Assembly (NCBI RefSeq): GCF_009664365.1
Contig: NZ_CP044310.1
Coordinates: 4,343,001 to 4,407,000, forward strand
Reading direction: 5' to 3'
Origin: Paenibacillus xylanilyticus
GTDB taxonomy: Bacteria > Bacillota > Bacilli > Paenibacillales > Paenibacillaceae
Length of the DNA stretch: 64,000 nt
Shown here: in pieces, positions 1 to 64,000 of the stretch
How positions within the stretch are numbered: position 1 is the first letter of the stretch
How the letters are laid out: each line of letters opens with the position of its first letter
Translations under genes and position numbers: made by a program
Notes under the pieces: model-generated
What the model was told of the DNA's origin: nothing
Seen by the model: only the letters and a program-made list of their open reading frames with translations
Databases searched by the model: none

Positions 1-84
1 CAGTGCTTCAACCAGATCATCCTGGGTTTCTATTTCATTCTGACTAATAATTTCACGTATCTTAATGTGTCGTTGTCCTTTCAT
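1..84 (-). CDS. argR: Arginine repressor ArgR/AhrC, N-terminal part (cut by window edge)
   Basis: The first 28 codons read [20 protein letters not shown] and onward, which is the winged-helix N-terminus of the arginine repressor that controls arginine synthesis and breakdown genes. A GGAGG lies 5 bases before the ATG. The rest of the gene lies outside the window. Its position after tlyA matches the B. subtilis order yqxC-ahrC. Recognition is by the N-terminal motif and by synteny. The C-terminal arginine-binding and hexamerisation domain cannot be seen. Confidence 0.9.
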
Positions 85-118
85 ACATGCCTCCAGTTTA
101 AATAGTTACCATTGATTC

Positions 119-607
119 CTAGCTCAGATCATCCCCATCATATACATCTTCCTCATAATCCATCAAACGGATGATCTTTACGCTGGATTCTTCCGTATCC
201 ACGTACAATATACCTTCACAACCTGGATACAACAATAAATAGTACAAAAAGCGATCCCGAATGCCAGGACCTGTGAATTCCACCGGCTGTCTGCGCCTTG
301 CCGTCTTGACCAAATACCTGATCTCATCACGCTCGGCAACATAATCAACGAACAACCGACTATAATAAACGGATTCATTGACCTCAAAGGCGAGCGGTAT
401 CTTCATTTTGCCTCCGATGACTTCATACCCCTCTGCTTCAAGCAGATCAACAACCGGGGAATGCGGTATGTCGGAATTCAGCTGCATGCCTGACAAACTT
501 ACCGGTACCGGTCGATTCAGCCAATTACGCAAACCGTAAAAGAGCCATATGATTAAAATGACAGCAAGTACACCAATAACGATTGTGTCGGATTGCCCAT
601 TCATCAT
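119..607 (-). CDS. Unknown single-pass membrane protein between tlyA and argR
   Basis: 162 residues. Residues 8-27 form one hydrophobic helix, followed by a basic stretch (RNWLNRP), so the protein is probably anchored by its N-terminus with a cytoplasmic domain of about 130 residues and an acidic tail (DYEEDVYDGDDLS). No catalytic motif or known family was recognised. Two adjacent ATG codons (607 and 604) follow GAGGTGAACG, and either may start translation. It lies 34 bases before argR on the same strand, so the two may be co-transcribed. B. subtilis has no gene at this place as far as I recall. Function unknown. Confidence 0.7.
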   Translation of the reverse strand: MMNGQSDTIVIGVLAVILIIWLFYGLRNWLNRPVPVSLSGMQLNSDIPHSPVVDLLEAEGYEVIGGKMKIPLAFEVNESVYYSRLFVDYVAERDEIRYLVKTARRRQPVEFTGPGIRDRFLYYLLLYPGCEGILYVDTEESSVKIIRLMDYEEDVYDGDDLS

Positions 608-680
608 CGTTCACCTCGAAGACTTATTCGAGGTCCGGCAGTCGATCTCCTGTTAATAGGATCACCTTTCCAGCGAAAAG

Positions 681-702
681 AAACTCATCCTATGATGAGT
701 TT
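681..702 (-). terminator. Hairpin terminator overlapping the tlyA stop codon
   Basis: On the minus strand the stem AAACTCATC / GATGAGTTT closes over a short loop and is followed by CTTTTCG. The tlyA stop (690-692) lies inside the hairpin. The T-run is short, so termination may be partial and the downstream unknown gene may be read through. Confidence 0.5.
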
Positions 703-1535
703 CCCGTAAAAGTATGAGCGGCTTCCATAGCAACTTGATGGGCAAGTGCATCGAGTGAAGCCAGATCCTTCTCTTGTTGTGATGCATCCGGTTCTTCCAG
801 ACGCCAATGAGCGAGAAATTCGATATTGCCCTCTCCACCGGTAATAGGCGAGAAGGTTAAACCCCGAAGATTTAAATCAAGTTCATTCGCGAAGTGAAGC
901 ATGGTTTCCAGTACTTCCTTGTGCACTTTTGGATCTCGAACAACACCAGACTTACCTACCTTCTCACGTCCTGCCTCAAATTGAGGCTTGATCAATGCTA
1001 CAATATCTGCCGGCTGCTTCAGAAGAGCAAGCAAGGGCGGCAGTATAATTCGCAGCGATATGAAGGATACATCAATGCTGGCAAAGTTTGGCTCAGGTCC
1101 AATTAAATCCTCAGGCGTCACATAACGAAAATTGGTTCTTTCCATCACGGTGACCCGGTCATCATTGCGTAATGACCAGTCCAGCTGGTTGTATCCTACA
1201 TCAATGGCATAAACATGCGATGCACCATGTTGTAATGCACAATCCGTAAATCCACCCGTTGACGAACCAATATCAAGCATGACCAGACCGTTCATGTCAA
1301 GATCGAAGTGTTTAATCGCTTTTTCAAGCTTCAATCCACCCCGTCCCACATAAGGATGCACCGAGCCTTTAACCTTTAGTTCAGCTTCCCGCGGTATTTT
1401 CATGCCTGCCTTTTCAATTCGTTCATTGTTGGCATACACCAGTCCAGCCATGATTGCCGCTTTTGCCTTCTCACGACTTTCATAATAACCCTGCTCGACC
1501 AGCAGAACATCAATTCGTTCTTTCGGGAGTGACAT
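690..1535 (-). CDS. tlyA: TlyA-family rRNA (cytidine-2'-O)-methyltransferase
   Basis: 281 residues. Residues about 5-65 form an S4 RNA-binding domain (RIDVLLVEQGYYESREKAKAAI). Residues about 85-245 form a FtsJ/RrmJ-like SAM methyltransferase with the glycine loop LDIGSSTGGFTDCAL and the downstream ALIKPQFEAG. TlyA enzymes 2'-O-methylate rRNA cytidines. Bacillus YqxC is the orthologue by position between dxs and ahrC. AGGAGA lies 5 bases before the ATG. The family identity is clear; the exact target nucleotide is not shown by the sequence. Confidence 0.92.
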   Translation of the reverse strand: MSLPKERIDVLLVEQGYYESREKAKAAIMAGLVYANNERIEKAGMKIPREAELKVKGSVHPYVGRGGLKLEKAIKHFDLDMNGLVMLDIGSSTGGFTDCALQHGASHVYAIDVGYNQLDWSLRNDDRVTVMERTNFRYVTPEDLIGPEPNFASIDVSFISLRIILPPLLALLKQPADIVALIKPQFEAGREKVGKSGVVRDPKVHKEVLETMLHFANELDLNLRGLTFSPITGGEGNIEFLAHWRLEEPDASQQEKDLASLDALAHQVAMEAAHTFTGNSS

Positions 1536-1589
1536 GTCTTTCTCCTATCATATAGTTAATTCATTTATTTAGGTAAAGCATTCCATTGA

Positions 1590-3497
1590 TCAAGAAGGAA
1601 AGCGGGTTCTGGACATGCCGTAAGAGGTTTGAGCTGCCAAACTGCGCAGCTGCACACATACGTTGTCCACCGTAAGCCCAACTTCAGCCCGTTGTTCATT
1701 GATGCTGCCATGTTCAATGAAGCGATCCGGAATCCCCATAAGATCAACATGTACATCATGCAGACCCTGTTCAGCATAGAACTCAAGCACTGCGCTGCCC
1801 ATACTGCCTGCTTGAGAAGTTTCTTCAAGCACAATCAGTTTGGTACCACGAATCGCGAGATCACGAAGCATTTGTTCATCCAGTGGCTTGAGGAAACGTG
1901 CATTGATCACTCCGGCTGTAATGCCTTCCTTTTTCACGGTTTCAGCTGCTTCTTCAGCAATTTGAACCATGGAACCCGAAGCGATGATGGCATAACCTTC
2001 AGATGGTCGCAGCTGTTCCCAAGTTCCGATTGGAATCGGTACGAGCTGCTCATCCATTGGAACGCCTACCACATTGTTTCGAGGATACCGGTAAGCAATA
2101 GGTCCTTCGTTATAATCAAGTGCTGTTTTCATCATGTGACGCAGTTCATTCTCATCCTTCGGCATCATAAGTACAATGTTAGGAATGTGTCTCATAAACG
2201 CCACATCATACACGCCTTGATGCGTCTCTCCATCAGGTCCAACAAATCCCGCACGGTCAATGGCAAAGATCACATTGGCATTATGACGGCAAATATCATG
2301 CACGATCTGATCATATGCCCGCTGCATAAACGTAGAATATACGGCAAAGACAGGCTTCATGCCTTCCATGGCCAGTGCAGCACACATGGTTGCCGCATGC
2401 TGCTCTGCAATCCCTACATCAATCATGCGGTCCGGGAATTCCTTGCTAAATGGAATAAGCCCCGATCCTGTCGGCATAGCAGGCGTTACAGCAACGATAC
2501 GCTGGTCTTCTTTCGCAAGTTCAACCAGTGTCTGCCCGAATATTTCGGTGTACATTGGTTTGCCCACGGCCTTGAGTACCTGACCGGATTCTATTTTATA
2601 AGGTGAGATACCATGCCATTTGTGTGAGTCTGCCTCCGCTGGCTGGTATCCTTTGCCCTTGGTTGTGAGAACATGAACGAGAACGGGTCCCTCCACGTTA
2701 TCCGCTTGTTTGAACGTCTCAATTAATTTGGGAATGTCATGTCCATCGATGGGTCCCAAATAAGTGAAGCCGAGTTCTTCAAACAAAACACCCGGAACCA
2801 TCATATATTTGACGCTATCCTTAATCCAGCTTGCCGATTTGGCCAAACGGTCTCCAATGGCAGGAATCTTTTTGAGCATTCCTTCCACATCATCTTTGGC
2901 TTTTAGATAATGGCGATCAGAACGGATTTTGCTTAAGTATTTATGCATCGCCCCAACATTGGGCGCAATGGACATTTCATTATCATTCAGAATGACCATC
3001 AGTTTTTTCTGCTCATGGCCAATGTGGTTAAGTGCCTCAAAGGCCATACCACCTGTAAGAGCTCCATCACCAATCATGGCAATAACCTGATTATCTTCAC
3101 CCTTCAAATCACGTGCAAGCGCCATACCCATGGCAGCAGACAAGGATGTACTGCTGTGTCCAGCCTCCCATACATCATGCTCGCTCTCATTACGCTTGAC
3201 GAACCCGCACAATCCATTGTGCTGACGCAATGTATCAAAACGGTCCATGCGCCCTGTAAGAATTTTATGCACATACGCTTGATGCCCTACATCGTAAATC
3301 ATTTTGTCTACCGGACTGTTATAACAGTAGTGCAGGGCTACCGTGAGCTCAACCACGCCTAAATTCGGTGCCAGATGCCCCCCCGTTACGGACAATTTCT
3401 CAATCAGAAATTGCCGAATCTCTGCGGATAATAAAACAAGATCATCCGGAGACATCGATTTTAGATCACTGGGTTGTTTAATTTGTGGAAGCAGCAC
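1590..3497 (-). CDS. dxs: 1-Deoxy-D-xylulose-5-phosphate synthase
   Basis: 635 residues, the normal length. DXS condenses pyruvate and glyceraldehyde-3-phosphate, with thiamine diphosphate, in the first step of the MEP isoprenoid pathway. The N-terminus has [17 protein letters not shown] and the ThDP/Mg motif [16 protein letters not shown]. The transketolase-like middle has [12 protein letters not shown] and [14 protein letters not shown]. The start is a GTG six bases after GGGGAG. The isoprenoid gene ispA lies just upstream. An extended -10 promoter at 3579-3584 suggests that dxs also has its own transcript. Confidence 0.97.
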
Positions 3498-3578
3498 GAG
3501 AATCTCCCCGCTTTCCTAGATTGTTTGATTAAGTGGATAACACTTTTTAAACTGAATTTTATTAAATCACATTAAATC

Positions 3579-3588
3579 ATTATAACAT
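3579..3588 (-). promoter_or_regulatory. Extended -10 promoter for dxs
   Basis: The minus strand reads TATGTTATAATG: TATAAT at 3584-3579 preceded by TG plus one base, an extended -10 element. The -35 match (TTATGA, 17 bases upstream) is poor. The ispA-dxs gap (3498-3782) otherwise holds a weak hairpin GAAACGGCC..GGCTGTTTC at 3747-3768 just after ispA, and nothing else that I recognise. Confidence 0.5.
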
Positions 3589-3782
3589 AAAAGAACAGGA
3601 ATCATAATTTACGGCTTCATACTCCAGATTGCGAGCTTTTTCGCGAGCAAGACAAATGAATTGAACCATTATTATGTATCCGTTATGTCAAATGTAATCA
3701 CCGTGCAAAAAGCACATTAACATTATTACACCGATCTGAATCTTACGAAACAGCCGCAGGGCCGTTTCATTTACTTTTTAGA

Positions 3783-4688
3783 CTAATGATCTCTGCGCAT
3801 TAAATAATCTGCTATCTCCATCAATCGCGATGAATCTGACAACTCCGCTCTGCTAAGGGCCTCTTTTGCAGATTGGGTCAAGGACTTCACCTGTTTTTGA
3901 GACGCTTCCATGCCTATGAAAAATGGATAAGTTACCTTTTGCTGATTGACATCGCTTTGGGTTTTCTTGCCCATTTTTTGCTCATCCCCAGTCAGATCAA
4001 GGATATCGTCCTGAATCTGAAAAGCAAGACCAAGATCACGCCCGAATACACGCAGTGCATCAAGTTGTCCTTCAGTTGCGCCACCAATACGAGCGCCAGC
4101 CAGCAAGGAGAACACGATCAAATCACCGGTTTTATGCAAATGGATATACTGCAGTTGTTCCAGATCCGTCATCCCTTGCTCACCTTCCATATCAGCCACT
4201 TGCCCACCAACCATGCCGCGGGCGCCAGCCAGTTCGGAAAGCTCCTCCACAATAGAAAGCAAGGCTTCTGCCGGCACACCGTTCTTGCGGCCTGCTTGCA
4301 CTACACTATAGAAAGCATGAGTCAACAAAGCATCTCCTGCAAGAATAGCCGTGGCTTCACCATACACCTTGTGATTCGTTAATTTTCCCCGACGATAGTC
4401 ATCATTATCCATTGCAGGCAGGTCATCGTGGATAAGAGAATACGTGTGTACCATTTCCACGGCGCAGGCTACCGGCAGCGCAGCTGCACGCTGTGCTCCG
4501 AGGGCTTCCGCCGCAGCGACGACCAGAAGAGGACGGAGGCGCTTGCCTCCAGCCATAAGTGAATACTGCATCGCATCACGCAGAGACTGAGGTACATCCC
4601 AGTGAACTGGGAGAATCTCTTTTAAAGCTTCCGTAACCTCATCTGTTGTCTGTTGGAGATACTGTTCAAAGGAAGGACGACTACTCAT
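3783..4688 (-). CDS. ispA: Farnesyl diphosphate synthase (polyprenyl synthetase family)
   Basis: 301 residues from the chosen start. It chain-extends dimethylallyl/geranyl diphosphate with isopentenyl diphosphate. Both aspartate-rich motifs are visible: the first is IHDDLPAMDNDDYRRGK, the second QIQDDILDLTGD. The long frame could begin at 4745, but MSSRPSFEQYL at 4688 matches the family N-terminus; the extra 19 codons are xseB sequence read in another frame. The ATG overlaps the end of xseB by 8 bases, so translation is probably coupled. It belongs to the folD-xseA-xseB-ispA-dxs series found in Bacillus. Confidence 0.95.
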   Translation of the reverse strand: MSSRPSFEQYLQQTTDEVTEALKEILPVHWDVPQSLRDAMQYSLMAGGKRLRPLLVVAAAEALGAQRAAALPVACAVEMVHTYSLIHDDLPAMDNDDYRRGKLTNHKVYGEATAILAGDALLTHAFYSVVQAGRKNGVPAEALLSIVEELSELAGARGMVGGQVADMEGEQGMTDLEQLQYIHLHKTGDLIVFSLLAGARIGGATEGQLDALRVFGRDLGLAFQIQDDILDLTGDEQKMGKKTQSDVNQQKVTYPFFIGMEASQKQVKSLTQSAKEALSRAELSDSSRLMEIADYLMRRDH

Positions 4689-4938
4689 TGCCTTCACCGC
4701 TCTCAACTTCCGAAGCTCCGAACGGCTTCTTCCGAAGTTCCCCATCTTCTTCTACGATCATTTCAATCTTGCGTTCCACTTGTTCCAACTTGATTCCGCA
4801 TAACTGGGAAAGTTTCATTCCTCGCTGAAACAGATCAATGGCCTGTTCTAATGGAACATCCCCATGCTCCAGCTGAGCTACGATATCTTCAAGTGCCGCC
4901 ATTGCCTCTTCAAAATTCAGTTCCGGTTCATTCGCCAT
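4681..4938 (-). CDS. xseB: Exodeoxyribonuclease VII small subunit
   Basis: 85 residues. With XseA it forms exonuclease VII, which degrades single-stranded DNA to oligonucleotides. The motif FEEAMAALEDIVAQLEHGDV, then LEQAIDLFQRGMKLSQLC, is typical of the small helical subunit. Two in-frame ATGs exist. The first (4950) touches AAGGAGG, so the second (4938, MANEPELNF) is preferred although its spacing is 12. It overlaps xseA by 11 bases and ispA by 8, giving a tightly coupled set. Confidence 0.92.
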   Translation of the reverse strand: MANEPELNFEEAMAALEDIVAQLEHGDVPLEQAIDLFQRGMKLSQLCGIKLEQVERKIEMIVEEDGELRKKPFGASEVESGEGNE

Positions 4939-6292
4939 GGATGTTGTCATCCTCCTTCATTCCCCAAACCTGACAGTCCAGCTGTCCGTCTGTTAATTTA
5001 ATCTTAATTGAATCTCCAGGCTGCACTTCCTTCAACGATTTGATCAGTCTTTGCTCCTGTTCGTCATACACCAGACTATATCCGCGAGACATGACTTTTA
5101 GCGGGCTTAGAGCATCGAGGTGGCGCACGGAAGATTTCCATTGCTGCTGCTTCGATCTGACGATAGACCTCATCGCAAGTTCAAGCTGACGCCGTGCTGC
5201 GGCATTTTCCCGTTGAGCCGCATTCACCTGTTCACGTGGATTGAACCGCTGCAGAGCAGCACGAAGACGCTCTTGTTTCTCCGCGGTCCATTTCATCCGT
5301 GTATCCACTGTCCTTAACAGCCGCTGATGCAGCATGTCCAATCGTTCTGTATGCTGCATCAATGTCCGTCTTGGGTGAACAAGTACCGGCGAACGCTGTA
5401 ATCTGGCAAGTCGTTCACGGTTATGTGCAGCCCGTTGACGCAGACTATGCTGCAGCTGACGCTGTCTTAGCGCAATCTGGTCAAGCAGCTCTGCACGATT
5501 TGGCACAGCCAGTTCAGCAGCCGCTGTTGGCGTCGCAGCCCGCAGGTCTGCAGCAAAGTCTGCAATGGTAAAATCGGTTTCGTGTCCGACTGCAGAGATC
5601 ACAGGAATATCTGAATCAACTATGGCTCTGGCAACCATCTCTTCATTAAAAGCCCACAGCTCCTCCAGTGATCCCCCGCCCCGGCCTACAATCAGCACGT
5701 CCGCTTCACCAAGGAGATTCAGGTTTCGAATGGCTTTTACGATTGAAGGTGCTGCGCCTTTTCCCTGAACCAGAACAGGATATAGAAGCACTTTCGCAGA
5801 AGGGTATCTGCGCTGCAATGTAATCATGATATCCCGTACCGCTGCTCCTGTAGGAGACGTAACTACACCGATCGTTTTGGGATAACGCGGAATAGCACGT
5901 TTCTTGGCCGAAGAGAAAAGCCCCTCATCCTCGAGCTTCTTTTTCAATTGCTCATAAGCCAGATAGAGACTTCCGATTCCGTCAGGCTGCATCTGGGTAG
6001 CGTAAAATTGATATTGACCGTCCCGCTCATAAACCGATACATTACCACGAGCAATAACCCTTGCACCCTCCTTTGGCACAAAGGGCAATCGCTGATTATG
6101 GGACGCGAACATGATAGCCTTAATACGGCTGTCTTTATCCTTCAATGTAAAATACATATGGCCGCTAGAGTGATGTGTGAAGTTGGATATCTCCCCGCGC
6201 AGCCAGACGTCCGACAGGACCTGATCGGATTCCAGTTTCATTCGGATGTACCGATTCAGGTCTTTGATGGAGTAGATCTGTCGATCTGCCAC
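4928..6292 (-). CDS. xseA: Exodeoxyribonuclease VII large subunit
   Basis: 454 residues. Residues about 1-100 are an OB-fold nucleic-acid-binding domain (VWLRGEISNFTHHSSGHMYF). The catalytic region contains GVVTSPTGAAVRDI, IVGRGGGSLEELWAFN and SAVGHETDFTIADFAADLRA. Residues 265-390 are a long arginine/glutamine-rich coiled coil, as in known XseA. The start is a GTG at 6292 only 8 bases after the folD stop, with a weak AGG, so it is probably coupled to folD. It pairs with the overlapping xseB. Confidence 0.96.
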   Translation of the reverse strand: MADRQIYSIKDLNRYIRMKLESDQVLSDVWLRGEISNFTHHSSGHMYFTLKDKDSRIKAIMFASHNQRLPFVPKEGARVIARGNVSVYERDGQYQFYATQMQPDGIGSLYLAYEQLKKKLEDEGLFSSAKKRAIPRYPKTIGVVTSPTGAAVRDIMITLQRRYPSAKVLLYPVLVQGKGAAPSIVKAIRNLNLLGEADVLIVGRGGGSLEELWAFNEEMVARAIVDSDIPVISAVGHETDFTIADFAADLRAATPTAAAELAVPNRAELLDQIALRQRQLQHSLRQRAAHNRERLARLQRSPVLVHPRRTLMQHTERLDMLHQRLLRTVDTRMKWTAEKQERLRAALQRFNPREQVNAAQRENAAARRQLELAMRSIVRSKQQQWKSSVRHLDALSPLKVMSRGYSLVYDEQEQRLIKSLKEVQPGDSIKIKLTDGQLDCQVWGMKEDDNIHGE

Positions 6293-6300
6293 AGACGTAC

Positions 6301-7158
6301 CTAGGCCAATCCGTGAGCGCGTTTGGCAGCGATCAGTGTATTTTGCATCAGCATGGTGATCGTCATTGGACCAACGCCACCCGGAACTGGAGTAATCGGA
6401 CCGGAAACTTCCTTCACACTTTCAAAATCCACGTCTCCAGCCAATTTACCATTGTCCAAACGGTTCATACCCACATCGATGACTACAGCACCCGGTTTCA
6501 CATAATCGGCATCCACGAAGTTTGCACGACCGATTGCTACGACCAATATGTCGGCTTGACGTGTAATTTCTTTCATGTTTGCCGTACGTGAATGACACAT
6601 TGTTACGGTTGCATTCTCACGTTGAAGCAGCAAAGATACCGGTTTGCCCACAATATTGCTGCGTCCGATCACAACAGCATGCTTACCCGACATTTCCAAT
6701 CCAGTCCGCTTGATCAGTTCAATCACTCCGGCAGGTGTACATGGCAGCAAACTGTCATCGCCGATCACAAGGTTACCCACATTGACCGGATGGAAACCAT
6801 CCACATCTTTTTCAACCGCTATTGCATCAATAACAGCCTTTTCCTCAATATGCTTCGGTAATGGGAGTTGAACAAGAATCCCGTTAATGGAGCTCTGATT
6901 GTTCAGCTTGTCCACCAGAGCCAGCAAGTCCTCTTGGGACGTACCTGCATCGAGACGATGTACTTCAGAGTAAAAACCGAGATCGTGACAAGCTTTTTCC
7001 TTATTTCGCACATAGACTTGGGATGCCGGATCTTCCCCGACGAGCACAACAGCCAGACCAGGCACAACCCCCTGTTCGCTAAGCTGCTTTACTTCTTCAG
7101 TTATGCCTGCGCGGATCTCCTGGGACACTTCTTTACCGTTAATAATAGATGCTGTCAT
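6301..7158 (-). CDS. folD: Bifunctional methylenetetrahydrofolate dehydrogenase/cyclohydrolase
   Basis: 285 residues, normal length. It interconverts 5,10-methylene-, methenyl- and 10-formyl-THF for one-carbon supply. Visible are the [14 protein letters not shown] segment with the catalytic lysine, the substrate motif QLPLPKHI, the NAD(P)-binding [17 protein letters not shown], and the C-terminal [21 protein letters not shown] lies about 10 bases before the ATG. It lies between nusB and xseA, as in B. subtilis. Confidence 0.97.
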
Positions 7159-7205
7159 TGTACTCTCTCTCCCTTATGTGAACATTTAATAAGTAACTCG
7201 CTATT

Positions 7206-7658
7206 TTAGGACAATTTCGCTTTGATCGTGTCAACTTCCTGGATCATGCGTCCAAGCACACCGTTAACGAACTTCCCCGATTCTTCTGTGCCAAAATGCT
7301 TGGACAGCTCAATCGCTTCGTTAACCGATACTTTCGCCGGAACATCATCACGAAATACCATTTCATAAGCAGCCAGCCGCAAGATCTGACGGTCTACCCG
7401 AGACAGACGGCTAATTTGCCAGCCCTTGAGATAATCCACCAGCAATCCGTCGATCGCTTCCTTCTGATTCCATGCTCCTTGAACAATTTCCGTTACATAA
7501 CTGCGCATGACATCTGCATCGTGAATAACGACTTCCGTTTCATTTTCCTCGGCCGCTTCGTTAATCAGCATATTTACAGCTTCAGCTGCACCCACTTCAT
7601 TCATTTCCATCTGATACAGACTTTGTACCGCAATTTCCCTTGCCAAACGTCTTTTCAT
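7206..7658 (-). CDS. nusB: Transcription antitermination factor NusB
   Basis: 150 residues, all-helical. It binds boxA RNA with NusE (S10) in rRNA antitermination. The start MKRRLAREIAVQSLYQMEMN and the later VDRQILRLAAYEMVFRDDVP and NEAIELSKHFGTEESGKFVN are family hallmarks. GGAGG lies 6 bases before the ATG. It is separated from the DUF2273 gene upstream by a strong terminator, so it probably starts a nusB-folD-xse transcript. Confidence 0.96.
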   Translation of the reverse strand: MKRRLAREIAVQSLYQMEMNEVGAAEAVNMLINEAAEENETEVVIHDADVMRSYVTEIVQGAWNQKEAIDGLLVDYLKGWQISRLSRVDRQILRLAAYEMVFRDDVPAKVSVNEAIELSKHFGTEESGKFVNGVLGRMIQEVDTIKAKLS

Positions 7659-7791
7659 GTCCTGCCTCCTGCAGCGCTCATCCGAGCGTCATCATGCTTA
7701 TTTTAAAATAAAAGAACCATCCACGCATCATGTTTGTGATGCGAAATGAAGTGGCCTTTACGATATGGTTATTGTTATCCCTTTTCACAAA

Positions 7792-7868
7792 AAAACCTGC
7801 AGTACGTTTCCTCCAAAAAACGGGCATATTAAACTAAGCTCTTTTCGGAAGAAACATATTGCAGGGTT
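7792..7868 (-). terminator. Terminator after the asp23-amaP-DUF2273 group
   Basis: The minus strand forms a long two-part stem: AACCCTGCA / TGCAGGTT outside and GTTTCTTCC / GGAGGAAAC inside, followed by TTTTTTT. It lies directly after the DUF2273 gene and before nusB. Confidence 0.8.
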
Positions 7869-7876
7869 CAGGTGGC

Positions 7877-8110
7877 TCACTTAAACGGACGCCAGCGCTC
7901 TCCAAGCCATTGTCCCCATTCCCTCCAGGGAATGAACAAGCCCAGCTTCGAATCGCTTCGTCTGCCTAATGTATAACCGATGAACACCAAAAGTGCAAAG
8001 AACAACATATCCCAAAACCCGGTAAACAAATAAAGAAATCCAAAAAAGATGCCGCCCACAATTCCGGTTATCCGGCCTCTGTGACTATCCCAAATCTCTC
8101 TCCACAGCAT
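7877..8110 (-). CDS. DUF2273 small membrane protein
   Basis: 77 residues with two hydrophobic helices (residues about 12-30 and 32-48: GIVGGIFFGFLYLFTGFWDMLFFALLVFIGYTLG) and the GRRSDSK / PWREW ends seen in DUF2273 proteins. Members usually sit with Asp23/Gls24 and AmaP genes and are thought to belong to the same membrane-associated envelope-stress assembly; their molecular role is not known. It starts 14 bases after the amaP stop and is followed by a terminator. Confidence 0.8.
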   Translation of the reverse strand: MLWREIWDSHRGRITGIVGGIFFGFLYLFTGFWDMLFFALLVFIGYTLGRRSDSKLGLFIPWREWGQWLGERWRPFK

Positions 8111-8124
8111 CAGTGAAACTCACC

Positions 8125-8664
8125 TCATTCCACTCGACTCTTGTAGTTAGGCGACTGGGTAACATTGGCAACATACACGGTTACATTCGAAACCGGGATC
8201 CCCGTAATCTCGTGTACATGATCATGTATGGCCTTCTGCAAATCCGAACTCAGGGTTGGAATTGGCGTCTCGCCATCGACCACTGCACGGATCATAATCT
8301 CCAATCCCGACTCAACCACACGAATACGTGCCTTAACATCGCGTACTCCCCGGAAGCGGGAAGTGGCTTTCAGGCAGAGATTTTCAATGGTCTCCATTGA
8401 GATCTGCACATCACCGTATTCCGTACGCTGATCTACAGATGGCAACGAAGCCCGCCCACGCCGTACCGAGATGTAAAAAAAGCGCAAACTCAGGATAAAC
8501 AAGATCGCCGCTGCAACAACGGCTGCAACAATGACGTTCTGTTCCTGCTGGTAATTCAATTCGTAAGGCAGTACTCCACTAATGAGTAGAATGACAACTG
8601 CCGATATTGCTCCAACGCTTATGCTGTATATAAACAACAGAAGCCGATCCAGTATTTTCGCCAC
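8125..8664 (-). CDS. amaP: Alkaline shock response membrane anchor protein AmaP
   Basis: 179 residues from the chosen start. Two N-terminal membrane helices (residues about 7-30 and 45-65) precede a cytoplasmic Asp23-like domain (YGDVQISMETIENLCLKATS ... VKARIRVVESGLEIMI). In Staphylococcus AmaP anchors Asp23 to the membrane. The frame opens at GTG 8673, but GGGAGG sits only 2 bases before it; GTG at 8664 (MAKILDRLLLF) gives 11-base spacing and a more typical N-terminus. It follows asp23 on the same strand. Confidence 0.85.
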   Translation of the reverse strand: MAKILDRLLLFIYSISVGAISAVVILLISGVLPYELNYQQEQNVIVAAVVAAAILFILSLRFFYISVRRGRASLPSVDQRTEYGDVQISMETIENLCLKATSRFRGVRDVKARIRVVESGLEIMIRAVVDGETPIPTLSSDLQKAIHDHVHEITGIPVSNVTVYVANVTQSPNYKSRVE

Positions 8665-8782
8665 GAACTGCACAGCCTCCCTTGCTCACTAACATTGCTG
8701 TAACCTGAACATATGCATATCGTGTCAACACCTTCTATCCATATGTCCCAATGGAAGATGCAGACATGTCCAAGACGGGATA

Positions 8783-8806
8783 ACCCCCGGCAGTCATGCC
8801 GGGGGA
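8783..8806 (-). terminator. GC-rich hairpin between asp23 and amaP
   Basis: CCCCCGGCA..TGCCGGGGG forms a perfect stem 13 bases after the asp23 stop. The minus strand has no clear T-run after it, so it more likely attenuates transcription into amaP or protects the asp23 mRNA end. Confidence 0.5.
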
Positions 8807-8818
8807 ATCAGTCTTCTT

Positions 8819-9229
8819 TTATTTTACACGCTGACTGTTCAGGTCAATCTCTTCCACTTTTTCAGTGCTTTTGAACTGAACGTCATGAATGTGCACATTG
8901 ACTTCGTTCACATTCAATCCAGTCATATTCTCAATGGAGCGTTTAACATTTTGTTGGATTTCAGTAGCTACTTGGGGAAGACGATAACCATACTCGATGA
9001 TAACCGATACATCCACTGCAGCCTCGCGTTGGCCCACTTCCACTTTAACGCCCTTGGAGAGGTTTTTGCGACCAAGCAATTCAGCAAATCCGCCAGCGAA
9101 ACCACCGCTCATGCCCGCTACTCCTTTAACTTCTACCGTAGCCAGCCCAGCGATTACTTCAATGACTTCAGGTGCGATCTGGATTTCACCGATATCCGTT
9201 CGTTCAAATTCTGTCGGTAGTGTACTCAT
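8819..9229 (-). CDS. yqhY: Asp23/Gls24 family envelope stress protein (YqhY-like)
   Basis: 136 residues, one Asp23 domain: IQIAPEVIEVIAGLATVEVK, GVKVEVGQREAAVDVSVIIE, then NEVNVHIHDVQF. B. subtilis YqhY lies at the same place next to accBC and has been linked to acetyl-CoA carboxylase homeostasis; Asp23 in staphylococci is a membrane-tethered stress protein. Here it precedes amaP and a DUF2273 gene, as in the staphylococcal cluster. AAAGGTG lies before the ATG. A promoter at 9411-9439 would give a folded leader of about 175 bases. Confidence 0.92.
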   Translation of the reverse strand: MSTLPTEFERTDIGEIQIAPEVIEVIAGLATVEVKGVAGMSGGFAGGFAELLGRKNLSKGVKVEVGQREAAVDVSVIIEYGYRLPQVATEIQQNVKRSIENMTGLNVNEVNVHIHDVQFKSTEKVEEIDLNSQRVK

Positions 9230-9404
9230 AACTGTTCAACACACCTTTCGCGTAATAAGTTTGCGGCCATCCGTCAGGGCGCTGTCCTACAGGCTTGATG
9301 GCTTTGGACACCCTGCCGGTCCGGGCTATTCCGGAACCCCTGCAAGCAAACTTCACCACGAAACGTGTAGGCTTATCCCTTGCAGGAGACATGCGCTCTT
9401 ATTA
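9230..9404 (-). ncRNA. Candidate structured 5' leader of asp23
   Basis: Three hairpins lie in series between the predicted start point and the asp23 ATG: CCTGCAAG 9339-9346 pairing with CTTGCAGG 9379-9386, with CACG/CGTG nested inside; GGTCCGG 9318-9324 with CCGGAACC 9331-9338; CAGGG plus GTCC (9275-9287) with GGAC plus CCCTG (9306-9315). No known riboswitch class was recognised. A 62-codon frame (9204-9392) crosses it but lacks a good ribosome site. Confidence 0.4.
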
Positions 9405-9410
9405 TTACAT

Positions 9411-9439
9411 ACTATATCATTTGGGCTAGATTATGACAA
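9411..9439 (-). promoter_or_regulatory. Sigma-A type promoter for asp23
   Basis: Minus strand: -35 TTGTCA (9439-9434), 17-base spacer, -10 TATAGT (9416-9411). The start point would fall near 9404, between accC and asp23. Confidence 0.6.
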
Positions 9440-9457
9440 ACAAGCCCAATATGCTTG

Positions 9458-10801
9458 TTAAATCTCGTTTTCCTCGAGGAATTTAATATCAAAATCGCCC
9501 CGAATGAACGTTGGATGTTCCAGCAATTTCTGATGGAAAGGAATCGTCGTAGAGATGCCTTCAATGGCAAACTCAGCGAGCGCACGTTTCATCTTGGCAA
9601 TCGCCTCTTCCCTGTTCGCACCCCACACAATCAATTTAGCGATCATGGAGTCGTAAAACGGAGAAATCGTGTAGCCCGGATAAGCTGCGCTATCCACGCG
9701 GACACCTGGACCACCTGGTGCAAGATAAAAACCAATTTTACCTGGTGAAGGCATAAAATTGCGATCCGGATCTTCAGCATTGATACGGCATTCGATCGAC
9801 CATCCGTTGATGACAACATCTTCCTGACGGAATGAGAGCGGGTTGCCTTCAGCTACCGAGATCATTTCGCGAATCAGATCCACACCTGTCACCATTTCGG
9901 TAACGGGGTGTTCCACTTGAATACGCGTATTCATTTCCATGAAATAGAATTCACCGTTAGGACTGAGCAAAAACTCAAGGGTTCCTGCACCGGAGTAATC
10001 CACAGCCAGTGCTGCACGAACTGCAGCCTCACCCATCCGTGTACGTACTTCCTCATTCAGCACTGGACAAGGTGCTTCTTCCACCAGCTTCTGACGACGG
10101 CGTTGAACAGAACAATCACGCTCGCCAAGGTGTACTGCGTTCCCATGCTTGTCGGCAATGATCTGAATCTCGACGTGTTTCATGCCTGTCAGGAATTTCT
10201 CCAGGTACACCCCGCCGTTGCCAAAAGCCTTTTGCGCTTCCTGCTGAGCAGCCGTAATCTGTTTGATCAGGGCTTCTTCATCTTCCGCGATACGAATACC
10301 CTTACCTCCGCCACCTGCAGTAGCTTTGATAATAACAGGGTAGCCGATATCCCGGCCAAGCATAATCGCTTCTTCCATGCTTTCGACAAGACCATCGGAT
10401 CCCGGAATAACAGGAACGCCCGCGTCTTTCATCGTTTGCTTGGCGACAGCTTTGTCACCCATCTTGGTTATGGCTTCAGGGGAAGGACCGATAAAGGTGA
10501 TGTTGCAGGAATCACAAATTTCCGCAAAATCAGCGTTCTCCGCAAGGAATCCATAACCAGGGTGTATTGCGTCACATTCCGTTAACGTCGCCACACTCAT
10601 CAGATTGGTGAAATTCAGATAGCTGTCTTTGGACAACGTAGGTCCAATACAATAGGCTTCGTCTGCAAGACGTACATGCAGCGAGTCCTTGTCCGCTTCC
10701 GAATAAACCGCAACTGTCGAAATACCGAGCTCACGACAGGCACGAATAATGCGTACCGCGATCTCTCCACGGTTCGCAATCAGTATTTTTTGAAATTTCA
10801 T
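9458..10801 (-). CDS. accC: Acetyl-CoA carboxylase, biotin carboxylase subunit
   Basis: 447 residues, normal length. It carboxylates the biotin on AccB using ATP and bicarbonate, for malonyl-CoA synthesis. Visible are the N-terminal [20 protein letters not shown], the ATP-grasp glycine loop [34 protein letters not shown], and the catalytic [35 protein letters not shown] precedes the ATG. It lies 56 bases after accB and is co-transcribed with it, as in Bacillus. Confidence 0.98.
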
Positions 10802-10857
10802 TTCGTTATTGTCCTCCTTCGAAGCTCAAGCGGTTGCCGCTCTCCGGCGATTTACCG

Positions 10858-11331
10858 TTATTCCGGTTTAACCAGGAACAGGGGCTGTCCATACTCGACC
10901 AGCTGTCCGTTCTCAACCAGCACTTCAACGATTTCTCCCTTGATGTCGGCATCAAGCTCGTTCATCAGCTTCATCGCTTCAATGATACATACTGTTGTTT
11001 TATCAACAACCTTATCACCAACGCTTACAAAAGGACCCGCTTCCGGTGAGGAAGCTCTGTAAAAAGTACCCACCATCGGGGATACAATTTTATGTAAATG
11101 GCTTGTAGTATCCACTTGCGGAGCAGCTTCTGTTACGACTGCAGCAGGTTGTTGTGCCTGCGGTGCAGCAATGACTTGCGGTTGAACTGCAGCTGCCTGA
11201 ACGTATTCGGTTTTACCCGGTTTGCGGATCGACAGACGTGATCCTTCATTTTCAATTTCCAACTCCTGAACGGAACTTTCATCTACCAGTTTGATCAGTT
11301 CTTTGATCTCACTCAATTTAAACATTTCCAT
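10858..11331 (-). CDS. accB: Biotin carboxyl carrier protein of acetyl-CoA carboxylase
   Basis: 157 residues. The N-terminal part is [17 protein letters not shown]. Residues about 45-75 are an Ala/Pro/Gln-rich hinge. The C-terminal biotinyl domain carries EAMKLMNE with the biotinylated lysine at about residue 121. It shuttles carboxyl groups from AccC to the carboxyltransferase. GGAG lies 6 bases before the ATG at 11331. It follows spoIIIAH and a terminator, with its own extended -10 promoter at 11388-11393. Confidence 0.97.
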
Positions 11332-11387
11332 TATTCACTCCTTCGGCATCATGCCAGTCTCACTAGGACGGTCATATGGCTTTATGT

Positions 11388-11396
11388 ATTATATCA
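11388..11396 (-). promoter_or_regulatory. Extended -10 promoter for accBC
   Basis: Minus strand ATGATATAATAC: TATAAT (11393-11388) with TG one base ahead. No good -35 is visible, and no clear FapR operator was found. Confidence 0.5.
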
Positions 11397-11418
11397 TAAT
11401 CGTTAAAAATGGAAAGAG

Positions 11419-11443
11419 CCCGAGACTCTAACAAGCTCCCGGG
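11419..11443 (-). terminator. Terminator between spoIIIAH and accB
   Basis: Minus strand CCCGGGA / TCTCGGG, a 7-bp stem with one G-T pair and an 11-base loop, then CTCTTTCCATTTTT. It separates the sporulation operon from accBC. Confidence 0.5.
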
Positions 11444-11463
11444 GCACTTCTCCATCGATCGGA

Positions 11464-12294
11464 TTACTGTTCTGTCACGTATTGCACGCTGATTCTGTTT
11501 TGCGTAACCGCGAGCTCTTTCATGACCAGGTCCACGATAGAAACGGCTTGCTTAACGTCCAGTTTATCGCTAAGCACGACTACTTTATACTTGTCGGCAT
11601 CTTCTTGTACGATCGCATTGGCGAACTGTTGGGACAGCGTTTCTTCAATGCCGTTAATTTTGGCTTCTTTTTCCTCCAATGCACGGAGCTCTTCGGTCGC
11701 TTTCGCATTTTCCTCAGGTGTTTTGCTCAGATCGCCAGCAATGGTCATAAGTTCCTCATACTTGCGGTTGTTGCTCTCTTCACGCTGCCATTGATAATTT
11801 TGGAACTGACTGCTTGCGGATGCCGCCGTATTTTGTTCTTCCATCTCCTTCAGTACTTCTTCATCCGTTTTGGTTGCACTTCCCTCTGTCTGACTGCTCG
11901 CATCAGGTGTAGCGGTCGTTCCTTTATCTGCTTCTTCATTCGATTCAGCCTTGTTCTCACCTGACTCTGCTGCTGGAGTTTGCTCTGTTTCAGCAGCCTG
12001 CTGTCCTTCAGCAGCCGCAGGATTATCCGTTTCTTCGGAAGCTGGCTGGCCTGCAGGATCAGAACCGGTTACTTCGCCTTCGTTCACAACTTCATTGACA
12101 ACCAAACCTTCTGTAGGATCAAGAATGCCCGCTGTCTCTTTGACTTCCCCCTGATTGATACCATCCACTTGCTGGCTCTCCGCCACTGGGGCATTAACTG
12201 GACCAGAGTCCTCTGTGAACAGATAATATGCGGACAAAATGACCATCAGACTCAGCATAGAAACGAGCCATACCGTTTGGCGTTTGTTATTCAT
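11464..12294 (-). CDS. spoIIIAH: Stage III sporulation protein AH
   Basis: 276 residues. One membrane helix (residues about 8-26) anchors a C-terminal YscJ/FliF-like ring-building domain (residues about 170-276: NAIVQEDADKYKVVVLSDKL, AVSIVDLVMKELAV). In Bacillus this domain binds forespore SpoIIQ to form the channel between mother cell and forespore. Residues about 30-160 are an unusually long acidic Glu/Ala/Ser/Thr-rich linker. GGAGGAAGTTCTA precedes the ATG. Last gene of the spoIIIA operon. Confidence 0.92.
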   Translation of the reverse strand: MNNKRQTVWLVSMLSLMVILSAYYLFTEDSGPVNAPVAESQQVDGINQGEVKETAGILDPTEGLVVNEVVNEGEVTGSDPAGQPASEETDNPAAAEGQQAAETEQTPAAESGENKAESNEEADKGTTATPDASSQTEGSATKTDEEVLKEMEEQNTAASASSQFQNYQWQREESNNRKYEELMTIAGDLSKTPEENAKATEELRALEEKEAKINGIEETLSQQFANAIVQEDADKYKVVVLSDKLDVKQAVSIVDLVMKELAVTQNRISVQYVTEQ

Positions 12295-12362
12295 TAGAAC
12301 TTCCTCCTCAAATTAGCTTGATTCGCATAATAACTGGGCCATTCCACTTGGATTGCACTTGA

Positions 12363-13001
12363 CTAGTCCTGCTTACGAGGCACGACCGATATTCGGTATG
12401 CAGCGACGTTCAGTCCTTTTTCCACGGCATCGGTTATCAAATCCTTCACGACCTTGTTTTCGGCGCCTTTGGCAACGACGAGCACCCCCCTGATCTGTGG
12501 TTTGAGCTTTTTCGTAACAATCGGTGTCTGATCCCCTGAAATTTCATAAGTAATGATCTCGCCATCGCGGGTATATTGGGTCATGTGCCTCTTGCCTCCG
12601 TTTGCATCCGTCTCCTCGGTCAGCTGCTGCGAATCTTTTACGTTTCGTTGTACGACCAATTCCTCGGTTGAGTCGACAGTGACCATGACATCCACCGTTC
12701 CTACACCAACGATGTTTTCAAGTACACCCTTGATCTTGTCTTCAAATGCGAATTCTATGGCCTGAAACGGATTTTGGTCTGCCGGATCAGTGGGTAAAGA
12801 CGCCATCGATGCTACCGGATCCGGGGGTTCTCGTCCGATGTTCTCGGGATCAATCTTTTTCACATTGACGAAGGAGTTAAACAGCATAATTCCTACTCCG
12901 ATCAGGCCCAGAATGATGAGCCATCGGAACGTCTGGCTTCGTCTGGCTCCGCCTTCGCCTCCACCGAGCAGGCCTTCAATCTTTTTAAGCCATTGCTTCA
13001 T
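12363..13001 (-). CDS. spoIIIAG: Stage III sporulation protein AG
   Basis: 212 residues, normal length. One membrane helix (residues about 25-43), then a ring-building domain: DKIKGVLENIVGVGTVDVMV, QIRGVLVVAKGAENKVVKDL and the end EKGLNVAAYRISVVPRKQD. In Bacillus SpoIIIAG forms a large oligomeric ring in the mother-cell membrane. AAAGGAGG lies before the ATG. It sits 17 bases after spoIIIAF. Confidence 0.94.
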   Translation of the reverse strand: MKQWLKKIEGLLGGGEGGARRSQTFRWLIILGLIGVGIMLFNSFVNVKKIDPENIGREPPDPVASMASLPTDPADQNPFQAIEFAFEDKIKGVLENIVGVGTVDVMVTVDSTEELVVQRNVKDSQQLTEETDANGGKRHMTQYTRDGEIITYEISGDQTPIVTKKLKPQIRGVLVVAKGAENKVVKDLITDAVEKGLNVAAYRISVVPRKQD

Positions 13002-13018
13002 CGGATACCCTCCTTTTT

Positions 13019-13849
13019 TTACAACGCCTGAGCGCTTTTCTGTTCCTTCACCTGTACGTTGGTGGCATCAATATCCCACTTTTCGGTGAGCAGTGTAATA
13101 ATTTGCACAGCTCGCTCGGAGCGGGACGTCCCCTGTTCTTCTTGATCATGGCCTCCCGAAGCTCCATTCACAGGTTCGGATACGGTCCCATGGGGTTCAT
13201 CAACATTCTCTTTGCCCACCTCAATCTGTACTTCAGGCACCTGTACCTGTCCAATCTCGATTGGCTTCGGAGATGAAGCTGGTTCAGAAGAATCCCCAGC
13301 TTGTTCAGCTCCAAACACCGGACTGGAGTTTACCGCTGCACCTTGCTGTTCAGCATCATTCCGCTTACTGCTCCCTGGAGGGGACATTTGCACGACGACA
13401 CTTTTAATCACGGGCAGATCCCCTGCGGAAGAAGCATCTGTATCGGCCTGGCGCTTGGACATGACCAACTGGACTTCAACCGATTGCACCCGTTCTTCCG
13501 TCGTTTCCTCGATCTGCCCTTTCATCACACTCGCGAGTTCCCGTGCCGTCCACTGCAAGGATTGTTCCTGCTCATTCGATTGCAGCTGCCTGCCTTGAGC
13601 CAAGATTTGTTCCAGTGTGACATTCCCATCCGATGGTGATTCCATGGCTGTCATGGCCCGCTTCAGTTCACCAACCGGATCACTCCGCAGCAGCTTGGTA
13701 ATGGGAGACAGGAGCGTCAGGAGGATAAGGAGGCTCAGCACGAGCTTGACGTAACGCTCCATGGAGCGGTTGGGTAACAGCATATCCACGAATGTTGCCA
13801 GCAGTACGATCATGATCAATTCCCGGAGCCAAGTGCTCAGCCACCCCAT
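13019..13849 (-). CDS. spoIIIAF: Stage III sporulation protein AF
   Basis: 276 residues, longer than the Bacillus protein (about 206). Two N-terminal helices (IMIVLLATFVDMLLP and YVKLVLSLLILLTLLSPITK) are typical of the family. The extra length is a variable Pro/Ser/Glu-rich region (residues about 160-240). The C-terminus (AVQIITLLTEKWDIDATNVQV) is again conserved in style. Accessory component of the SpoIIIA-SpoIIQ channel. Confidence 0.9.
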   Translation of the reverse strand: MGWLSTWLRELIMIVLLATFVDMLLPNRSMERYVKLVLSLLILLTLLSPITKLLRSDPVGELKRAMTAMESPSDGNVTLEQILAQGRQLQSNEQEQSLQWTARELASVMKGQIEETTEERVQSVEVQLVMSKRQADTDASSAGDLPVIKSVVVQMSPPGSSKRNDAEQQGAAVNSSPVFGAEQAGDSSEPASSPKPIEIGQVQVPEVQIEVGKENVDEPHGTVSEPVNGASGGHDQEEQGTSRSERAVQIITLLTEKWDIDATNVQVKEQKSAQAL

Positions 13850-13879
13850 CCTTCCAGCTCCTTTCCCGAAATCACCTGC

Positions 13880-15076
13880 TCATCTCATCATGATTGTCAG
13901 GTTACCCGCAGTAAGCAGTATCGTAATGGCCAGAAAAAACATCAATCCCACGGCAGCCAGAGCTGCGAAGACATAGATCATCGATTTCCCTATGGCTTGC
14001 AGGCAACCAACGATCGGCGTATCTCCTAGCGGCTGCATGATAGCGCCCGTTATGTTGTAGATAAGGGCAAGTGTCAATATTTTCAGCGCAGGAAACGCAC
14101 ATAAAAACAGGATGATGATGACACCCGTTAGGCCAATGGCATTTTTGACCAGCATGGAAGCCGTGATAACCGTGTCTGTTGCATCTGCAAATGTTCTTCC
14201 CACAATGGGGACAAAATTGCCTGCAATATACTTGGCGGCTTTGAGGCTTACGCCATCTGCAACGGAGCTTGAAGCCCCCTGTACTGAGATCACCCCGAGA
14301 AACATCGTCAGCAGAATACCGAGTAATGCAATGCTGATATTGCGAAGCAGATCGGCCAGTTGAGTCAGCTTGTATTTGTCTGATATTGAACTGACAAGGT
14401 GCAGTACAGCCGAGAAAAATAATAGCGGAAATACCACGATGTGAATCAGCGTGCTGACCAGATGTATCATGAAAATGATCAGCGGATGCGTAACAGATAC
14501 GGTAATGATGTTTCCCATGGAAGCCAGTAGGGTGAACAGTAAAGGCACCATAGCCATCATAAAGTTGACCATACCTTCAATGGCTTCCTTGGCATATCCA
14601 ATGGCTACGCTGAAGCTGTTAATTGCAATAACGATGATGACCATGTAACAGATGGAGTAGGCGATTTTACTTATGTTGTTTTTCTCAAAAGCGGTCTGCA
14701 GTGTTTCCAAAATCATGCTCAGCACACTCAGCATCACAATGGTGACGAGCAGTTTGCCGTTATATAAAATCTCATGCAGCATGAAGGTGCCAATGGCCAC
14801 AAACACGGATTTCAGACTGAATCCCTCATTGCCGGGAATAAGCATATCCATGAAAGAAGGAGTCTTCCCATCGGGAAAAAAGCCACCATATTGCTGCATG
14901 AGCTGATCCCAATATTTCTCCACCTGATCCTTGGGAAGCTGATCGGCCTGCTGCTGCATCCATTCATCCGTGGGTGAGCTTGAGCCTGCTGCAACCTGTC
15001 CCATTATGGCAAACAGAAAACACAGTACCAGAACGATTGTAAGGCGCCATCGCTGCTTGTCTTGCATCATGTTCAT
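13880..15076 (-). CDS. spoIIIAE: Stage III sporulation protein AE
   Basis: 398 residues, normal length. A signal peptide (residues 8-30, cleavable after AAGS-like sequence) is followed by a polytopic membrane region with about seven helices (for example AINSFSVAIGYAKEAIEGMV and GLTGVIIILFLCAFPALKI). In the mother cell it is the major multi-spanning channel component. GGAGG is 14 bases before the ATG, which is longer than usual. Fifth gene of the operon. Confidence 0.95.
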   Translation of the reverse strand: MNMMQDKQRWRLTIVLVLCFLFAIMGQVAAGSSSPTDEWMQQQADQLPKDQVEKYWDQLMQQYGGFFPDGKTPSFMDMLIPGNEGFSLKSVFVAIGTFMLHEILYNGKLLVTIVMLSVLSMILETLQTAFEKNNISKIAYSICYMVIIVIAINSFSVAIGYAKEAIEGMVNFMMAMVPLLFTLLASMGNIITVSVTHPLIIFMIHLVSTLIHIVVFPLLFFSAVLHLVSSISDKYKLTQLADLLRNISIALLGILLTMFLGVISVQGASSSVADGVSLKAAKYIAGNFVPIVGRTFADATDTVITASMLVKNAIGLTGVIIILFLCAFPALKILTLALIYNITGAIMQPLGDTPIVGCLQAIGKSMIYVFAALAAVGLMFFLAITILLTAGNLTIMMR

Positions 15077-15097
15077 TTGCTGTATGCACGCCTCCTT

Positions 15098-15487
15098 CTA
15101 GACCGGCATCAGCTTCATGACGGTTTCAATAATAATGCTGATGATCGGAATAGCGAGTACGAGGATCAATACCTTACCGGCAAGTTCAATCTTGGAAGCG
15201 ATGCTCTCCTGCCCTGCATCTCTTACAATCTGAGCACCGAATTCGGCAATGTATGCTATACCAATAATTTTCAACACCGTTTTCAGATATATATTTTCCA
15301 TGCCTGAATTTTCGGCCAGCCGCTTGAGCACCTCAATCACAGCGCCAATCTTGCCAATGAGCAGCATGAAAATCACAATGCTCGTCGCAGCCGCAATCAG
15401 AAAGGCAAACATCGGCTTCTGTTCCTTAACGATGAGAATAAGAACTGTTGCTATCAGGGCTAGACCCACGACTTGGATAATTTCCAC
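15098..15487 (-). CDS. spoIIIAD: Stage III sporulation protein AD
   Basis: 129 residues with four predicted membrane helices. The segment IIGIAYIAEFGAQIVRDAGQ and the phrase IASKIELAGKVLILVLAIPI are characteristic. Start GTG at 15487 (MEIIQVVGLALIATVLI) after GGTGGTGACC. Confidence 0.95.
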   Translation of the reverse strand: MEIIQVVGLALIATVLILIVKEQKPMFAFLIAAATSIVIFMLLIGKIGAVIEVLKRLAENSGMENIYLKTVLKIIGIAYIAEFGAQIVRDAGQESIASKIELAGKVLILVLAIPIISIIIETVMKLMPV

Positions 15488-15519
15488 AGGTCACCACCAT
15501 CCCGGCTTCATGACCGTTT

Positions 15520-15723
15520 TCATTGAAACAGAAAGATCGATTTGATCTCTTGCAGCAGGCTGTCCAGCATGCGAACAACCATAAACAATACAACGACAAA
15601 TCCGATCACGGTCACCCAGTGCGCCATATCTTCCTTTCCCATTTGTTTCAGCACCGTATGAATCATCGCAATGATGATTCCGATGCCCGCAATTTGGAAA
15701 ATTGCGTTCACTTCTAGATTCAT
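15520..15723 (-). CDS. spoIIIAC: Stage III sporulation protein AC
   Basis: 67 residues, two membrane helices (IAGIGIIIAMIHTVLKQMG and VIGFVVVLFMVVRMLDSLL). Length and sequence match the very conserved small channel subunit. GAGGTGCC lies before the ATG. Confidence 0.95.
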   Translation of the reverse strand: MNLEVNAIFQIAGIGIIIAMIHTVLKQMGKEDMAHWVTVIGFVVVLFMVVRMLDSLLQEIKSIFLFQ

Positions 15724-15752
15724 GACCTTGGCACCTCACTATCGCGGCAATT

Positions 15753-16271
15753 TCAAAAGATCAGAATGACGATTAACGCTCCGACAAGCATCCCGAGACT
15801 GCGGCTCATCCGTTCGTATTTCATCTGATCGGCTTGAGCACGGGATTCCTCATGCATAAGTTGTTGAATGGCTAGCGAAATGTGTTTGGTCTGATCCTGA
15901 CGGTCGCTGGTGCCAAGGCTGTAGCTTAATTGCAGCATGACTTCCCTCTCATCTGCTTTCATCGCTGATTTTCCCCATGCTTGTTCGATTCCGGACTGCA
16001 GACTCTCTCGTGCCGTGTGACCCAGCGGAGGCTCCATTTGCTTGGCTGCATGAAGAAACAGGGTTTTGACAGGCTCTCTGGTTTGAACTCCCATTTTTCC
16101 CATCGCATCGGGAAGCGGGGTCAGTCCGTAGTTGATCTCGGTCATCAACCGCTGCAGCGCAGCAATCAATTCTCGCAGCTGCCTAGGTCTGAGCGCATAC
16201 TGTCTGGCACGGTAGAAGCCCGCAAGTGTGCTCGCAAGCAGAATCATTACAGCACCCAGCATGTTAACCAA
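15753..16271 (-). CDS. spoIIIAB: Stage III sporulation protein AB
   Basis: 172 residues from a TTG start, matching the usual 171. One membrane helix at the N-terminus (MLGAVMILLASTLAGFY), then RPRQLRELIAALQRLMTEIN and a C-terminal hydrophobic tail (LGMLVGALIVILIF). The frame stays open to 16319, and an ATG exists at 16262, but GGAGG sits 17 bases from that ATG and only 7 from TTG at 16271. With this start it overlaps spoIIIAA by 8 bases. Confidence 0.9.
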   Translation of the reverse strand: MVNMLGAVMILLASTLAGFYRARQYALRPRQLRELIAALQRLMTEINYGLTPLPDAMGKMGVQTREPVKTLFLHAAKQMEPPLGHTARESLQSGIEQAWGKSAMKADEREVMLQLSYSLGTSDRQDQTKHISLAIQQLMHEESRAQADQMKYERMSRSLGMLVGALIVILIF

Positions 16272-17268
16272 AGGCTTCACCTCCTGCCTCGGTCTGCTGA
16301 AGACCGCGCATTTTACCATCGGCCACCTTGAAGCTCATGCCTCGGCTCGTCCGCTGCAGCTGAACATAACGCTGAAACATCTGTGCTCCGATTAAGGTGC
16401 GGAGTGCAGGCCTGGAAGACAGCTCGGACAGATCCCGGCCGTGGGCAGTTGCAATCACCGAAACACCGGAATGCAGTGCCTCCATCACAGCTTCTGCATC
16501 TTCCGGACGGCCAATCTCGTCCACAATAAGCACGTCTGGCGACATGGAACGAAGCATCATCATCATGCCTTCCGCTTTGGGACAACCATCCATGACATCG
16601 GTTCGGGGACCGATGTCAAACCCGGGTACACCTTTATAACTTCCGGCGATCTCGGATCGCTCATCCACAATGCCAACCTTAAGACGTGGCCTTAGCCCCT
16701 GAATCAGCTCACTGACACCTGTTAGCTTGGTTCCACTACTGATTTGTCTGGCCAAATCTCGCAGCAGCGTCGTTTTTCCTTGCTGAGGCGGTGAGAGTAT
16801 CAACGTGTGGAATACCTGTCCGCTCTTCAGATCCAACAGGTGGGGCAGGATTCGATCAGCTACCCCATGTACTTCACGAGCTACCCTGACGTTGAAACCA
16901 TTAATATCACGCAAGTATTCCACTCGGCCGCCGCTGAGCACCGTTCTGCCGGCTAATCCAATTCGGTGGCCTCCCGGAATGGTGATGAATCCTTTGCGCA
17001 GCTCTTCCTCCAGCGTATAGAGCGAATGATTGCTGATCAGATCCAGCAGCCGGTGTGTTACCTCTTTTTGAGGAATATAAGCTTCTTCAGGCTTCGCTGT
17101 CGTGCTGCCTTCTGCGGTAAGGAAGTGATAGGCGTTCCCAGCATTGATCTCGAGCGGCCTTCCTTCGCGGATACGTACTTCCTCCACTTGTTCCAATATA
17201 GCGGGCGGCATCCTTCCCAGAATGGTTCGAATCGGTTCCGGAAAGAGATCCTTCCAGTTCACCTTCAT
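16264..17268 (-). CDS. spoIIIAA: Stage III sporulation protein AA, AAA+ type ATPase
   Basis: 334 residues. A Walker A motif lies in LSPPQQGKTTLLRDLARQ and a Walker B in SPDVLIVDEIGRPEDAEAVM. N-terminal features include EVRIREGRPLEINAG. It is the mother-cell ATPase that is thought to power the SpoIIIA channel, and it resembles type II/IV secretion ATPases. First gene of the eight-gene operon. A candidate sigma-E promoter lies about 65 bases upstream. Confidence 0.96.
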   Translation of the reverse strand: MKVNWKDLFPEPIRTILGRMPPAILEQVEEVRIREGRPLEINAGNAYHFLTAEGSTTAKPEEAYIPQKEVTHRLLDLISNHSLYTLEEELRKGFITIPGGHRIGLAGRTVLSGGRVEYLRDINGFNVRVAREVHGVADRILPHLLDLKSGQVFHTLILSPPQQGKTTLLRDLARQISSGTKLTGVSELIQGLRPRLKVGIVDERSEIAGSYKGVPGFDIGPRTDVMDGCPKAEGMMMMLRSMSPDVLIVDEIGRPEDAEAVMEALHSGVSVIATAHGRDLSELSSRPALRTLIGAQMFQRYVQLQRTSRGMSFKVADGKMRGLQQTEAGGEAFG

Positions 17269-17330
17269 GAATAGGCCCCTCCAACCCTAAAATCGTATTT
17301 ACCGCGTATCGGGTGCTTGTTCCTATCTCA

Positions 17331-17358
17331 AGTCTATGCCTGTACATTCAATTTATGA
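17331..17358 (-). promoter_or_regulatory. Candidate sigma-E promoter of the spoIIIA operon
   Basis: Minus strand: TCATAAA (17358-17352), 13 bases, CATAGACT (17338-17331). This resembles the sigma-E pattern (-35 ATA-rich, -10 CATACAnT). spoIIIA is a mother-cell operon under sigma-E in Bacillus, which supports the placement. Confidence 0.45.
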
Positions 17359-17533
17359 CGCTGAAATCTAGCATTTCTTTCAGAACAGGCCTGAGAGTCA
17401 GATATCATAGATCCAGGCTTCTTCTAGGCACCCGTCTATATCATCATGCATATAGTGCTTGCAGACAGGTGAAATCCATTCCGGAGGGAAGACAATACCA
17501 TCTATCCCCAAATGAAGAGAGGAGTTGTGGGGA

Positions 17534-18283
17534 GTGCAAGTCGACGTGGTAGGCAATGTGAATGAAGTTCGAAGAATCGATATCGCAGGGCGAAGTGCCG
17601 TTGTAATTGACGTGCTGCGTACAACAAGTACAATCGTTACAGCCTTGGCCTATGATGCTGCGGGTGTCATTCCGGTGGAGACCGTTCCTCAAGCGAAGCA
17701 AATGACCGTTAAAGATTCGATTCGCGGAGGGGAGCGGTTCAACAAAAAAATCGCTGGATTCGAGGTGGGCAATTCCCCCTATGAATATATGACGCAGGAG
17801 ATCGCGGGTAAAACCGTGATCTTGACCACTACCGACGGGACACGTGCGCTGATCAAAGCTGCCAGGGCAAGACATGTGCTGGCGGGTTCATTTCTGAACG
17901 TGCAGGCTGTTGCAGCTGCTCTCTGCCTGCTCCGAAGGGACGTTCTGTTGTTATGTGCAGGAGATCAGGATGAATTCGCACTGGAAGATGGATTGTGTGC
18001 AGGATGCATTATTGAGGAGCTGTACCGTCAGTCCCATTACCCTATCAGACTGAACGATCTTGGCAGGGTACTGCATCAGGCTGTTACCCAGTGCGAGGAC
18101 ACTTTACCGGATCTTGTCCGTGTATCAACAGGTGCAAGGCGGCTTGACAAACTGGGCAGAATGCATGATGTCACCTACTGTTCCCAATTAAACGTGCTCG
18201 ACTGTGTACCAGAGATGAGAGAAGATCATCGTATGGAATTGTTTCGGGGCTTGGAGGGAGAACGGATATCCAAATTGCTGTAA
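17534..18283 (+). CDS. comB: Probable 2-phosphosulfolactate phosphatase (ComB family)
   Basis: 249 residues. ComB enzymes hydrolyse 2-phosphosulfolactate to sulfolactate with Mg2+. Family motifs visible: AVVIDVLRTTSTIVTAL, GFEVGNSPYEY, TTTDGTRALIKAARARHV, LCAGDQDEFALEDGLCAG. The frame also opens at TTG 17525, but GAGGAG abuts that codon; GTG at 17534 has 9-base spacing. It is divergent from spoIIIA. Bacillus spores accumulate 3-sulfolactate, so a link to sporulation is possible but inferred. Ends at a two-way terminator shared with lysC. Confidence 0.85.
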   Translation: MQVDVVGNVNEVRRIDIAGRSAVVIDVLRTTSTIVTALAYDAAGVIPVETVPQAKQMTVKDSIRGGERFNKKIAGFEVGNSPYEYMTQEIAGKTVILTTTDGTRALIKAARARHVLAGSFLNVQAVAAALCLLRRDVLLLCAGDQDEFALEDGLCAGCIIEELYRQSHYPIRLNDLGRVLHQAVTQCEDTLPDLVRVSTGARRLDKLGRMHDVTYCSQLNVLDCVPEMREDHRMELFRGLEGERISKLL

Positions 18284-18288
18284 AGCAT

Positions 18289-18335
18289 AAAAAAGGTGTT
18301 CTGTCGCCCGGATGGCGATACAGAACACCTTTTGT
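18289..18335. terminator. Bidirectional terminator between comB and lysC
   Basis: AAAAGGTGTTCTGT / ACAGAACACCTTTT, a 14-bp stem flanked by A-run and T-run, between convergent genes. Confidence 0.9.
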
Positions 18336-18353
18336 TCATTTATACATATTAAA

Positions 18354-18872
18354 TTATCTGCGAACTTGTGGACCACCAATGACAGCCTGCTCTGCCGTGT
18401 CGAGATCATACGCTGTGTGCAGTGCTTTGATCACATCATGAAGTTTGTCACCATCGATGACGCATGATACCTTAATTTCGGATGTGCTGACCATTTTGAT
18501 GCTCACACCTTGAGAAGAGATCACTTGGAACATTTTGGCTGCAACTCCCGGATGGCTGACCATACCAGCACCCACGATGGATACTTTAACCAAATTATCT
18601 TCCGATGTGACTTCACGGTATGGCAAACGGCTGTGAAGGCCCTCTAGGACACGCAGCGCGTTCTCGCGATCAGACAGTGCCACCGAGAATGAGAAGTCTG
18701 CTTTACCGTCCATTACACCGCTTTGTACGATAATATCGACATCAATCTGTTCAGATGCCAGTGCACCAAACACCTCGGCAAGAACTCCCGGTACGTCCGG
18801 AACTCCCAAAATACTGATACGAGCCACATTTTTGTCATAGGCAATTCCGCTTACCACGACGCCTTGTTCCAT
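18354..18872 (-). CDS. lysC: Aspartate kinase beta subunit from an in-frame internal start
   Basis: Within lysC, ATG at 18872 (residue 246 of the full protein, MEQGVVVSGIAYDKNVARIS) follows GGAGG with 8-base spacing. It would yield a 172-residue protein made only of the two ACT regulatory domains. B. subtilis aspartokinase II is known to be an alpha2beta2 enzyme with beta made from an internal start at the same residue. The position match supports the same arrangement here. Confidence 0.75.
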   Translation of the reverse strand: MEQGVVVSGIAYDKNVARISILGVPDVPGVLAEVFGALASEQIDVDIIVQSGVMDGKADFSFSVALSDRENALRVLEGLHSRLPYREVTSEDNLVKVSIVGAGMVSHPGVAAKMFQVISSQGVSIKMVSTSEIKVSCVIDGDKLHDVIKALHTAYDLDTAEQAVIGGPQVRR

Positions 18873-19607
18873 TGCTGCTTCCTCCTTCACAACCGTTCCT
18901 TCATTATGGTTAAAGCTGGATCTTACAATCAAAGGCACACCAGAGTGCTTCGCGTATTCAACCGCACGCGGGTGCAGCACTGCGGCCCCGAGGTTTGCAA
19001 GTTCCAACATTTCGTCATACGAAATTTCCTTAAGCTTGCGTGCGACTTTGACAATCCGGGGATCTGTCGAATAGATTCCGTCTACATCCGTATAGATCTC
19101 ACACGCATCGGCCTTGATGGCTGCAGCCAGCGCTACCGCCGTTGTATCCGATCCACCGCGACCAAGTGTTGTAATTTCTCCATCTACAGTCATGCCCTGG
19201 AATCCTGCAACGATTACAATATTGCCTTCCGCAAGCGCTTCATTCACACGTTCCGGATGGATATTATTAATTCTTGCTTTTCCATGTACGGGTTCAGTAC
19301 GGAAGCCTGCTTGCCATCCGGTAAACGAAATGGCCTTACGTCCCAGTGCCTGAATGGCCATGGATAAAAGCGAAATCGAGATCTGCTCTCCTGTGGTCAG
19401 CAGCATATCCATTTCCCGCGCAGGCAATTCACTGTTCAGCAGCTTCGCCTGATCAATCAGATCATCTGTCGTGTCTCCCATAGCCGAAACCACAACCACA
19501 CACTGATGTCCTTCATCAGCTTTCTCTACAACACGTCCGGCTACACGCTTCATGCGTTCCGTATCTCCGACCGAGCTGCCCCCAAACTTCATGACGTACA
19601 ATGACAA
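18354..19607 (-). CDS. lysC: Aspartate kinase (aspartokinase II type, alpha subunit)
   Basis: 417 residues. It phosphorylates aspartate, the entry to lysine, threonine, methionine and diaminopimelate. N-terminal motif MKFGGSSVGDTERMKRVA, then TTLGRGGSDTTAVALAAAIK, ITTGEQ-like TTGEQISISLL, and two C-terminal ACT domains (VSILGVPD-like ISILGVPDVPGVLAEVF; VSIVGAGMVSHPGVAAKMF). The start is TTG at 19607 (MSLYVMKFGG), matching the family N-terminus. A second, internal start at 18872 would make the beta subunit, as in B. subtilis LysC. No lysine riboswitch is visible in the short upstream gap. Confidence 0.93.
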   Translation of the reverse strand: MSLYVMKFGGSSVGDTERMKRVAGRVVEKADEGHQCVVVVSAMGDTTDDLIDQAKLLNSELPAREMDMLLTTGEQISISLLSMAIQALGRKAISFTGWQAGFRTEPVHGKARINNIHPERVNEALAEGNIVIVAGFQGMTVDGEITTLGRGGSDTTAVALAAAIKADACEIYTDVDGIYSTDPRIVKVARKLKEISYDEMLELANLGAAVLHPRAVEYAKHSGVPLIVRSSFNHNEGTVVKEEAAMEQGVVVSGIAYDKNVARISILGVPDVPGVLAEVFGALASEQIDVDIIVQSGVMDGKADFSFSVALSDRENALRVLEGLHSRLPYREVTSEDNLVKVSIVGAGMVSHPGVAAKMFQVISSQGVSIKMVSTSEIKVSCVIDGDKLHDVIKALHTAYDLDTAEQAVIGGPQVRR

Positions 19608-19730
19608 CGCAAATCCACTCCCTACCTTGTGCAGTATGCATAATTATGTCCATCGCCATTAATCTCTCCGAAAAATGACTTTAACCCAGTATATTACGAA
19701 AGTGACTGATAGGCTAATCTTTTTTCGAAA

Positions 19731-19762
19731 AAACCCTCTGCCAAATCATTGGCAAAGGGTTG
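19731..19762 (-). terminator. Terminator after efp
   Basis: Minus strand AACCCTTTGCCAA / TTGGCAGAGGGTT stem with a 4-base loop and TTTTTT tail. Confidence 0.9.
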
Positions 19763-19797
19763 AAATCATTGTGTATTTTGCTTACACCCCATGAAAG

Positions 19798-20355
19798 TTA
19801 CGCGCGGGAAGAGTATTTACCTTCACGTGTATCGATCAACAGTACATCGCCTTCGTTGATGAACAATGGCACTTGTACGTTCAGGCCAGTTTCCACTTTA
19901 GCGTTTTTGGTAGCGCCTTGAGCAGTGTTACCTTTAACGCTTGGCTCAGTCTCGATAACTTTCAACTCAACGCTTGTTGGCAGGTCAATACCGAGGATTT
20001 CACCTTGGTAGCTAACGATTTTTACGTTCATGTTTTCTTTCAGGAAGTTCAATTCCCATTCCAGCTGGTCGCTTGTCAATGTGAACTGATCGTATGTTTC
20101 GTTGTCCATGAACGTGTGCTCTGTGCCACTTGCATACAGGTAAGATACGCCACGGTTTTCGATGATCGCACGGCCAATCGTTTCACCTGCACGGAATGTA
20201 CGCTCAACGGTATTACCGTTACGCAGGTTTTTCAATTTGGAACGTACGAAGGCAGCGCCTTTACCTGGTTTAACGTGTTGGAAGTCAAGTACAGTGAAGA
20301 TATCTCCATCCACTTGTACGGTCAAGCCTGTTTTAAAATCGTTTACTGAAATCAC
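19798..20355 (-). CDS. efp: Translation elongation factor P
   Basis: 185 residues, three beta-barrel domains. It relieves ribosome stalling at polyproline. The tip loop [17 protein letters not shown] carries Lys32, the residue modified in Bacillus. The C-terminal domain ends [10 protein letters not shown]. The start is GTG at 20355, 8 bases after AGGAGG. Its neighbour upstream is the pepP-like peptidase gene, as in B. subtilis yqhT-efp, but a 314-base gap with a structured repeat lies between. Confidence 0.98.
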
Positions 20356-20448
20356 GAAAAATCCCTCCTGATATGGTTGAAAAGTAGGCGATATAAGGCG
20401 ATGGTTTATTTTATAGGTTGATTCATCTCTGAATTGCTGACCATGTGC

Positions 20449-20580
20449 TACGTGGCCGTTACGGGTTCGGATCGTTCCTCTGATCGCTGTTGTCTCCTCA
20501 TTTTCTTAATTAGACTTAACTAAGGTTTAAAATGAGGAGACAAACGCGAACGCTTCGCTTCTTCAGAATCGATTCCGCCC
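20449..20580 (-). repeat. Structured intergenic repeat, copy 1
   Basis: Shares GATCGCTGTT, then a long inverted repeat, then CGCTTCGCTTCTTCAG with a second locus at about 50512-50640. Here the stem is 15 bp perfect: TTGTCTCCTCATTTT (20490-20504) with its complement (20529-20543), and the loop itself can pair (CTTAATTA / TAACTAAG). A second small hairpin is GCGAA CGC TTCGC. It fills most of the efp-pepP gap (20356-20669), where I see no gene. Orientation is unknown; the minus strand is given because both flanking genes are on it. Confidence 0.6.
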
Positions 20581-20669
20581 CTTCACTACTTTTGCAATGA
20601 TCCAGAACAATCAGAGATAACCTGTACCTACAAAATAAAAAAAGTCTTATATCGCTAGTGGCTAGAATG

Positions 20670-21743
20670 TTAGCCGATAACGGTGAACTTCTTGTCCGAC
20701 TTCGTTAAGATATGAATGCCTGTTTCCGTGATAACCACGTCATCCTCAATACGTACGCCGCCAAGTCCATCGATGTAGATTCCCGGTTCAACGGTTACCA
20801 CCATGCCCGGTTTCAACACATCATCACTTAGCTTGGACAGGCGCGGAGCTTCATGGACTTCCATACCCAGGCCGTGGCCTGTACTGTGTCCGAATTGATC
20901 TCCATATCCGTATCCTGCAATGATATCACGTGCCAGCGCATCAGCTTCCCGTCCGGTCATGCCCGGTTTCAGGTTTTCAAGCGTATGTAACTGGGCTTCC
21001 AGTACAATATCATAAATTTTACGCAGCTCTGGTACAGGTGTACCCGTGGCAATCGTGCGTGTCAGATCTGAACAGTATCCGTCAAGCAATGCACCGAAGT
21101 CAAATGTAATTAGCTCATTTTGTCCGATGACCTTGCTGCTCGCTACGCCATGTGGCATTGCGGAACGTTCACCCGAAGCTACAATCGTGTCAAAGGAAGA
21201 GGATGTCGCTCCATGCTTGCGCATGAAAAACTCCATTTCCAAATCCACTTCACGCTCAGTCATGCCCGGTTTGGCAAACTGCAAAACGTGGCTAAACGTC
21301 GCATCGGCCAGATCAGCAGCTTTTTGCATTACAGCGATTTCATCCTCATCCTTGAAGATGCGAAGTTGTTCCACGATGCCGGATACAGCTTTCAATTCAA
21401 TAGATTGAAGTGCTTCAGCATAAGCGGAGTGCGTGCCAAATGTGACCGTATCCTGCTCGAAGCCAACCTCTTTGATATTTGCTGATGCCAGCAGTTCCCG
21501 CACCGATTCCATCGGTTTAGGTCCATGCTCCACAACGGTAGATCCTTTGGCTTGCTGCGGTGCCTGTGTCATATAACGAAAATCAGTCAGCAGATAGGCT
21601 TCCTGTTCCGTAATCAGCACATATCCCGCTGACCCTGTAAAGCCCGTCATGTAACGACGGTTGATCGGGTTCGTAATCAGCATTGCGGTGAGTTCGCGCT
21701 CACGCATGGCCTCACGCAACTTATTTACTCGTTTGTTTTCCAT
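20670..21743 (-). CDS. M24 family Xaa-Pro aminopeptidase/dipeptidase (YqhT-like)
   Basis: 357 residues. An N-terminal creatinase-like domain (residues 1-130, NPINRRYMTGFTGSAGYVLI) precedes a pita-bread metallopeptidase domain. The metal ligands are visible: Asp and Asp in TFDFGALLDGYCSDLTRTI, His in GHSTGHGLGMEVHEAP, Glu in VVTVEPGIYI and Glu in GVRIEDDVVIT. It cleaves X-Pro bonds from peptides. Cytoplasmic (no signal). Located between aroQ and efp as B. subtilis yqhT. Confidence 0.93.
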   Translation of the reverse strand: MENKRVNKLREAMRERELTAMLITNPINRRYMTGFTGSAGYVLITEQEAYLLTDFRYMTQAPQQAKGSTVVEHGPKPMESVRELLASANIKEVGFEQDTVTFGTHSAYAEALQSIELKAVSGIVEQLRIFKDEDEIAVMQKAADLADATFSHVLQFAKPGMTEREVDLEMEFFMRKHGATSSSFDTIVASGERSAMPHGVASSKVIGQNELITFDFGALLDGYCSDLTRTIATGTPVPELRKIYDIVLEAQLHTLENLKPGMTGREADALARDIIAGYGYGDQFGHSTGHGLGMEVHEAPRLSKLSDDVLKPGMVVTVEPGIYIDGLGGVRIEDDVVITETGIHILTKSDKKFTVIG

Positions 21744-21782
21744 CGGTAACCCTTCTTTCTCTCACATTCCCGGGTCCCCGGC

Positions 21783-22226
21783 TCAGGTTTGTTTGTCCAG
21801 ATGACGCACGAGAGCCAGCAGCCCCAGTTCATAGCTTACTTCGCCAAATCCGGCAATCTGCCCGATTGTTTCTGCAGCAATCACTGAATGATGTCTGAAA
21901 GCTTCGCGTGCATGAATGTTGGATAGATGTACTTCCACGGTAGGCACTTTTACTGCATTAATCGCATCACGTATAGCATAGCTGTAATGGGTGAACGCTC
22001 CGGCATTCAGCATGATTCCGTCTGCATCGTCCATCGCGGCATGAATACGATCAATGATGTCTCCTTCGTGGTTGGATTGATAAAAAGCGATGGAGACGCC
22101 AAGCTCCTCAGCCTGTCTGCGAATCTTGTCCTCAATATCCTTCAGACTAAGCGTTCCATAGATGCCGGGTTCACGTATACCAAGCATGTTCAGGTTCGGG
22201 CCATTGATCACAACAATCCGTTTCAT
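21783..22226 (-). CDS. aroQ: Type II 3-dehydroquinate dehydratase
   Basis: 147 residues. It dehydrates 3-dehydroquinate to 3-dehydroshikimate in the shikimate pathway. Motifs: VINGPNLNMLGIREPGIYG with the catalytic tyrosine, FYQSNHEGDIIDRIH, LNAGAFTHYSYAIRDAI, and EVHLSNIHAREAFRHHS with the catalytic histidine. The frame opens at 22256, but ATG at 22226 has GGAG five bases upstream and gives the usual N-terminus MKRIVVINGPN. Confidence 0.97.
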   Translation of the reverse strand: MKRIVVINGPNLNMLGIREPGIYGTLSLKDIEDKIRRQAEELGVSIAFYQSNHEGDIIDRIHAAMDDADGIMLNAGAFTHYSYAIRDAINAVKVPTVEVHLSNIHAREAFRHHSVIAAETIGQIAGFGEVSYELGLLALVRHLDKQT

Positions 22227-22303
22227 AGCTGCTCCATCCTTTCTGCAAATAACCATCTGCTATTTTAACACAGCTATTGCCGGATTGAGAAGCTTTTTTG
22301 CGG

Positions 22304-22882
22304 CTATGCTCCCGCTTTCTCGGGCTCGCGTTTCCGTTCGTCCGTGTACTCCATGGCTACCGTATAGCCGATGAACAGCCCCCACAGCAAAAAGAAGCAA
22401 AATTCAGTGATAATGGAATCCCAGGTCAGACGGTTTATCGGCTTCACCATGTCCAGTTTGGGCCCAACCAGTACAAAGATGATCAGCCACCAAACGATTC
22501 CGTAACCAATACCGGGCAAGGGGCCCTTCCATTTTCTCAGTGTATATGTGTAGATTAGTGCAGCCACGATGGAGAACACAATAAAAAACAGCCAGCCAGT
22601 CAGATGCCCTGCAGCAGTATAGATGTACTGATGTTTGAAAAAGGGCTCTGCCAAAAAGCCTAACGGAACGATGCTGAAGTGAAGCAGGTAGTTTAGCCAA
22701 TGTATGCCACCCCATATAAAACCCGCAAAGAAACCAAGCTCCACAGCAAAGGGGAACGGCTTGGTATAGTAATGCTTTTGGCCTTGTCGCTGTTTTGAGC
22801 TTCTGCCCTGATTCCTGTGATCACTGACATCTCCATGACTTGTATTCAGATGGGATGCATGTTTGTCTGTATATTCTGCCAT
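22304..22882 (-). CDS. yqhR: YqhR family membrane protein
   Basis: 192 residues. About 45 polar N-terminal residues rich in His, Gln and Lys precede four predicted membrane helices (near residues 50-75, 88-115, 128-150, 162-185). Function unknown. Identified by position beside aroQ and divergent from yqhQ, as in B. subtilis, and by the membrane pattern. AAGGAGAATACGA precedes the ATG. Confidence 0.75.
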   Translation of the reverse strand: MAEYTDKHASHLNTSHGDVSDHRNQGRSSKQRQGQKHYYTKPFPFAVELGFFAGFIWGGIHWLNYLLHFSIVPLGFLAEPFFKHQYIYTAAGHLTGWLFFIVFSIVAALIYTYTLRKWKGPLPGIGYGIVWWLIIFVLVGPKLDMVKPINRLTWDSIITEFCFFLLWGLFIGYTVAMEYTDERKREPEKAGA

Positions 22883-23096
22883 TCGTATTCTCCTTCACTC
22901 TCATTCTGCTCGGCCGCTACAAAACCGCTTATCTGTCATTCCTTACGGGGTAGTATGTTCAGAACAGGGCAAACTTAACAACAACATCTCCAGGTTTGTC
23001 CCTGAAACTAGAAATCGGTCTCAAAATTCGATACAATAGGGATATCAAACTACCTTTGAACCTGAGGGTATAGAACAGAATAGGAAGGTGAATAAT

Positions 23097-24089
23097 TTGC
23101 CTCAACAATCCAAGCCTGTCAGCTACGGGGGGCAAGCTGTCATTGAAGGCGTAATGTTTGGCGGTAAACATGTCAACGTTACAGCTGTTCGAAGAAAAGA
23201 CGGCGAAATTACGTATCTGGAAGTTCCCAAGCAAGACAAGACCTGGGTCATGAAATTGCGGCGGATTCCGTTACTGCGCGGGATTGTCAGCATTATAGAT
23301 TCAAGTGTCAAAGGAAGCAAACATCTTAATTATTCTGCTGACGCTTATGCTGATGATGAACTCGAACCTGAAGAGAAGGCGAAACAAAAAGAAAAAGAAG
23401 GTTCCGGCTGGAGCCTTAGCATGATTATTGGTGTTACCGCGGTAGCCATTCTATCATTCCTTTTTGGTAAAATTGTGCTCACACTGCTTCCTGTCGTCAT
23501 TGAGAATTTTTTGTTTAAAAATGCATTCGACAATCAGTTTTTGCATAATTTACTGGAAGGCGGCATTAAGCTGATTCTGCTACTTGCCTACCTATGGCTG
23601 ATCTCACAGACACCAATGATTAAACGACTATTCCAATACCACGGGGCGGAGCATAAGGTCATTAGTGCTTATGAAGCCGGTGAGGAACTTACACCTGAGA
23701 ATGTTCAGAAATACAGTAGACTGCACTACCGCTGTGGAAGCAGCTTTATCATGCTGACGGTGATTATCGGAGTTTTCCTATATTCCCTTTTCACCTACGA
23801 CAACCTCTGGGAACGGATGGGACAGCGCTTGCTGTTGCTGCCTGTTGTCCTCGGGATTTCATTCGAACTATTGAAGCTCACCAACTCGGTGCGTGACATT
23901 CCCGTACTGCGTTATCTCGGATATCCTGGACTTTGGCTGCAATTGCTCACCACCAAAGAGCCAACCAACGAACAGGTGGAAGTGTCCATCGCTTCGTTTA
24001 ACCGCATGCGTGAACTGGATGCCAAGCTTGCCAATGTATCAGCTACGTCCGAAGTACCTGTTGCAACACTCGATCCTGTGAAAGGGTGA
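23097..24089 (+). CDS. yqhQ: DUF1385 membrane protein YqhQ
   Basis: 330 residues. N-terminal SYGGQAVIEGVMFGGKHVNV and central YHGAEHKVISAYEAGEELTP, then SRLHYRCGSSFIMLTVII, are DUF1385 signatures; several membrane helices follow. The molecular role is not established. The frame opens at GTG 23088, but AGGAAGG overlaps that codon; TTG at 23097 has the proper 8-base spacing and starts at MPQQSKPVSYGG. The divergent neighbour is yqhR. Confidence 0.88.
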   Translation: MPQQSKPVSYGGQAVIEGVMFGGKHVNVTAVRRKDGEITYLEVPKQDKTWVMKLRRIPLLRGIVSIIDSSVKGSKHLNYSADAYADDELEPEEKAKQKEKEGSGWSLSMIIGVTAVAILSFLFGKIVLTLLPVVIENFLFKNAFDNQFLHNLLEGGIKLILLLAYLWLISQTPMIKRLFQYHGAEHKVISAYEAGEELTPENVQKYSRLHYRCGSSFIMLTVIIGVFLYSLFTYDNLWERMGQRLLLLPVVLGISFELLKLTNSVRDIPVLRYLGYPGLWLQLLTTKEPTNEQVEVSIASFNRMRELDAKLANVSATSEVPVATLDPVKG

Positions 24090-24094
24090 TTGAT

Positions 24095-24439
24095 ATGAAC
24101 AAGCAGGCGGTCATGACTATCGTTTTTTGGGCGGCCATTGCTCTTGCAGCATTTGGAATAATAAGCACACTGGGAGACAAAGGTTTTCTCGGGTTGATTA
24201 TTCCTGTTGTAGTACTAGGCGGTATATTCCTGCTCTATAAGTTCCCACCGGGGCGCTGGGCACGCAAAACCAAGCCCAAGATCAAACCTTCGGCACGCAC
24301 CATGGCTAAAATGAAGGCTCAATCCGGGTCCGGAGCAAGAAAAAGCAGCGGTTCCTCCAAAAAACGGAAAGATTATCCCTTTCATGTCATTCAAGGAAAT
24401 AAGGGAAAAAGCGATGACGATATTCCCAAGTTTCACTAA
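24095..24439 (+). CDS. yqhP: SA1362-family small membrane protein (YqhP-like)
   Basis: 114 residues. Two N-terminal helices (VMTIVFWAAIALAAFGII and FLGLIIPVVVLGGIFLLYKF) are followed by a very basic tail (KTKPKIKPSARTMAKMKAQ, SSKKRKDYPFHVIQGNKGK). Function unknown. ATG at 24095 lies 8 bases after AAAGGG; a GTG at 24086 overlaps the yqhQ stop but lacks spacing. It is co-transcribed with yqhQ, matching the yqhP-yqhQ pair of B. subtilis. Confidence 0.75.
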   Translation: MNKQAVMTIVFWAAIALAAFGIISTLGDKGFLGLIIPVVVLGGIFLLYKFPPGRWARKTKPKIKPSARTMAKMKAQSGSGARKSSGSSKKRKDYPFHVIQGNKGKSDDDIPKFH

Positions 24440-24456
24440 TTCTTATATGCAAAGTA

Positions 24457-24490
24457 AAAAGCACTGCTTCGTAATTGAAGCAGTGCTTTT
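24457..24490. terminator. Bidirectional terminator, yqhP / patatin gene
   Basis: AAAAGCACTGCTTC / GAAGCAGTGCTTTT, a 14-bp stem with a 6-base loop between convergent genes. Confidence 0.9.
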
Positions 24491-24496
24491 ATTTGA

Positions 24497-25495
24497 TTAT
24501 ACAGGCGTTAATGGCGGCGTTTGAGTCTTTTTCCGCTCTTCTCTTTTTTGTTTATCCAACTGCTCATCATAGAACTTTGTGTTCCATCGACTGAAAAACT
24601 CCGTACCTGCGGCAACACCCGATAAATACAATGCCGTACTTTCCTGTACAGACAGATTAAACTGAGTGGGCTTAACGCCAAGGGTTGGTATTTTAATCGT
24701 TCGGAAACGGTTAATCTGCTCAATATATCGCTCATCATGCGCTGTGAGCATTGTCTCAACCAGTGCCTGAAGCATGCTCAAAGGACCTTTGATTCTGCTG
24801 GGCTCCCCCTCCGTCTTGCCAACCAACTTGAAACCGATCGTGGGAATGATGTCTCCATCTCGCGCTGTACGTTCCCCGTCAAACAGCCATAACGGAAAAT
24901 TACTAAGCAATCCTCCGTCCACGACATACACGAACTGATCGGGAAAACGCATGCCTTTGGACATCACAGGTGACCGACGTATAGCCACAGGATCAAAAAA
25001 ATAGGGAATACTGCAGCTCATTCTTACAGCCTTGGCTACTTCGAACGTATTAGGATCAATACCGAAACGCCGTATATCATCCGGAAGTACCAGTATAGTC
25101 CCATTGGAGATATCCGATGCAGTAATCAGAAGCTTACCTGGTGGCAGGTCTGCAAATGTTCGGATTCCTTTTTGCTTGAGCATGTTCCCAATCCATGATT
25201 CAAGTGCCTCACCTGAATATAAACCCTTTTTTAAAAACAGTCTTGCCGCTGGTCCAATCCAGCGTATATCAAATATAGGTGAACGCCGCAGCAATGAGGC
25301 AAATGGCGTATTCTCAATGATGGATTTCATCTCTTCCGCTCGATATCCTGCAGCAATCAATGAAGCTACAATCGATCCGGAGGACGTCCCTGCAACACGA
25401 TTGAACTGGACTCCATAGTCCTGTGCACTCTGCACGGCACCTGCAAGCGAAATCCCCTTTACGCCTCCGCCTTCAAACACCCCATTGATTAACAT
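24497..25495 (-). CDS. Patatin-like phospholipase family protein
   Basis: 332 residues. The oxyanion hole is FEGGGVKGISLAGAV, the nucleophile elbow is GTSSGS, and the catalytic aspartate lies in VVDGGLLSNFPLWLFDG, so the Ser-Asp dyad is complete. Patatin-like proteins are lipid acyl hydrolases; the substrate is not predictable. No signal peptide, so probably cytoplasmic or membrane-associated. The start ATG lies about 10 bases after a strong terminator of the gene upstream, and the only Shine-Dalgarno-like bases (GGGGG) belong to that hairpin. The C-terminus is rich in Lys/Arg. Confidence 0.9.
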   Translation of the reverse strand: MLINGVFEGGGVKGISLAGAVQSAQDYGVQFNRVAGTSSGSIVASLIAAGYRAEEMKSIIENTPFASLLRRSPIFDIRWIGPAARLFLKKGLYSGEALESWIGNMLKQKGIRTFADLPPGKLLITASDISNGTILVLPDDIRRFGIDPNTFEVAKAVRMSCSIPYFFDPVAIRRSPVMSKGMRFPDQFVYVVDGGLLSNFPLWLFDGERTARDGDIIPTIGFKLVGKTEGEPSRIKGPLSMLQALVETMLTAHDERYIEQINRFRTIKIPTLGVKPTQFNLSVQESTALYLSGVAAGTEFFSRWNTKFYDEQLDKQKREERKKTQTPPLTPV

Positions 25496-25500
25496 ATTAA

Positions 25501-25558
25501 AAAACCCCCGTTCTCCAGGCAGTCCATTCCTACTGCCACTCTATGAGAACGAGGGTTG
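25501..25558 (-). terminator. Terminator of the GHL10 gene, abutting the patatin start
   Basis: Minus strand AACCCTCGTTCTC / GAGAACGGGGGTT with an inner GGCAGT/ACTGCC stem, then TTTTTT. The next gene's ATG follows within 10 bases. Confidence 0.85.
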
Positions 25559-25579
25559 GTCATATTACGCTAAAATGAA

Positions 25580-27178
25580 CTAAAGTCCATAATATGCTTT
25601 TAATTTCGCAATCAAGCCCAGCGGATTCTTCGTCAAATACTGCGAGCTAAAGTAAATATCGCCTTTGATTGTATCGTATTTCTCATTGTACACGAGCTGA
25701 TCAATAATTTCCTGGGAGGTCTGCCAGCCAACTTCAGGCGTGCCCAGCTTATAAGGCGAGTGCCCAATATACAGTTTAACGTCCGTATTAGCGACTTCGT
25801 TTGCCCACCAGTCCACCACCTTGTCATAGCGTGCTGCACTTAACGTCATACTCCAGTATACTTGCGGTGCGACATAGTCAATCCACTCCTGTTTGATCCA
25901 TGTACGCACGTCCGCATTCATGCTGTCGTAGGCAGTTACTCCCGCTTTGGTATCGGAACCTGTGATATCGACAGCTTTATTGCGCCATACACCAAAAGGG
26001 CTGATTCCATACTCTACGCCAGCTTTTACTTGGTGGATGCTCTCACCCAGCTCTTTAACAAACTGGTTGATGTTATCCCGTCTCCACTCGGCACGGTCTT
26101 TGGTATTCAATGTGTTATAGGCCTTAAAGGCAGCGTCATCGTTAAACGTTACGTTAGAAGGATAAAAGTAATCGTCGAGGTGAACACCATCAATATCATA
26201 TTGGTTTACCACTTCCATAATGCTGTCGATGATATGCTGTCTGGCTTCCGGAATTCCTGGATTAATATAAAGTTTACCAGATGCATTCACGATCCAGTCC
26301 GGATGCAGTTTGGAAACATGATTGGCTGCGAGTCCGGTTGTGCTCGCCGAGTTGGTTGCCCGGAAGGGGTTAAACCAGGCATGGAATTCCAGCCCCCGTT
26401 TATGAGCCTCCTCAATCATGAAGGCAAGTGGGTCGTATCCTGGATCCTTGCCCTGAGTCCCTGTTAGCACACTATTCCATGGTACAAGACCTGAAGGATA
26501 GATGGCGTCTGCATTGGCCCGAACCTGAACAAATACGGCATTGATTCCCATGTCTTTGAGCGTATCCAGCTGTTGAGTATACTCCAGCTTTTGCTTTTCC
26601 ACATTGCCTTTGGCACTGGAGGAAGGCCAATCACCGTTCACAGTTGAGATCCATGCACCACGCATATCATCCGTGCTTGGCGTACTGCCTGTTCCTCCTG
26701 GATTTGCCGGGGTAGCCGGGTCTGGCGTAGGAGCGTCTCCTGTCGTCAAACGAATCGTCTGTTCTGCCTGATTCCAATTCACTGTAATTCCAAGGTTTTC
26801 ACTAACGAATCGAATCGGAACCATAACACGGCCCTTCTTCAGTTCAACCGATGCATCCAAAGCGACTGCGATACCATCTACCGTCGCTTGCTGGCGTCCA
26901 CTGGTCATGGTGATGACCGATTCAGATTTCTTGATCGTTACGGTTCTCGAAGCTTGTGACCAAAGGACGGACGCTCCCAATCCTTCACTAATTACACGCA
27001 GCGGAACCATCGTCACATTCACCTTGGGCAAAATGTAGGGCGATACATCGGATTCCAAACGTTGACCATCCAGATAAATATCAATCTCTTTTTGTGAAGC
27101 AGCCTGCGCACTCAATCCAGCTGTTTGTAAACCCAGCACGAAAATGAGCAGCAGGATCAAACCATTACGAAACTTCAT
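25580..27178 (-). CDS. Secreted GHL10-family glycoside hydrolase with stalk domain
   Basis: 532 residues. Signal peptide residues 1-26 (LILLLIFVLGLQTAGLSAQA). Residues about 30-148 are a copper-amine-oxidase N-terminal-like stalk domain with two repeats (VPLRVISEGLGASVLWSQ; VPIRFVSENLGITVNWNQ). A Pro/Thr/Gly linker (149-168) leads to a family 10-like TIM-barrel domain (DMRGAWISTVNGDWPSSS, HAWFNPFR, YDIDGVHLDDYFYP). Related YngK/DUF187 proteins are predicted hydrolases of cell-envelope glycans. GGAGG lies 9 bases before the ATG. The stalk probably holds it near the wall. Confidence 0.88.
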   Translation of the reverse strand: MKFRNGLILLLIFVLGLQTAGLSAQAASQKEIDIYLDGQRLESDVSPYILPKVNVTMVPLRVISEGLGASVLWSQASRTVTIKKSESVITMTSGRQQATVDGIAVALDASVELKKGRVMVPIRFVSENLGITVNWNQAEQTIRLTTGDAPTPDPATPANPGGTGSTPSTDDMRGAWISTVNGDWPSSSAKGNVEKQKLEYTQQLDTLKDMGINAVFVQVRANADAIYPSGLVPWNSVLTGTQGKDPGYDPLAFMIEEAHKRGLEFHAWFNPFRATNSASTTGLAANHVSKLHPDWIVNASGKLYINPGIPEARQHIIDSIMEVVNQYDIDGVHLDDYFYPSNVTFNDDAAFKAYNTLNTKDRAEWRRDNINQFVKELGESIHQVKAGVEYGISPFGVWRNKAVDITGSDTKAGVTAYDSMNADVRTWIKQEWIDYVAPQVYWSMTLSAARYDKVVDWWANEVANTDVKLYIGHSPYKLGTPEVGWQTSQEIIDQLVYNEKYDTIKGDIYFSSQYLTKNPLGLIAKLKAYYGL

Positions 27179-27287
27179 CAGTACAATCCTCCATCATCAT
27201 TAAAATTCTCGGCAAATTCTGCTAGTTTAATAGACGCTTGAAAGGATTGGTTAGTTGCGATATTTCACCAAATTATGGACAACAAAA

Positions 27288-27348
27288 AAAACAGAGGGTG
27301 TCTCTCTGCCATTTACAACGACAAAGATACACCCTCTGCTTTTTTGAA
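27288..27348 (-). terminator. Terminator after mntR
   Basis: Minus strand GCAGAGGGTGT / ACACCCTCTGT with a long loop and TTTTTTT tail. Confidence 0.85.
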
Positions 27349-27390
27349 AATTTAAGCTCTTAAGGACCCTGTGAATGGCCCTGTGCTGAC

Positions 27391-27819
27391 TCAGGATTCG
27401 GTATTGCTCATGAGTTCCTGAATATTTTGCAGATCACGCAATCGGCTCTCGTCCTGACGGAAATATTCTACCAGAGACTCGATGCAGGTAATGGAGTCCC
27501 AACTTAGATGATGTTCGATTCCTTCCACATCCTTGTAGATATTCTCTTCCTGAACACCGATCGTCGTTAAAAATTGTTCAAGCAGATGATGGCGTTCCAT
27601 TAAACGTTTCCCCATCTTTTTCCCTTTTGGAGTAAGCACCAACCCACGGTACTTTTCGTAAATCAGGTACTCGTCTTTGTCCAGCTTTTGGATCATCTTG
27701 GTCACCGATGAAGGATGCACTTCCAATCCTTCAGCTATATCTGACACACGAGCATAGCCCTTTTCATCAATCAGTTTGTATATACGCTCCAAATAATCTT
27801 CCATACTGGGCGTTGGCAT
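27391..27819 (-). CDS. mntR: Manganese transport regulator MntR
   Basis: 142 residues, identical in length to B. subtilis MntR. DtxR-type winged helix ([20 protein letters not shown]) and dimerisation domain. The metal-site residues Asp8 and Glu11 are present in [10 protein letters not shown], with further ligands in the HHLLEQFL and EGIEHHLSW segments. With Mn2+ it represses manganese uptake genes. The frame opens at 27849, but ATG at 27819 with GAGGGAAGCAG upstream gives [10 protein letters not shown] as in the family. No MntH or MntABC gene is in the window. Confidence 0.95.
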
Positions 27820-28037
27820 CTGCTTCCCTCTCTTCTCTCTGACCGGCAATATTCTTGCCTGATCCCTATCTTATAATGATACATGTTATCAATACGCATT
27901 GGCAAGTCTTGTACGAATCAATCGCTATGTCGTTTGTAACACATGGGCGCTTCTGATTCGGTACGCAAGTATTGGCAAGGGTGACTTCCGCCCATGTGAG
28001 GCAAACTAAGCAAGTTCCTATTGAAAGGAGTGATTCC

Positions 28038-29108
28038 GTGAGTACAAGTGTAGCGCAGCCCCCGGTTCGCAAAGCAAAAGGTACTAAACCCTTTATTCCC
28101 GATTTGGTCTATTTTGAACCCGGTGCGCTGGAATATGAGAAGGGCAAACGGATTATGGAATGGGTTACTTCCAAAGAAATTCCATATCAGATGACGACTT
28201 CCCATAACCGGATCACCAATCTGCCTGGTGAAACAGAGCAGGAAAAATACCGGATGGCGAAGCGAACCCTGGTCGTAGGTGTGCGCAAAACACTCAAATT
28301 TGATCAGTCCAAACCTTCCGCTGAATATGCGATCCCCATCTCCACGGGATGTATGGGCCATTGTCATTATTGTTATCTTCAAACCACGCTTGGAGCCAAG
28401 CCTTACGTCAGGGTGTATGTAAATACCGAAGAGATCATTCAGGCGGCCAAAGGCTATATCGATGAGCGGGCACCTGAAATTACCCGATTTGAAGCAGCCT
28501 GTACTTCAGATCCGGTAGGACTCGAGCACATTACCGAAAATTTGAGTGATTTGATCCGTTTTATGGCGGACGAGGAATACGGACGTTTGCGGTTTGTGAC
28601 GAAATATCATCACGTGGACCCATTATTAAATATTAAACATAACGGGCATACCCGCATCCGGTTCAGTGTCAATTCGGATTATGTCATCAAGAACTTCGAG
28701 CCTGCTACCTCAAGGTTTGAAGAACGTATTGAAGCCGCAGGCAAAATAGCGCATGCGGGGTACCCGTTAGGGTTTATCATCGCTCCCATCATGTGGTATG
28801 ACGGATGGCAGGAAGGATATGCGGAGCTTTTACAGAAGCTTGCCGACACGCTCCCGGAAGATGCCACGAAGGATCTAACGTTTGAAATGATTCAGCATCG
28901 ATTCACCAAAACGGCAAAAGCCACCATTGAGAAACGCTACCCCAAAACCAAACTCGAAATGGATATTGAGAAACGAAAAATGAAGTGGGGCCGTTGGGGG
29001 CAGTATAAATATGTGTACAAGGATGACCAACAGGACGCACTGCGTGAGTTCATCACAGAGCAAATTTTTGAACACTTCCCGTTAGCAAACATTGATTACT
29101 TCACTTAA
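28038..29108 (+). CDS. splB: Spore photoproduct lyase
   Basis: 356 residues, radical SAM enzyme that reverts the 5-thyminyl-5,6-dihydrothymine UV lesion during spore germination. The iron-sulfur motif is CMGHCHYCYLQT (CX3CX2C), and the H-donor cysteine lies in FEAACTSDPVGLEHI. The frame is open from 27972, but GTG at 28038 follows AAAGGAG by 7 bases and gives MSTSVAQPPVRK. It stands alone, without splA, divergent from mntR. No convincing sigma-G promoter was found upstream. Confidence 0.95.
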   Translation: MSTSVAQPPVRKAKGTKPFIPDLVYFEPGALEYEKGKRIMEWVTSKEIPYQMTTSHNRITNLPGETEQEKYRMAKRTLVVGVRKTLKFDQSKPSAEYAIPISTGCMGHCHYCYLQTTLGAKPYVRVYVNTEEIIQAAKGYIDERAPEITRFEAACTSDPVGLEHITENLSDLIRFMADEEYGRLRFVTKYHHVDPLLNIKHNGHTRIRFSVNSDYVIKNFEPATSRFEERIEAAGKIAHAGYPLGFIIAPIMWYDGWQEGYAELLQKLADTLPEDATKDLTFEMIQHRFTKTAKATIEKRYPKTKLEMDIEKRKMKWGRWGQYKYVYKDDQQDALREFITEQIFEHFPLANIDYFT

Positions 29109-29140
29109 GTACTGACATCATATCTACGGTAGTGGCGATC

Positions 29141-29197
29141 AAAAAAGCAGGTTACATGGGACAGAATGTGCTCTGGCCTTCATGTAGCCTGCTTTGC
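29141..29197. terminator. Bidirectional terminator between splB and ccdA
   Basis: AAAGCAGGTTACATG / CATGTAGCCTGCTTT stem between convergent genes with A/T runs outside. Confidence 0.85.
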
Positions 29198-29244
29198 ATA
29201 TTTTCTTACATTAAATTGATCAATGGCCTTAACGGATACTTTGC

Positions 29245-29958
29245 TCAGATAATCATCCAATCGGGTGTAATCTGCTGCAGCCAAATGGTGATTTTGGTCA
29301 TCTGATCCGTGAATAGCAGCACACCCAAAAACAGCATCAGCGCTCCACCAGCTTTCATCATCACATTCGAATATCGCAAGATCCAGCGTGTTGAACCGAT
29401 GAAAAAGGCAAGGATGAAGAAAGGTAATGCGAATCCTGCCGTATAGCCGGTGATCAAGGCCAGCCAGGTTGTCGGTTCACTCGCAGCCATCGCAATGATT
29501 GCTGTCAGGATAGGACCGATACACGGCGACCAGCCTGCCGAGAAACCAATTCCGAAAATAAAAGAGCCCAGGTACCCTGCTGGCTTCCATTTGAGGTCCA
29601 TCTTGCGCTCTCTCATCAGAAATTGCGGTTTGAATACCCCTAGCAGGAATAAACCCATGAGCATGATTAAAATAGCAGATAACTGACGGATCAAATCACG
29701 GTTATCATTGAAAAATTGTCCAAACAATCCTGCTCCAAGTCCAAGCGAGTAAAAAACAGCCGAGAATCCTAAAATAAACGCCAGCGTGTGTGTTAAAGTT
29801 TTAAACCGAACTTCACGCTGATTGCGATCGTCTTTTAACCTTTGTACTGTCATACCCGTGATGTAGGATAAATACGAAGGGTACAGTGGAAGACAGCACG
29901 GTGATATAAATGAAGCCAATCCTGCGATAAAAGCCAGCCACACATTAACATCAGGCAT
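29245..29958 (-). CDS. ccdA: Cytochrome c biogenesis protein CcdA family
   Basis: 237 residues, six predicted membrane helices. Passes electrons from thioredoxin across the membrane to extracellular thiol proteins. The paired redox cysteines lie in SFISPCCLPLYPSYLSYITG and SAGWSPCIGPILTAI. It starts 47 bases after znuB with no terminator between, so it may be the last gene of the zinc operon. No ResA or cytochrome c genes are nearby. Confidence 0.92.
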   Translation of the reverse strand: MPDVNVWLAFIAGLASFISPCCLPLYPSYLSYITGMTVQRLKDDRNQREVRFKTLTHTLAFILGFSAVFYSLGLGAGLFGQFFNDNRDLIRQLSAILIMLMGLFLLGVFKPQFLMRERKMDLKWKPAGYLGSFIFGIGFSAGWSPCIGPILTAIIAMAASEPTTWLALITGYTAGFALPFFILAFFIGSTRWILRYSNVMMKAGGALMLFLGVLLFTDQMTKITIWLQQITPDWMII

Positions 29959-30005
29959 GAAGCGGTGGTCTCCCTTCCCTGGGGCTCACTTGCACGCGTA
30001 TTTCT

Positions 30006-30797
30006 TCAGGCTCGGAACCCTTTTTTTCCAATCATCGTAAGAATGAGCATCATGATAAGCAATAATACAATCGTTGCTCCTGGAGCCAAATTCCAAATTC
30101 CCGCTACCACCAGACCAATGACTACTGCAATCTCCCCGATAACAACCGAGAGTATAATGGCCGACTTGAAACTGCGAGCCATAAGCAAACTTACGGCTAC
30201 AGGAATGGTCAATAGTGCCGACACCAGCAGTGCCCCCACGATCTTAATCGCAGTACTAATCACCAGAGCCGTCATCACCGTAATCAGCATGTTAAGCAAT
30301 TTTATAGGCAGACCTGTAACTGCCGCAGCGTCTTCCTCAAAACTGAGCAGGAAAAACTCCTTATGTAGCAGCGCAACAACGATGACTACAATCAGCGTTA
30401 CCACTCCAACCAACTTCAAGTCGGTAGAGTCCAATGTATAAATGCTGCCGAACAAGTAACTCATTACATCCGTATTGTACCCTTTGCCCAGTGTAAAGAA
30501 CAACGAAGCAAGCGCGACGCCACCTGACATGATTATAGCAATGGATAACTCGGCATAAGTCTTATATGCCTTGCGCAGCTTCTCTATAGCAAAGGATGCG
30601 AGCACAGCAAAGACAAGTCCCACCGCAATCGGATAAACCTCAATCAAAAAGCCGAGGGCAACCCCGGCAATCGTAACGTGAGATAGCGTATCCCCGATCA
30701 TGGACAAACGCCGCAGCACCAGAAACAGTCCGATCAGTGGAGCTGTAATGCCGATCAGCAATCCCCCTGCCAGTGCACGCTGAAAAAAATCACTCAT
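30006..30797 (-). CDS. znuB: Zinc ABC transporter permease
   Basis: 263 residues with about eight membrane helices. ABC-3 family (ZnuB/AdcB): GGLLIGITAPLIGLFLVLRR, SMIGDTLSHVTIAGVALGF and LLVSALLTIPVAVSLLMAR are typical. ATG at 30797 has GGAG six bases upstream; the frame's first codon at 30809 overlaps that GGAG. It is the membrane channel for znuA and znuC just upstream. Confidence 0.92.
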   Translation of the reverse strand: MSDFFQRALAGGLLIGITAPLIGLFLVLRRLSMIGDTLSHVTIAGVALGFLIEVYPIAVGLVFAVLASFAIEKLRKAYKTYAELSIAIIMSGGVALASLFFTLGKGYNTDVMSYLFGSIYTLDSTDLKLVGVVTLIVVIVVALLHKEFFLLSFEEDAAAVTGLPIKLLNMLITVMTALVISTAIKIVGALLVSALLTIPVAVSLLMARSFKSAIILSVVIGEIAVVIGLVVAGIWNLAPGATIVLLLIMMLILTMIGKKGFRA

Positions 30798-30855
30798 TAA
30801 AATCTCCAAAACACACGACTCCTTCAGCCTTGTCTAATCTAGTTGTACAATATCA

Positions 30856-31614
30856 TTATCGTACCAGGGCAGTAGTATGCTGCAAATTGGTCTCGGCACA
30901 ATCCTCCACCTCATGCGAATGACGAACATGAAAGTTGATTTTTCCGTTGGTTGCAGCCGCTTCTGAACCAAGATAGTTCTCCATTCGGTCCATATCATGT
31001 GAAACCATCAGGAACGTCATCCGGTGGTGTTCATGCATATGGGTAATGAGCTCAAAGAAACTTGCTTGAGACTCGGCGTCAATCCCGACTGTAGGTTCGT
31101 CCAAAATCAACAAATCCGGATGATTAATAAGCGCACGTGCCAAAAACACACGCTGCTGCTGTCCTCCGGACAATTGTCCAATCCGTTTGTTTGCCAGATC
31201 CTCGATACGCATAACCTCCAGTGCATCCGTGCACTGCTGCTGTGATTTGCGCGTCATCCGGCGGAACATATTCTTATTGTTGTACAAACCAGACATGACC
31301 ACTTCCCGCACGGTTGCAGGGAACAATGGGTTAAATGCATTTTTTTGCGGGACATAGCCGATCCGTTCCCAATCCTTGAATCTGCGAATCGACTGTCCGA
31401 ACAATTTGATGTCCCCCTGCGCTGGAGGCAGCAGTCCCACCAACATGCGCAGCAGTGTCGTTTTTCCCGCTCCGTTTGAACCGATAATACCGACAAAATC
31501 CCGTTCCTTGACCATAAAATCAAGATTTTCGATCACTCGCTGGTCACCGTAAGAGAAAGATAACTTCTCAATCTCAATGATTGGATCATGACATAGTGGC
31601 ATGATTTGCTGCAT
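30856..31614 (-). CDS. znuC: Zinc ABC transporter ATP-binding protein
   Basis: 252 residues. Walker A GSNGAGKTTLLRMLVGLLPP, signature LSGGQQQRVFLARAL, Walker B DLLILDEPTVGID, H-loop MVSHDMD. The C-terminal tail contains several histidines (INFHVRHSHEVEDCAETNLQH), unusual for an ATPase subunit and perhaps metal-related. The frame opens at 31650, but ATG at 31614 follows AAGGGCGG. The gap to znuA is 56 bases. Confidence 0.92.
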   Translation of the reverse strand: MQQIMPLCHDPIIEIEKLSFSYGDQRVIENLDFMVKERDFVGIIGSNGAGKTTLLRMLVGLLPPAQGDIKLFGQSIRRFKDWERIGYVPQKNAFNPLFPATVREVVMSGLYNNKNMFRRMTRKSQQQCTDALEVMRIEDLANKRIGQLSGGQQQRVFLARALINHPDLLILDEPTVGIDAESQASFFELITHMHEHHRMTFLMVSHDMDRMENYLGSEAAATNGKINFHVRHSHEVEDCAETNLQHTTALVR

Positions 31615-31670
31615 GGCAAAGCCGCCCTTCATTATATATAAGGATTGCAAAACGAATCCTTCAGTCTATC

Positions 31671-32723
31671 TTATTTTAATGCGATCAGCAGATTTTGCAA
31701 ATTTTTCTCCATCAGGGTGAAATAATCATCCCCATTGGCTGCCTGTTCCTTGGTAAGCCCTTCAACCGGATTCAACACCATCGTTTCCACACCGGCTTCG
31801 CCAGCGAGTGTTTTGGCCAATTTGTCGGAGACCAGCTCTTCGAAGAAAATGTACTTGATGCCCTCTTCCTTCACAAGCTTGGACAGATTCACAATATCCT
31901 GACCTGTTGGTTCGGCATCCGGAGATAGCCCCATGATGGCATGCTGTGTCAAACCATAATCACGTGCAAGATATCCAAATGCTTGATGGGACACAACAAT
32001 TTCTTTATTGGAGACGTTGGATAATTCGTCCGTAAAGCGCTGATCGAGCGCTTCGAGTTTGGTACGAAGTTCTTCATAGCGCTGTTCGTAACCATCCTGA
32101 TGATCAGGATCTACTTCGACCAGACTATTTTTGATATTTTGAGCCATCACGATAGCCGACTTGGGACTTACCCATGTGTGAGGGTCCACGTGATGGTCTG
32201 CAACGTCCTCTGTGCCTGCTTCTTCCGCGTGTTCGTCTTCATGCTCTTCTCCATGGTTATGCCCATCATCACCTTCAGCCGTCAGCAAGCTCACTCCATC
32301 ACTTACAGCCACAGACTTCACTTGGGTATCGCTGTTAAGGGATTTGAGAAAGTTAGGTACCCATCCTTCAAGGCCTGCACCGTTGTATAGGAACAATTGG
32401 GCTTTGGAGGTGTTTACAATGTCCTGGCTCTTTGGCGTCCAGTCATGTGGTTCAACACCGGTTGGCAGCAAATTAATAACGTTTGCGTCTTCACCGCCGA
32501 TAGCTGTTGTAAATGCATATACAGGATAAAAACTCGTGATCACATTCACTTTGCCTTCCTCGATCTTGGCACTTTCCGAATTACTTTGTCCACACGCCGA
32601 CAACATGAGCAAACTGAGAATAAGCAAGCTGCTCCATAACCATTTCGTTCTGGTTTGGCCACGTTTGCTTGTATGCTGTATCCGGGCACCCCTGGTTTGA
32701 GTTGTTTCATTATACCATTTCAC
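31671..32723 (-). CDS. znuA: Zinc ABC transporter substrate-binding lipoprotein
   Basis: 350 residues from the chosen GTG. A lipoprotein signal (LLILSLLMLSACGQ) is preceded by a long basic n-region. Cluster 9 (ZnuA/AdcA) fold: ITSFYPVYAFTTAIGG, NLLPTGVEPHDWTPKSQDI, VDPHTWVSPKSA. A His/Glu-rich loop between (GHNHGEEHEDEHAEE, DVADHHVDPH) points to zinc rather than manganese. The frame opens at ATG 32741, but the GGAG that serves GTG 32723 lies inside it. A strong promoter and Zur-like box lie 26-74 bases upstream. Confidence 0.93.
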   Translation of the reverse strand: MKWYNETTQTRGARIQHTSKRGQTRTKWLWSSLLILSLLMLSACGQSNSESAKIEEGKVNVITSFYPVYAFTTAIGGEDANVINLLPTGVEPHDWTPKSQDIVNTSKAQLFLYNGAGLEGWVPNFLKSLNSDTQVKSVAVSDGVSLLTAEGDDGHNHGEEHEDEHAEEAGTEDVADHHVDPHTWVSPKSAIVMAQNIKNSLVEVDPDHQDGYEQRYEELRTKLEALDQRFTDELSNVSNKEIVVSHQAFGYLARDYGLTQHAIMGLSPDAEPTGQDIVNLSKLVKEEGIKYIFFEELVSDKLAKTLAGEAGVETMVLNPVEGLTKEQAANGDDYFTLMEKNLQNLLIALK

Positions 32724-32748
32724 TATTGCTTCACTCCGCATCTCTTAA

Positions 32749-32763
32749 TCGTAAACATTACTG
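32749..32763 (-). promoter_or_regulatory. Zur-like operator at the znuA start point
   Basis: Minus strand CAGTAATGTTTACGA agrees at 11 of 14 defined positions with the Bacillus Zur box TCGTAATNATTACGA. It lies directly downstream of the -10 and over the predicted start point, where a repressor would block transcription. A zur gene is 3 kb away. Confidence 0.6.
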
Positions 32764-32768
32764 AAAGA

Positions 32769-32797
32769 ATTATAGGTAACCTGAACGTGGTTGTCAA
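32769..32797 (-). promoter_or_regulatory. Consensus sigma-A promoter of znuACB
   Basis: Minus strand: TTGACA (32797-32792), 17 bases, TATAAT (32774-32769). Both hexamers are perfect. The start point would fall near 32762. Confidence 0.9.
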
Positions 32798-32898
32798 GCG
32801 GTCGGGTCCTATTTATTCTCCCCTGGAGCGCAGAGTTCATAACAGTATATGCTTGTTTTCCTACGTTATTAGCGGGGCAATCAAGAGGAAAGAAAAAA

Positions 32899-32921
32899 AG
32901 CGACCCGATAGCATCGGGTCA
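32899..32921 (-). terminator. Terminator after metG
   Basis: Minus strand GACCCGAT / ATCGGGTC, 3-base loop, then GCTTTTTTTCTTT. Confidence 0.9.
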
Positions 32922-32969
32922 CCTTCATTCTTCATATAATCAAGCATCGGACTACATGTTCAGCAAAAT

Positions 32970-35024
<2,055 letters not shown>

Positions 35025-35061
35025 TCATGCTTGCTTTTGCGTTCTTAGCTAAAAAAGAACA

Positions 35062-35345
35062 CAAAAAACTCCCGCCCCTATGGGACGAGAGTAGATCTCA
35101 CGTGTTACCACCCAAATTCCCCGTGCTTTTTGCAAAACACAGGCTCTGCCGGTCCTTCGACCGCCCATTAACGCTGGATCACGCCTCAGCCTTACGACAG
35201 CGTCTACATACACGACTGCACGCTCGAAAGAGGTTCCTCCGGGACCATATTCCATCCTCCTCCCAGACCGGTTCTCAGCTTATCCGGCTCTCTGCACTGG
35301 GGGTGTGTCTGTACTTATCCCTTCACTGGAAATCATTATACGAAA
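35062..35345 (-). ncRNA. T-box riboswitch (methionine) upstream of metG
   Basis: The minus strand carries the T-box core GGGTGGTAACACG (35113-35101) and a terminator ACTCTCGTCCC / GGGGCGGGAGT with TTTTTT (35093-35064). Stem I contains AGAGAGCCGG and, on its 3' side, GAATATGGTCC with ATG at 35248-35246 as the probable specifier codon, agreeing with metG. T-boxes bind uncharged tRNA to stop termination. This explains the 430-base gap between metG and yidD. Confidence 0.9.
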
Positions 35346-35375
35346 AATATACTGAACTGCTGCCCTCTTTGTCAA
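35346..35375 (-). promoter_or_regulatory. Promoter of the metG T-box transcript
   Basis: Minus strand TTGACA (35375-35370), 18 bases, TATATT (35351-35346), just upstream of T-box stem I. Confidence 0.7.
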
Positions 35376-35433
35376 GTCGGCAGCAGTACAACTACGACCT
35401 TGTCATCCGATCATGCCGTTCATGACTCCACCT

Positions 35434-35691
35434 TCATCCCTCATCATGTACCATAATCGTTTTTTCTGTCTTTGGCGGAACCAGATCAACACCACCGGGA
35501 TGAAACGGATGGCATTTTGCGATACGCTTGGCAGCCAGCAGCGAGCCTTTAATTGCGCCATGAACCTCGATCGCTTCCATTGCGTATGCGGAACAAGTCG
35601 GATAGAAGCGACATGTAGGTGGTTTCAAGGGAGAAATATAATTTCGATATACCCGAATCGGCGCCTGTGCCACTCTGCGGGATAGCTTCAT
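35434..35691 (-). CDS. yidD: Membrane protein insertion efficiency factor YidD
   Basis: 85 residues. [20 protein letters not shown], then [19 protein letters not shown] and [13 protein letters not shown], are the invariant YidD motifs with three conserved cysteines. It assists YidC-dependent membrane insertion. The frame opens at 35757, but ATG at 35691 (MKLSRRVAQ) is the family start, only 2 bases after the zur stop, implying translational coupling. Confidence 0.93.
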
Positions 35692-35693
35692 GG

Positions 35694-36158
35694 TTAGTGT
35701 TTCCCGTGATTGTGTGAATGCCCAGTGGACACTTTCGCCGGAGCGTATTCCGCACAATCTTTGCAGTATCCGAACACTTCGAATTTATGATCCACAACCT
35801 GAAACTGTTCTGGAGCATCTGCCAGCTGCATCGGACAAAAAACGATCGGATAGGTCTTCTGACATTTCAGACAGATCATGTGATGGTGATGGTGGTCTTC
35901 GCTGCAATGCGCTCTGAATTTTACACCGTCTTCAAAAATAACCTGCTCCAGCACACCCAAATCCTGCATGACGCGCAGGTTCCGGTACACCGTGTCAAAG
36001 CTCAGTCCGCTGTAAGTCTTACCCATATATTCATAGACGTCCTTGGGTGTAAGATACCCAGGAGATTCGGCAAATAACCGGGCCAGTGTCTTCCGCTGAT
36101 CCGTAATGCGAAGTCCCTGTGAGGACATAGTATTAATTATCTGTTCTGTCGACAGCAT
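35694..36158 (-). CDS. zur: Zinc uptake regulator Zur (Fur family)
   Basis: 154 residues. Winged helix (residues 1-75, [20 protein letters not shown]) and metal domain with [14 protein letters not shown] and YCKDC, giving the two CXXC pairs of the structural zinc site. The SFDTxYRNL and HHHHHxICLxC patterns match Zur rather than PerR or Fur. A C-terminal tail with GHSHNHGKH adds extra histidines. ATG at 36158 has AGGAGG 11 bases upstream; GTG 36170 overlaps that site. The zinc operon with a Zur-like box is 3 kb downstream. Confidence 0.88.
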
Positions 36159-36525
36159 GACTTCAAGCACCTCCTGTCATACAAGCATTATGCATACATC
36201 CTGAGAGCAAATCCAAATTAGCAAAAAGCCAGATTACTAAGGTTTGTTCGTCCAGATGTTACCCATTGACTTCATGGGAATTACAATGATGCAACGCTGA
36301 TACCATGCTTGTTATTATAATTCTAATAATGCCTCAAATTCGGATTAGAGTCAACGAAACGACTGGCGCACTGTTCACGTCAGATCATTAAAAAGGACCC
36401 CATTCACATGGAGTCCTTCTCTGACGGTTCAGAAGATCATTTCTTCGGGCGACTTTTGGGGTGATCGGGTATATGACATATAAGCTTTCACTCCAAACCG
36501 TCCGTTCCTTGTTGCCTGGTCAAGA
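36159..36525 (-). other. Gap between zur and the PKD/stalk protein gene
   Basis: No gene was recognised. Contents: a hairpin AAGGACTCCATG..GGGGTCCTT with TTTTT tail at 36391-36420, probably the terminator of the stalk-protein gene, and an AT-rich inverted repeat TTATTA-N6-TAATAA at 36312-36329 about 155 bases upstream of zur. Confidence 0.5.
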
Positions 36526-38778
36526 TTACTTCTCAGCCGGAAGCGGGGTGAACAGCAGATTTACAGGAAGATTGCTTCCTGGTGCCGCTGAAAACAGAAT
36601 GGTAACACTCTCACCATATGAGCCTGTGCGATAGAGTACACTTTGCTCGTTAGGAGCACTCAAGGATTTACCCTCGGAAATTTGTACAACCTGTCCGTTA
36701 ACCAGTGCCACACCTGAATATTTACCACCACGAGGGTTGAACGAGATCAGCGTACGCGGTGCTACGTTATTCAGTGTAATTTTATAAAGCACACCAAAGT
36801 TACCGGCGTTGGAAGCATCTGTGTAAGCCATAGGGTCTGTTCCGACCAGGTTTGGATCACTTGCATTGTCACCAAGCGGAAGACGGGAAGGCTTCGAACC
36901 TACTTCTTGATCATACGTGATGACACGTGTTGCATTCGGGTAAGTTCCCCGGTTGTGAACACCGTCACGATCCAGTACTGGCAGCGTAGACCATACTTCC
37001 AGCGGATCCTTGTTTTCTTCAATCATAATAATGTTGTAATCCAGTCTGTAATCGCTGAATACATCGGAGTACAGGGAGATTACCTGGCCCTTCTTCATCG
37101 GCAGAGCACTAAGTTCCGTAAGAACCAGTTTGCTCTCTCCTGGCTGCAGGACAACGTCCAATTTGCCAGTGCCTTCCTGCATGGATTTGAACCAGCGGTC
37201 AATCGATAGCTTCCCAGCTACAGTAGCAAACGGAGATGGACCTGCGAAGCCCATGTTTTGCTGCTCCAATGTTGCCGGATACATATTGTTGTTGGTAGCC
37301 ACAACGTACATTTTTACGTTTTTGCCTGTATTATTCACGTGGTGAATCATAAAACGTGTTTGTCCAATCGAAGATTCCTTATAGACAATTCCTTCGCTGT
37401 TGACCGTTTCCGGACTGTTACTGCGAATCAGAATGCTTTGCTCATCATAGTAAGTGTATGGAACCTTCTCCATGGCAGGGACTTCTCCACCATTGAAGGT
37501 GAACTTCCCACCAACCGGTGTGAACAATTGATTGAAATCAGAGAGAGTGTACAACGTTTCGCCCGTGATATTGATGATTTTGGAATAGCTGTCACTCAGA
37601 CCGTGTTTGTCTGTAACTGTAATCGTAATGGTCTTCGGCCCTGGAACAAAGAATGCCAGTGCGTTGTTGTCCCACTCTGTTGTCTCAATCGCGTTTTCGT
37701 CGTCTGTGCTTTGATCAATGTAGGTGATCTTTTCACCCATTTTGTACTCTTCCTTGTCTGTAGTGAACATCGCTACAGGGGGAAGATTTGGTTTTTGGAC
37801 CTGGATTGTGACAGAGTAAGGATCACTCCATTGACCGCTTGAATCCTGGACAGCATACGTTACCGTATATGTACCTGGTTGGTCGAACGAATCCTGACGG
37901 CCAGTCCAGCGCTCATCCACAATGTCCAGTCCTTTCGGAGAACTGTATTTCGTTGTGTATGTTACGTTGTCACCGGCAAAAACTTCTTTGGGTACCGTGA
38001 AACTGGCTACCGGTTTGGTACTCAGTTTCAATACCACCGTTTTGGCGGATTGGTTCACTGTATAAGTAATGTTGAGTGCCTGTGTAATTGAAGTCAGCGG
38101 CACCATAAACGTATTCTTTTGTTGGTAAGCAGCGCCCTTCATCGTTCTTGCTTCACCATTAACGGTATAGATTTTGCTGTTGGTCTTGAAACGCAGCTCA
38201 TCTTCCCCGCTAATAATAATCGTTTCCTTGGTCGTGTTGTCGTACTTCACATCATAGCCAACTCGGTCAACCAGCGCGCGGATCGCTACATAGGATACAC
38301 CATTTTTGACAGCCATCGGCTGTCCGGCTAGGTATGTCTTGCCATCTTGCACCATTTTATTGCTGTTCATGTACAGCGTCAGGTCTCCACCGGCAGTGCC
38401 GGACTGACCACTAGTGGAAGGCTGCTCAACTTCTACAGGTGTAGGTGCTGGCGCTTCTTCCTCTGTACCTTCTGCATCTTCAGACTCAGCAGGAGCTGCA
38501 GGGTCAACTGGAGTAACGTCCGTACCTGATGAATCCGTGGATCCAGGATTCGTCTCCTCTGTTGTATCGTTATCGGATGTCTGTGTACCTGATTGATCTT
38601 TAACTTCGGATTCCGCTATGGTTTGTTCTTTCTTAATAACCTCAACGGATTTAACTTTGGCTGTATTCACTGGTGTCGAATCGCTCTGATCAGCTGCCTG
38701 TGCATTCGCAGGAATGGCTGCAAACGCCTGAAAAACAGCTAAAGCGGTAAGTATAGACAATTTCCTCTTCAAATTCAT
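36526..38778 (-). CDS. Large secreted protein with stalk and PKD-like domains
   Basis: 750 residues. Signal peptide 1-28 (SILTALAVFQAFAAIPANAQA). Residues about 30-128 are an acidic Ser/Thr/Pro/Glu-rich spacer. Residues 130-255 form a copper-amine-oxidase-like stalk domain (AVKNGVSYVAIRALVDRVGY; TFMVPLTSITQALNITYTV). Residues 258-405 hold two PKD-like beta-sandwich modules (VASFTVPKEVFAGDNVTY; VAMFTTDKEEYKMGEKITYI). The remaining 340 residues are of unknown fold. No catalytic site was recognised; probably a wall-associated surface protein. It stands alone between terminators. Confidence 0.8.
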   Translation of the reverse strand: MNLKRKLSILTALAVFQAFAAIPANAQAADQSDSTPVNTAKVKSVEVIKKEQTIAESEVKDQSGTQTSDNDTTEETNPGSTDSSGTDVTPVDPAAPAESEDAEGTEEEAPAPTPVEVEQPSTSGQSGTAGGDLTLYMNSNKMVQDGKTYLAGQPMAVKNGVSYVAIRALVDRVGYDVKYDNTTKETIIISGEDELRFKTNSKIYTVNGEARTMKGAAYQQKNTFMVPLTSITQALNITYTVNQSAKTVVLKLSTKPVASFTVPKEVFAGDNVTYTTKYSSPKGLDIVDERWTGRQDSFDQPGTYTVTYAVQDSSGQWSDPYSVTIQVQKPNLPPVAMFTTDKEEYKMGEKITYIDQSTDDENAIETTEWDNNALAFFVPGPKTITITVTDKHGLSDSYSKIINITGETLYTLSDFNQLFTPVGGKFTFNGGEVPAMEKVPYTYYDEQSILIRSNSPETVNSEGIVYKESSIGQTRFMIHHVNNTGKNVKMYVVATNNNMYPATLEQQNMGFAGPSPFATVAGKLSIDRWFKSMQEGTGKLDVVLQPGESKLVLTELSALPMKKGQVISLYSDVFSDYRLDYNIIMIEENKDPLEVWSTLPVLDRDGVHNRGTYPNATRVITYDQEVGSKPSRLPLGDNASDPNLVGTDPMAYTDASNAGNFGVLYKITLNNVAPRTLISFNPRGGKYSGVALVNGQVVQISEGKSLSAPNEQSVLYRTGSYGESVTILFSAAPGSNLPVNLLFTPLPAEK

Positions 38779-38976
38779 TCTTTTTCTTTGGCTCCTTCTG
38801 CTCCCATTTTATTAATATCCCCCTCAAAAAGTCATACTATTAGACGCTTGTCACCGGGAAAAGTTGCTAAAAATAATAGATTAGAAATGTAAAGTTTTAA
38901 TAGAGCGAAAACACTATGAAAATAGTTAGTTATCATTTCATCATCATTCAAAGATTCAATTGGTGATTCAATAAAG

Positions 38977-39023
38977 AAAACCTTACCATTATATGGATGG
39001 ATATCACCACATAATAGTAAGGC
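38977..39023 (-). terminator. Terminator of the six-gene sugar operon
   Basis: Minus strand CCTTACTATTATGTGG / CCATATAATGGTAAGG (one or two mismatches), then TTTTCTTT, just after nagZ. Confidence 0.85.
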
Positions 39024-39042
39024 TGTCTTTATCCCTTTAAAG

Positions 39043-40665
39043 TTAACTTAATCGGACGGGCAAGCTTCCACTCGGATTCAGTTCACCCGTAATTAACAAG
39101 GAAAGTGCACGTACCACGGCAGGTGTATTTTCATAAGTACATACGTAAGCTCCTGGCCTTGGCATTTCCAGCAGATCATAGGGATTACGCAAAGCTACGA
39201 CAATTAATGAATGGTTTACACTCAGCCGTTCAATCAAGTAACGCTGACCTTTGGGAAGGACCCCGGCTGAAGTGTACGTGCATACAATGACTTGTTCACC
39301 CTCCATTACACTTTTAGTAATTCGTTCTGCTTCTTCATATGACGGCTGTGTTGTTATCTTATGCTCACGAACATGATTTTTGATTTGCCCAAGCACCATC
39401 CCAAGTGAATCCGAATGGGACCAGGGTTCATCTACCTCTGTTCGCTGGACAACCTCAGGCCATACAACCAACACATTTTGTTCCGGCTTTAATGGCAGTA
39501 CACCGTCATTATGCACTACAGTAATGCTTTTGGATGCAATTTCATCTAACAGCAACTTCTCCGGAACAGATGACAACGAATATGGCATTCTTGATTGTTC
39601 ACTTGATTGTTGACTTGATTGATCACTTGATTGTTGACTTGATTGGCTATCGCAGCGTTTTTGCTTCCATTCCACGACACGCTCCAGCGCCAGGTCAATG
39701 ATCTGCTCTTCGATGTCTCCATGGCGGACCGCATCCACCACTGCATCTATAGCTGCAATTTGCTCCTCCAGGGTATGACTGACCAGAATCAAATCTGCTC
39801 CCGCCTTAACTGCACGAACAGCTGCATTCGCAACCCCATATGGTTTGGATATTGCGTGCATCTCCAGACAATCTGTAATAATAATCCCTTTAAACCCCAT
39901 TTGTTCGCGCAGCAATTTATGTAATACGTTACGGGACAACGTTGCGGGAATAGGCTCAGGTTCAATGGCCGGGAAAATCACATGTGCGGTCATGATGGCA
40001 TCCACATCTGCCTCAATGGCCCGGCGAAAAGGCCGCAGCTCCACCTGCTCCAGCCTTTGCCATTCATGCGGAACCGTTACCATGCCAAGATGTGAATCTA
40101 CGGCCGTATCTCCATGCCCCGGAAAATGCTTCGCCGTTGCAGCTATGCCACTGGACTGATATCCAGCAATGGCTGCCGCACCATGGACGGCGACGTTCTC
40201 CGCATTTTCTCCATAGGATCGCACGCCTATCACCGGGTTAAGAACGTTATTGTTCACGTCAACAACGGGTGCAAGGTTCATATCGATCCCAATCCGCTTA
40301 AGCTCGGTCCCAAGGATCCGTGCACATTGATACGTGTAATCCGGATTACACGTTGCGCCAAGAGCCATGCTTCCCGGCACTCGGGTAATCCCGTCCTTAT
40401 CAATTCTCGCAACCATACCGCCTTCCTGATCTACCGAGATCATAAGCGGCAGCTCACTGCTTTTTGCGGCCAAGCTCTGCAGCTCGGCAGACAAACGGGT
40501 CAATTGTTCCACACTTTCCACGTTGCGCCTGAAGTAAATAACACCCCCAACATGGTAGTCCTGTATCAACCGCATAATCTGTTCGTCCACGTGCTGTCCA
40601 TGAAAGCCGCACATAAACAGCTGACCTACCTTTTGCTCCAGTGTGAAATGTCCCCATGAGCTCAT
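39043..40665 (-). CDS. nagZ: Beta-N-acetylhexosaminidase (GH3, NagZ-like)
   Basis: 540 residues. The GH3 barrel (1-330) has FMCGFHGQHVDEQIMRLIQD, SVDQEGGMVARI, KHFPGHGDTAVDSHLGM with the His-Asp catalytic pair, and IIITDCLEMHAIS with the nucleophile Asp. A C-terminal alpha/beta domain follows, as in two-domain Bacillus NagZ. No signal peptide is visible, so it is probably cytoplasmic and splits imported GlcNAc or muropeptide disaccharides. Residues about 340-358 are a Ser/Gln repeat made by 12-base repeats. The ATG overlaps the regulator's stop. Confidence 0.93.
   Translation of the reverse strand: MSSWGHFTLEQKVGQLFMCGFHGQHVDEQIMRLIQDYHVGGVIYFRRNVESVEQLTRLSAELQSLAAKSSELPLMISVDQEGGMVARIDKDGITRVPGSMALGATCNPDYTYQCARILGTELKRIGIDMNLAPVVDVNNNVLNPVIGVRSYGENAENVAVHGAAAIAGYQSSGIAATAKHFPGHGDTAVDSHLGMVTVPHEWQRLEQVELRPFRRAIEADVDAIMTAHVIFPAIEPEPIPATLSRNVLHKLLREQMGFKGIIITDCLEMHAISKPYGVANAAVRAVKAGADLILVSHTLEEQIAAIDAVVDAVRHGDIEEQIIDLALERVVEWKQKRCDSQSSQQSSDQSSQQSSEQSRMPYSLSSVPEKLLLDEIASKSITVVHNDGVLPLKPEQNVLVVWPEVVQRTEVDEPWSHSDSLGMVLGQIKNHVREHKITTQPSYEEAERITKSVMEGEQVIVCTYTSAGVLPKGQRYLIERLSVNHSLIVVALRNPYDLLEMPRPGAYVCTYENTPAVVRALSLLITGELNPSGSLPVRLS
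39591..39646 (-). repeat. 12-base tandem repeat inside nagZ
   Basis: Plus strand TTGATTGTTGAC-like units: four 12-base copies with one or two substitutions and a partial fifth (39591, 39603, 39615, 39627, 39639). The unit is a multiple of three, so copy changes would keep the frame. It encodes the Ser/Gln-rich linker between the barrel and the C-terminal domain. Confidence 0.85.
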
Positions 40666-41912
40666 GTCTGCATTTCCTCCTCCAATGAAGTGGTTATTCT
40701 ATGGCTTTGCCTATATTCGGACGGCTTCATATGAAAATGTTTATGAAATACCTTCGAGAAATAACGCCGCTCTTTATAACCCGTGGCTTCCCCAATCGAC
40801 GTAATGCTCCATTCCGTTGTACTCAATAACATCGCTGCTGTTTCCATCCGTTTCTGGGTCATATATTCAACAAATGTAACCCCGACATGGCTTTTGAACA
40901 GCTGACAAAAATAACTTGAACTAATACCAAGCCAATCCGCTACTTCATCTATGCCAAGATCATGATCCAGATGTGTATCCATATACTCACATGCAGACTT
41001 GATCCATTCCGAAACTGAAGGACGCGAGGCACTTTGTTTCTGACAGTGCCGGTATCGCTCAATAATCTGGTGGTCCAGACATACGGGCGTATCGTCAAGA
41101 ATAATCCTTGCCTTCATTGCTGAGTCAACAGCAAAGATGGCATTAAGTCTCTTTTGAATACGCTGAGCTAGTTGATCTGCTCTGGTCTCCCATCCAAGCG
41201 AAGCCTTGAGCAATATCCCCCATTCTCCCTTACGGACGTGAGTTATGATGCTTCCTTCGATTATTTCGGTTAGATCTCTAAGATTGGTATGAATTTCATC
41301 ATGCCACTGCTGATGCTGGTCAGCTGTCCAGCCCATGGAATGGCGGAAATAACCTTCTGCATCCACAAGAATCAGGACATAGCGATCAGCAGAAGGCAAC
41401 GTTTCCGAGTTTTGCACGGGGAAGCATGCCAGGTTTTCCTTTTCACCCCGCAGCAAGTCGGTCACATGTTTGTGCCTGATCCAGTTTTCCATTTCTATAC
41501 TTCGATGGCGTTCAGACTCACTTGTTACTCGCTTCTGAATAATTTGTTCAGTTAGCTCACGTAATTTGTTCTCCAGATCCGAATAATCAATGGGTTTGCA
41601 TATGTATTCATGTACATTGTATCGGATGGCCGTTCGGGCATATTCGAACTGCTGATATCCGGTCAGCAAAATAATTTCACATGACTCACCCCGCTCGCGC
41701 AGAATTCGAATAAGTTCCAAACCATCCATGGTAGGCATGCGGATATCGCACAGCATAATGTCAGGATGGCAATCAGCCACCTTATCCAGTGCTTCTATTC
41801 CACTTCTGGCCGTGCCTGTAATTTCAATCCCCATGTCCTCCCAGGGCAGGATCAGTCTCAAATTTTCCAAAATCGGCAGCTCATCATCAACAATCATTGC
41901 CGTCAGATTCAT
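40662..41912 (-). CDS. Two-component response regulator, AraC type (YesN-like)
   Basis: 416 residues. Receiver domain 1-120 with acidic pair DDELPILENL, phosphoacceptor Asp in PDIMLCDIRMPTMDG and Lys in EYICKPIDY. A middle region of about 180 residues is of unknown fold. The C-terminal 100 residues are a double helix-turn-helix AraC domain (LGIDEVADWLGISSSYFCQL; SITSIGEATGYKERRYFSKV). It directly follows the kinase gene (no gap) and overlaps nagZ by 4 bases. Probably activates its own operon upon sugar sensing. Confidence 0.92.
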   Translation of the reverse strand: MNLTAMIVDDELPILENLRLILPWEDMGIEITGTARSGIEALDKVADCHPDIMLCDIRMPTMDGLELIRILRERGESCEIILLTGYQQFEYARTAIRYNVHEYICKPIDYSDLENKLRELTEQIIQKRVTSESERHRSIEMENWIRHKHVTDLLRGEKENLACFPVQNSETLPSADRYVLILVDAEGYFRHSMGWTADQHQQWHDEIHTNLRDLTEIIEGSIITHVRKGEWGILLKASLGWETRADQLAQRIQKRLNAIFAVDSAMKARIILDDTPVCLDHQIIERYRHCQKQSASRPSVSEWIKSACEYMDTHLDHDLGIDEVADWLGISSSYFCQLFKSHVGVTFVEYMTQKRMETAAMLLSTTEWSITSIGEATGYKERRYFSKVFHKHFHMKPSEYRQSHRITTSLEEEMQT

Positions 41913-43748
41913 CTAGGCATCCCCCTGCTCATATCGTGGAATTATGCATTGAATCACTGTCCCATGTCCTGGAGCAGAACATATGAATATGCCATATCCC
42001 GCCCCGTATCGAATTCGTATCCGATCCGCCACACTTCGTAAGCCAAGTCCCCGGCGTTCAGCCATGGAGGATAGGGAATGCTCCCCTTCCTTTGCATGCG
42101 AATGTTCCGGAGGATCTTCTGCCATGTATTCGAATCTCCCCATTATTTCCTGGGGAATGCCAAGTCCGTTATCCTCCACTTGCAGTATCAGATTATGGTG
42201 AAGCTCAAACGCACTGATTCGAAGTACTCCCTTGTACTCAATACCCTCAAAGCCATGCTGAATGCTATTTTCTACTAAAGGCTGCAAGGTCAGTTTAAGT
42301 ACGGAGGATGCATATAAATGAGTAGGAATATGCACTTCGTACGTAAACAATTCGCTGAATCTGTATTGCTGAATTTCAAGATAACTCTGGAGATGCCTTA
42401 CTTCCTCGCCCAGTGGAATTTCTTCCTGATCCTGAATACTGATCCGAAGAATATTGCCAAGACGGTTTACCATTTCGCTGACTTTCCGTCCCTCTCCTCG
42501 CATCGCCAGCCCGTTGATAGATTCCAATGTATTGAACAGGAAGTGTGGCTTGATCTGAGCCTGCAGCACACGCAGTTCAGCCTTGGCCTTTTGCTGCTGC
42601 TCTGCCCGCACACGGCGAAACAGGCTTCCAATCCTGTCCAGCAATTCATTGAATCCATGGGCCAGAAGCTGCATCTCATCGAATCCCTTACCCTCAACCC
42701 GTGCGTTGAAGTCACCATCCTCGACTCGCCGCATGAAACGGACCAGTACCGCAATATTGCCGGTTATCCGATTCATGAAAAACAGGTTGAAGACCATCGC
42801 AGCAAGAAGACAGACCAGAATAATAATCACCGACCAGCCTGCAAACACATTGGTTTCGGCCGACAACGCTTCCCACGAGGTTACACTGATTAAACTCCAA
42901 CCGTAGTTTTTCAGATGATACTGGGACAGGATACTCTCCGTGCCATCAAATACGGTCCGGATGCTGCTGAAGCCGGGTCCATAACTGGCCGCGTTTACGC
43001 CGAGGTTCTCCATCTTCTCCCCACTGTACCGCCCGGATGGGTCATAGACGACCAAACCTTCTTCATTAATTAATAAAAAGGACGTATTTTGAGCGGAATC
43101 ACTGATCTGCAAATGCCGGAAGATGCGATCAATCTCCCCCTTTTTGATTTGTACCACCAGAATTCCGATATTTTGAAAATAACTGAGTTCCTTCACTAAC
43201 CTGATCTGCGTAAAGACAGGATCGTTGCCGGTAAGTTCGGGATATTCAAGCGGGGCAAGCCATTTGGGCACGCCGTTAAGCTGATGGATTTCCTGAAATA
43301 AAGGGTGTACCTTGAATTGCTGAAAAGGAAGCGTTTCAAAATTTTCCTTGGTAAATATGGAGACAATCTGATTGTTCTGGGACGAACGCAGATCATATAA
43401 GAAAGCATAGCTAATAAACGGATAGTTATATAGAAGAGATCGGAAATTGCGCTGGCTGGCATTGAGCGATAATTGATTACCGGTCCCGAGATCCTGCTTG
43501 GTCGGGTCTTTGGCGTTGAGTGCCATTTGAAATACCGACGTGGCGATCCCGTTATCCGTGACATTGTTTATCTGCTGAAAAACATTTTCGATATTGTAAC
43601 TAATGGCCTGGAGGGCATATTCGGCTTGTTGGTTGTATTTCTTCTCAATTGTATGTGAGGTAACCAGGAACATCCCGATACCCAGTGCACACATCGGTAC
43701 AATAATTAACAGCAGAAATGCCAAGGCCAGCTTCATGCGCAAGTTCAT
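41913..43748 (-). CDS. Sensor histidine kinase (YesM-like)
   Basis: 611 residues. Helix 1 (ALAFLLLIIVPMCALGI), an extracytoplasmic sensor of about 260 residues, helix 2 (WSVIIILVCLLAAMVFNLFF), HAMP, then a His_kinase domain: IKPHFLFNTLESINGLAMRG with the phospho-His, LQPLVENSIQHGFEG N-box, VEDNGLGIP G-box. ATG at 43748 follows GGGGAG by 7 bases; TTG 43763 overlaps that site. Partner of the following regulator. The sensor domain probably monitors the binding protein or its sugar. Confidence 0.92.
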   Translation of the reverse strand: MNLRMKLALAFLLLIIVPMCALGIGMFLVTSHTIEKKYNQQAEYALQAISYNIENVFQQINNVTDNGIATSVFQMALNAKDPTKQDLGTGNQLSLNASQRNFRSLLYNYPFISYAFLYDLRSSQNNQIVSIFTKENFETLPFQQFKVHPLFQEIHQLNGVPKWLAPLEYPELTGNDPVFTQIRLVKELSYFQNIGILVVQIKKGEIDRIFRHLQISDSAQNTSFLLINEEGLVVYDPSGRYSGEKMENLGVNAASYGPGFSSIRTVFDGTESILSQYHLKNYGWSLISVTSWEALSAETNVFAGWSVIIILVCLLAAMVFNLFFMNRITGNIAVLVRFMRRVEDGDFNARVEGKGFDEMQLLAHGFNELLDRIGSLFRRVRAEQQQKAKAELRVLQAQIKPHFLFNTLESINGLAMRGEGRKVSEMVNRLGNILRISIQDQEEIPLGEEVRHLQSYLEIQQYRFSELFTYEVHIPTHLYASSVLKLTLQPLVENSIQHGFEGIEYKGVLRISAFELHHNLILQVEDNGLGIPQEIMGRFEYMAEDPPEHSHAKEGEHSLSSMAERRGLGLRSVADRIRIRYGAGYGIFICSAPGHGTVIQCIIPRYEQGDA

Positions 43749-43778
43749 ATCCGTTCTCCCCAATAACCGCGTAGGCCA

Positions 43779-44612
43779 TCAACCCTTGACGCCGCCTGCG
43801 GTTACACCTTCAATGATTTTCTCCTGTAGTATGGCGTAAATAACAATGACAGGCACAACACTATATACAATTCCTGCGGACATCTGAGCATAGTTCATCT
43901 GGTACTGATCACGAAACTGGACCATGCCTACAGGCAGGGTGCGCAGCTTATCTGTAGATAGGAAATAATTGGCGAGCAAAAATTCGTTCCAGTTGCCGAG
44001 GAAATTCACGATAAATACCGTAACGATGGCTGGAACTGTAAGAGGTATCACTATTTTAGCAAAGATCCCTGGGGCCCTCAAGCCATCCATTACCGCTGCT
44101 TCCTCGATCTCTCCGGGAAGTGATCTCATAAAAGCAGCCAGTATGATAATTGTAAAAGGAATTGCATTCGCTACATAGGGAACAATCAGAGCCAGATGCG
44201 TGTCCAATATGCCCAGCTTGCGGACGAGCAAATAAATGGGCAGCATCAGCGCATTGTTCGGAATAAGCATGCCGGCCAGTATAAGACTATAGAGAAACAG
44301 GCTCCACCTGCGGTGTCTCATCCGGGTTACAGCAAAAGCAAACATGGCGCCCAGAATAATGGTACCTGCCGAAGAGAGCACGGAAATGTACATGCTGTTC
44401 CAGAAATACGTACCAATCTTGGCGTTGACCCAGGCTTCCACGTAATTGCTGAACACCCAGTTCGTTGGCAGACCAAATGGATGAAGAGCAATCTCATTGT
44501 TATCCTGTTTGAATGAAGAGAAGATAACGAATAAAAAGGGAAATAAAATAGCCAATAAATATAACATCAACAACACATGAGGAATACTGGCTCGTATATT
44601 CTTTACCATCAA
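43779..44612 (-). CDS. Sugar ABC transporter permease (MalG-like)
   Basis: 277 residues, six membrane helices. The ATPase-contact EAA loop is EEAAVMDGLRAPGIFAKIVI, with LPLTVPAIVTVF-like sequence after it. The N-terminus LLAILFPFLFVIFSSFK and the C-terminus IIEGVTAGGVKG are typical of CUT1 carbohydrate permeases. It overlaps the other permease by 4 bases. No ATPase gene is in the operon, so it probably uses a shared MsmX-type ATPase. Confidence 0.93.
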   Translation of the reverse strand: MMVKNIRASIPHVLLMLYLLAILFPFLFVIFSSFKQDNNEIALHPFGLPTNWVFSNYVEAWVNAKIGTYFWNSMYISVLSSAGTIILGAMFAFAVTRMRHRRWSLFLYSLILAGMLIPNNALMLPIYLLVRKLGILDTHLALIVPYVANAIPFTIIILAAFMRSLPGEIEEAAVMDGLRAPGIFAKIVIPLTVPAIVTVFIVNFLGNWNEFLLANYFLSTDKLRTLPVGMVQFRDQYQMNYAQMSAGIVYSVVPVIVIYAILQEKIIEGVTAGGVKG

Positions 44613-45493
44613 TACTCCACCCTTTCGTTGTGCCTTGCCACGAGCAGTTGGTACACAGCCGTCAGCACAAGTGTCAGAGCAAAGATCAGAACCGCTACCG
44701 TATTGCCGTACCCATATTTAAAATTGGTAATCGCATATTTGATCATATACGTAGCAAGCACCTCGGTGGAGCCGGCCGGTCCGCCTTTGGTCATTACAAG
44801 CACAATGTCCGCAGCCTTCATCGCTCCGGCAATGGACAGCATGATGACAACCGAAATAATGGGCCTGATGAGTGGCAGCGTGATTCGGGTGGCCCGCTGC
44901 ACTGCCGTCGCACCATCGATGGCTGCTGCTTCATCCAGGTCACGGGGAATGGCCAGAATGGCCGCCAGTACCATAACAATGTAAAATCCGGTCCACTGCC
45001 AGGCATTGGTCACAAGAATGGACAGCATCGCGAAACGATTATCCGAAAGCCAATACACCGGCGGAATGCCAAACGTATTGAGCAGTTGATTCAAAAGCCC
45101 GATGTTGGGCTCATAGATAAATCCCCACAAAATACCGATGACTGCCGTCGACATAATGGAAGGTAAAAAAACAGCCGTTTTGTAGACTCCCTTTAATCGT
45201 TTGACATTGGCAATAAGCAATGAGAATAATACAATCAGCGGAACCTGGATCAATACGGAAAATCCGATAAAAAAGCCATTATTGCGTGTGGATATCCAAA
45301 ACCGTTCATCCGTTAAAGCCTTGGCGTAATTCGACAAACCCACAAATCGTGGGTCTGTCGAAACGCCATTCCAGCTGGTCAAGCTATAGTACAGTGAGCT
45401 GCCAATCGGATACAGGAAAAACATGACAAACAAAATCAATGCCGGTAATACAAACAGCGTGTAGATGAGTGGGCTGCGGAGTGAAGTGTTCAT
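44609..45493 (-). CDS. Sugar ABC transporter permease (MalF-like)
   Basis: 294 residues, six membrane helices. EAA loop DEAAAIDGATAVQRATRITL. N-terminal LPALILFVMFFLYPIGSSLY and SWNGVSTDPRFVGLSNYAKA are typical of the first CUT1 permease. AAGGAGGCTGAAT precedes the ATG. The gap after the binding-protein gene is 51 bases. Confidence 0.93.
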   Translation of the reverse strand: MNTSLRSPLIYTLFVLPALILFVMFFLYPIGSSLYYSLTSWNGVSTDPRFVGLSNYAKALTDERFWISTRNNGFFIGFSVLIQVPLIVLFSLLIANVKRLKGVYKTAVFLPSIMSTAVIGILWGFIYEPNIGLLNQLLNTFGIPPVYWLSDNRFAMLSILVTNAWQWTGFYIVMVLAAILAIPRDLDEAAAIDGATAVQRATRITLPLIRPIISVVIMLSIAGAMKAADIVLVMTKGGPAGSTEVLATYMIKYAITNFKYGYGNTVAVLIFALTLVLTAVYQLLVARHNERVEY

Positions 45494-45544
45494 ATTCAGC
45501 CTCCTTCAGTAACTTCAGTTGCAGCTTTGGATAGAGTTGATTCA

Positions 45545-46909
45545 TTATTCCACGGAAGCGTTGGCTTCCTCCTGAACTTGCTGCAGCTCCTCCGCCATCT
45601 TCTCTGGTGTGGTCTGTCCGCCAATTAGTTTTTGAATCTGCAGATTGCTGATCTCCGTAGTTACATCCGCCTGTACCAGCGCATCAAAGGCTGGGAACGA
45701 CGTCTGGGATGCATTCAGGACAGCGACGATTTCCTTCATCAGCTCGTCGGTAATGCTGTCCGTTAATACCTTCTCATCCAGCTTCATGGCAGGAAGGACT
45801 CCATCTTCCACAAGGCCACGCACCTGCATATCTTCATTATAGAAATTTTTGATAAACGCTTTAACCGCTTCCAGCTTCTGAGGATCTTCCGCTACAGATG
45901 CCGAGAAGCCATATCCATTATTGACATCACGCATGAGGGAAGTCTGATCTCCCACGCCATTCTCTACCGGCGGCATATTGAAGAATCCAACCTTACCGAT
46001 CAATGATTCCCCGCTCTGTCCTTCCTTAAATACAGATGATTTCCATGTTCCGTCATACATCAATACCGCTTCACCACTTGTGAATTGAGTCGTATACTCT
46101 GCGTATTCGAAGCCGAGCTCGCCTTTTTTGAAATACCCTTTATCGACCCATTCCTTATGCTTCGCAAAACCTTGAATCACACCCGGATCGGTCCACTTGG
46201 CTTCACCAGTTGCAAACTTCGCAGTAATCTCGGGACCGGCATAACGGGACCACAGATGGTTCGTCAACATCAGCGGGACCCAGCCGGCCTTGGAAGCAGA
46301 AGCAAGCGGCACTTTCCCATCGGCTTTGATCTCGGCCAGCATGTTATCAAGCTCAGCCATGGTCGTTGGTGCTTGCCAGCCCTTTTTTGCAAAATATTCT
46401 TTGTTATAGAAGAAACCTTCGCCTGAACCACCAATCGGCAGTCCATACACTTTGCCTTCATACGTGAATGGTTCAAGGGATGTAAACTGATCCTGAATGC
46501 CCAGCTCTTGCAAAATCGGTGTCAGATCCAGCAGCATGCCTTCCTTGGCATACACTTTGGAGTCCGGGCTGCCGAACAGTTCGAAAATATCCGGTGGATT
46601 GCCGGCCGCCATTTCCCCGCGAAGCTTCTCCTTCCGGTTCACATCCGATTCAACCCCGTCCAGCGTAAAGGTCAGATTAGGGACCTCACTTTCCACTTTG
46701 TCGACGACGTCCTGCAGAATGGCCAGCCTTTTTTGTTTATCCGCCCCTACTTGGGTGTGACGCAGCAGCATTTCCACCGGTTCCTTGCTCGTTTCCGGTT
46801 CGGCGCCTGAGGCTCCCTGCGGATTTTCGTTCCCTGAGCCCGAACATGCAGCCAGCGTCCAAGACGTTACCAGCAGCAGTGAGAGCAGCATTATCATTCT
46901 TTTTTTCAT
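45545..46909 (-). CDS. Sugar ABC transporter substrate-binding lipoprotein
   Basis: 454 residues. A lipoprotein signal ends at LAACSGSGNENPQ. Family 1 extracellular solute-binding protein: NPPDIFELFGSPDSKVYAKE, GSGEGFFYNKEYFAKKGW, LMLTNHLWSRYAG. First gene of the operon with two permeases, a kinase-regulator pair and nagZ, so the ligand is probably a GlcNAc-containing oligosaccharide; this is inferred from context. The frame opens at 46939, but ATG at 46909 after AGGAGGG is the signal-peptide start. A TATAAT at 46961-46956 is a possible -10. Confidence 0.92.
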   Translation of the reverse strand: MKKRMIMLLSLLLVTSWTLAACSGSGNENPQGASGAEPETSKEPVEMLLRHTQVGADKQKRLAILQDVVDKVESEVPNLTFTLDGVESDVNRKEKLRGEMAAGNPPDIFELFGSPDSKVYAKEGMLLDLTPILQELGIQDQFTSLEPFTYEGKVYGLPIGGSGEGFFYNKEYFAKKGWQAPTTMAELDNMLAEIKADGKVPLASASKAGWVPLMLTNHLWSRYAGPEITAKFATGEAKWTDPGVIQGFAKHKEWVDKGYFKKGELGFEYAEYTTQFTSGEAVLMYDGTWKSSVFKEGQSGESLIGKVGFFNMPPVENGVGDQTSLMRDVNNGYGFSASVAEDPQKLEAVKAFIKNFYNEDMQVRGLVEDGVLPAMKLDEKVLTDSITDELMKEIVAVLNASQTSFPAFDALVQADVTTEISNLQIQKLIGGQTTPEKMAEELQQVQEEANASVE

Positions 46910-47059
46910 CGTCGTTGACCCTCCTCGGATATTGCGCATTTGGTTTTACACTCTGATTATAAAAAGCCGGAGCTACCATCGTAAGGATGACAATTCATCA
47001 ATGAGGGGATAAAATCCTTCACTGAACAAGCCATTTCGTAATCCTCATGTAAAATGCAA

Positions 47060-47100
47060 CAAAAAACAGCCCTTGCGACGTCTGTCGCAAAGACTGTTTG
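47060..47100 (-). terminator. Terminator after pflA
   Basis: Minus strand AAACAG..TTGCGAC / GTCGCAA..CTGTTT with TTTTTTG tail. Confidence 0.9.
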
Positions 47101-47155
47101 AAGAGTGGGTCCATTTTATGGAATATTTATTTTCTATCGGCCCCGTGGATATGGA

Positions 47156-47908
47156 TCATTTTGCCCGAGCAAGTGTGTCTGTCGTTTCTTTCCGCCCCTG
47201 TTCAATTAAACGATAAGCCCGTTCCAATTCCTCTTCGGTAGGAGAAGGAACGCCGTCAAGCGGATATACTTTTCCGAGTGCCTGCCATTTGTATATGCCC
47301 ATCTGGTGATACGGTAAAATCTCAAACTTCTCCACACCATTCAATGTTCCGATATAACGCCCCAGGTTAAGCAGATCTTGTTCATCATCATGAATGCCTG
47401 GCACGTATACGTGCCGAATCCACATTTTCCCTCCATGATCCGATAGCCAGCGAGCCATCCGAAGTGTTCTCTCATTCGATTTCCCGGTAAGCTTGATATG
47501 CTTTTCATCATCGATATGTTTCAGATCCAGCATGACCAGATCCGTATGATCCAACAAGTCAAGAATACGATCAGGTTCATTGTAGCCGTTGCTGTCCAGG
47601 GTGGTGTGCAGTCCCCAGCGCCGCTTCACTTCTTTGAAGACCTGGCCGACGAAATGAGCCTGCAGCGTCGGTTCGCCTCCCGATACCGTAAGTCCGCCTC
47701 CCGAACTGCGATAATAGGTCAAGTATGGCTCGATCTCTGCGAGAACTTCCTCCACGCTCATATCCCGGCCTCCATCAAGCGCCCATGTATCCGGGTTGTG
47801 ACAATATTGGCATTTCAGGTGACATCCCTGCATAAAAAGCACAAAGCGGATGCCTGGGCCGTCAACCGTCCCGAAAGTTTCGAGTGAATGAATATGTCCG
47901 TTAACCAT
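47156..47908 (-). CDS. pflA: Pyruvate formate-lyase activating enzyme
   Basis: 250 residues, radical SAM. It installs the glycyl radical in PflB. Motifs: FGTVDGPGIRFVLFMQGCHL, then CHLKCQYCHNPDTW giving the CX3CX2C cluster, SGGEPTLQ, and LDLKHIDDEKH. ATG at 47908 follows GGAAGAGGCAGC; an earlier in-frame ATG at 47935 is unlikely. It starts 72 bases after pflB and is co-transcribed with it. Confidence 0.96.
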   Translation of the reverse strand: MVNGHIHSLETFGTVDGPGIRFVLFMQGCHLKCQYCHNPDTWALDGGRDMSVEEVLAEIEPYLTYYRSSGGGLTVSGGEPTLQAHFVGQVFKEVKRRWGLHTTLDSNGYNEPDRILDLLDHTDLVMLDLKHIDDEKHIKLTGKSNERTLRMARWLSDHGGKMWIRHVYVPGIHDDEQDLLNLGRYIGTLNGVEKFEILPYHQMGIYKWQALGKVYPLDGVPSPTEEELERAYRLIEQGRKETTDTLARAK

Positions 47909-47980
47909 GCTGCCTCTTCCTTTCTGTATCCGCATCCGCTGTGCGTTTATGATGGTGATCTTCTCCTGTTTACCGTGTTA

Positions 47981-50239
47981 TTACATCGAACCGTGGAAGG
48001 TCCGGTTAATGACATCCAGCTGCTGCTCACGCGTCAGTTTGATGAAGTTTACGGCATAGCCGGAAACCCTTACGGTCAATTGTGGATAGTTTTCCGGATG
48101 CTCCATGGCGTCAATCAACTGCTGACGATCGAACACGTTCACGTTCAGATGGTGAGCACCTTGACCGAAATAACCGTCCATCATGGCAACCAGATTGGAT
48201 TTGCGGGTATCAGACTCTTTACCGAGCGCTTTAGGCACAATCGAGAATGTGTTGGAGATACCGTCCAGGCTGTGTTCGTAAGGCAATTTGGCTACAGAAC
48301 CCAGAGATGCCAGTGCGCCTTTTTTGTCACGTCCATGCATCGGGTTAGCACCTGGAGCAAACGGTTCGCCTGCTTTACGTCCATCCGGTGTTGTACCGGT
48401 TTTTTTGCCGTAGACCACATTGGATGTGATGGTCAGTACGGATTGGGTTGGAATGGCATTGCGGTACGCTTTATGTTTGCGGATCATGCCCATGAAGCTC
48501 TCTACCAGTTCAACCGCGATGCTGTCGACGCTGTCTTCATTGTTACCGTAACAAGGGAAATCTCCTTCAATTTCAAAATCAACGGCGATTCCTTGCTCGT
48601 TACGAATCGGTTTCACTTTTGCATATTTAATTGCACTCAGGGAGTCGGCTGCAACGGACAGGCCGGCAATACCACAGGCCATGGTACGTACGATATCACG
48701 GTCATGCAGAGCCATCTCGATCCGTTCATAACTGTATTTGTCATGCATGTAGTGGATTACGTTAAGGGTATTCATGTACAGTTTAGCCAGCCATTCCATC
48801 ATCGGTTTGAACCGTTTCATGACCTCATTGTAGTCCAATACTTCGCTTGTAATGGCTGGATATTCCGGTCCGACCTGTGCTCCGGATTTCTCGTCGCGTC
48901 CACCATTAATCGCATACAGCAGTGCTTTCGCCAGGTTGGCACGAGCGCCGAAGAACTGCATTTGTTTACCGATCTTCATGGCCGATACACAGCAGGCAAT
49001 CCCGTAATCGTCTCCGTAGATTGGACGCATCAGATCATCATTCTCATATTGGATGGAGCTCGTTTCTATGGACACTTTGCTGCAATACTCTTTGAATGCT
49101 TCCGGAAGTTTGGTAGACCAGAGTACGGTCAGGTTTGGTTCCGGTGCAGGTCCCAGATTGTGCAGTGTGTGCAGGAAACGGAAGCTGTTTTTCGTTACGC
49201 GTGTTTCCCCGTTCACGGACATCCCGCCGATAGACTCGGTTACCCATGTCGGGTCACCGCTGAAGAGCTCGTTGTAATCCGGTGTACGCAGGAATTTGAC
49301 GATCCGCAGTTTCATGACGAAATGGTCAACCAGTTCCTGAGCCTGTTCTTCAGTCAGGAGGCCTTCCTGCAGATCACGTTCAATGTAGATATCCAGGAAT
49401 GAAGATACACGTCCAAGGGACATCGCAGCACCGTTTTGCTCTTTAATCGCAGCAAGGTAACCGAAGTACAGCCATTGGAACGCTTCTTTTGCCGTGGTAG
49501 CCGGCAGGGAAATATCGAAGCCATGCATTTCGCCCAGCTGCTTCAATTCCTGCAGAGCCCGGATTTGTTCGGATAACTCTTCACGCAGACGGATGACATC
49601 TTCATCAATGACATCCACTTCAAGAGCGTTCAGCTCTCCTTTTTTGGCGCGGATCAGGAAGTCCACCCCGTACAGAGCAACCCGGCGGTAATCGCCAATG
49701 ATGCGGCCGCGGCCGTAAGCATCAGGCAGACCCGTAATGATGCCAGCTTTGCGCGCTGCGCGCATCTCGGATGTATATGCATCGAATACACCCTGATTAT
49801 GTGTTTTGCGAATATTAGTAAATATATCAATGACTTCTTGAGGCATTTCGAAGCCGTAAGCCTGACATGCATCAATCATCATGCGGATTCCGCCTGTTGG
49901 CTGAATGGAACGTTTGAATGGAGCATCGGTTTGCACACCGACGATCTGTTCTTTGGATTGATCCAGGTACCCTGGTTGGTGAGACACGATCGTTCCCGGA
50001 GTGTTTACGTCCACATCCAGTACACCGCCGTTATCGCGTTCTTTTTTGGTCAGATCAGATACGATGTCCCACAGGTCTTTGGTGTTCTGTGTTGCCCCTG
50101 CGAGAAATGCTTCATCCCCGTAATACGGAGACAGGTTGTGTGCCAGAAAATCATTCACATCCACGGATTTGGTCCATGTGCCTTTCGTAAAGTTTCTCCA
50201 GCCTGTTTGTTGTTTTACGTCTTTTTCGATCACCGACAT
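47981..50239 (-). CDS. pflB: Pyruvate formate-lyase (formate acetyltransferase)
   Basis: 752 residues. It cleaves pyruvate with CoA to acetyl-CoA and formate in anaerobiosis. The adjacent active-site cysteines are in [13 protein letters not shown], and the radical glycine is in [15 protein letters not shown] near the C-terminus. ATG at 50239 has GGAGGGATTACT upstream; the long frame to 50302 is not family sequence. Upstream are three FNR-type palindromes and a -10 placed for class II activation. Confidence 0.98.
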
Positions 50240-50324
50240 AGTAATCCCTCCACAAATTTGGATTTCCGGACACATGACAGGGTGCAAGCAAAATCGTCTC
50301 ATCTGTGCCCAGAGCCGCGATTAA

Positions 50325-50340
50325 TGTGAACTTTTTCACA
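50325..50340. promoter_or_regulatory. FNR box proximal to pflB
   Basis: TGTGAACTTTTTCACA, a perfect TGTGA-N6-TCACA palindrome centred 93 bases before the pflB ATG. It lies downstream of the start point predicted from the next box, so it may serve a second promoter or act as a roadblock. Confidence 0.75.
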
Positions 50341-50409
50341 TATCAGCCGGAACACGTTCTCTCTACATGGGAACCGGAACCGCGGGATGGATGTTTTTCT
50401 TACATTTTC

Positions 50410-50473
50410 AGTATACGTCTTGCGGGTTTCACCATCTGTGATTTTTATCACAAAGTTAGTGAACTTCCTCACT
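50410..50473 (-). promoter_or_regulatory. FNR-dependent promoter of pflBA with tandem boxes
   Basis: A perfect FNR box TGTGATTTTTATCACA (50437-50452) is centred 41.5 bases from the start point implied by -10 TATACT (50415-50410), the classic class II distance. A second imperfect palindrome AGTGA-N6-TCACT (50458-50473) lies exactly 21 bases further upstream, at -62.5. No -35 is visible, as expected for an activated promoter. Confidence 0.75.
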
Positions 50474-50511
50474 CCACCTGCTGATGTGTCTCATTGACGA
50501 ATGCTTAATCC

Positions 50512-50640
50512 ACATGGTCACTACGCGGGCAGAACAACTTCCGATCGCTGTTATCCCCGGATTTTTTTATTTTTAATTTTTCAAAGGTGAACATCCGGTG
50601 ATAAAGGCGAGCGCTTCGCTTCTTCAGTTTTTTCTGCCCT
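50512..50640 (-). repeat. Structured intergenic repeat, copy 2
   Basis: Second copy of the element at 20449-20580. Stem TTATCCCCGGAT (50551-50562) pairs with ATCCGGTGATAA (50593-50604), 11 of 12 pairs. Flanks GATCGCTGTT and CGCTTCGCTTCTTCAG are as in copy 1. It lies in the 534-base pflB-adhE gap, between the FNR-dependent pflB promoter and the 3' end of adhE. The rest of that gap (50641-50773) shows no gene; CCCCTCCCGGGG at 50726-50741 may belong to an adhE terminator. Confidence 0.6.
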
Positions 50641-50773
50641 CTCCGTTATTGTGTGAATACCAAACCGTTCAACGGATCCTCAAAGGATTCCGTCATCGAC
50701 AAAAAGACGGCAATCGGGGCTCCCCTCCCGGGGAACCCTCAACCTATTGCCTAAATCCTGTTGCTATAATTGT

Positions 50774-53386
50774 TTATTCGAATCGTCCGTAGAAGGCATT
50801 GCGGTAAACGTCCGCCAGTTCAGTCACCAGCGGCAGTTTCGGATTGGCGGTTGTACATTGGTCTTCGAAAGCACGATCGGCCAGATAATCCACATGAGCT
50901 TCAAAGTCCTTGGCATTAAATCCGATTTCCTGGAACGATTCCTCAATACCGAGTGTTTTGTTCAGTTTGCGGATTGCATTGATGAGGCTGTTCACCCCTT
51001 CTTCTGTAGTACGTGCTGGCAATCCCAGAATCCGGGCAATTTCAGCATACCGCTCATCTGCTACAAAGTGCGAATATTTCGGGAATGAGGCAAATTTCGT
51101 CGGTTTTTTCGCGTTATAACGAATGACGTGCGGCATCAGAATTGCATTGGTACGTCCATGTGCGGTGTGATACTGTCCGCCCCATTTGTGCGCCAAGCTG
51201 TGGTTAATGCCCAGGAACGCGTTAGCGAAAGCCATACCGGCAATCGTCGAAGCATTATGCATTTTCTCACGTGCCAGTTTATCCCCTTGCAGCGCCGATT
51301 GCTCCAGGTATTGGAATACCAGCTGAATGGCTTTGATCGCCAGACCATCCGTGTAATCATTGGCCATAACCGATACATACGCTTCGATAGCATGAGTCAG
51401 TACGTCCATACCTGTATCTGCAACGGCTGTTTTCGGCAGTGAATAGACGAATTCAGGGTCCACGATGGCTACATCCGGAGTCAGCTCATAGTCTGCCAGT
51501 GGATATTTGGTGTTGCCCAGATTTTTATCTGTGATTACGGCAAACGATGTTACTTCCGATCCTGTACCCGACGTTGTAGGAATCGCTACGAATTTTGCTT
51601 TTGATCCAAGGCGTGGGTATTTGTAGATCCGTTTACGGATATCCATGAATTTTTGCTTCAGATCGTTGAAGTCCGTGTCCGGATATTCGTAGAACAACCA
51701 CATGGCTTTGGCAGCGTCCATTGGTGATCCACCACCAAGAGCGATAATGCAGTCAGGCTGGAAGCGGCGCATCATTTCCGTACCACGGTCTACCGTTGTG
51801 GTTGATGGATCCGGCTCTACATCCGAGAATACTTCGATTGCGACCGGCATTTGGCGTTGACGCAGGTAATGCTCCACTTTTTCCACATAGCCCAGTTTGA
51901 CCATCATGGCATCCGTAACGATGGCTACGCGAGTAATATCAGGCATTTTGGCCAGATACTGCGTTGCTCCTTTTTCGAAATACACTTTGTTCGGCACTTT
52001 GAACCATTGCATATTCACGGTACGGCGAGCCACCCTTTTCACGTTGATTAAGTTGACGGCAGTGACATTCGATGAGGTCGAGTTACGGCCATATGAACCG
52101 CATCCCAGGGTCAATGACGGCATGTTCGTGTTGTAGATGTCCCCAATGGCGCCGTGTGTGGATGGCGAATTCACGATAATCCGTCCCGTTTGCAGACGAT
52201 CCGCAAATTTGCTTATCACTTCTTCGTTATTCGAGTGAATAACGGAGGAGTGACCCATGCCGCCAAAGGCAACCACTTCCGCAGCACGCTCAATCCCTTC
52301 AGCTGCCGTTTTTACTTTGTAACAAGCCAGTACCGGACTTAATTTCTCTGCAGACAGCGGGAACTTGGTGCCGACGCCCTCAATCTCTGCTACAAGAATT
52401 TTGGTGCCAGCCGGAACCTCGATACCACACATTTGCGCAATGGTTACTGCCGATTGACCGACAATCGCCGGGTTAACCGCACATTTCTCCGCATTGATGG
52501 CACCTGCAGTCAATTTCGCAGCTTCATCCTTATTGACGAAATAACAACCGTTCGCAATCATTTTCTTTTTCACCTGATCGAAGATCGGTTCTTCGATGAT
52601 GACCGCTTGCTCGGAGGCACAGATCATACCATTGTCGAATGACTTGGACAAGATCAGATCCGTTACAGCCTGATTGATATCTGCCGTTTTCTCGATAAAG
52701 CAAGGTACGTTCCCTGGTCCCACGCCGAGTGCCGGTTTACCACAGCTGTACGCTGCACGTACCATTGCTGATCCACCTGTCGCCAGAATGAGCGCCACAT
52801 CGTTATGATTCATCAGTGCATTCGTGCGGTCCATGGAAGGATCATCAATCCACTGGATACAGTCGGCCGGAGCACCATGCTTCACCGCGGCTTCGAGCAG
52901 AATTTTGGCGGCTTCACGGCTGCAGTTCTGAGCTGAAGGGTGGAACCCAAAGATGATTGGGTTACGTGTTTTGATGGAAATCAACGCTTTGAACATCGTC
53001 GTGGATGTCGGATTGGTCACCGGTGTAATCCCCATGATAATGCCGACAGGCTCCGCTATTTTCTGGAAGCTCTCATACTCGTTATCTTCGATCACGCCCA
53101 CGGTTTTGTCATATTTGATGCTGTGGTACACATATTCTGTTGCAAAGATATTTTTCGTGATTTTATCTTCATACACTCCGCGGCCGGTTTCTTCCACCGC
53201 CATTTTGGCAAGCATCATGTGTTTGTCCAGACCTGCCAGTGCCATGGCTTGCACGATGCGGTCAATCTGTTGTTGATCCATGGACATGAATGCTGCGTGT
53301 GCTTTGTTCGCTTTGTCAATTAACGTTTGAATATACTGACCTGCTGTCGGTTCTTTTGCTGGGGCGACTTCGTTCTTTACAGCCAT
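50774..53386 (-). CDS. adhE: Bifunctional acetaldehyde-CoA/alcohol dehydrogenase
   Basis: 870 residues. The N-terminal half is an acylating aldehyde dehydrogenase with the catalytic cysteine in [17 protein letters not shown] and [19 protein letters not shown]. The C-terminal half (from about residue 450) is an iron alcohol dehydrogenase with [29 protein letters not shown] and [18 protein letters not shown]. It reduces acetyl-CoA to ethanol, regenerating NAD+. ATG at 53386 (MAVKNEV) lies 9 bases after AGGAGG; ATG 53395 is too close. A perfect FNR box lies 41.5 bases from its predicted start point. Confidence 0.97.
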
Positions 53387-53448
53387 CTCCCTCATCCTCC
53401 TAAAGGTTCGTATTGTTTTTTTGGTTTGTCTCTCTTCTTTACGTACCC

Positions 53449-53491
53449 ATCGTAACATGTCGAAAAGGTTAATTATGTGATTATTTTCACA
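53449..53491 (-). promoter_or_regulatory. FNR-dependent promoter of adhE
   Basis: TGTGATTATTTTCACA (53476-53491), a perfect FNR palindrome. A -10-like TACGAT (53454-53449) places the start point near 53442, giving the box a -41.5 position. Confidence 0.7.
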
Positions 53492-53593
53492 AAGTATAGC
53501 AAATTTTATTTAAGTTTTTTGAGTTCCTTCCACTGGTCATTTTCACTTCCTATATAAACTATATGGCTGTCAAATGCAGCCTTCCCTCTCTAA

Positions 53594-53609
53594 AGTGAAT
53601 TTAATCACA
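53594..53609. promoter_or_regulatory. FNR-like box between adhE and fnr
   Basis: AGTGAATTTAATCACA, one mismatch from TGTGA-N6-TCACA. It is centred 81.5 bases before the fnr start point predicted from TATACT (53671-53676), so it may mediate autoregulation. The rest of 53387-53593 holds only the adhE promoter. Confidence 0.55.
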
Positions 53610-53682
53610 ATGTTTGAAATTTCGCCATTTTTGCCCCCTTTCCATGCCCCTCAAACGGTAAGATTAGGTATATACTGAACTT

Positions 53683-53826
53683 AAAAATTGAACCACCGCA
53701 ATTTGTACCGTCCTCCCCGGCGGAGATGACCCTAGTCAGGACGGTAACGGTTGCGGCGAACCACGGAGCGCGGAGTGCAGCATGATTGTAATCCCCCTCC
53801 GGTGGATACAAAGGGGAGATAGACTT
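53683..53826 (+). ncRNA. Candidate structured 5' leader of fnr
   Basis: About 145 bases lie between TATACT (53671-53676) and the fnr ATG. TACCGTCCT (53706-53714) pairs perfectly with AGGACGGTA (53738-53746), enclosed by CCGCAA (53696-53701) / TTGCGG (53751-53756). The ribosome site GGGGAG before the ATG can pair with nearby CCCCT, or with CTCCCC at 53713-53718 in the first stem-loop, so alternative folds could control translation. No known riboswitch class was recognised. Confidence 0.4.
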
Positions 53827-54543
53827 ATGAGAGAACAACTGAGTGTCATGGAAAAACGCGGCAATACCAACTGTTTCTCGGAAGTGAACTTCAATCATCT
53901 GCTCGTAACCATGAAAGACCGTACCTATCCTGAAGGGACCCACCTGTATTGGGAAGGTGATGTGTCCGACAAGCTTTATTATATGAAAAGGGGTCGTGCC
54001 CAGATCACCAAATCAACGGATGAAGGCAAAGAGCTTATCATGTACATGTACCAGTCCGGTGATATGATTGGTCAGGCAGATCCATTCTTCGGTTCCAAGC
54101 ATACGTTCTCGGCCGAAGTGCTGGAAGACAGTGAAATCGGTGTATTGGAGCACAAAGACCTGGAGATGCTGATCTGTCAGCATTGTGACTTCGCCATTGA
54201 TTTTATGAAATGGATGGGCATACATCACCGCTTAACTCAAACCAAATTCCGTGACCTGATGTTATACGGCAAACCTGGTGCGCTCTGTTCCACCTTGATC
54301 CGGTTGTCCAATTCCTATGGCGAGCCTCACGGCGATCACGTGATTATTCATAAAAAAATTACCCACACGGATCTGTCCAACATGATTGGAGCTACCCGTG
54401 AAAGTGTGAACCGCATGCTTAGCGATCTGCGCAAAAAAGATGCTATTGAATATGATAACGGCATGATTGTTATCAAGGACCTGAAAATGCTCCAAGGCAT
54501 CTGCCATTGTGAATTATGTCCCAATGAGATCTGCCGCATCTAA
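53827..54543 (+). CDS. fnr: Oxygen-responsive regulator FNR (Crp/Fnr family)
   Basis: 238 residues, the same length as B. subtilis FNR. Cyclic-nucleotide-like sensor domain (EGTHLYWEGDVSDKLYYMKR) and a C-terminal winged helix (HTDLSNMIGATRESVNRMLS). The C-terminal CHCELCPNEIC contains the CX2CX4C that carries the [4Fe-4S] cluster in the Bacillus type, in contrast to N-terminal cysteines in E. coli. GGGGAG lies 8 bases before ATG 53827. It probably activates the neighbouring adhE and pflBA. Confidence 0.95.
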   Translation: MREQLSVMEKRGNTNCFSEVNFNHLLVTMKDRTYPEGTHLYWEGDVSDKLYYMKRGRAQITKSTDEGKELIMYMYQSGDMIGQADPFFGSKHTFSAEVLEDSEIGVLEHKDLEMLICQHCDFAIDFMKWMGIHHRLTQTKFRDLMLYGKPGALCSTLIRLSNSYGEPHGDHVIIHKKITHTDLSNMIGATRESVNRMLSDLRKKDAIEYDNGMIVIKDLKMLQGICHCELCPNEICRI

Positions 54544-54601
54544 GCATTAAGTTCTTAAAGTCATCACCTTTCGGTTATGAGCTTAATCTATAAGTGACAT
54601 G

Positions 54602-54638
54602 AAAAAAGCCCGTCCTCCTGCAGAGGTCCGGGCTTTTA
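54602..54638. terminator. Bidirectional terminator after fnr
   Basis: AAAAGCCCG..CCTC / GAGG..CGGGCTTTT between convergent genes. Confidence 0.9.
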
Positions 54639-54647
54639 TAATTATGT

Positions 54648-55358
54648 TTAAGATGCCGTTAACTGTAATTTAACCGCATCCCGTGGATTCAACTTCATAT
54701 CCAAACCGTTTTCCATCAGTTCCTTGTCATTCACCATGATCACCCAACGCTGATTCATGCGTGGAACAACATTTTCAACCGAAACGACGTATTTGTTATT
54801 TTCCGACATTCGGACGATGCCGCTGGACTTAAGTACATCCCGAACCGTGCACTCCTGGATATAGACACCCGCATATTGACGATTAAGGTCTGGCATAATA
54901 TTGCCGCCGCTGATCTTGAGCAGGGTTGTCTGATATGCAACACCTTCTCCTTTACTGTCGGCGGCTTTTACGTAAATGATCACTTCATCCTTGGCATGAA
55001 GCTCCATGCCCCAATTTTCCGGATCAATATCCTTGCCGTTTAGCTTAACTGCCCAGCTTAGCGAGGAATCAAGTGAAACTTCCCCTACGGATTGAATCCG
55101 CTTGCCGTCGGCCGTAAAATCAACCAGACCACTGTTCAATAGCGCCTTCTTAAGCGTGAGTCCTTCACTAAAATCCCTCTTGATTGACTTCGTTGCATCA
55201 GGCAAAAAAGTGCTTCCATCGACAGCAACGGTAATGGTATTGGAAGTATCGGTCTCCTTGACCACCGGCTGTTCAGAAGGCTGTGTCTCTGTACATCCGG
55301 CTAGAATTGCCATGATAAGCAAACATAAACCGATGTAACCGGGGAACTTCTTCATCAT
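54648..55358 (-). CDS. Lipoprotein with two DUF4430-like domains
   Basis: 236 residues. Lipobox in CLLIMAILAGCTETQ. Two repeats of about 90 residues, each a ubiquitin-like DUF4430/SLBB-type pattern: LTLKKALLNSGLVDFTADGK, LSWAVKLNGKDIDPENWGM; and CTVRDVLKSSGIVRMSENNK, QRWVIMVNDKELMENGLDM. Such domains bind cobalamin or surface glycans in some proteins; no function can be assigned here. ATG at 55358 follows AGGGTGG by 10 bases. It stands alone. Confidence 0.7.
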   Translation of the reverse strand: MMKKFPGYIGLCLLIMAILAGCTETQPSEQPVVKETDTSNTITVAVDGSTFLPDATKSIKRDFSEGLTLKKALLNSGLVDFTADGKRIQSVGEVSLDSSLSWAVKLNGKDIDPENWGMELHAKDEVIIYVKAADSKGEGVAYQTTLLKISGGNIMPDLNRQYAGVYIQECTVRDVLKSSGIVRMSENNKYVVSVENVVPRMNQRWVIMVNDKELMENGLDMKLNPRDAVKLQLTAS

Positions 55359-55481
55359 GTCGGTAACACCACCCTGCGTAAAATCTTCACCCTGTTGTCC
55401 ATAACCTCTATTATGGCACAATATTCATTCAAAAAAAGTGTCAATGCCGTTACTTTTCTTCCATATTCCTTCCTGCAGCAC

Positions 55482-55504
55482 AAAGAGCCCGCATGCGGGC
55501 TCCT
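55482..55504 (-). terminator. Palindromic terminator after the 243-residue unknown gene
   Basis: GGAGCCCGCATGCGGGCTC, a 9-bp perfect stem, then TTTG on the minus strand. The T-run is short. Confidence 0.6.
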
Positions 55505-55541
55505 TCGTTCGGATCGTTCAACCCTTATATTTAATTACCCT

Positions 55542-56273
55542 CTATTGAACACAAGCCTGCATATAAGTCCGGCCCCCGTCCCCATTTTTCAGGTACGGAT
55601 TAAGCCCATGGAACTGTTCCTCGGACACATATACACCTGTCAAAAGTAGCCCTTCGAGCAGTTCTCCATCCATCTGTACGCAGAATGTAGGAGCTGTTAC
55701 GTATTCCTGATACAGCGGGATCTGACTGTACGGATGGTGAATCTTGAAGAGCTTGCCCTGCTCATGCAGGGGACGTTCTGAGAAGTATGTCGGTACAATG
55801 TACCGGGCGATGACATCCAGCTCTTCTGTAGTATAAAAAGCTTCATCACCAAGCCAGGGTGCCAGCAGCCTGATTTTTTCATATTGAGACCATACAATGG
55901 CTTGAATTAGCATTTCAGGTTTCACATATCTTCGTTTCCCGGAAGCTCCAATAAGCTGACCGCGTTCAAAATCATCATCCAGCTTATCCTGCACAGATCC
56001 CGGATATCTTAACTCACAACCAATGCATTTCCAGCCTGACGATGTCTGAATCCACTTTTGCAGGACGACCGGAGCCAGTTCCTGCCCAGTGCTGTTTCCG
56101 AGTGGAACTGCTTCCCCTGAGTCCTGGTGGTTCCCCGTGCGGGGATTAACATAATATTTAAACAGTTCCGCAGCTTTTTTGTAAATCAGATGAACCTGAA
56201 TGGATGCGCTCTCAAGTTCCGCAATATCTTGTTTGCCGTAGCGTACTTCACGGGATAAGCTTTCTTCTCTCAT
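55542..56273 (-). CDS. Unknown protein, 243 residues
   Basis: Soluble, no signal peptide or membrane helix. A WKCIGC pair of cysteines sits near residue 95, followed by KRRYVKPEMLIQAIVWSQYE and an aromatic-rich C-terminal half with YFSERPLHEQGKLFKIHHPY. Codon use and base composition look like the neighbours, and AGGAGG lies 9 bases before the ATG, so it is a real gene. No family was recognised. It is flanked by single genes with their own terminators, so context gives no hint. Confidence 0.7.
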   Translation of the reverse strand: MREESLSREVRYGKQDIAELESASIQVHLIYKKAAELFKYYVNPRTGNHQDSGEAVPLGNSTGQELAPVVLQKWIQTSSGWKCIGCELRYPGSVQDKLDDDFERGQLIGASGKRRYVKPEMLIQAIVWSQYEKIRLLAPWLGDEAFYTTEELDVIARYIVPTYFSERPLHEQGKLFKIHHPYSQIPLYQEYVTAPTFCVQMDGELLEGLLLTGVYVSEEQFHGLNPYLKNGDGGRTYMQACVQ

Positions 56274-56433
56274 GACAAGTGGCCTCCTCGCTCCGGCCGC
56301 CTGCGGCCATTTTTCTTAAATTATACTATAACTTCTGTCAATATGTGCAAGGACTGCAGGAAAAAGGTGGTTTCTTTCTACATTCCTGTATATTGAACAG
56401 ACAAGCGATGTTGACTAAGTAAGCCTATAAGAC

Positions 56434-56468
56434 AAAAAACTCCTGATTTCAGCGAAATCAAGAGCTCT
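56434..56468 (-). terminator. Terminator after the HxlR gene
   Basis: Minus strand GAGCTCTTGATTTC / GAAATCAGGAGTTT stem with a 4-base loop, then TTTTG. Confidence 0.9.
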
Positions 56469-56510
56469 CTGTTGTCAGGTCATATCATTGAGCCTGGACA
56501 TATGAATCAT

Positions 56511-56852
56511 TTAATCTACCCATTGCTCTGCCCAGTCCTGAATTTGATTCATGACAGGCTGCAAAGCTTTCCCTTTTTCTGTTAGCTCGTATTCAATACG
56601 AACCGGTGTCTCGGGATAAACATGACGAATCAGAATACCTTCACTCTCCAGATCCTTCATCCGTTCAGATAACATCTTGTCACTCATTGACGGAATCAGG
56701 TTGGAAATATCCTTGAATCGCTTAGACCCACTCATCAACGTTTGAATAATCAGACCGTTCCAGCGTTTGCCTAAAAACGAGAATGCCGTCTCAAAACGCG
56801 GACACATCCGTAAATCTTGGCCTTCCACATTAATCACCTCTTTAGAGATCAC
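56511..56852 (-). CDS. HxlR-family transcriptional regulator
   Basis: 113 residues. Winged helix with MCPRFETAFSFLGKRWNGLI, containing the conserved cysteine and tryptophan, then LMSGSKRFKDISNLIPSMSD and RHVYPETPVRIEYELTEKGK. Family members sense formaldehyde, quinones or redox stress through that cysteine. The target is not evident; the upstream 274-base gap (56853-57126) holds only its own probable promoter and the terminator of the ThuA gene. Confidence 0.92.
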   Translation of the reverse strand: MISKEVINVEGQDLRMCPRFETAFSFLGKRWNGLIIQTLMSGSKRFKDISNLIPSMSDKMLSERMKDLESEGILIRHVYPETPVRIEYELTEKGKALQPVMNQIQDWAEQWVD

Positions 56853-57034
56853 TGAACTTACATTTAGTTAGTATATTTCATAATAACACATTTACGTCAC
56901 AAAGAAAACGTCTGCCGTAAAAAAGTTAAAATTAAATAGGCATTTTTGTACTTTGACTATACAACAAGTATACCTCAGGACGATTCGATGAACCATGGCA
57001 AATATCGTATAACGCCCATGTACCTATCTTACCC

Positions 57035-57084
57035 AAAAAGAACCCAACTGCCACAGTCATACTTGACTCGGAGAAGGGTTCTTA
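57035..57084 (-). terminator. Terminator after the ThuA gene
   Basis: Minus strand AAGAACCC / GGGTTCTT with inner AGTCA/TGACT, then TTTTG. Confidence 0.75.
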
Positions 57085-57126
57085 GGTATACCGTTTCATT
57101 TGCCCATCAGATACTACTTTTGCGGC

Positions 57127-57861
57127 CTAGACCAGCACGCCACCAAATGGTCTTACAGGTTCGCTCTTGCCAAATTGAGGCTTGAAGCTGCGGGCAGGAT
57201 ACGCCCATTTTACTGCATTGCTGATCACTCTCAGAATTTCCGGCTTGTAATACGTCGGATAGGTTTCATGGCCTGGACGGAAGTAGAAGATTTTACCTTC
57301 GCCGCGACGGAACGTACAGCCGCTTCGGAATACTTCCCCACCCTGGAAGTTGCTTACGAACACGAGCTCATCGGGTACCGGAATATCGAAGAATTCACCG
57401 TACATTTCTTCCTTTTCAAGTACAATCTTACCTTCAATCCCATCCGCAATCGGATGAGAAGGATTGACGCACCATACGATCTCCTGCTCGTCTGCTACAC
57501 GCCATTTCAGATCACAACTGGTGCCCATCAAGGCCTTGAACGGTTTGGAGAAATGCCCGGAATGCAGAACAATCAGTCCCATGCCGTTCAGTACTCGCTG
57601 TGCAACCTTCTGTGAGACCTCGTCGCTTACACGATCATGTGCCATATGTCCCCACCATATCAGCACATCTGTGGAATTCAGCACCTCATCACTTAAGCCG
57701 TGTTCAGGCTGATCCAGTGTAGCTGTCCGAATCGCAAATCCTTCGCCGCCGAGTCCGTCTGCCAGCGCCCGGTGCAATCCGTCCGGATAGACTTCCCTTA
57801 CTTCATCGTGAATTTTCTCATGGACAAACTCATTCCAAATGGTGACGTTAATCATATTCAA
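57127..57861 (-). CDS. ThuA-domain protein (trehalose-utilisation-like)
   Basis: 244 residues, class-I glutamine-amidotransferase-like fold. [59 protein letters not shown] and the end [19 protein letters not shown] are ThuA signatures. ThuA proteins act in trehalose and other sugar catabolism, often as partners of Gfo/Idh dehydrogenases. It starts 18 bases after the sugar isomerase gene and is co-transcribed with it. Confidence 0.9.
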
Positions 57862-57879
57862 TTTCCCCCTAGTATAGCT

Positions 57880-58848
57880 CTAAACCCACCACATATCGCC
57901 CAGCGGTTCCTCAATCAATACTTGCTGGAGATTTTGTACAGCTTTAGAGAATCCTTCTTCAACCGACATCAGACCGTCTTCGTGTTCAATACTTACAACA
58001 TAATCGTAGCCTACGAGACGCAGGGCACTGATAATATCTGCCCAAGTCTTGTTATCATGACCATAACCTACCGAGCGGAACTGCCAAGCGCGGTCAAGCA
58101 TGTTTGTGTAATCCTGCATATCTGTCAAACCATATTTGTTTACGTTTACCGGATCGATCGTTGTATCTTTAGCATGGAAGTGATGGATCGCGCCTTCACG
58201 TCCCAGAATGTGAATCGCTTGCACCGGATCAATTCCTTGCCACCACATGTGACTTGGATCCAGGTTGGCACCAATAACTTCCCCTGCAGCTTCACGCAGT
58301 CTTAACAATGTAGCTGGAGTATGCACTGAGAATCCACCGTGCAGCTCCAATCCTACTTTTACATTGTGATCTGCTGCATACTTGCCCCACTCTGTCCAGT
58401 ACGGAATCACTTTGTTCTCCCATTGCCATTTCAACACTTCCTGGAAATCATTCGGCCACGGTGCAACAGGCCAGTTTGGATACTTCGCATCTTCATGGTC
58501 TCCCGGACATCCGGAGAATGTGTTCACTACAGGAACTTCCAGCTTTTGTGCCAATTGAACTGTTTTCACGAAATCATCGTGGAAACCTTTGGCGATATCC
58601 TTTTGCGGATGAAGCGGGTTACCGTGACAGCTCAGTGCGCTGATGGTCAGACCGCGTGATTCCACTGCATTTTTAAAGTTTTTCAGTGCTGCTTCATTGT
58701 TCAAAAGCTCCTCCGGGTTGCAATGTGCATTGCCTGGATGGCCTCCAGTTCCGATCTCTACTGCTTTCAAACCCTTGGATGCTACGTAATCAAGTGCATC
58801 CTCCAATTTACGTCCTCCGAATAGTACCAAAAATACGCCGAGTTTCAA
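57880..58848 (-). CDS. Sugar phosphate isomerase/epimerase (TIM-barrel)
   Basis: 322 residues, AP-endonuclease-2-like barrel. Metal and active-site regions: ISALSCHGNPLHPQ, NTFSGCPGDHEDAKYPNWPV, VGLELHGGFSVHTPATLLRL, NLDPSHMWWQGIDPV, HFHAKDTTID, VSIEHEDGLM. The His/Asp/Glu ligand set is complete. It probably interconverts a keto sugar or inositol derivative together with the ThuA and Gfo/Idh products. The 215-base gap upstream to the dehydrogenase gene (58849-59063) shows no gene or clear terminator. Confidence 0.9.
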   Translation of the reverse strand: MKLGVFLVLFGGRKLEDALDYVASKGLKAVEIGTGGHPGNAHCNPEELLNNEAALKNFKNAVESRGLTISALSCHGNPLHPQKDIAKGFHDDFVKTVQLAQKLEVPVVNTFSGCPGDHEDAKYPNWPVAPWPNDFQEVLKWQWENKVIPYWTEWGKYAADHNVKVGLELHGGFSVHTPATLLRLREAAGEVIGANLDPSHMWWQGIDPVQAIHILGREGAIHHFHAKDTTIDPVNVNKYGLTDMQDYTNMLDRAWQFRSVGYGHDNKTWADIISALRLVGYDYVVSIEHEDGLMSVEEGFSKAVQNLQQVLIEEPLGDMWWV

Positions 58849-59063
58849 GTGCGATTCCTCCCTGGATTAAATATCGAATAATTGCTGATTAAATGAACCA
58901 AGAACTGCATAAATGTACCGTTCAGATCACAAGTTTGTTTTAATAGTGTGGAAAATCTAGAGCATTTCTATCCTGAAATTAAACGTAACAATACTGGTTA
59001 TTCCAGATGGAAAAACCATCTTGCTGTGGTGCTTGAACTTCAACTTAAATCAGTTGAATTCCC

Positions 59064-60188
59064 TTAATTCGATTGCACAATTTCTGTTGGATCCTCATTT
59101 GCTTTGGTCGCTGCATTTGGATCGTAAGTACTCTCAAGCATAACGTGCTTGCCCTCCAGAGAAGAGCGCTGGAATGCATGCATCGCTTCTAGCACGTGAT
59201 ACGCGAGCTTGCCGCTGGCTTTGTGTTCCCGTCCGGCACGAATGGATTCGACCATCTCGGTAACACCAATTCCGCGTTCATTCTGACTGCTCTCGAAGAC
59301 AGGGGTTACCGTCTCCCACGTATCCTGACCGAATCTGCGCAGCTTCACTTCCCCATTGAAATAGTTAGGATCCGGTACACTCAGCGTGCCTTCGGTTCCA
59401 TAAATCTCAATACGAGGCAAGTCCGAAGCTCCACGAATATCGAAGCTGGTAATCATCGTTGCAATAGCTCCGTCGGTAAAATCGATGGTACCTGCCAGAT
59501 GCGTCGGAGTTTGTACCCGGAGAGGCGTTCCTTCCTTCGGTCCCGAGCCAATAACACGATCGGTGATCTGAATGCCTGCAGAAGAGCTGATTCTCCGAAT
59601 AGGTCCCAGCAATGTAACCAGCGCTGTCAGATAGTATGGTCCCATGTCAAACATAGGTCCTCCTCCTGCAATGTAGAAGAACTCGGGATCGGGATGCCAT
59701 GCTTCAGGTCCACCACCCATGAAGAAAGAAGTCGCCGCAATCGGTTTCCCGATCAGACCGTCTGTAATAGCCTGACGTGCCGTCTGAATGCCTGATCCAA
59801 GGAAGGTATCCGGTGCGGAACCAACATACAATCCCTTCTCTTCCGCAAGTTCAATGACTTTGCGGCCGTCTTCAAGCGAAATGGCCAGTGGCTTCTCGGC
59901 ATAGACATGCTTGCCTGATTCGAGCACAGCCAGATCGGTCATGGCATGACTGCCAGGCACCGTCAGGTTCAGCACAAGCTCGATTTCCTTATTTTGCAGC
60001 AACTCATCTACATTGTAAACGTTTGCGATATTAAATTCATCTGCCCGTTCCTGAGCACGTTCACGGATCAAGTCCGCTACGGCTACAATTTCAATGAGCG
60101 GGCTATTTTTCAGATTCTCCAGATAGATGGCGCTGATGTTACCGCACCCGATGATGCCTGCTTTTAATTTCTCCAATGTGACGTTCAT
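59064..60188 (-). CDS. Gfo/Idh/MocA-family sugar dehydrogenase
   Basis: 374 residues. N-terminal Rossmann motif KLKAGIIGCGNISAIYL, catalytic-region motif HVYAEKPLAISLEDGRKVIE, and the C-terminal domain with MFDMGPYYLTALVTLLGPIR. NAD(P)-dependent oxidation of a sugar or inositol is expected. The start is ambiguous: ATG 60188 directly touches AAGGAG, ATG 60200 has no ribosome site, and TTG 60176 is 12 bases from it. Divergent from the AraC regulator at 60337, which probably controls it. Confidence 0.9.
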   Translation of the reverse strand: MNVTLEKLKAGIIGCGNISAIYLENLKNSPLIEIVAVADLIRERAQERADEFNIANVYNVDELLQNKEIELVLNLTVPGSHAMTDLAVLESGKHVYAEKPLAISLEDGRKVIELAEEKGLYVGSAPDTFLGSGIQTARQAITDGLIGKPIAATSFFMGGGPEAWHPDPEFFYIAGGGPMFDMGPYYLTALVTLLGPIRRISSSAGIQITDRVIGSGPKEGTPLRVQTPTHLAGTIDFTDGAIATMITSFDIRGASDLPRIEIYGTEGTLSVPDPNYFNGEVKLRRFGQDTWETVTPVFESSQNERGIGVTEMVESIRAGREHKASGKLAYHVLEAMHAFQRSSLEGKHVMLESTYDPNAATKANEDPTEIVQSN

Positions 60189-60336
60189 CTCCTTACGCAT
60201 GGTGAGAAGCTGTGATGAATGTTTAGTGCCTTGAATTTAATACTATGGTATTCCGTTTTGGGTTCAATTAAAATGAATAATATGATCGAAACATGAACTA
60301 TCTGGTCATAATTTTCAAATTGCAAGGAGTATGCCA

Positions 60337-61155
60337 ATGCCGACCGATTATTCCTGCCAGGTTCTTACAGCAGGCTTCTCATTTCACCGCAAACCCTATG
60401 CGGGCATTCATCCCGACGGGGTTAAGAACTACCTTCTGAGGCTGCAGACCGACGGTCGCTGCCGGGCACGAATAGACGGTGAGATGTCACTCGTCGATGC
60501 GGGCGATCTGCTTCTTTTCAGTCCGGACGAGCCTTATGAACTCAAAATAGACAATGAACGTAATCCGATGGGAGAACGACTCGTAGAGAGCGGTGACTAC
60601 CACATCTTTTTTAATGGTTCCTGGGTGGATGAATGGTGGGAACGCCACAAAAGGCCAAACCGGATTAAGGTCGAATTGACCGAAAGCCTGCTGACCCTGT
60701 TCCGTCAACTCGTGCTGGAGCAGCGCCGAATTTCCAATCCATATCCAGAGATATCCAGTTACTACATGCGTATCTTATGTCTGGAAGTGGATCGTCTTCT
60801 CTCTGAACATCCGACGATCACCAACACCAACTATGTGGCGTATGAAATAAAAAATTATATCGAGGAGAATGCTTCCTCCCTGTTCAAACTTGAAGATGTA
60901 GCAACCCATGTGGGCATCAGTGTGTCACGCGGGGTTCATCTGTTCAAGGAAGCGTTTGGCAAAAGTATCATGCAGTATACCCTGGACGTACGGCTGAACA
61001 TGGCCAGAGAACGGATCATCTTCAGTCCGATGACGCTGGAGCATGTCGCCGAATCGTCGGGGTTTAACAATTACACGTATTTCCACCGCGTATTCCGTTC
61101 CCGGTTCGGCATGTCGCCAAAGGAATTCCGGCTCATTCACCGGGAACAGATGTAA
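60337..61155 (+). CDS. AraC-family transcriptional regulator
   Basis: 272 residues. The N-terminal cupin-like sugar-sensing domain has LRLQTDGRCRARIDGEMSLV and DAGDLLLFSPDEPYELKI. The C-terminal double helix-turn-helix has FKLEDVATHVGISVSRGVHL and LEHVAESSGFNNYTYFHRVF, then FRSRFGMSPKEFR. ATG at 60337 lies 7 bases after GGAG; ATG 60331 is too close. Expressed divergently from the Gfo/Idh-epimerase-ThuA genes. Confidence 0.93.
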   Translation: MPTDYSCQVLTAGFSFHRKPYAGIHPDGVKNYLLRLQTDGRCRARIDGEMSLVDAGDLLLFSPDEPYELKIDNERNPMGERLVESGDYHIFFNGSWVDEWWERHKRPNRIKVELTESLLTLFRQLVLEQRRISNPYPEISSYYMRILCLEVDRLLSEHPTITNTNYVAYEIKNYIEENASSLFKLEDVATHVGISVSRGVHLFKEAFGKSIMQYTLDVRLNMARERIIFSPMTLEHVAESSGFNNYTYFHRVFRSRFGMSPKEFRLIHREQM

Positions 61156-61176
61156 GGTATTATACGTACATTCTGC

Positions 61177-61491
61177 TTATTTGCGCGCGGCGATTGCCTC
61201 CGATACCACCATGGCCAAGTCTTCGTTGCCAAACATGGACAACACACCCAGTACCGTATCATCCGGAATCTCTCCGGCTTCTTCCTTCGGCACGACCAGC
61301 TGCAGCACTTGCTGCAGCCGTTCATTGCTCTGCTGATCCGGGTAAGCTTGCCGGTACATTTCTTCGGGGTCCAGTCCATGATTGGCACACCACTGGGCAA
61401 ATACCAAAATCATCATTTCTTCTTCCTGTTTATAGGTTTCTACGACCGCTTCCTCGATCTGTTTTCTGCGTTCCTTTTCATATTCGTCCAT
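61177..61491 (-). CDS. Unknown acidic helical protein, 104 residues
   Basis: Highly charged N-terminus (MDEYEKERRKQIEEAVVETY) likely to form a helix, then VFAQWCANHGLDPEEMYRQAYP and a C-terminal helix LAMVVSEAIAARK. No signal or membrane helix. No family recognised. It lies 50 bases after the second Gfo/Idh gene on the same strand, so the two may share a transcript. It is convergent with the AraC gene. Confidence 0.65.
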   Translation of the reverse strand: MDEYEKERRKQIEEAVVETYKQEEEMMILVFAQWCANHGLDPEEMYRQAYPDQQSNERLQQVLQLVVPKEEAGEIPDDTVLGVLSMFGNEDLAMVVSEAIAARK

Positions 61492-61541
61492 TGTGTCATT
61501 CCTCCATATAAGTTATGTTCTTATCCCTTTTGCAACAAAAA

Positions 61542-62480
61542 TCACTTACGAACCAGCTGCTCTGCAAGCTCATGGCTATCCATGACGTGACTGGAGCTTA
61601 TGATGCAATCGTCCGGCGTGTCCAGGTTAGCCAAGAAGTGATCTACGGCTCCGCTAAATCCTCTGCGCGTTAATATGGAGTCCCAGCTGCCGAAAGTTTC
61701 TTTGCGTTCAAGCTCTCCGCGTTCGGTATATCTGGCTTCTTCCATATTTACAACTTCCACCGATCTGCCTCCGCCGTGGAGTTCGATCTTCTCCAGGTCA
61801 GCCCCCGCCTCGCGCACCATATCGAATCGGCCGATGGCCTTTCTTCCAAGCTTGGCTGATCCGGCAGCATGAAGAAGCTGGTCCAACTCATTCGTGCGGA
61901 TCCATTGATGAACCAGCTCCACATTATGATCCGAATACCATAACATCAGATCCAGCATATGAATCAGATCATCATAGATCGTTTTTGCTGCAGGAAGATG
62001 CTGAGTCCCTGTCCGATGCTTCGTTAACATCAGGGATTCAAACCCCTGCCCACCCTGCATCCACGCTTTCGCTTTCTGGTACATCGGTGCAAACCTTCGG
62101 TTAAAACCTACCGCAAGGAGCAGCCCCTGCGCCTCGGCAAAAGCAGTCATTTCTTCAGATTCCCGCAAGGTGTAGGACAGCGGTTTGTCCACATATACAG
62201 CCAGTCCCCGCTCCAAACATTGCATGACAATATCAAAATGTGCTTCCGTTGCTGTATGTACAAAAACGGCATCCAGATCCCAGGACAATAGTTCTTTCAG
62301 ATCCGTCGTTCCGTTATCTAATCTATAAGCATGCTGAGCAGCCGTTACCGGCTCTGGAGAACGGTTCATAATACCGGCAATTTCCACATCAGGATGCGCG
62401 GTTAACAGGGGCAAGTATACTTTTTGAGCAATACCCCCAAGTCCGATGATCCCAGCTCGGGTTCGCTTCGTTGTTTCCAT
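61542..62480 (-). CDS. Gfo/Idh/MocA-family oxidoreductase (second)
   Basis: 312 residues, shorter than the first dehydrogenase. Rossmann motif RAGIIGLGGIAQKVYLPLLT, ALAVYVDKPLSYTLRESEEM with the conserved Lys-Pro, GFNRRFAPMYQKAKAWM, and IYDDLIHMLDLMLWYS. Family members of this type are often virulence- or sugar-modification-associated reductases; substrate unknown. ATG at 62480 lies 10 bases after AAGGTGG; ATG 62489 is too close. Confidence 0.9.
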   Translation of the reverse strand: METTKRTRAGIIGLGGIAQKVYLPLLTAHPDVEIAGIMNRSPEPVTAAQHAYRLDNGTTDLKELLSWDLDAVFVHTATEAHFDIVMQCLERGLAVYVDKPLSYTLRESEEMTAFAEAQGLLLAVGFNRRFAPMYQKAKAWMQGGQGFESLMLTKHRTGTQHLPAAKTIYDDLIHMLDLMLWYSDHNVELVHQWIRTNELDQLLHAAGSAKLGRKAIGRFDMVREAGADLEKIELHGGGRSVEVVNMEEARYTERGELERKETFGSWDSILTRRGFSGAVDHFLANLDTPDDCIISSSHVMDSHELAEQLVRK

Positions 62481-62679
62481 GATAAGCATTCCACCTTCAG
62501 ATGAATTCTAAGTTTCCACGACCTATAGTGTAACCCTTCAGCCAGCAACATGCCAGTTGATCAGCGCAAGAAGGATTGAAATATCCGGTTCCCGGTCCAA
62601 CGTGGTACACTTGGATAGAAAGGCATGTAGGATCAGGAGATTAGAGTAGTGCCCTGACCTGAAAGGAGCGTTTGGGGAT

Positions 62680-63291
62680 TTGCGGAAATGGTTATGGCTC
62701 CTCTTGTATGTTTTGCTCGCCGGAGTCACGTTTATTTACAGATATGAACTGCTGGCATGGACCGATCAGAATCAGTCCATCCCCCTTCTCATTATCATAG
62801 CAATGCTTTTTGCGTTGGTACCTGTGATTCCCTACAAGTTTGTAATCGCAGCTTTGGGGTACAGTTACGGCACCACAACAGCAGCCTGGGTATGCTGGGT
62901 GGGGACCACCCTCGCAGCACTGCTCGTTTATGCGGGAGCGAGATATGCTTTTCGTAATCAGGCCAGAGCTTACCTGGATCGCATCCGTGGATTGAGTCGT
63001 TTTACCACCTGGATGGAGGCGCATCCCTTTATGGGCATTATGACGCTTCGCCTGCTTCCCGTTGTACCTCAAACTGCGGTCAATATTTATGCCGGCATTA
63101 CCTACACACCTTTTTGGGTGTTCATGGTGGCTACGGCCATTGGCAAAATGCCTGCCATTTTAATTTTTGCCTATGCGGGCGCGCAAGCGGAAACTTCCAT
63201 CTGGACGAGTCTGCTCATTTTTGTAGGATACTTTGCCATTATGGCCCTCGTCTTACTGCTGTTTCGTGTTCGCTCGCGAAAAAAGACCTGA
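62680..63291 (+). CDS. TVP38/TMEM64 (VTT-domain) membrane protein
   Basis: 203 residues, about five membrane helices. VTT/SNARE-associated motifs: FALVPVIPYKFVIAALGYSY, WVGTTLAALLVYAGARYAFR, and GIMTLRLLPVVPQTAVNIYA. DedA/VTT proteins are thought to move lipids across the membrane. The start is TTG at 62680 after AAAGGAG with about 11-base spacing; no better start is in frame. Confidence 0.88.
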   Translation: MRKWLWLLLYVLLAGVTFIYRYELLAWTDQNQSIPLLIIIAMLFALVPVIPYKFVIAALGYSYGTTTAAWVCWVGTTLAALLVYAGARYAFRNQARAYLDRIRGLSRFTTWMEAHPFMGIMTLRLLPVVPQTAVNIYAGITYTPFWVFMVATAIGKMPAILIFAYAGAQAETSIWTSLLIFVGYFAIMALVLLLFRVRSRKKT

Positions 63292-63420
63292 TGATTATTC
63301 ATTAACATGACTATTGTGCTTAATTGTCCCTGTCCGGCTTGGTTGGCTTGCCAATTCAGGATATAATAGAAGTGTAAGCCAAATTCATAAATCTTCATCA
63401 GAAATGGAGTGACTATAGCA

Positions 63421-64000
63421 TGGAACAACATTCAAGCGAAAAAGCAACATTTGCAGGCGGATGCTTCTGGTGTATGGTATCCCCCTTTGAGGAACTGCCC
63501 GGAATCCACAAGATCGTATCGGGTTATACAGGAGGACATACCGAGAATCCAACATATGAGGAAGTCTGTTCGGAAACGACAGGACATGTAGAGGCCGTTC
63601 AAATTACGTTCGACCCTTCCATCTTCCCTTATGAGAAGCTCGTCGAGTTATTCTGGCAGCAAATCGATCCGACGGATACGGGTGGACAATTCCATGACCG
63701 GGGATCTTCATACCAGACGGCTATCTTCTACCACAACGAAGAACAGCGTCAGATTGCAGAAGCCTCCAAGGCAGCTCTGGAGCAGAGCGGACGGTTTGAT
63801 AAACCGATCTTCACACCCATTTTGCCTGCCAAACCATTCTATGAGGCCGAAGAACATCATCAGGACTACCACCACAAAAATCCGGCTCACTACAAACGGT
63901 ATCGCAAAGGCTCCGGACGTGAAGACTTCATCGAGCGCAACTGGTCCGGCAATGTGGATAAAAGCAATCTGAAAGAGCGTCTGACTCCACTGCAATACGA
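63421..64000 (+). CDS. msrA: Peptide methionine sulfoxide reductase MsrA, probably fused MsrAB (cut by window edge)
   Basis: 193 codons are present. The MsrA active-site motif is [16 protein letters not shown], followed by [36 protein letters not shown] and [14 protein letters not shown]. MsrA reduces methionine-S-sulfoxide in proteins. The last visible residues, [10 protein letters not shown], are the usual beginning of an MsrB domain, so the full gene probably encodes an MsrA-MsrB fusion. GGAGTGACTATAGC precedes the ATG. The gap upstream (63292-63420) shows nothing recognisable. Confidence 0.93.

Follow-up and report, generated by a model that had tools for sequence, protein, structure and literature searches.

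A high-copy, hairpin-forming intergenic repeat of the family Paenibacillaceae whose copies are exchanged in place between relatives

Two copies in the spacers before efp and pflB

The stretch of DNA analysed here, called the window throughout, comprises 64,000 nt from Paenibacillus xylanilyticus (positions 4,343,001–4,407,000 within the 6.45-Mb single-contig genome). Two of its intergenic gaps, one between the gene for an M24-family peptidase and efp, the other between an adhE-like gene and pflB, each hold a copy of the same structured element (Table 1). No direct-repeat family in the window is longer than the one formed by the two copies, which extends over 88 nt at 73% identity (20479–20566 and 50540–50627). 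They have two exact words in common, CGCTTCGCTTCTTCAG at 20551–20566 and 50612–50627, and GATCGCTGTT at 20482 and 50543. Both copies are read on the minus strand, which is the strand of their neighbouring genes; we will refer to the reading direction of the element as E+.

A sequence-only reading of the window had claimed that the two gaps share these sequences together with a long stem, and this is borne out. The three paired changes that it reported in the stem are also present, namely 20492/20541 G-C to 50553/50602 A-T, 20498/20535 T-A to 50559/50596 G-C, and 20499/20534 C-G to 50560/50595 G-C. It had overlooked a broken pair in copy 2 (50556 C against 50599 T), and a second broken pair of this stem lies at 50563/50592. 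The location it gave (20449–20580 and 50512–50640) stands, but the true element is longer: the matches to the covariance model described below run past both intervals, and further inverted arms of copy 1 reach to approximately 20388–20655.

Table 1. The two copies, their parts, and the adjoining genes; positions are those of the window.
Feature	Position	Strand	Basis
Copy 1 model match, type B, outer helix CGGAATCGATT/AACGATCCG	20447–20594	-	R1 match G000:C1:4363447-4363594 minus, 123.8 bits
Copy 1 3' flanking inverted arm, minus-strand end CTTATATCGC	20388–20446	-	End pairs with the other arm
Copy 1 5' flanking inverted arm, minus-strand start GCGATATAAGAC	20595–20655	-	Pairing with the other arm
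Copy 1 main stem, one arm	20484–20504	.	Inverted repeat I12, 90% complementary
Copy 1 main stem, other arm	20529–20549	.	Inverted repeat I12
Copy 1 GCGAAGC mini-hairpin, GNA loop	20552–20558	-	[G/A]C-GN(N)A-G[C/T] conserved across copies
Copy 2 model match, type A, outer helix GGGCAGAA/TTCTGCCC	50509–50654	-	R1 match G000:C1:4393509-4393654 minus, 139.1 bits
Copy 2 GCGAAGC mini-hairpin	50613–50619	-	Exact word position and family conservation
Elongation factor P (efp), downstream of copy 1	19798–20355	-	ORF; Pfam PF08207, PF01132, PF09285
M24-family peptidase (here pepP), upstream of copy 1	20670–21743	-	ORF; Pfam PF00557, PF01321
Pyruvate formate-lyase (pflB), downstream of copy 2	47981–50302	-	ORF; Pfam PF02901, PF01228
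Aldehyde/alcohol dehydrogenase (AdhE-like), upstream of copy 2	50774–53458	-	ORF; Pfam PF00171, PF00465

One should keep in mind that these two copies are not the best examples of the start-codon placement discussed later; the distance from element to start codon is 91 nt for efp and 269 nt for pflB. A palindrome, GTGATTTTTATCAC (50438–50451), which we take to resemble a CRP/FNR-type box, is located in the interval that separates copy 2 from pflB; copy 2 may therefore be upstream of the pflB promoter, not in the leader.

Fold, loops and family size

The conserved unit is approximately 146 nt, and longer when the flanking inverted arms are included. Read in E+ from the outside in, a typical copy has outer arms and an outer helix, followed by the first of two symmetric internal loops. 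Next come a second helix and the inner loop, which carries the GCGNAGC mini-hairpin; a short UCGC/GCGA helix then leads to the long main stem and its variable tip. By inspection, the outer arms often read TATATAAGTTGAAC ... GTTCAACTTATATA (complementary within copies, not counted), arms ending in TATATAAG/CTTATATA are seen in many copies, and there are two outer types, A (GGCAGAA/TTCTGCC) and B (ACGGAATCGATT/AACGATCCGT). Some copies, copy 1 among them, could instead form a local stem, GCGAA-GCG-TTCGC, that would compete with this fold.

The covariance model, R1, was built from 23 copies aligned with MAFFT and has 146 model positions. Further covariation, which the sequence-only reading proposed to look for, was found: kept double changes occur at 19 of the 32 pairs on the MAFFT alignment, and double changes at 27 of the 32 on the model alignment of 85 distinct copies, where 97.3% of cells are paired. 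Since the model alignment is fitted to the structure, the MAFFT count should be taken as the more cautious. Both-side changes amount to 302 cells among the 85 copies, compared with 59.8 in shuffles (0 of 500 as high) and at most 52 when slid. RNA folding is better than in shuffles for the five copies that were folded (z -3.4 to -5.7), and DNA folding of three copies gives z -3.6 to -6.1, with one copy equalled by 1 of 200 shuffles. Among the imperfect pairs of the E+ strand there are 78 G-T wobbles and 14 A-C mismatches, or 39 and 14 after the removal of one wobble-rich pair (p = 8e-4), which suggests that the E+ strand is the one that folds, as RNA or as DNA, with the caveat that a structure-fitted alignment may itself favour wobbles.

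The paired changes had been read as selection for structure rather than sequence. Covarying change is indeed seen in the stems, but the loops hardly change at most of their bases, so only the first part of that statement can be kept. In a scan of all 142 column triplets with ends at least 85% conserved and a free middle, GNA was found five times and the runner-up, CNG, twice. The two sides of the outer loop carry GNA in 82/85 and 78/85 copies, those of the inner loop in 79/85 and 81/85. The mini-hairpin has a G...A loop of 3 or 4 bases in 80/85 copies, including GTTA, GATA, and GTCA, which are not RNA GNRA loops. Its closing pair is G-C in 108, A-T in 15, and a mismatch or wobble in 6 of the 129 copies matched in two genomes (22 of 151 were not matched and were left out); as either G-C or A-T serves across copies, this pair covaries, with A-T in 3/85 on the wider alignment.

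A DNA mini-hairpin is extraordinarily stable when its loop is GNA or GNNA and two or more G-C pairs close it (PMC4686876, in excerpt). We regard agreement with this rule as a lead toward single-stranded DNA and not as proof, and GNA loops in RNA may be an alternative reading of the loop pattern. The occurrence of GNA at five places suggests a defined three-dimensional fold; in a passive repeat, one would not expect loops as constrained in sequence as these. A nested module of approximately 38 nt is itself a hairpin whose tip, GCA or GAA, is again a GNA loop (e.g., L001, L033).

The size of the family can be gauged from a single word or from the model. With up to two mismatches allowed, the 16-mer CGCTTCGCTTCTTCAG occurs at 63 places in the genome, compared with 5 for a reversed-pattern control; a few of the 63 are inside coding sequence and are not elements (e.g., L011, L025). 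R1 gives 87 matches in the own genome at E ≤ 1e-3, of which 75 were kept as copies, some of them truncated, and 12 core-only matches were left out of the count; in P. illinoisensis (G012) there are 86 matches, or 76 after leaving out 10 that are core-only. The search of Paenibacillus genomes for many more copies, suggested from the window alone, returns matches in 75/75 genomes of the genus, the own genome among them. Chance similarity between two gaps had been the stated alternative, and it does not agree with 75 copies whose stems pair. Matches per genus genome range from 1 to at least 42. Most genomes have at least 42, and the few-copy genomes G014, G039, G024, and G009 (1, 4, 5, and 6 matches) are possibly hosts that never had, or have lost, the spreading activity.

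Across the family Paenibacillaceae, with stricter filters than in the genus survey, R1 matches are present in 163/197 genomes and 13/19 genera, and in a sample of the class 21/249 genomes are matched, every one of them in Paenibacillaceae. Named hosts with a model match include Paenibacillus polymyxa (L344) and two Saccharibacillus species (L312, L348). Among plasmid records, copy 2 is matched only by two replicons of Paenibacillus cellulosilyticus, and phage records contain no match to it. A pattern with 15 fixed bases, run against GTDB genomes, served only as a source of host names; many of the matches among those listed are in unrelated phyla and were taken for chance. No Rfam family matches the window at the gathering score, and permissive thresholds at eight loci returned nothing relevant, with one below-gathering match at E 0.37. 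In a search of the open-access literature, with most subscription journals outside its scope, no description of the Paenibacillus hairpin repeat was found.

There are several unusual arrangements that the annotator may encounter. In another genus, G155:C1:1085188-1085703 and 3108770-3109437 are head-to-tail arrays of three and four copies with a period of approximately 171–185 nt. G239 has six near-identical copies (L435, L438, L441, L443, L445, L448) located approximately 100 bp in from one end of a repeated unit that resembles an insertion sequence, and five of these end in GGGACAGCCCCTT; these copies look like passengers spread by another mobile element. Nesting of family members is seen at L003 (G000:C1:3272184-3272505), where the beginning of a type A copy interrupts a type B copy close to the tip of the latter, and a third copy follows. 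Lastly, core-less miniatures that keep the outer helix and loop are found at own positions 776787 and 6394662 and at G012:C3:342405, and miniature 6394662 is 99% identical in G012.

Turnover at orthologous sites

Of 46 alleles of the efp-pepP site, 33 are filled (24 type B and 9 type A), 8 are short and element-free (39–43 bp), one of 71 bp has only a small hairpin, and 4 were not delimited. By inspection, type A and type B alleles at this site have similar outer arms, and arms of the copy 1 kind are common to both types in other genomes.

In P. illinoisensis, 72 of the 75 own sites could be placed by their flanks, which are mostly 92–98% identical at the compared sites. A model match is present in 58 of them; among the remaining 14 there are alleles lacking the element, derivatives with deletions, and sites in tandem whose intervals are ambiguous. 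Requiring at least 130 aligned columns, which leaves out 1 of the 58 as short, gives 57 full-length pairs. Identity is at least 90% in 32 of these, so many sites are stable on this time scale, and it is below 85% in 17; two own copies drawn at random have a median identity of 79% (400 pairs). In 23 of the 57 pairs the best match is not the ortholog but another copy of the own genome, with a lead of at least 5 points in 15. Three of the 57 are inverted, one of them (6397088) at 97% identity, and in 7 pairs the module of approximately 38 nt has been gained or lost, six of these being otherwise approximately 95–99% alike. A dimer in the own genome (4449428/4449563) is a monomer in G047, and some deletion derivatives retain arms. 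Since dimers exist, part of what looks like replacement could have arisen from a tandem ancestor that lost one unit in one genome and the other unit in the other; a few of the own/G012 pairings are ambiguous where copies are in tandem. Element bodies are exchanged, flipped, shortened, and extended in place between relatives.

A rival reading is that the repeat is an ordinary MITE derived from an insertion sequence of DDE type. The hairpin would then be a by-product of long inverted ends, and change within a site would come from point mutation together with insertion beside old copies that are later lost. The inverted arms with common ends, seen in many copies by inspection, agree with such an origin, as do the confinement of class-sample matches to Paenibacillaceae, the nested and tandem copies, and those inside the insertion-sequence-like repeat of G239. 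However, the element-free alleles examined show no clean target-site duplication; between their shared flanks there are 3–10 bp of unrelated or arm-like filler. In bcr1 of the Bacillus cereus group, by comparison, there is a target duplication, and none is seen in the Paenibacillus element-free alleles. Conserved internal loops of a fixed type would not be expected of passive inverted ends either, nor would frequent replacement and inversion where the flanks are so similar. We therefore consider the ordinary DDE-type MITE an unlikely explanation.

Placement before genes and interpretation

Gene positions were obtained with our own simple codon-scored gene caller. The next gene is in the E+ sense for 63 of the 75 own copies, and 3/75 are located between convergent genes; in co-directional gaps, 55 copies run with the genes and 9 against them (p = 3.5e-9). 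Although 58/75 copies read with the replication fork (origin assumed at the contig start), an insertion bias set by the replication strand is disfavoured as the cause of orientation, because all 6 of the 6 copies between lagging-strand gene pairs follow gene direction; transcription sense fits better for the same reason, on this small sample. Among the 63 same-sense copies, the model 3' end is at most 75 nt from the start codon in 45, compared with 26.1 ± 3.2 when copies were slid within their gaps (0 of 20,000 as high), and 29 of the 63 fall in a peak 40–59 nt before it. Once its arm is included, the element adjoins the Shine–Dalgarno site in the leaders inspected. The peak looks more like selection or targeting than blind insertion.

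This placement is weaker elsewhere. The distance peak is seen again in 29 other genus genomes, represented by one top-scoring copy each, where 12 of 15 same-sense gaps are 28–79 nt, but 12 copies run with and 10 against gene direction (18 independent sites). In three other genera, after leaving out 6 of 30 loci that are copies of one insertion-sequence-like repeat, 4/14 same-sense gaps are at most 75 nt and 7/24 copies lie between convergent genes. The placement bias is therefore a feature of this clade and not of the whole family Paenibacillaceae.

Another rival is a cis-regulatory RNA class, a riboswitch-like or protein-binding leader that would control the downstream genes and owe its copies to regulation instead of mobility. 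In its favour are the strong covariation, the conserved loops, and the G-T excess on the sense strand (39 versus 14), and in the own genome 55 of the 64 co-directional copies are in sense, with the start-codon distances given above. Yet the downstream genes have no pathway or function in common: Pfam was run on 40 of 48 downstream proteins and matched 39, and the set includes enolase, SAICAR synthetase, PurS, Hsp90, UvrC, a UvrD-type helicase, the carbamoyl-phosphate synthase small chain, serine hydroxymethyltransferase, FabA-like, arabinose isomerase, KdpC, and others. A metabolite riboswitch is rejected on the mixture of genes in this set. At the same gene, moreover, presence, type, and orientation vary among relatives; short start-codon gaps are few in the three other genera, and the sense bias fades in the 29 other genus genomes; and a consensus scan found no promoter-like match in the two window gaps and one weak terminator-like match in each, away from the element 3' end. 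We judge a regulatory RNA class to be quite improbable as the explanation of the family.

As to class, the sequence-only reading had offered a dispersed structured element or a mobile palindromic repeat of REP or MITE kind. Both descriptions are upheld by the 75 copies, the strong covariation, and the polymorphism of sites, and we are fairly confident that this is a mobile structured repeat. The REP part is rejected on size, since REPs are 20–40 bp (PMC3733652, in excerpt) and the conserved unit, at 146 model positions and longer with its arms, is several times that. Terminal inverted repeats and insertion polymorphism between close relatives are both MITE criteria found here; we describe the repeat as MITE-, BOX- or bcr1-like in kind and do not file it as a MITE. 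Taken together, a set of short, non-autonomous, hairpin-forming interspersed repeats that spans Paenibacillaceae, turns over in place through its own hairpin, and in sense leaders also forms a hairpin in the mRNA is the explanation that we think probable, with less assurance than its class.

For the turnover itself, hairpin-initiated exchange is our tentative choice, somewhat short of an even call. The hairpin itself would drive the process: a strand might fold during replication, or as a cruciform, and the hairpin would be cut or skipped. The site could then be resealed from another copy by way of the shared palindromic arms, in either orientation, or would lose its core. The precedent for this is the action of SbcCD and RecA at a palindrome in Escherichia coli (PMC3315005, in excerpt). 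A copy transcribed in sense would fold the same hairpin in the mRNA just upstream of the ribosome binding site, where it could affect processing, stability, or translation of the downstream gene.

A further possibility is that the repeat is a single-stranded DNA recombination substrate, the folded strand being recognised by its shape by a recombinase or transposase. At attC sites and IS200-IS605 ends, a folded single strand with conserved unpaired bases is the recognised form, and the likeness to these systems is in working only. Such a substrate would account for both the structure and the in-place exchange or inversion, which here takes place between palindromic arms, and the three DNA folding scores as well as the 80/85 mini-hairpins that obey the DNA rule (PMC4686876, in excerpt) would agree with it. 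Set against this, orientation follows transcription in 6/6 lagging-strand cases, on only 6 copies, and RNA would account equally well for the G-T excess and for the placement ahead of start codons; we would call this substrate reading improbable. A more ambitious version, which we also hold to be unlikely and offer as a speculation, is that the repeats are interchangeable hairpin cassettes, in which a dedicated activity would exchange or flip whole hairpins at fixed sites while they are folded on a single DNA strand. If this were true, the leaders of many housekeeping genes would be re-dealt repeatedly from a family pool by means of the shared arms and the GNA core.

The probable explanation, that of a hairpin-driven interspersed repeat, can be placed beside several known families. 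ERIC sequences of the enterobacteria are palindromic in form and have internal insertions. They are intergenic repeats of a similar kind, approximately 127–140 bp in length (PMC2267715, in excerpt), from another host and compared here by description. The bcr1-bcr3 repeats of the Bacillus cereus group are MITE-like and often found in UTRs or operon spacers (PMC3446304, in excerpt), with Bcr1 measuring 147–167 bp (PMC2267715, in excerpt). They resemble the Paenibacillus repeat as interspersed intergenic repeats in Bacilli and differ in host family, again compared by description and not by sequence; in-place exchange and GNA loops are what the Paenibacillus repeat has beyond bcr1.

The BOX, RUP, and SPRITE elements of Streptococcus pneumoniae are small, interspersed, and extensively structured, they are over-represented between convergent genes, BOX is resized by boxB modules, and an effect on co-transcribed genes is suspected (PMC3049150, in excerpt). 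The Paenibacillus repeat, in contrast, is between convergent genes in 3/75 cases in the own genome and 7/24 in the three other genera, and it changes size through one nested hairpin module. Correia elements of Neisseria are mostly located immediately upstream of genes, can invert, and have transcripts that are cut by RNase III; the excerpt describing them makes no mention of subtype exchange at one site (PMC10969869). They are alike in being short, in pre-gene placement, and in inversion, and differ in host, with the comparison by description here too.

What emerges is a high-copy repeat that occurs across a whole bacterial family and has no Rfam entry. Housekeeping genes, among them those for enolase and elongation factor P, have the repeat in front of them, so it may influence how they are expressed and may also mislead comparisons between genomes. 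The five-fold GNA pattern, together with frequent replacement and occasional inversion at well-conserved sites, sets it beyond an ordinary repeat, and the turnover of long hairpins in bacterial chromosomes thereby becomes directly testable in natural strain pairs.
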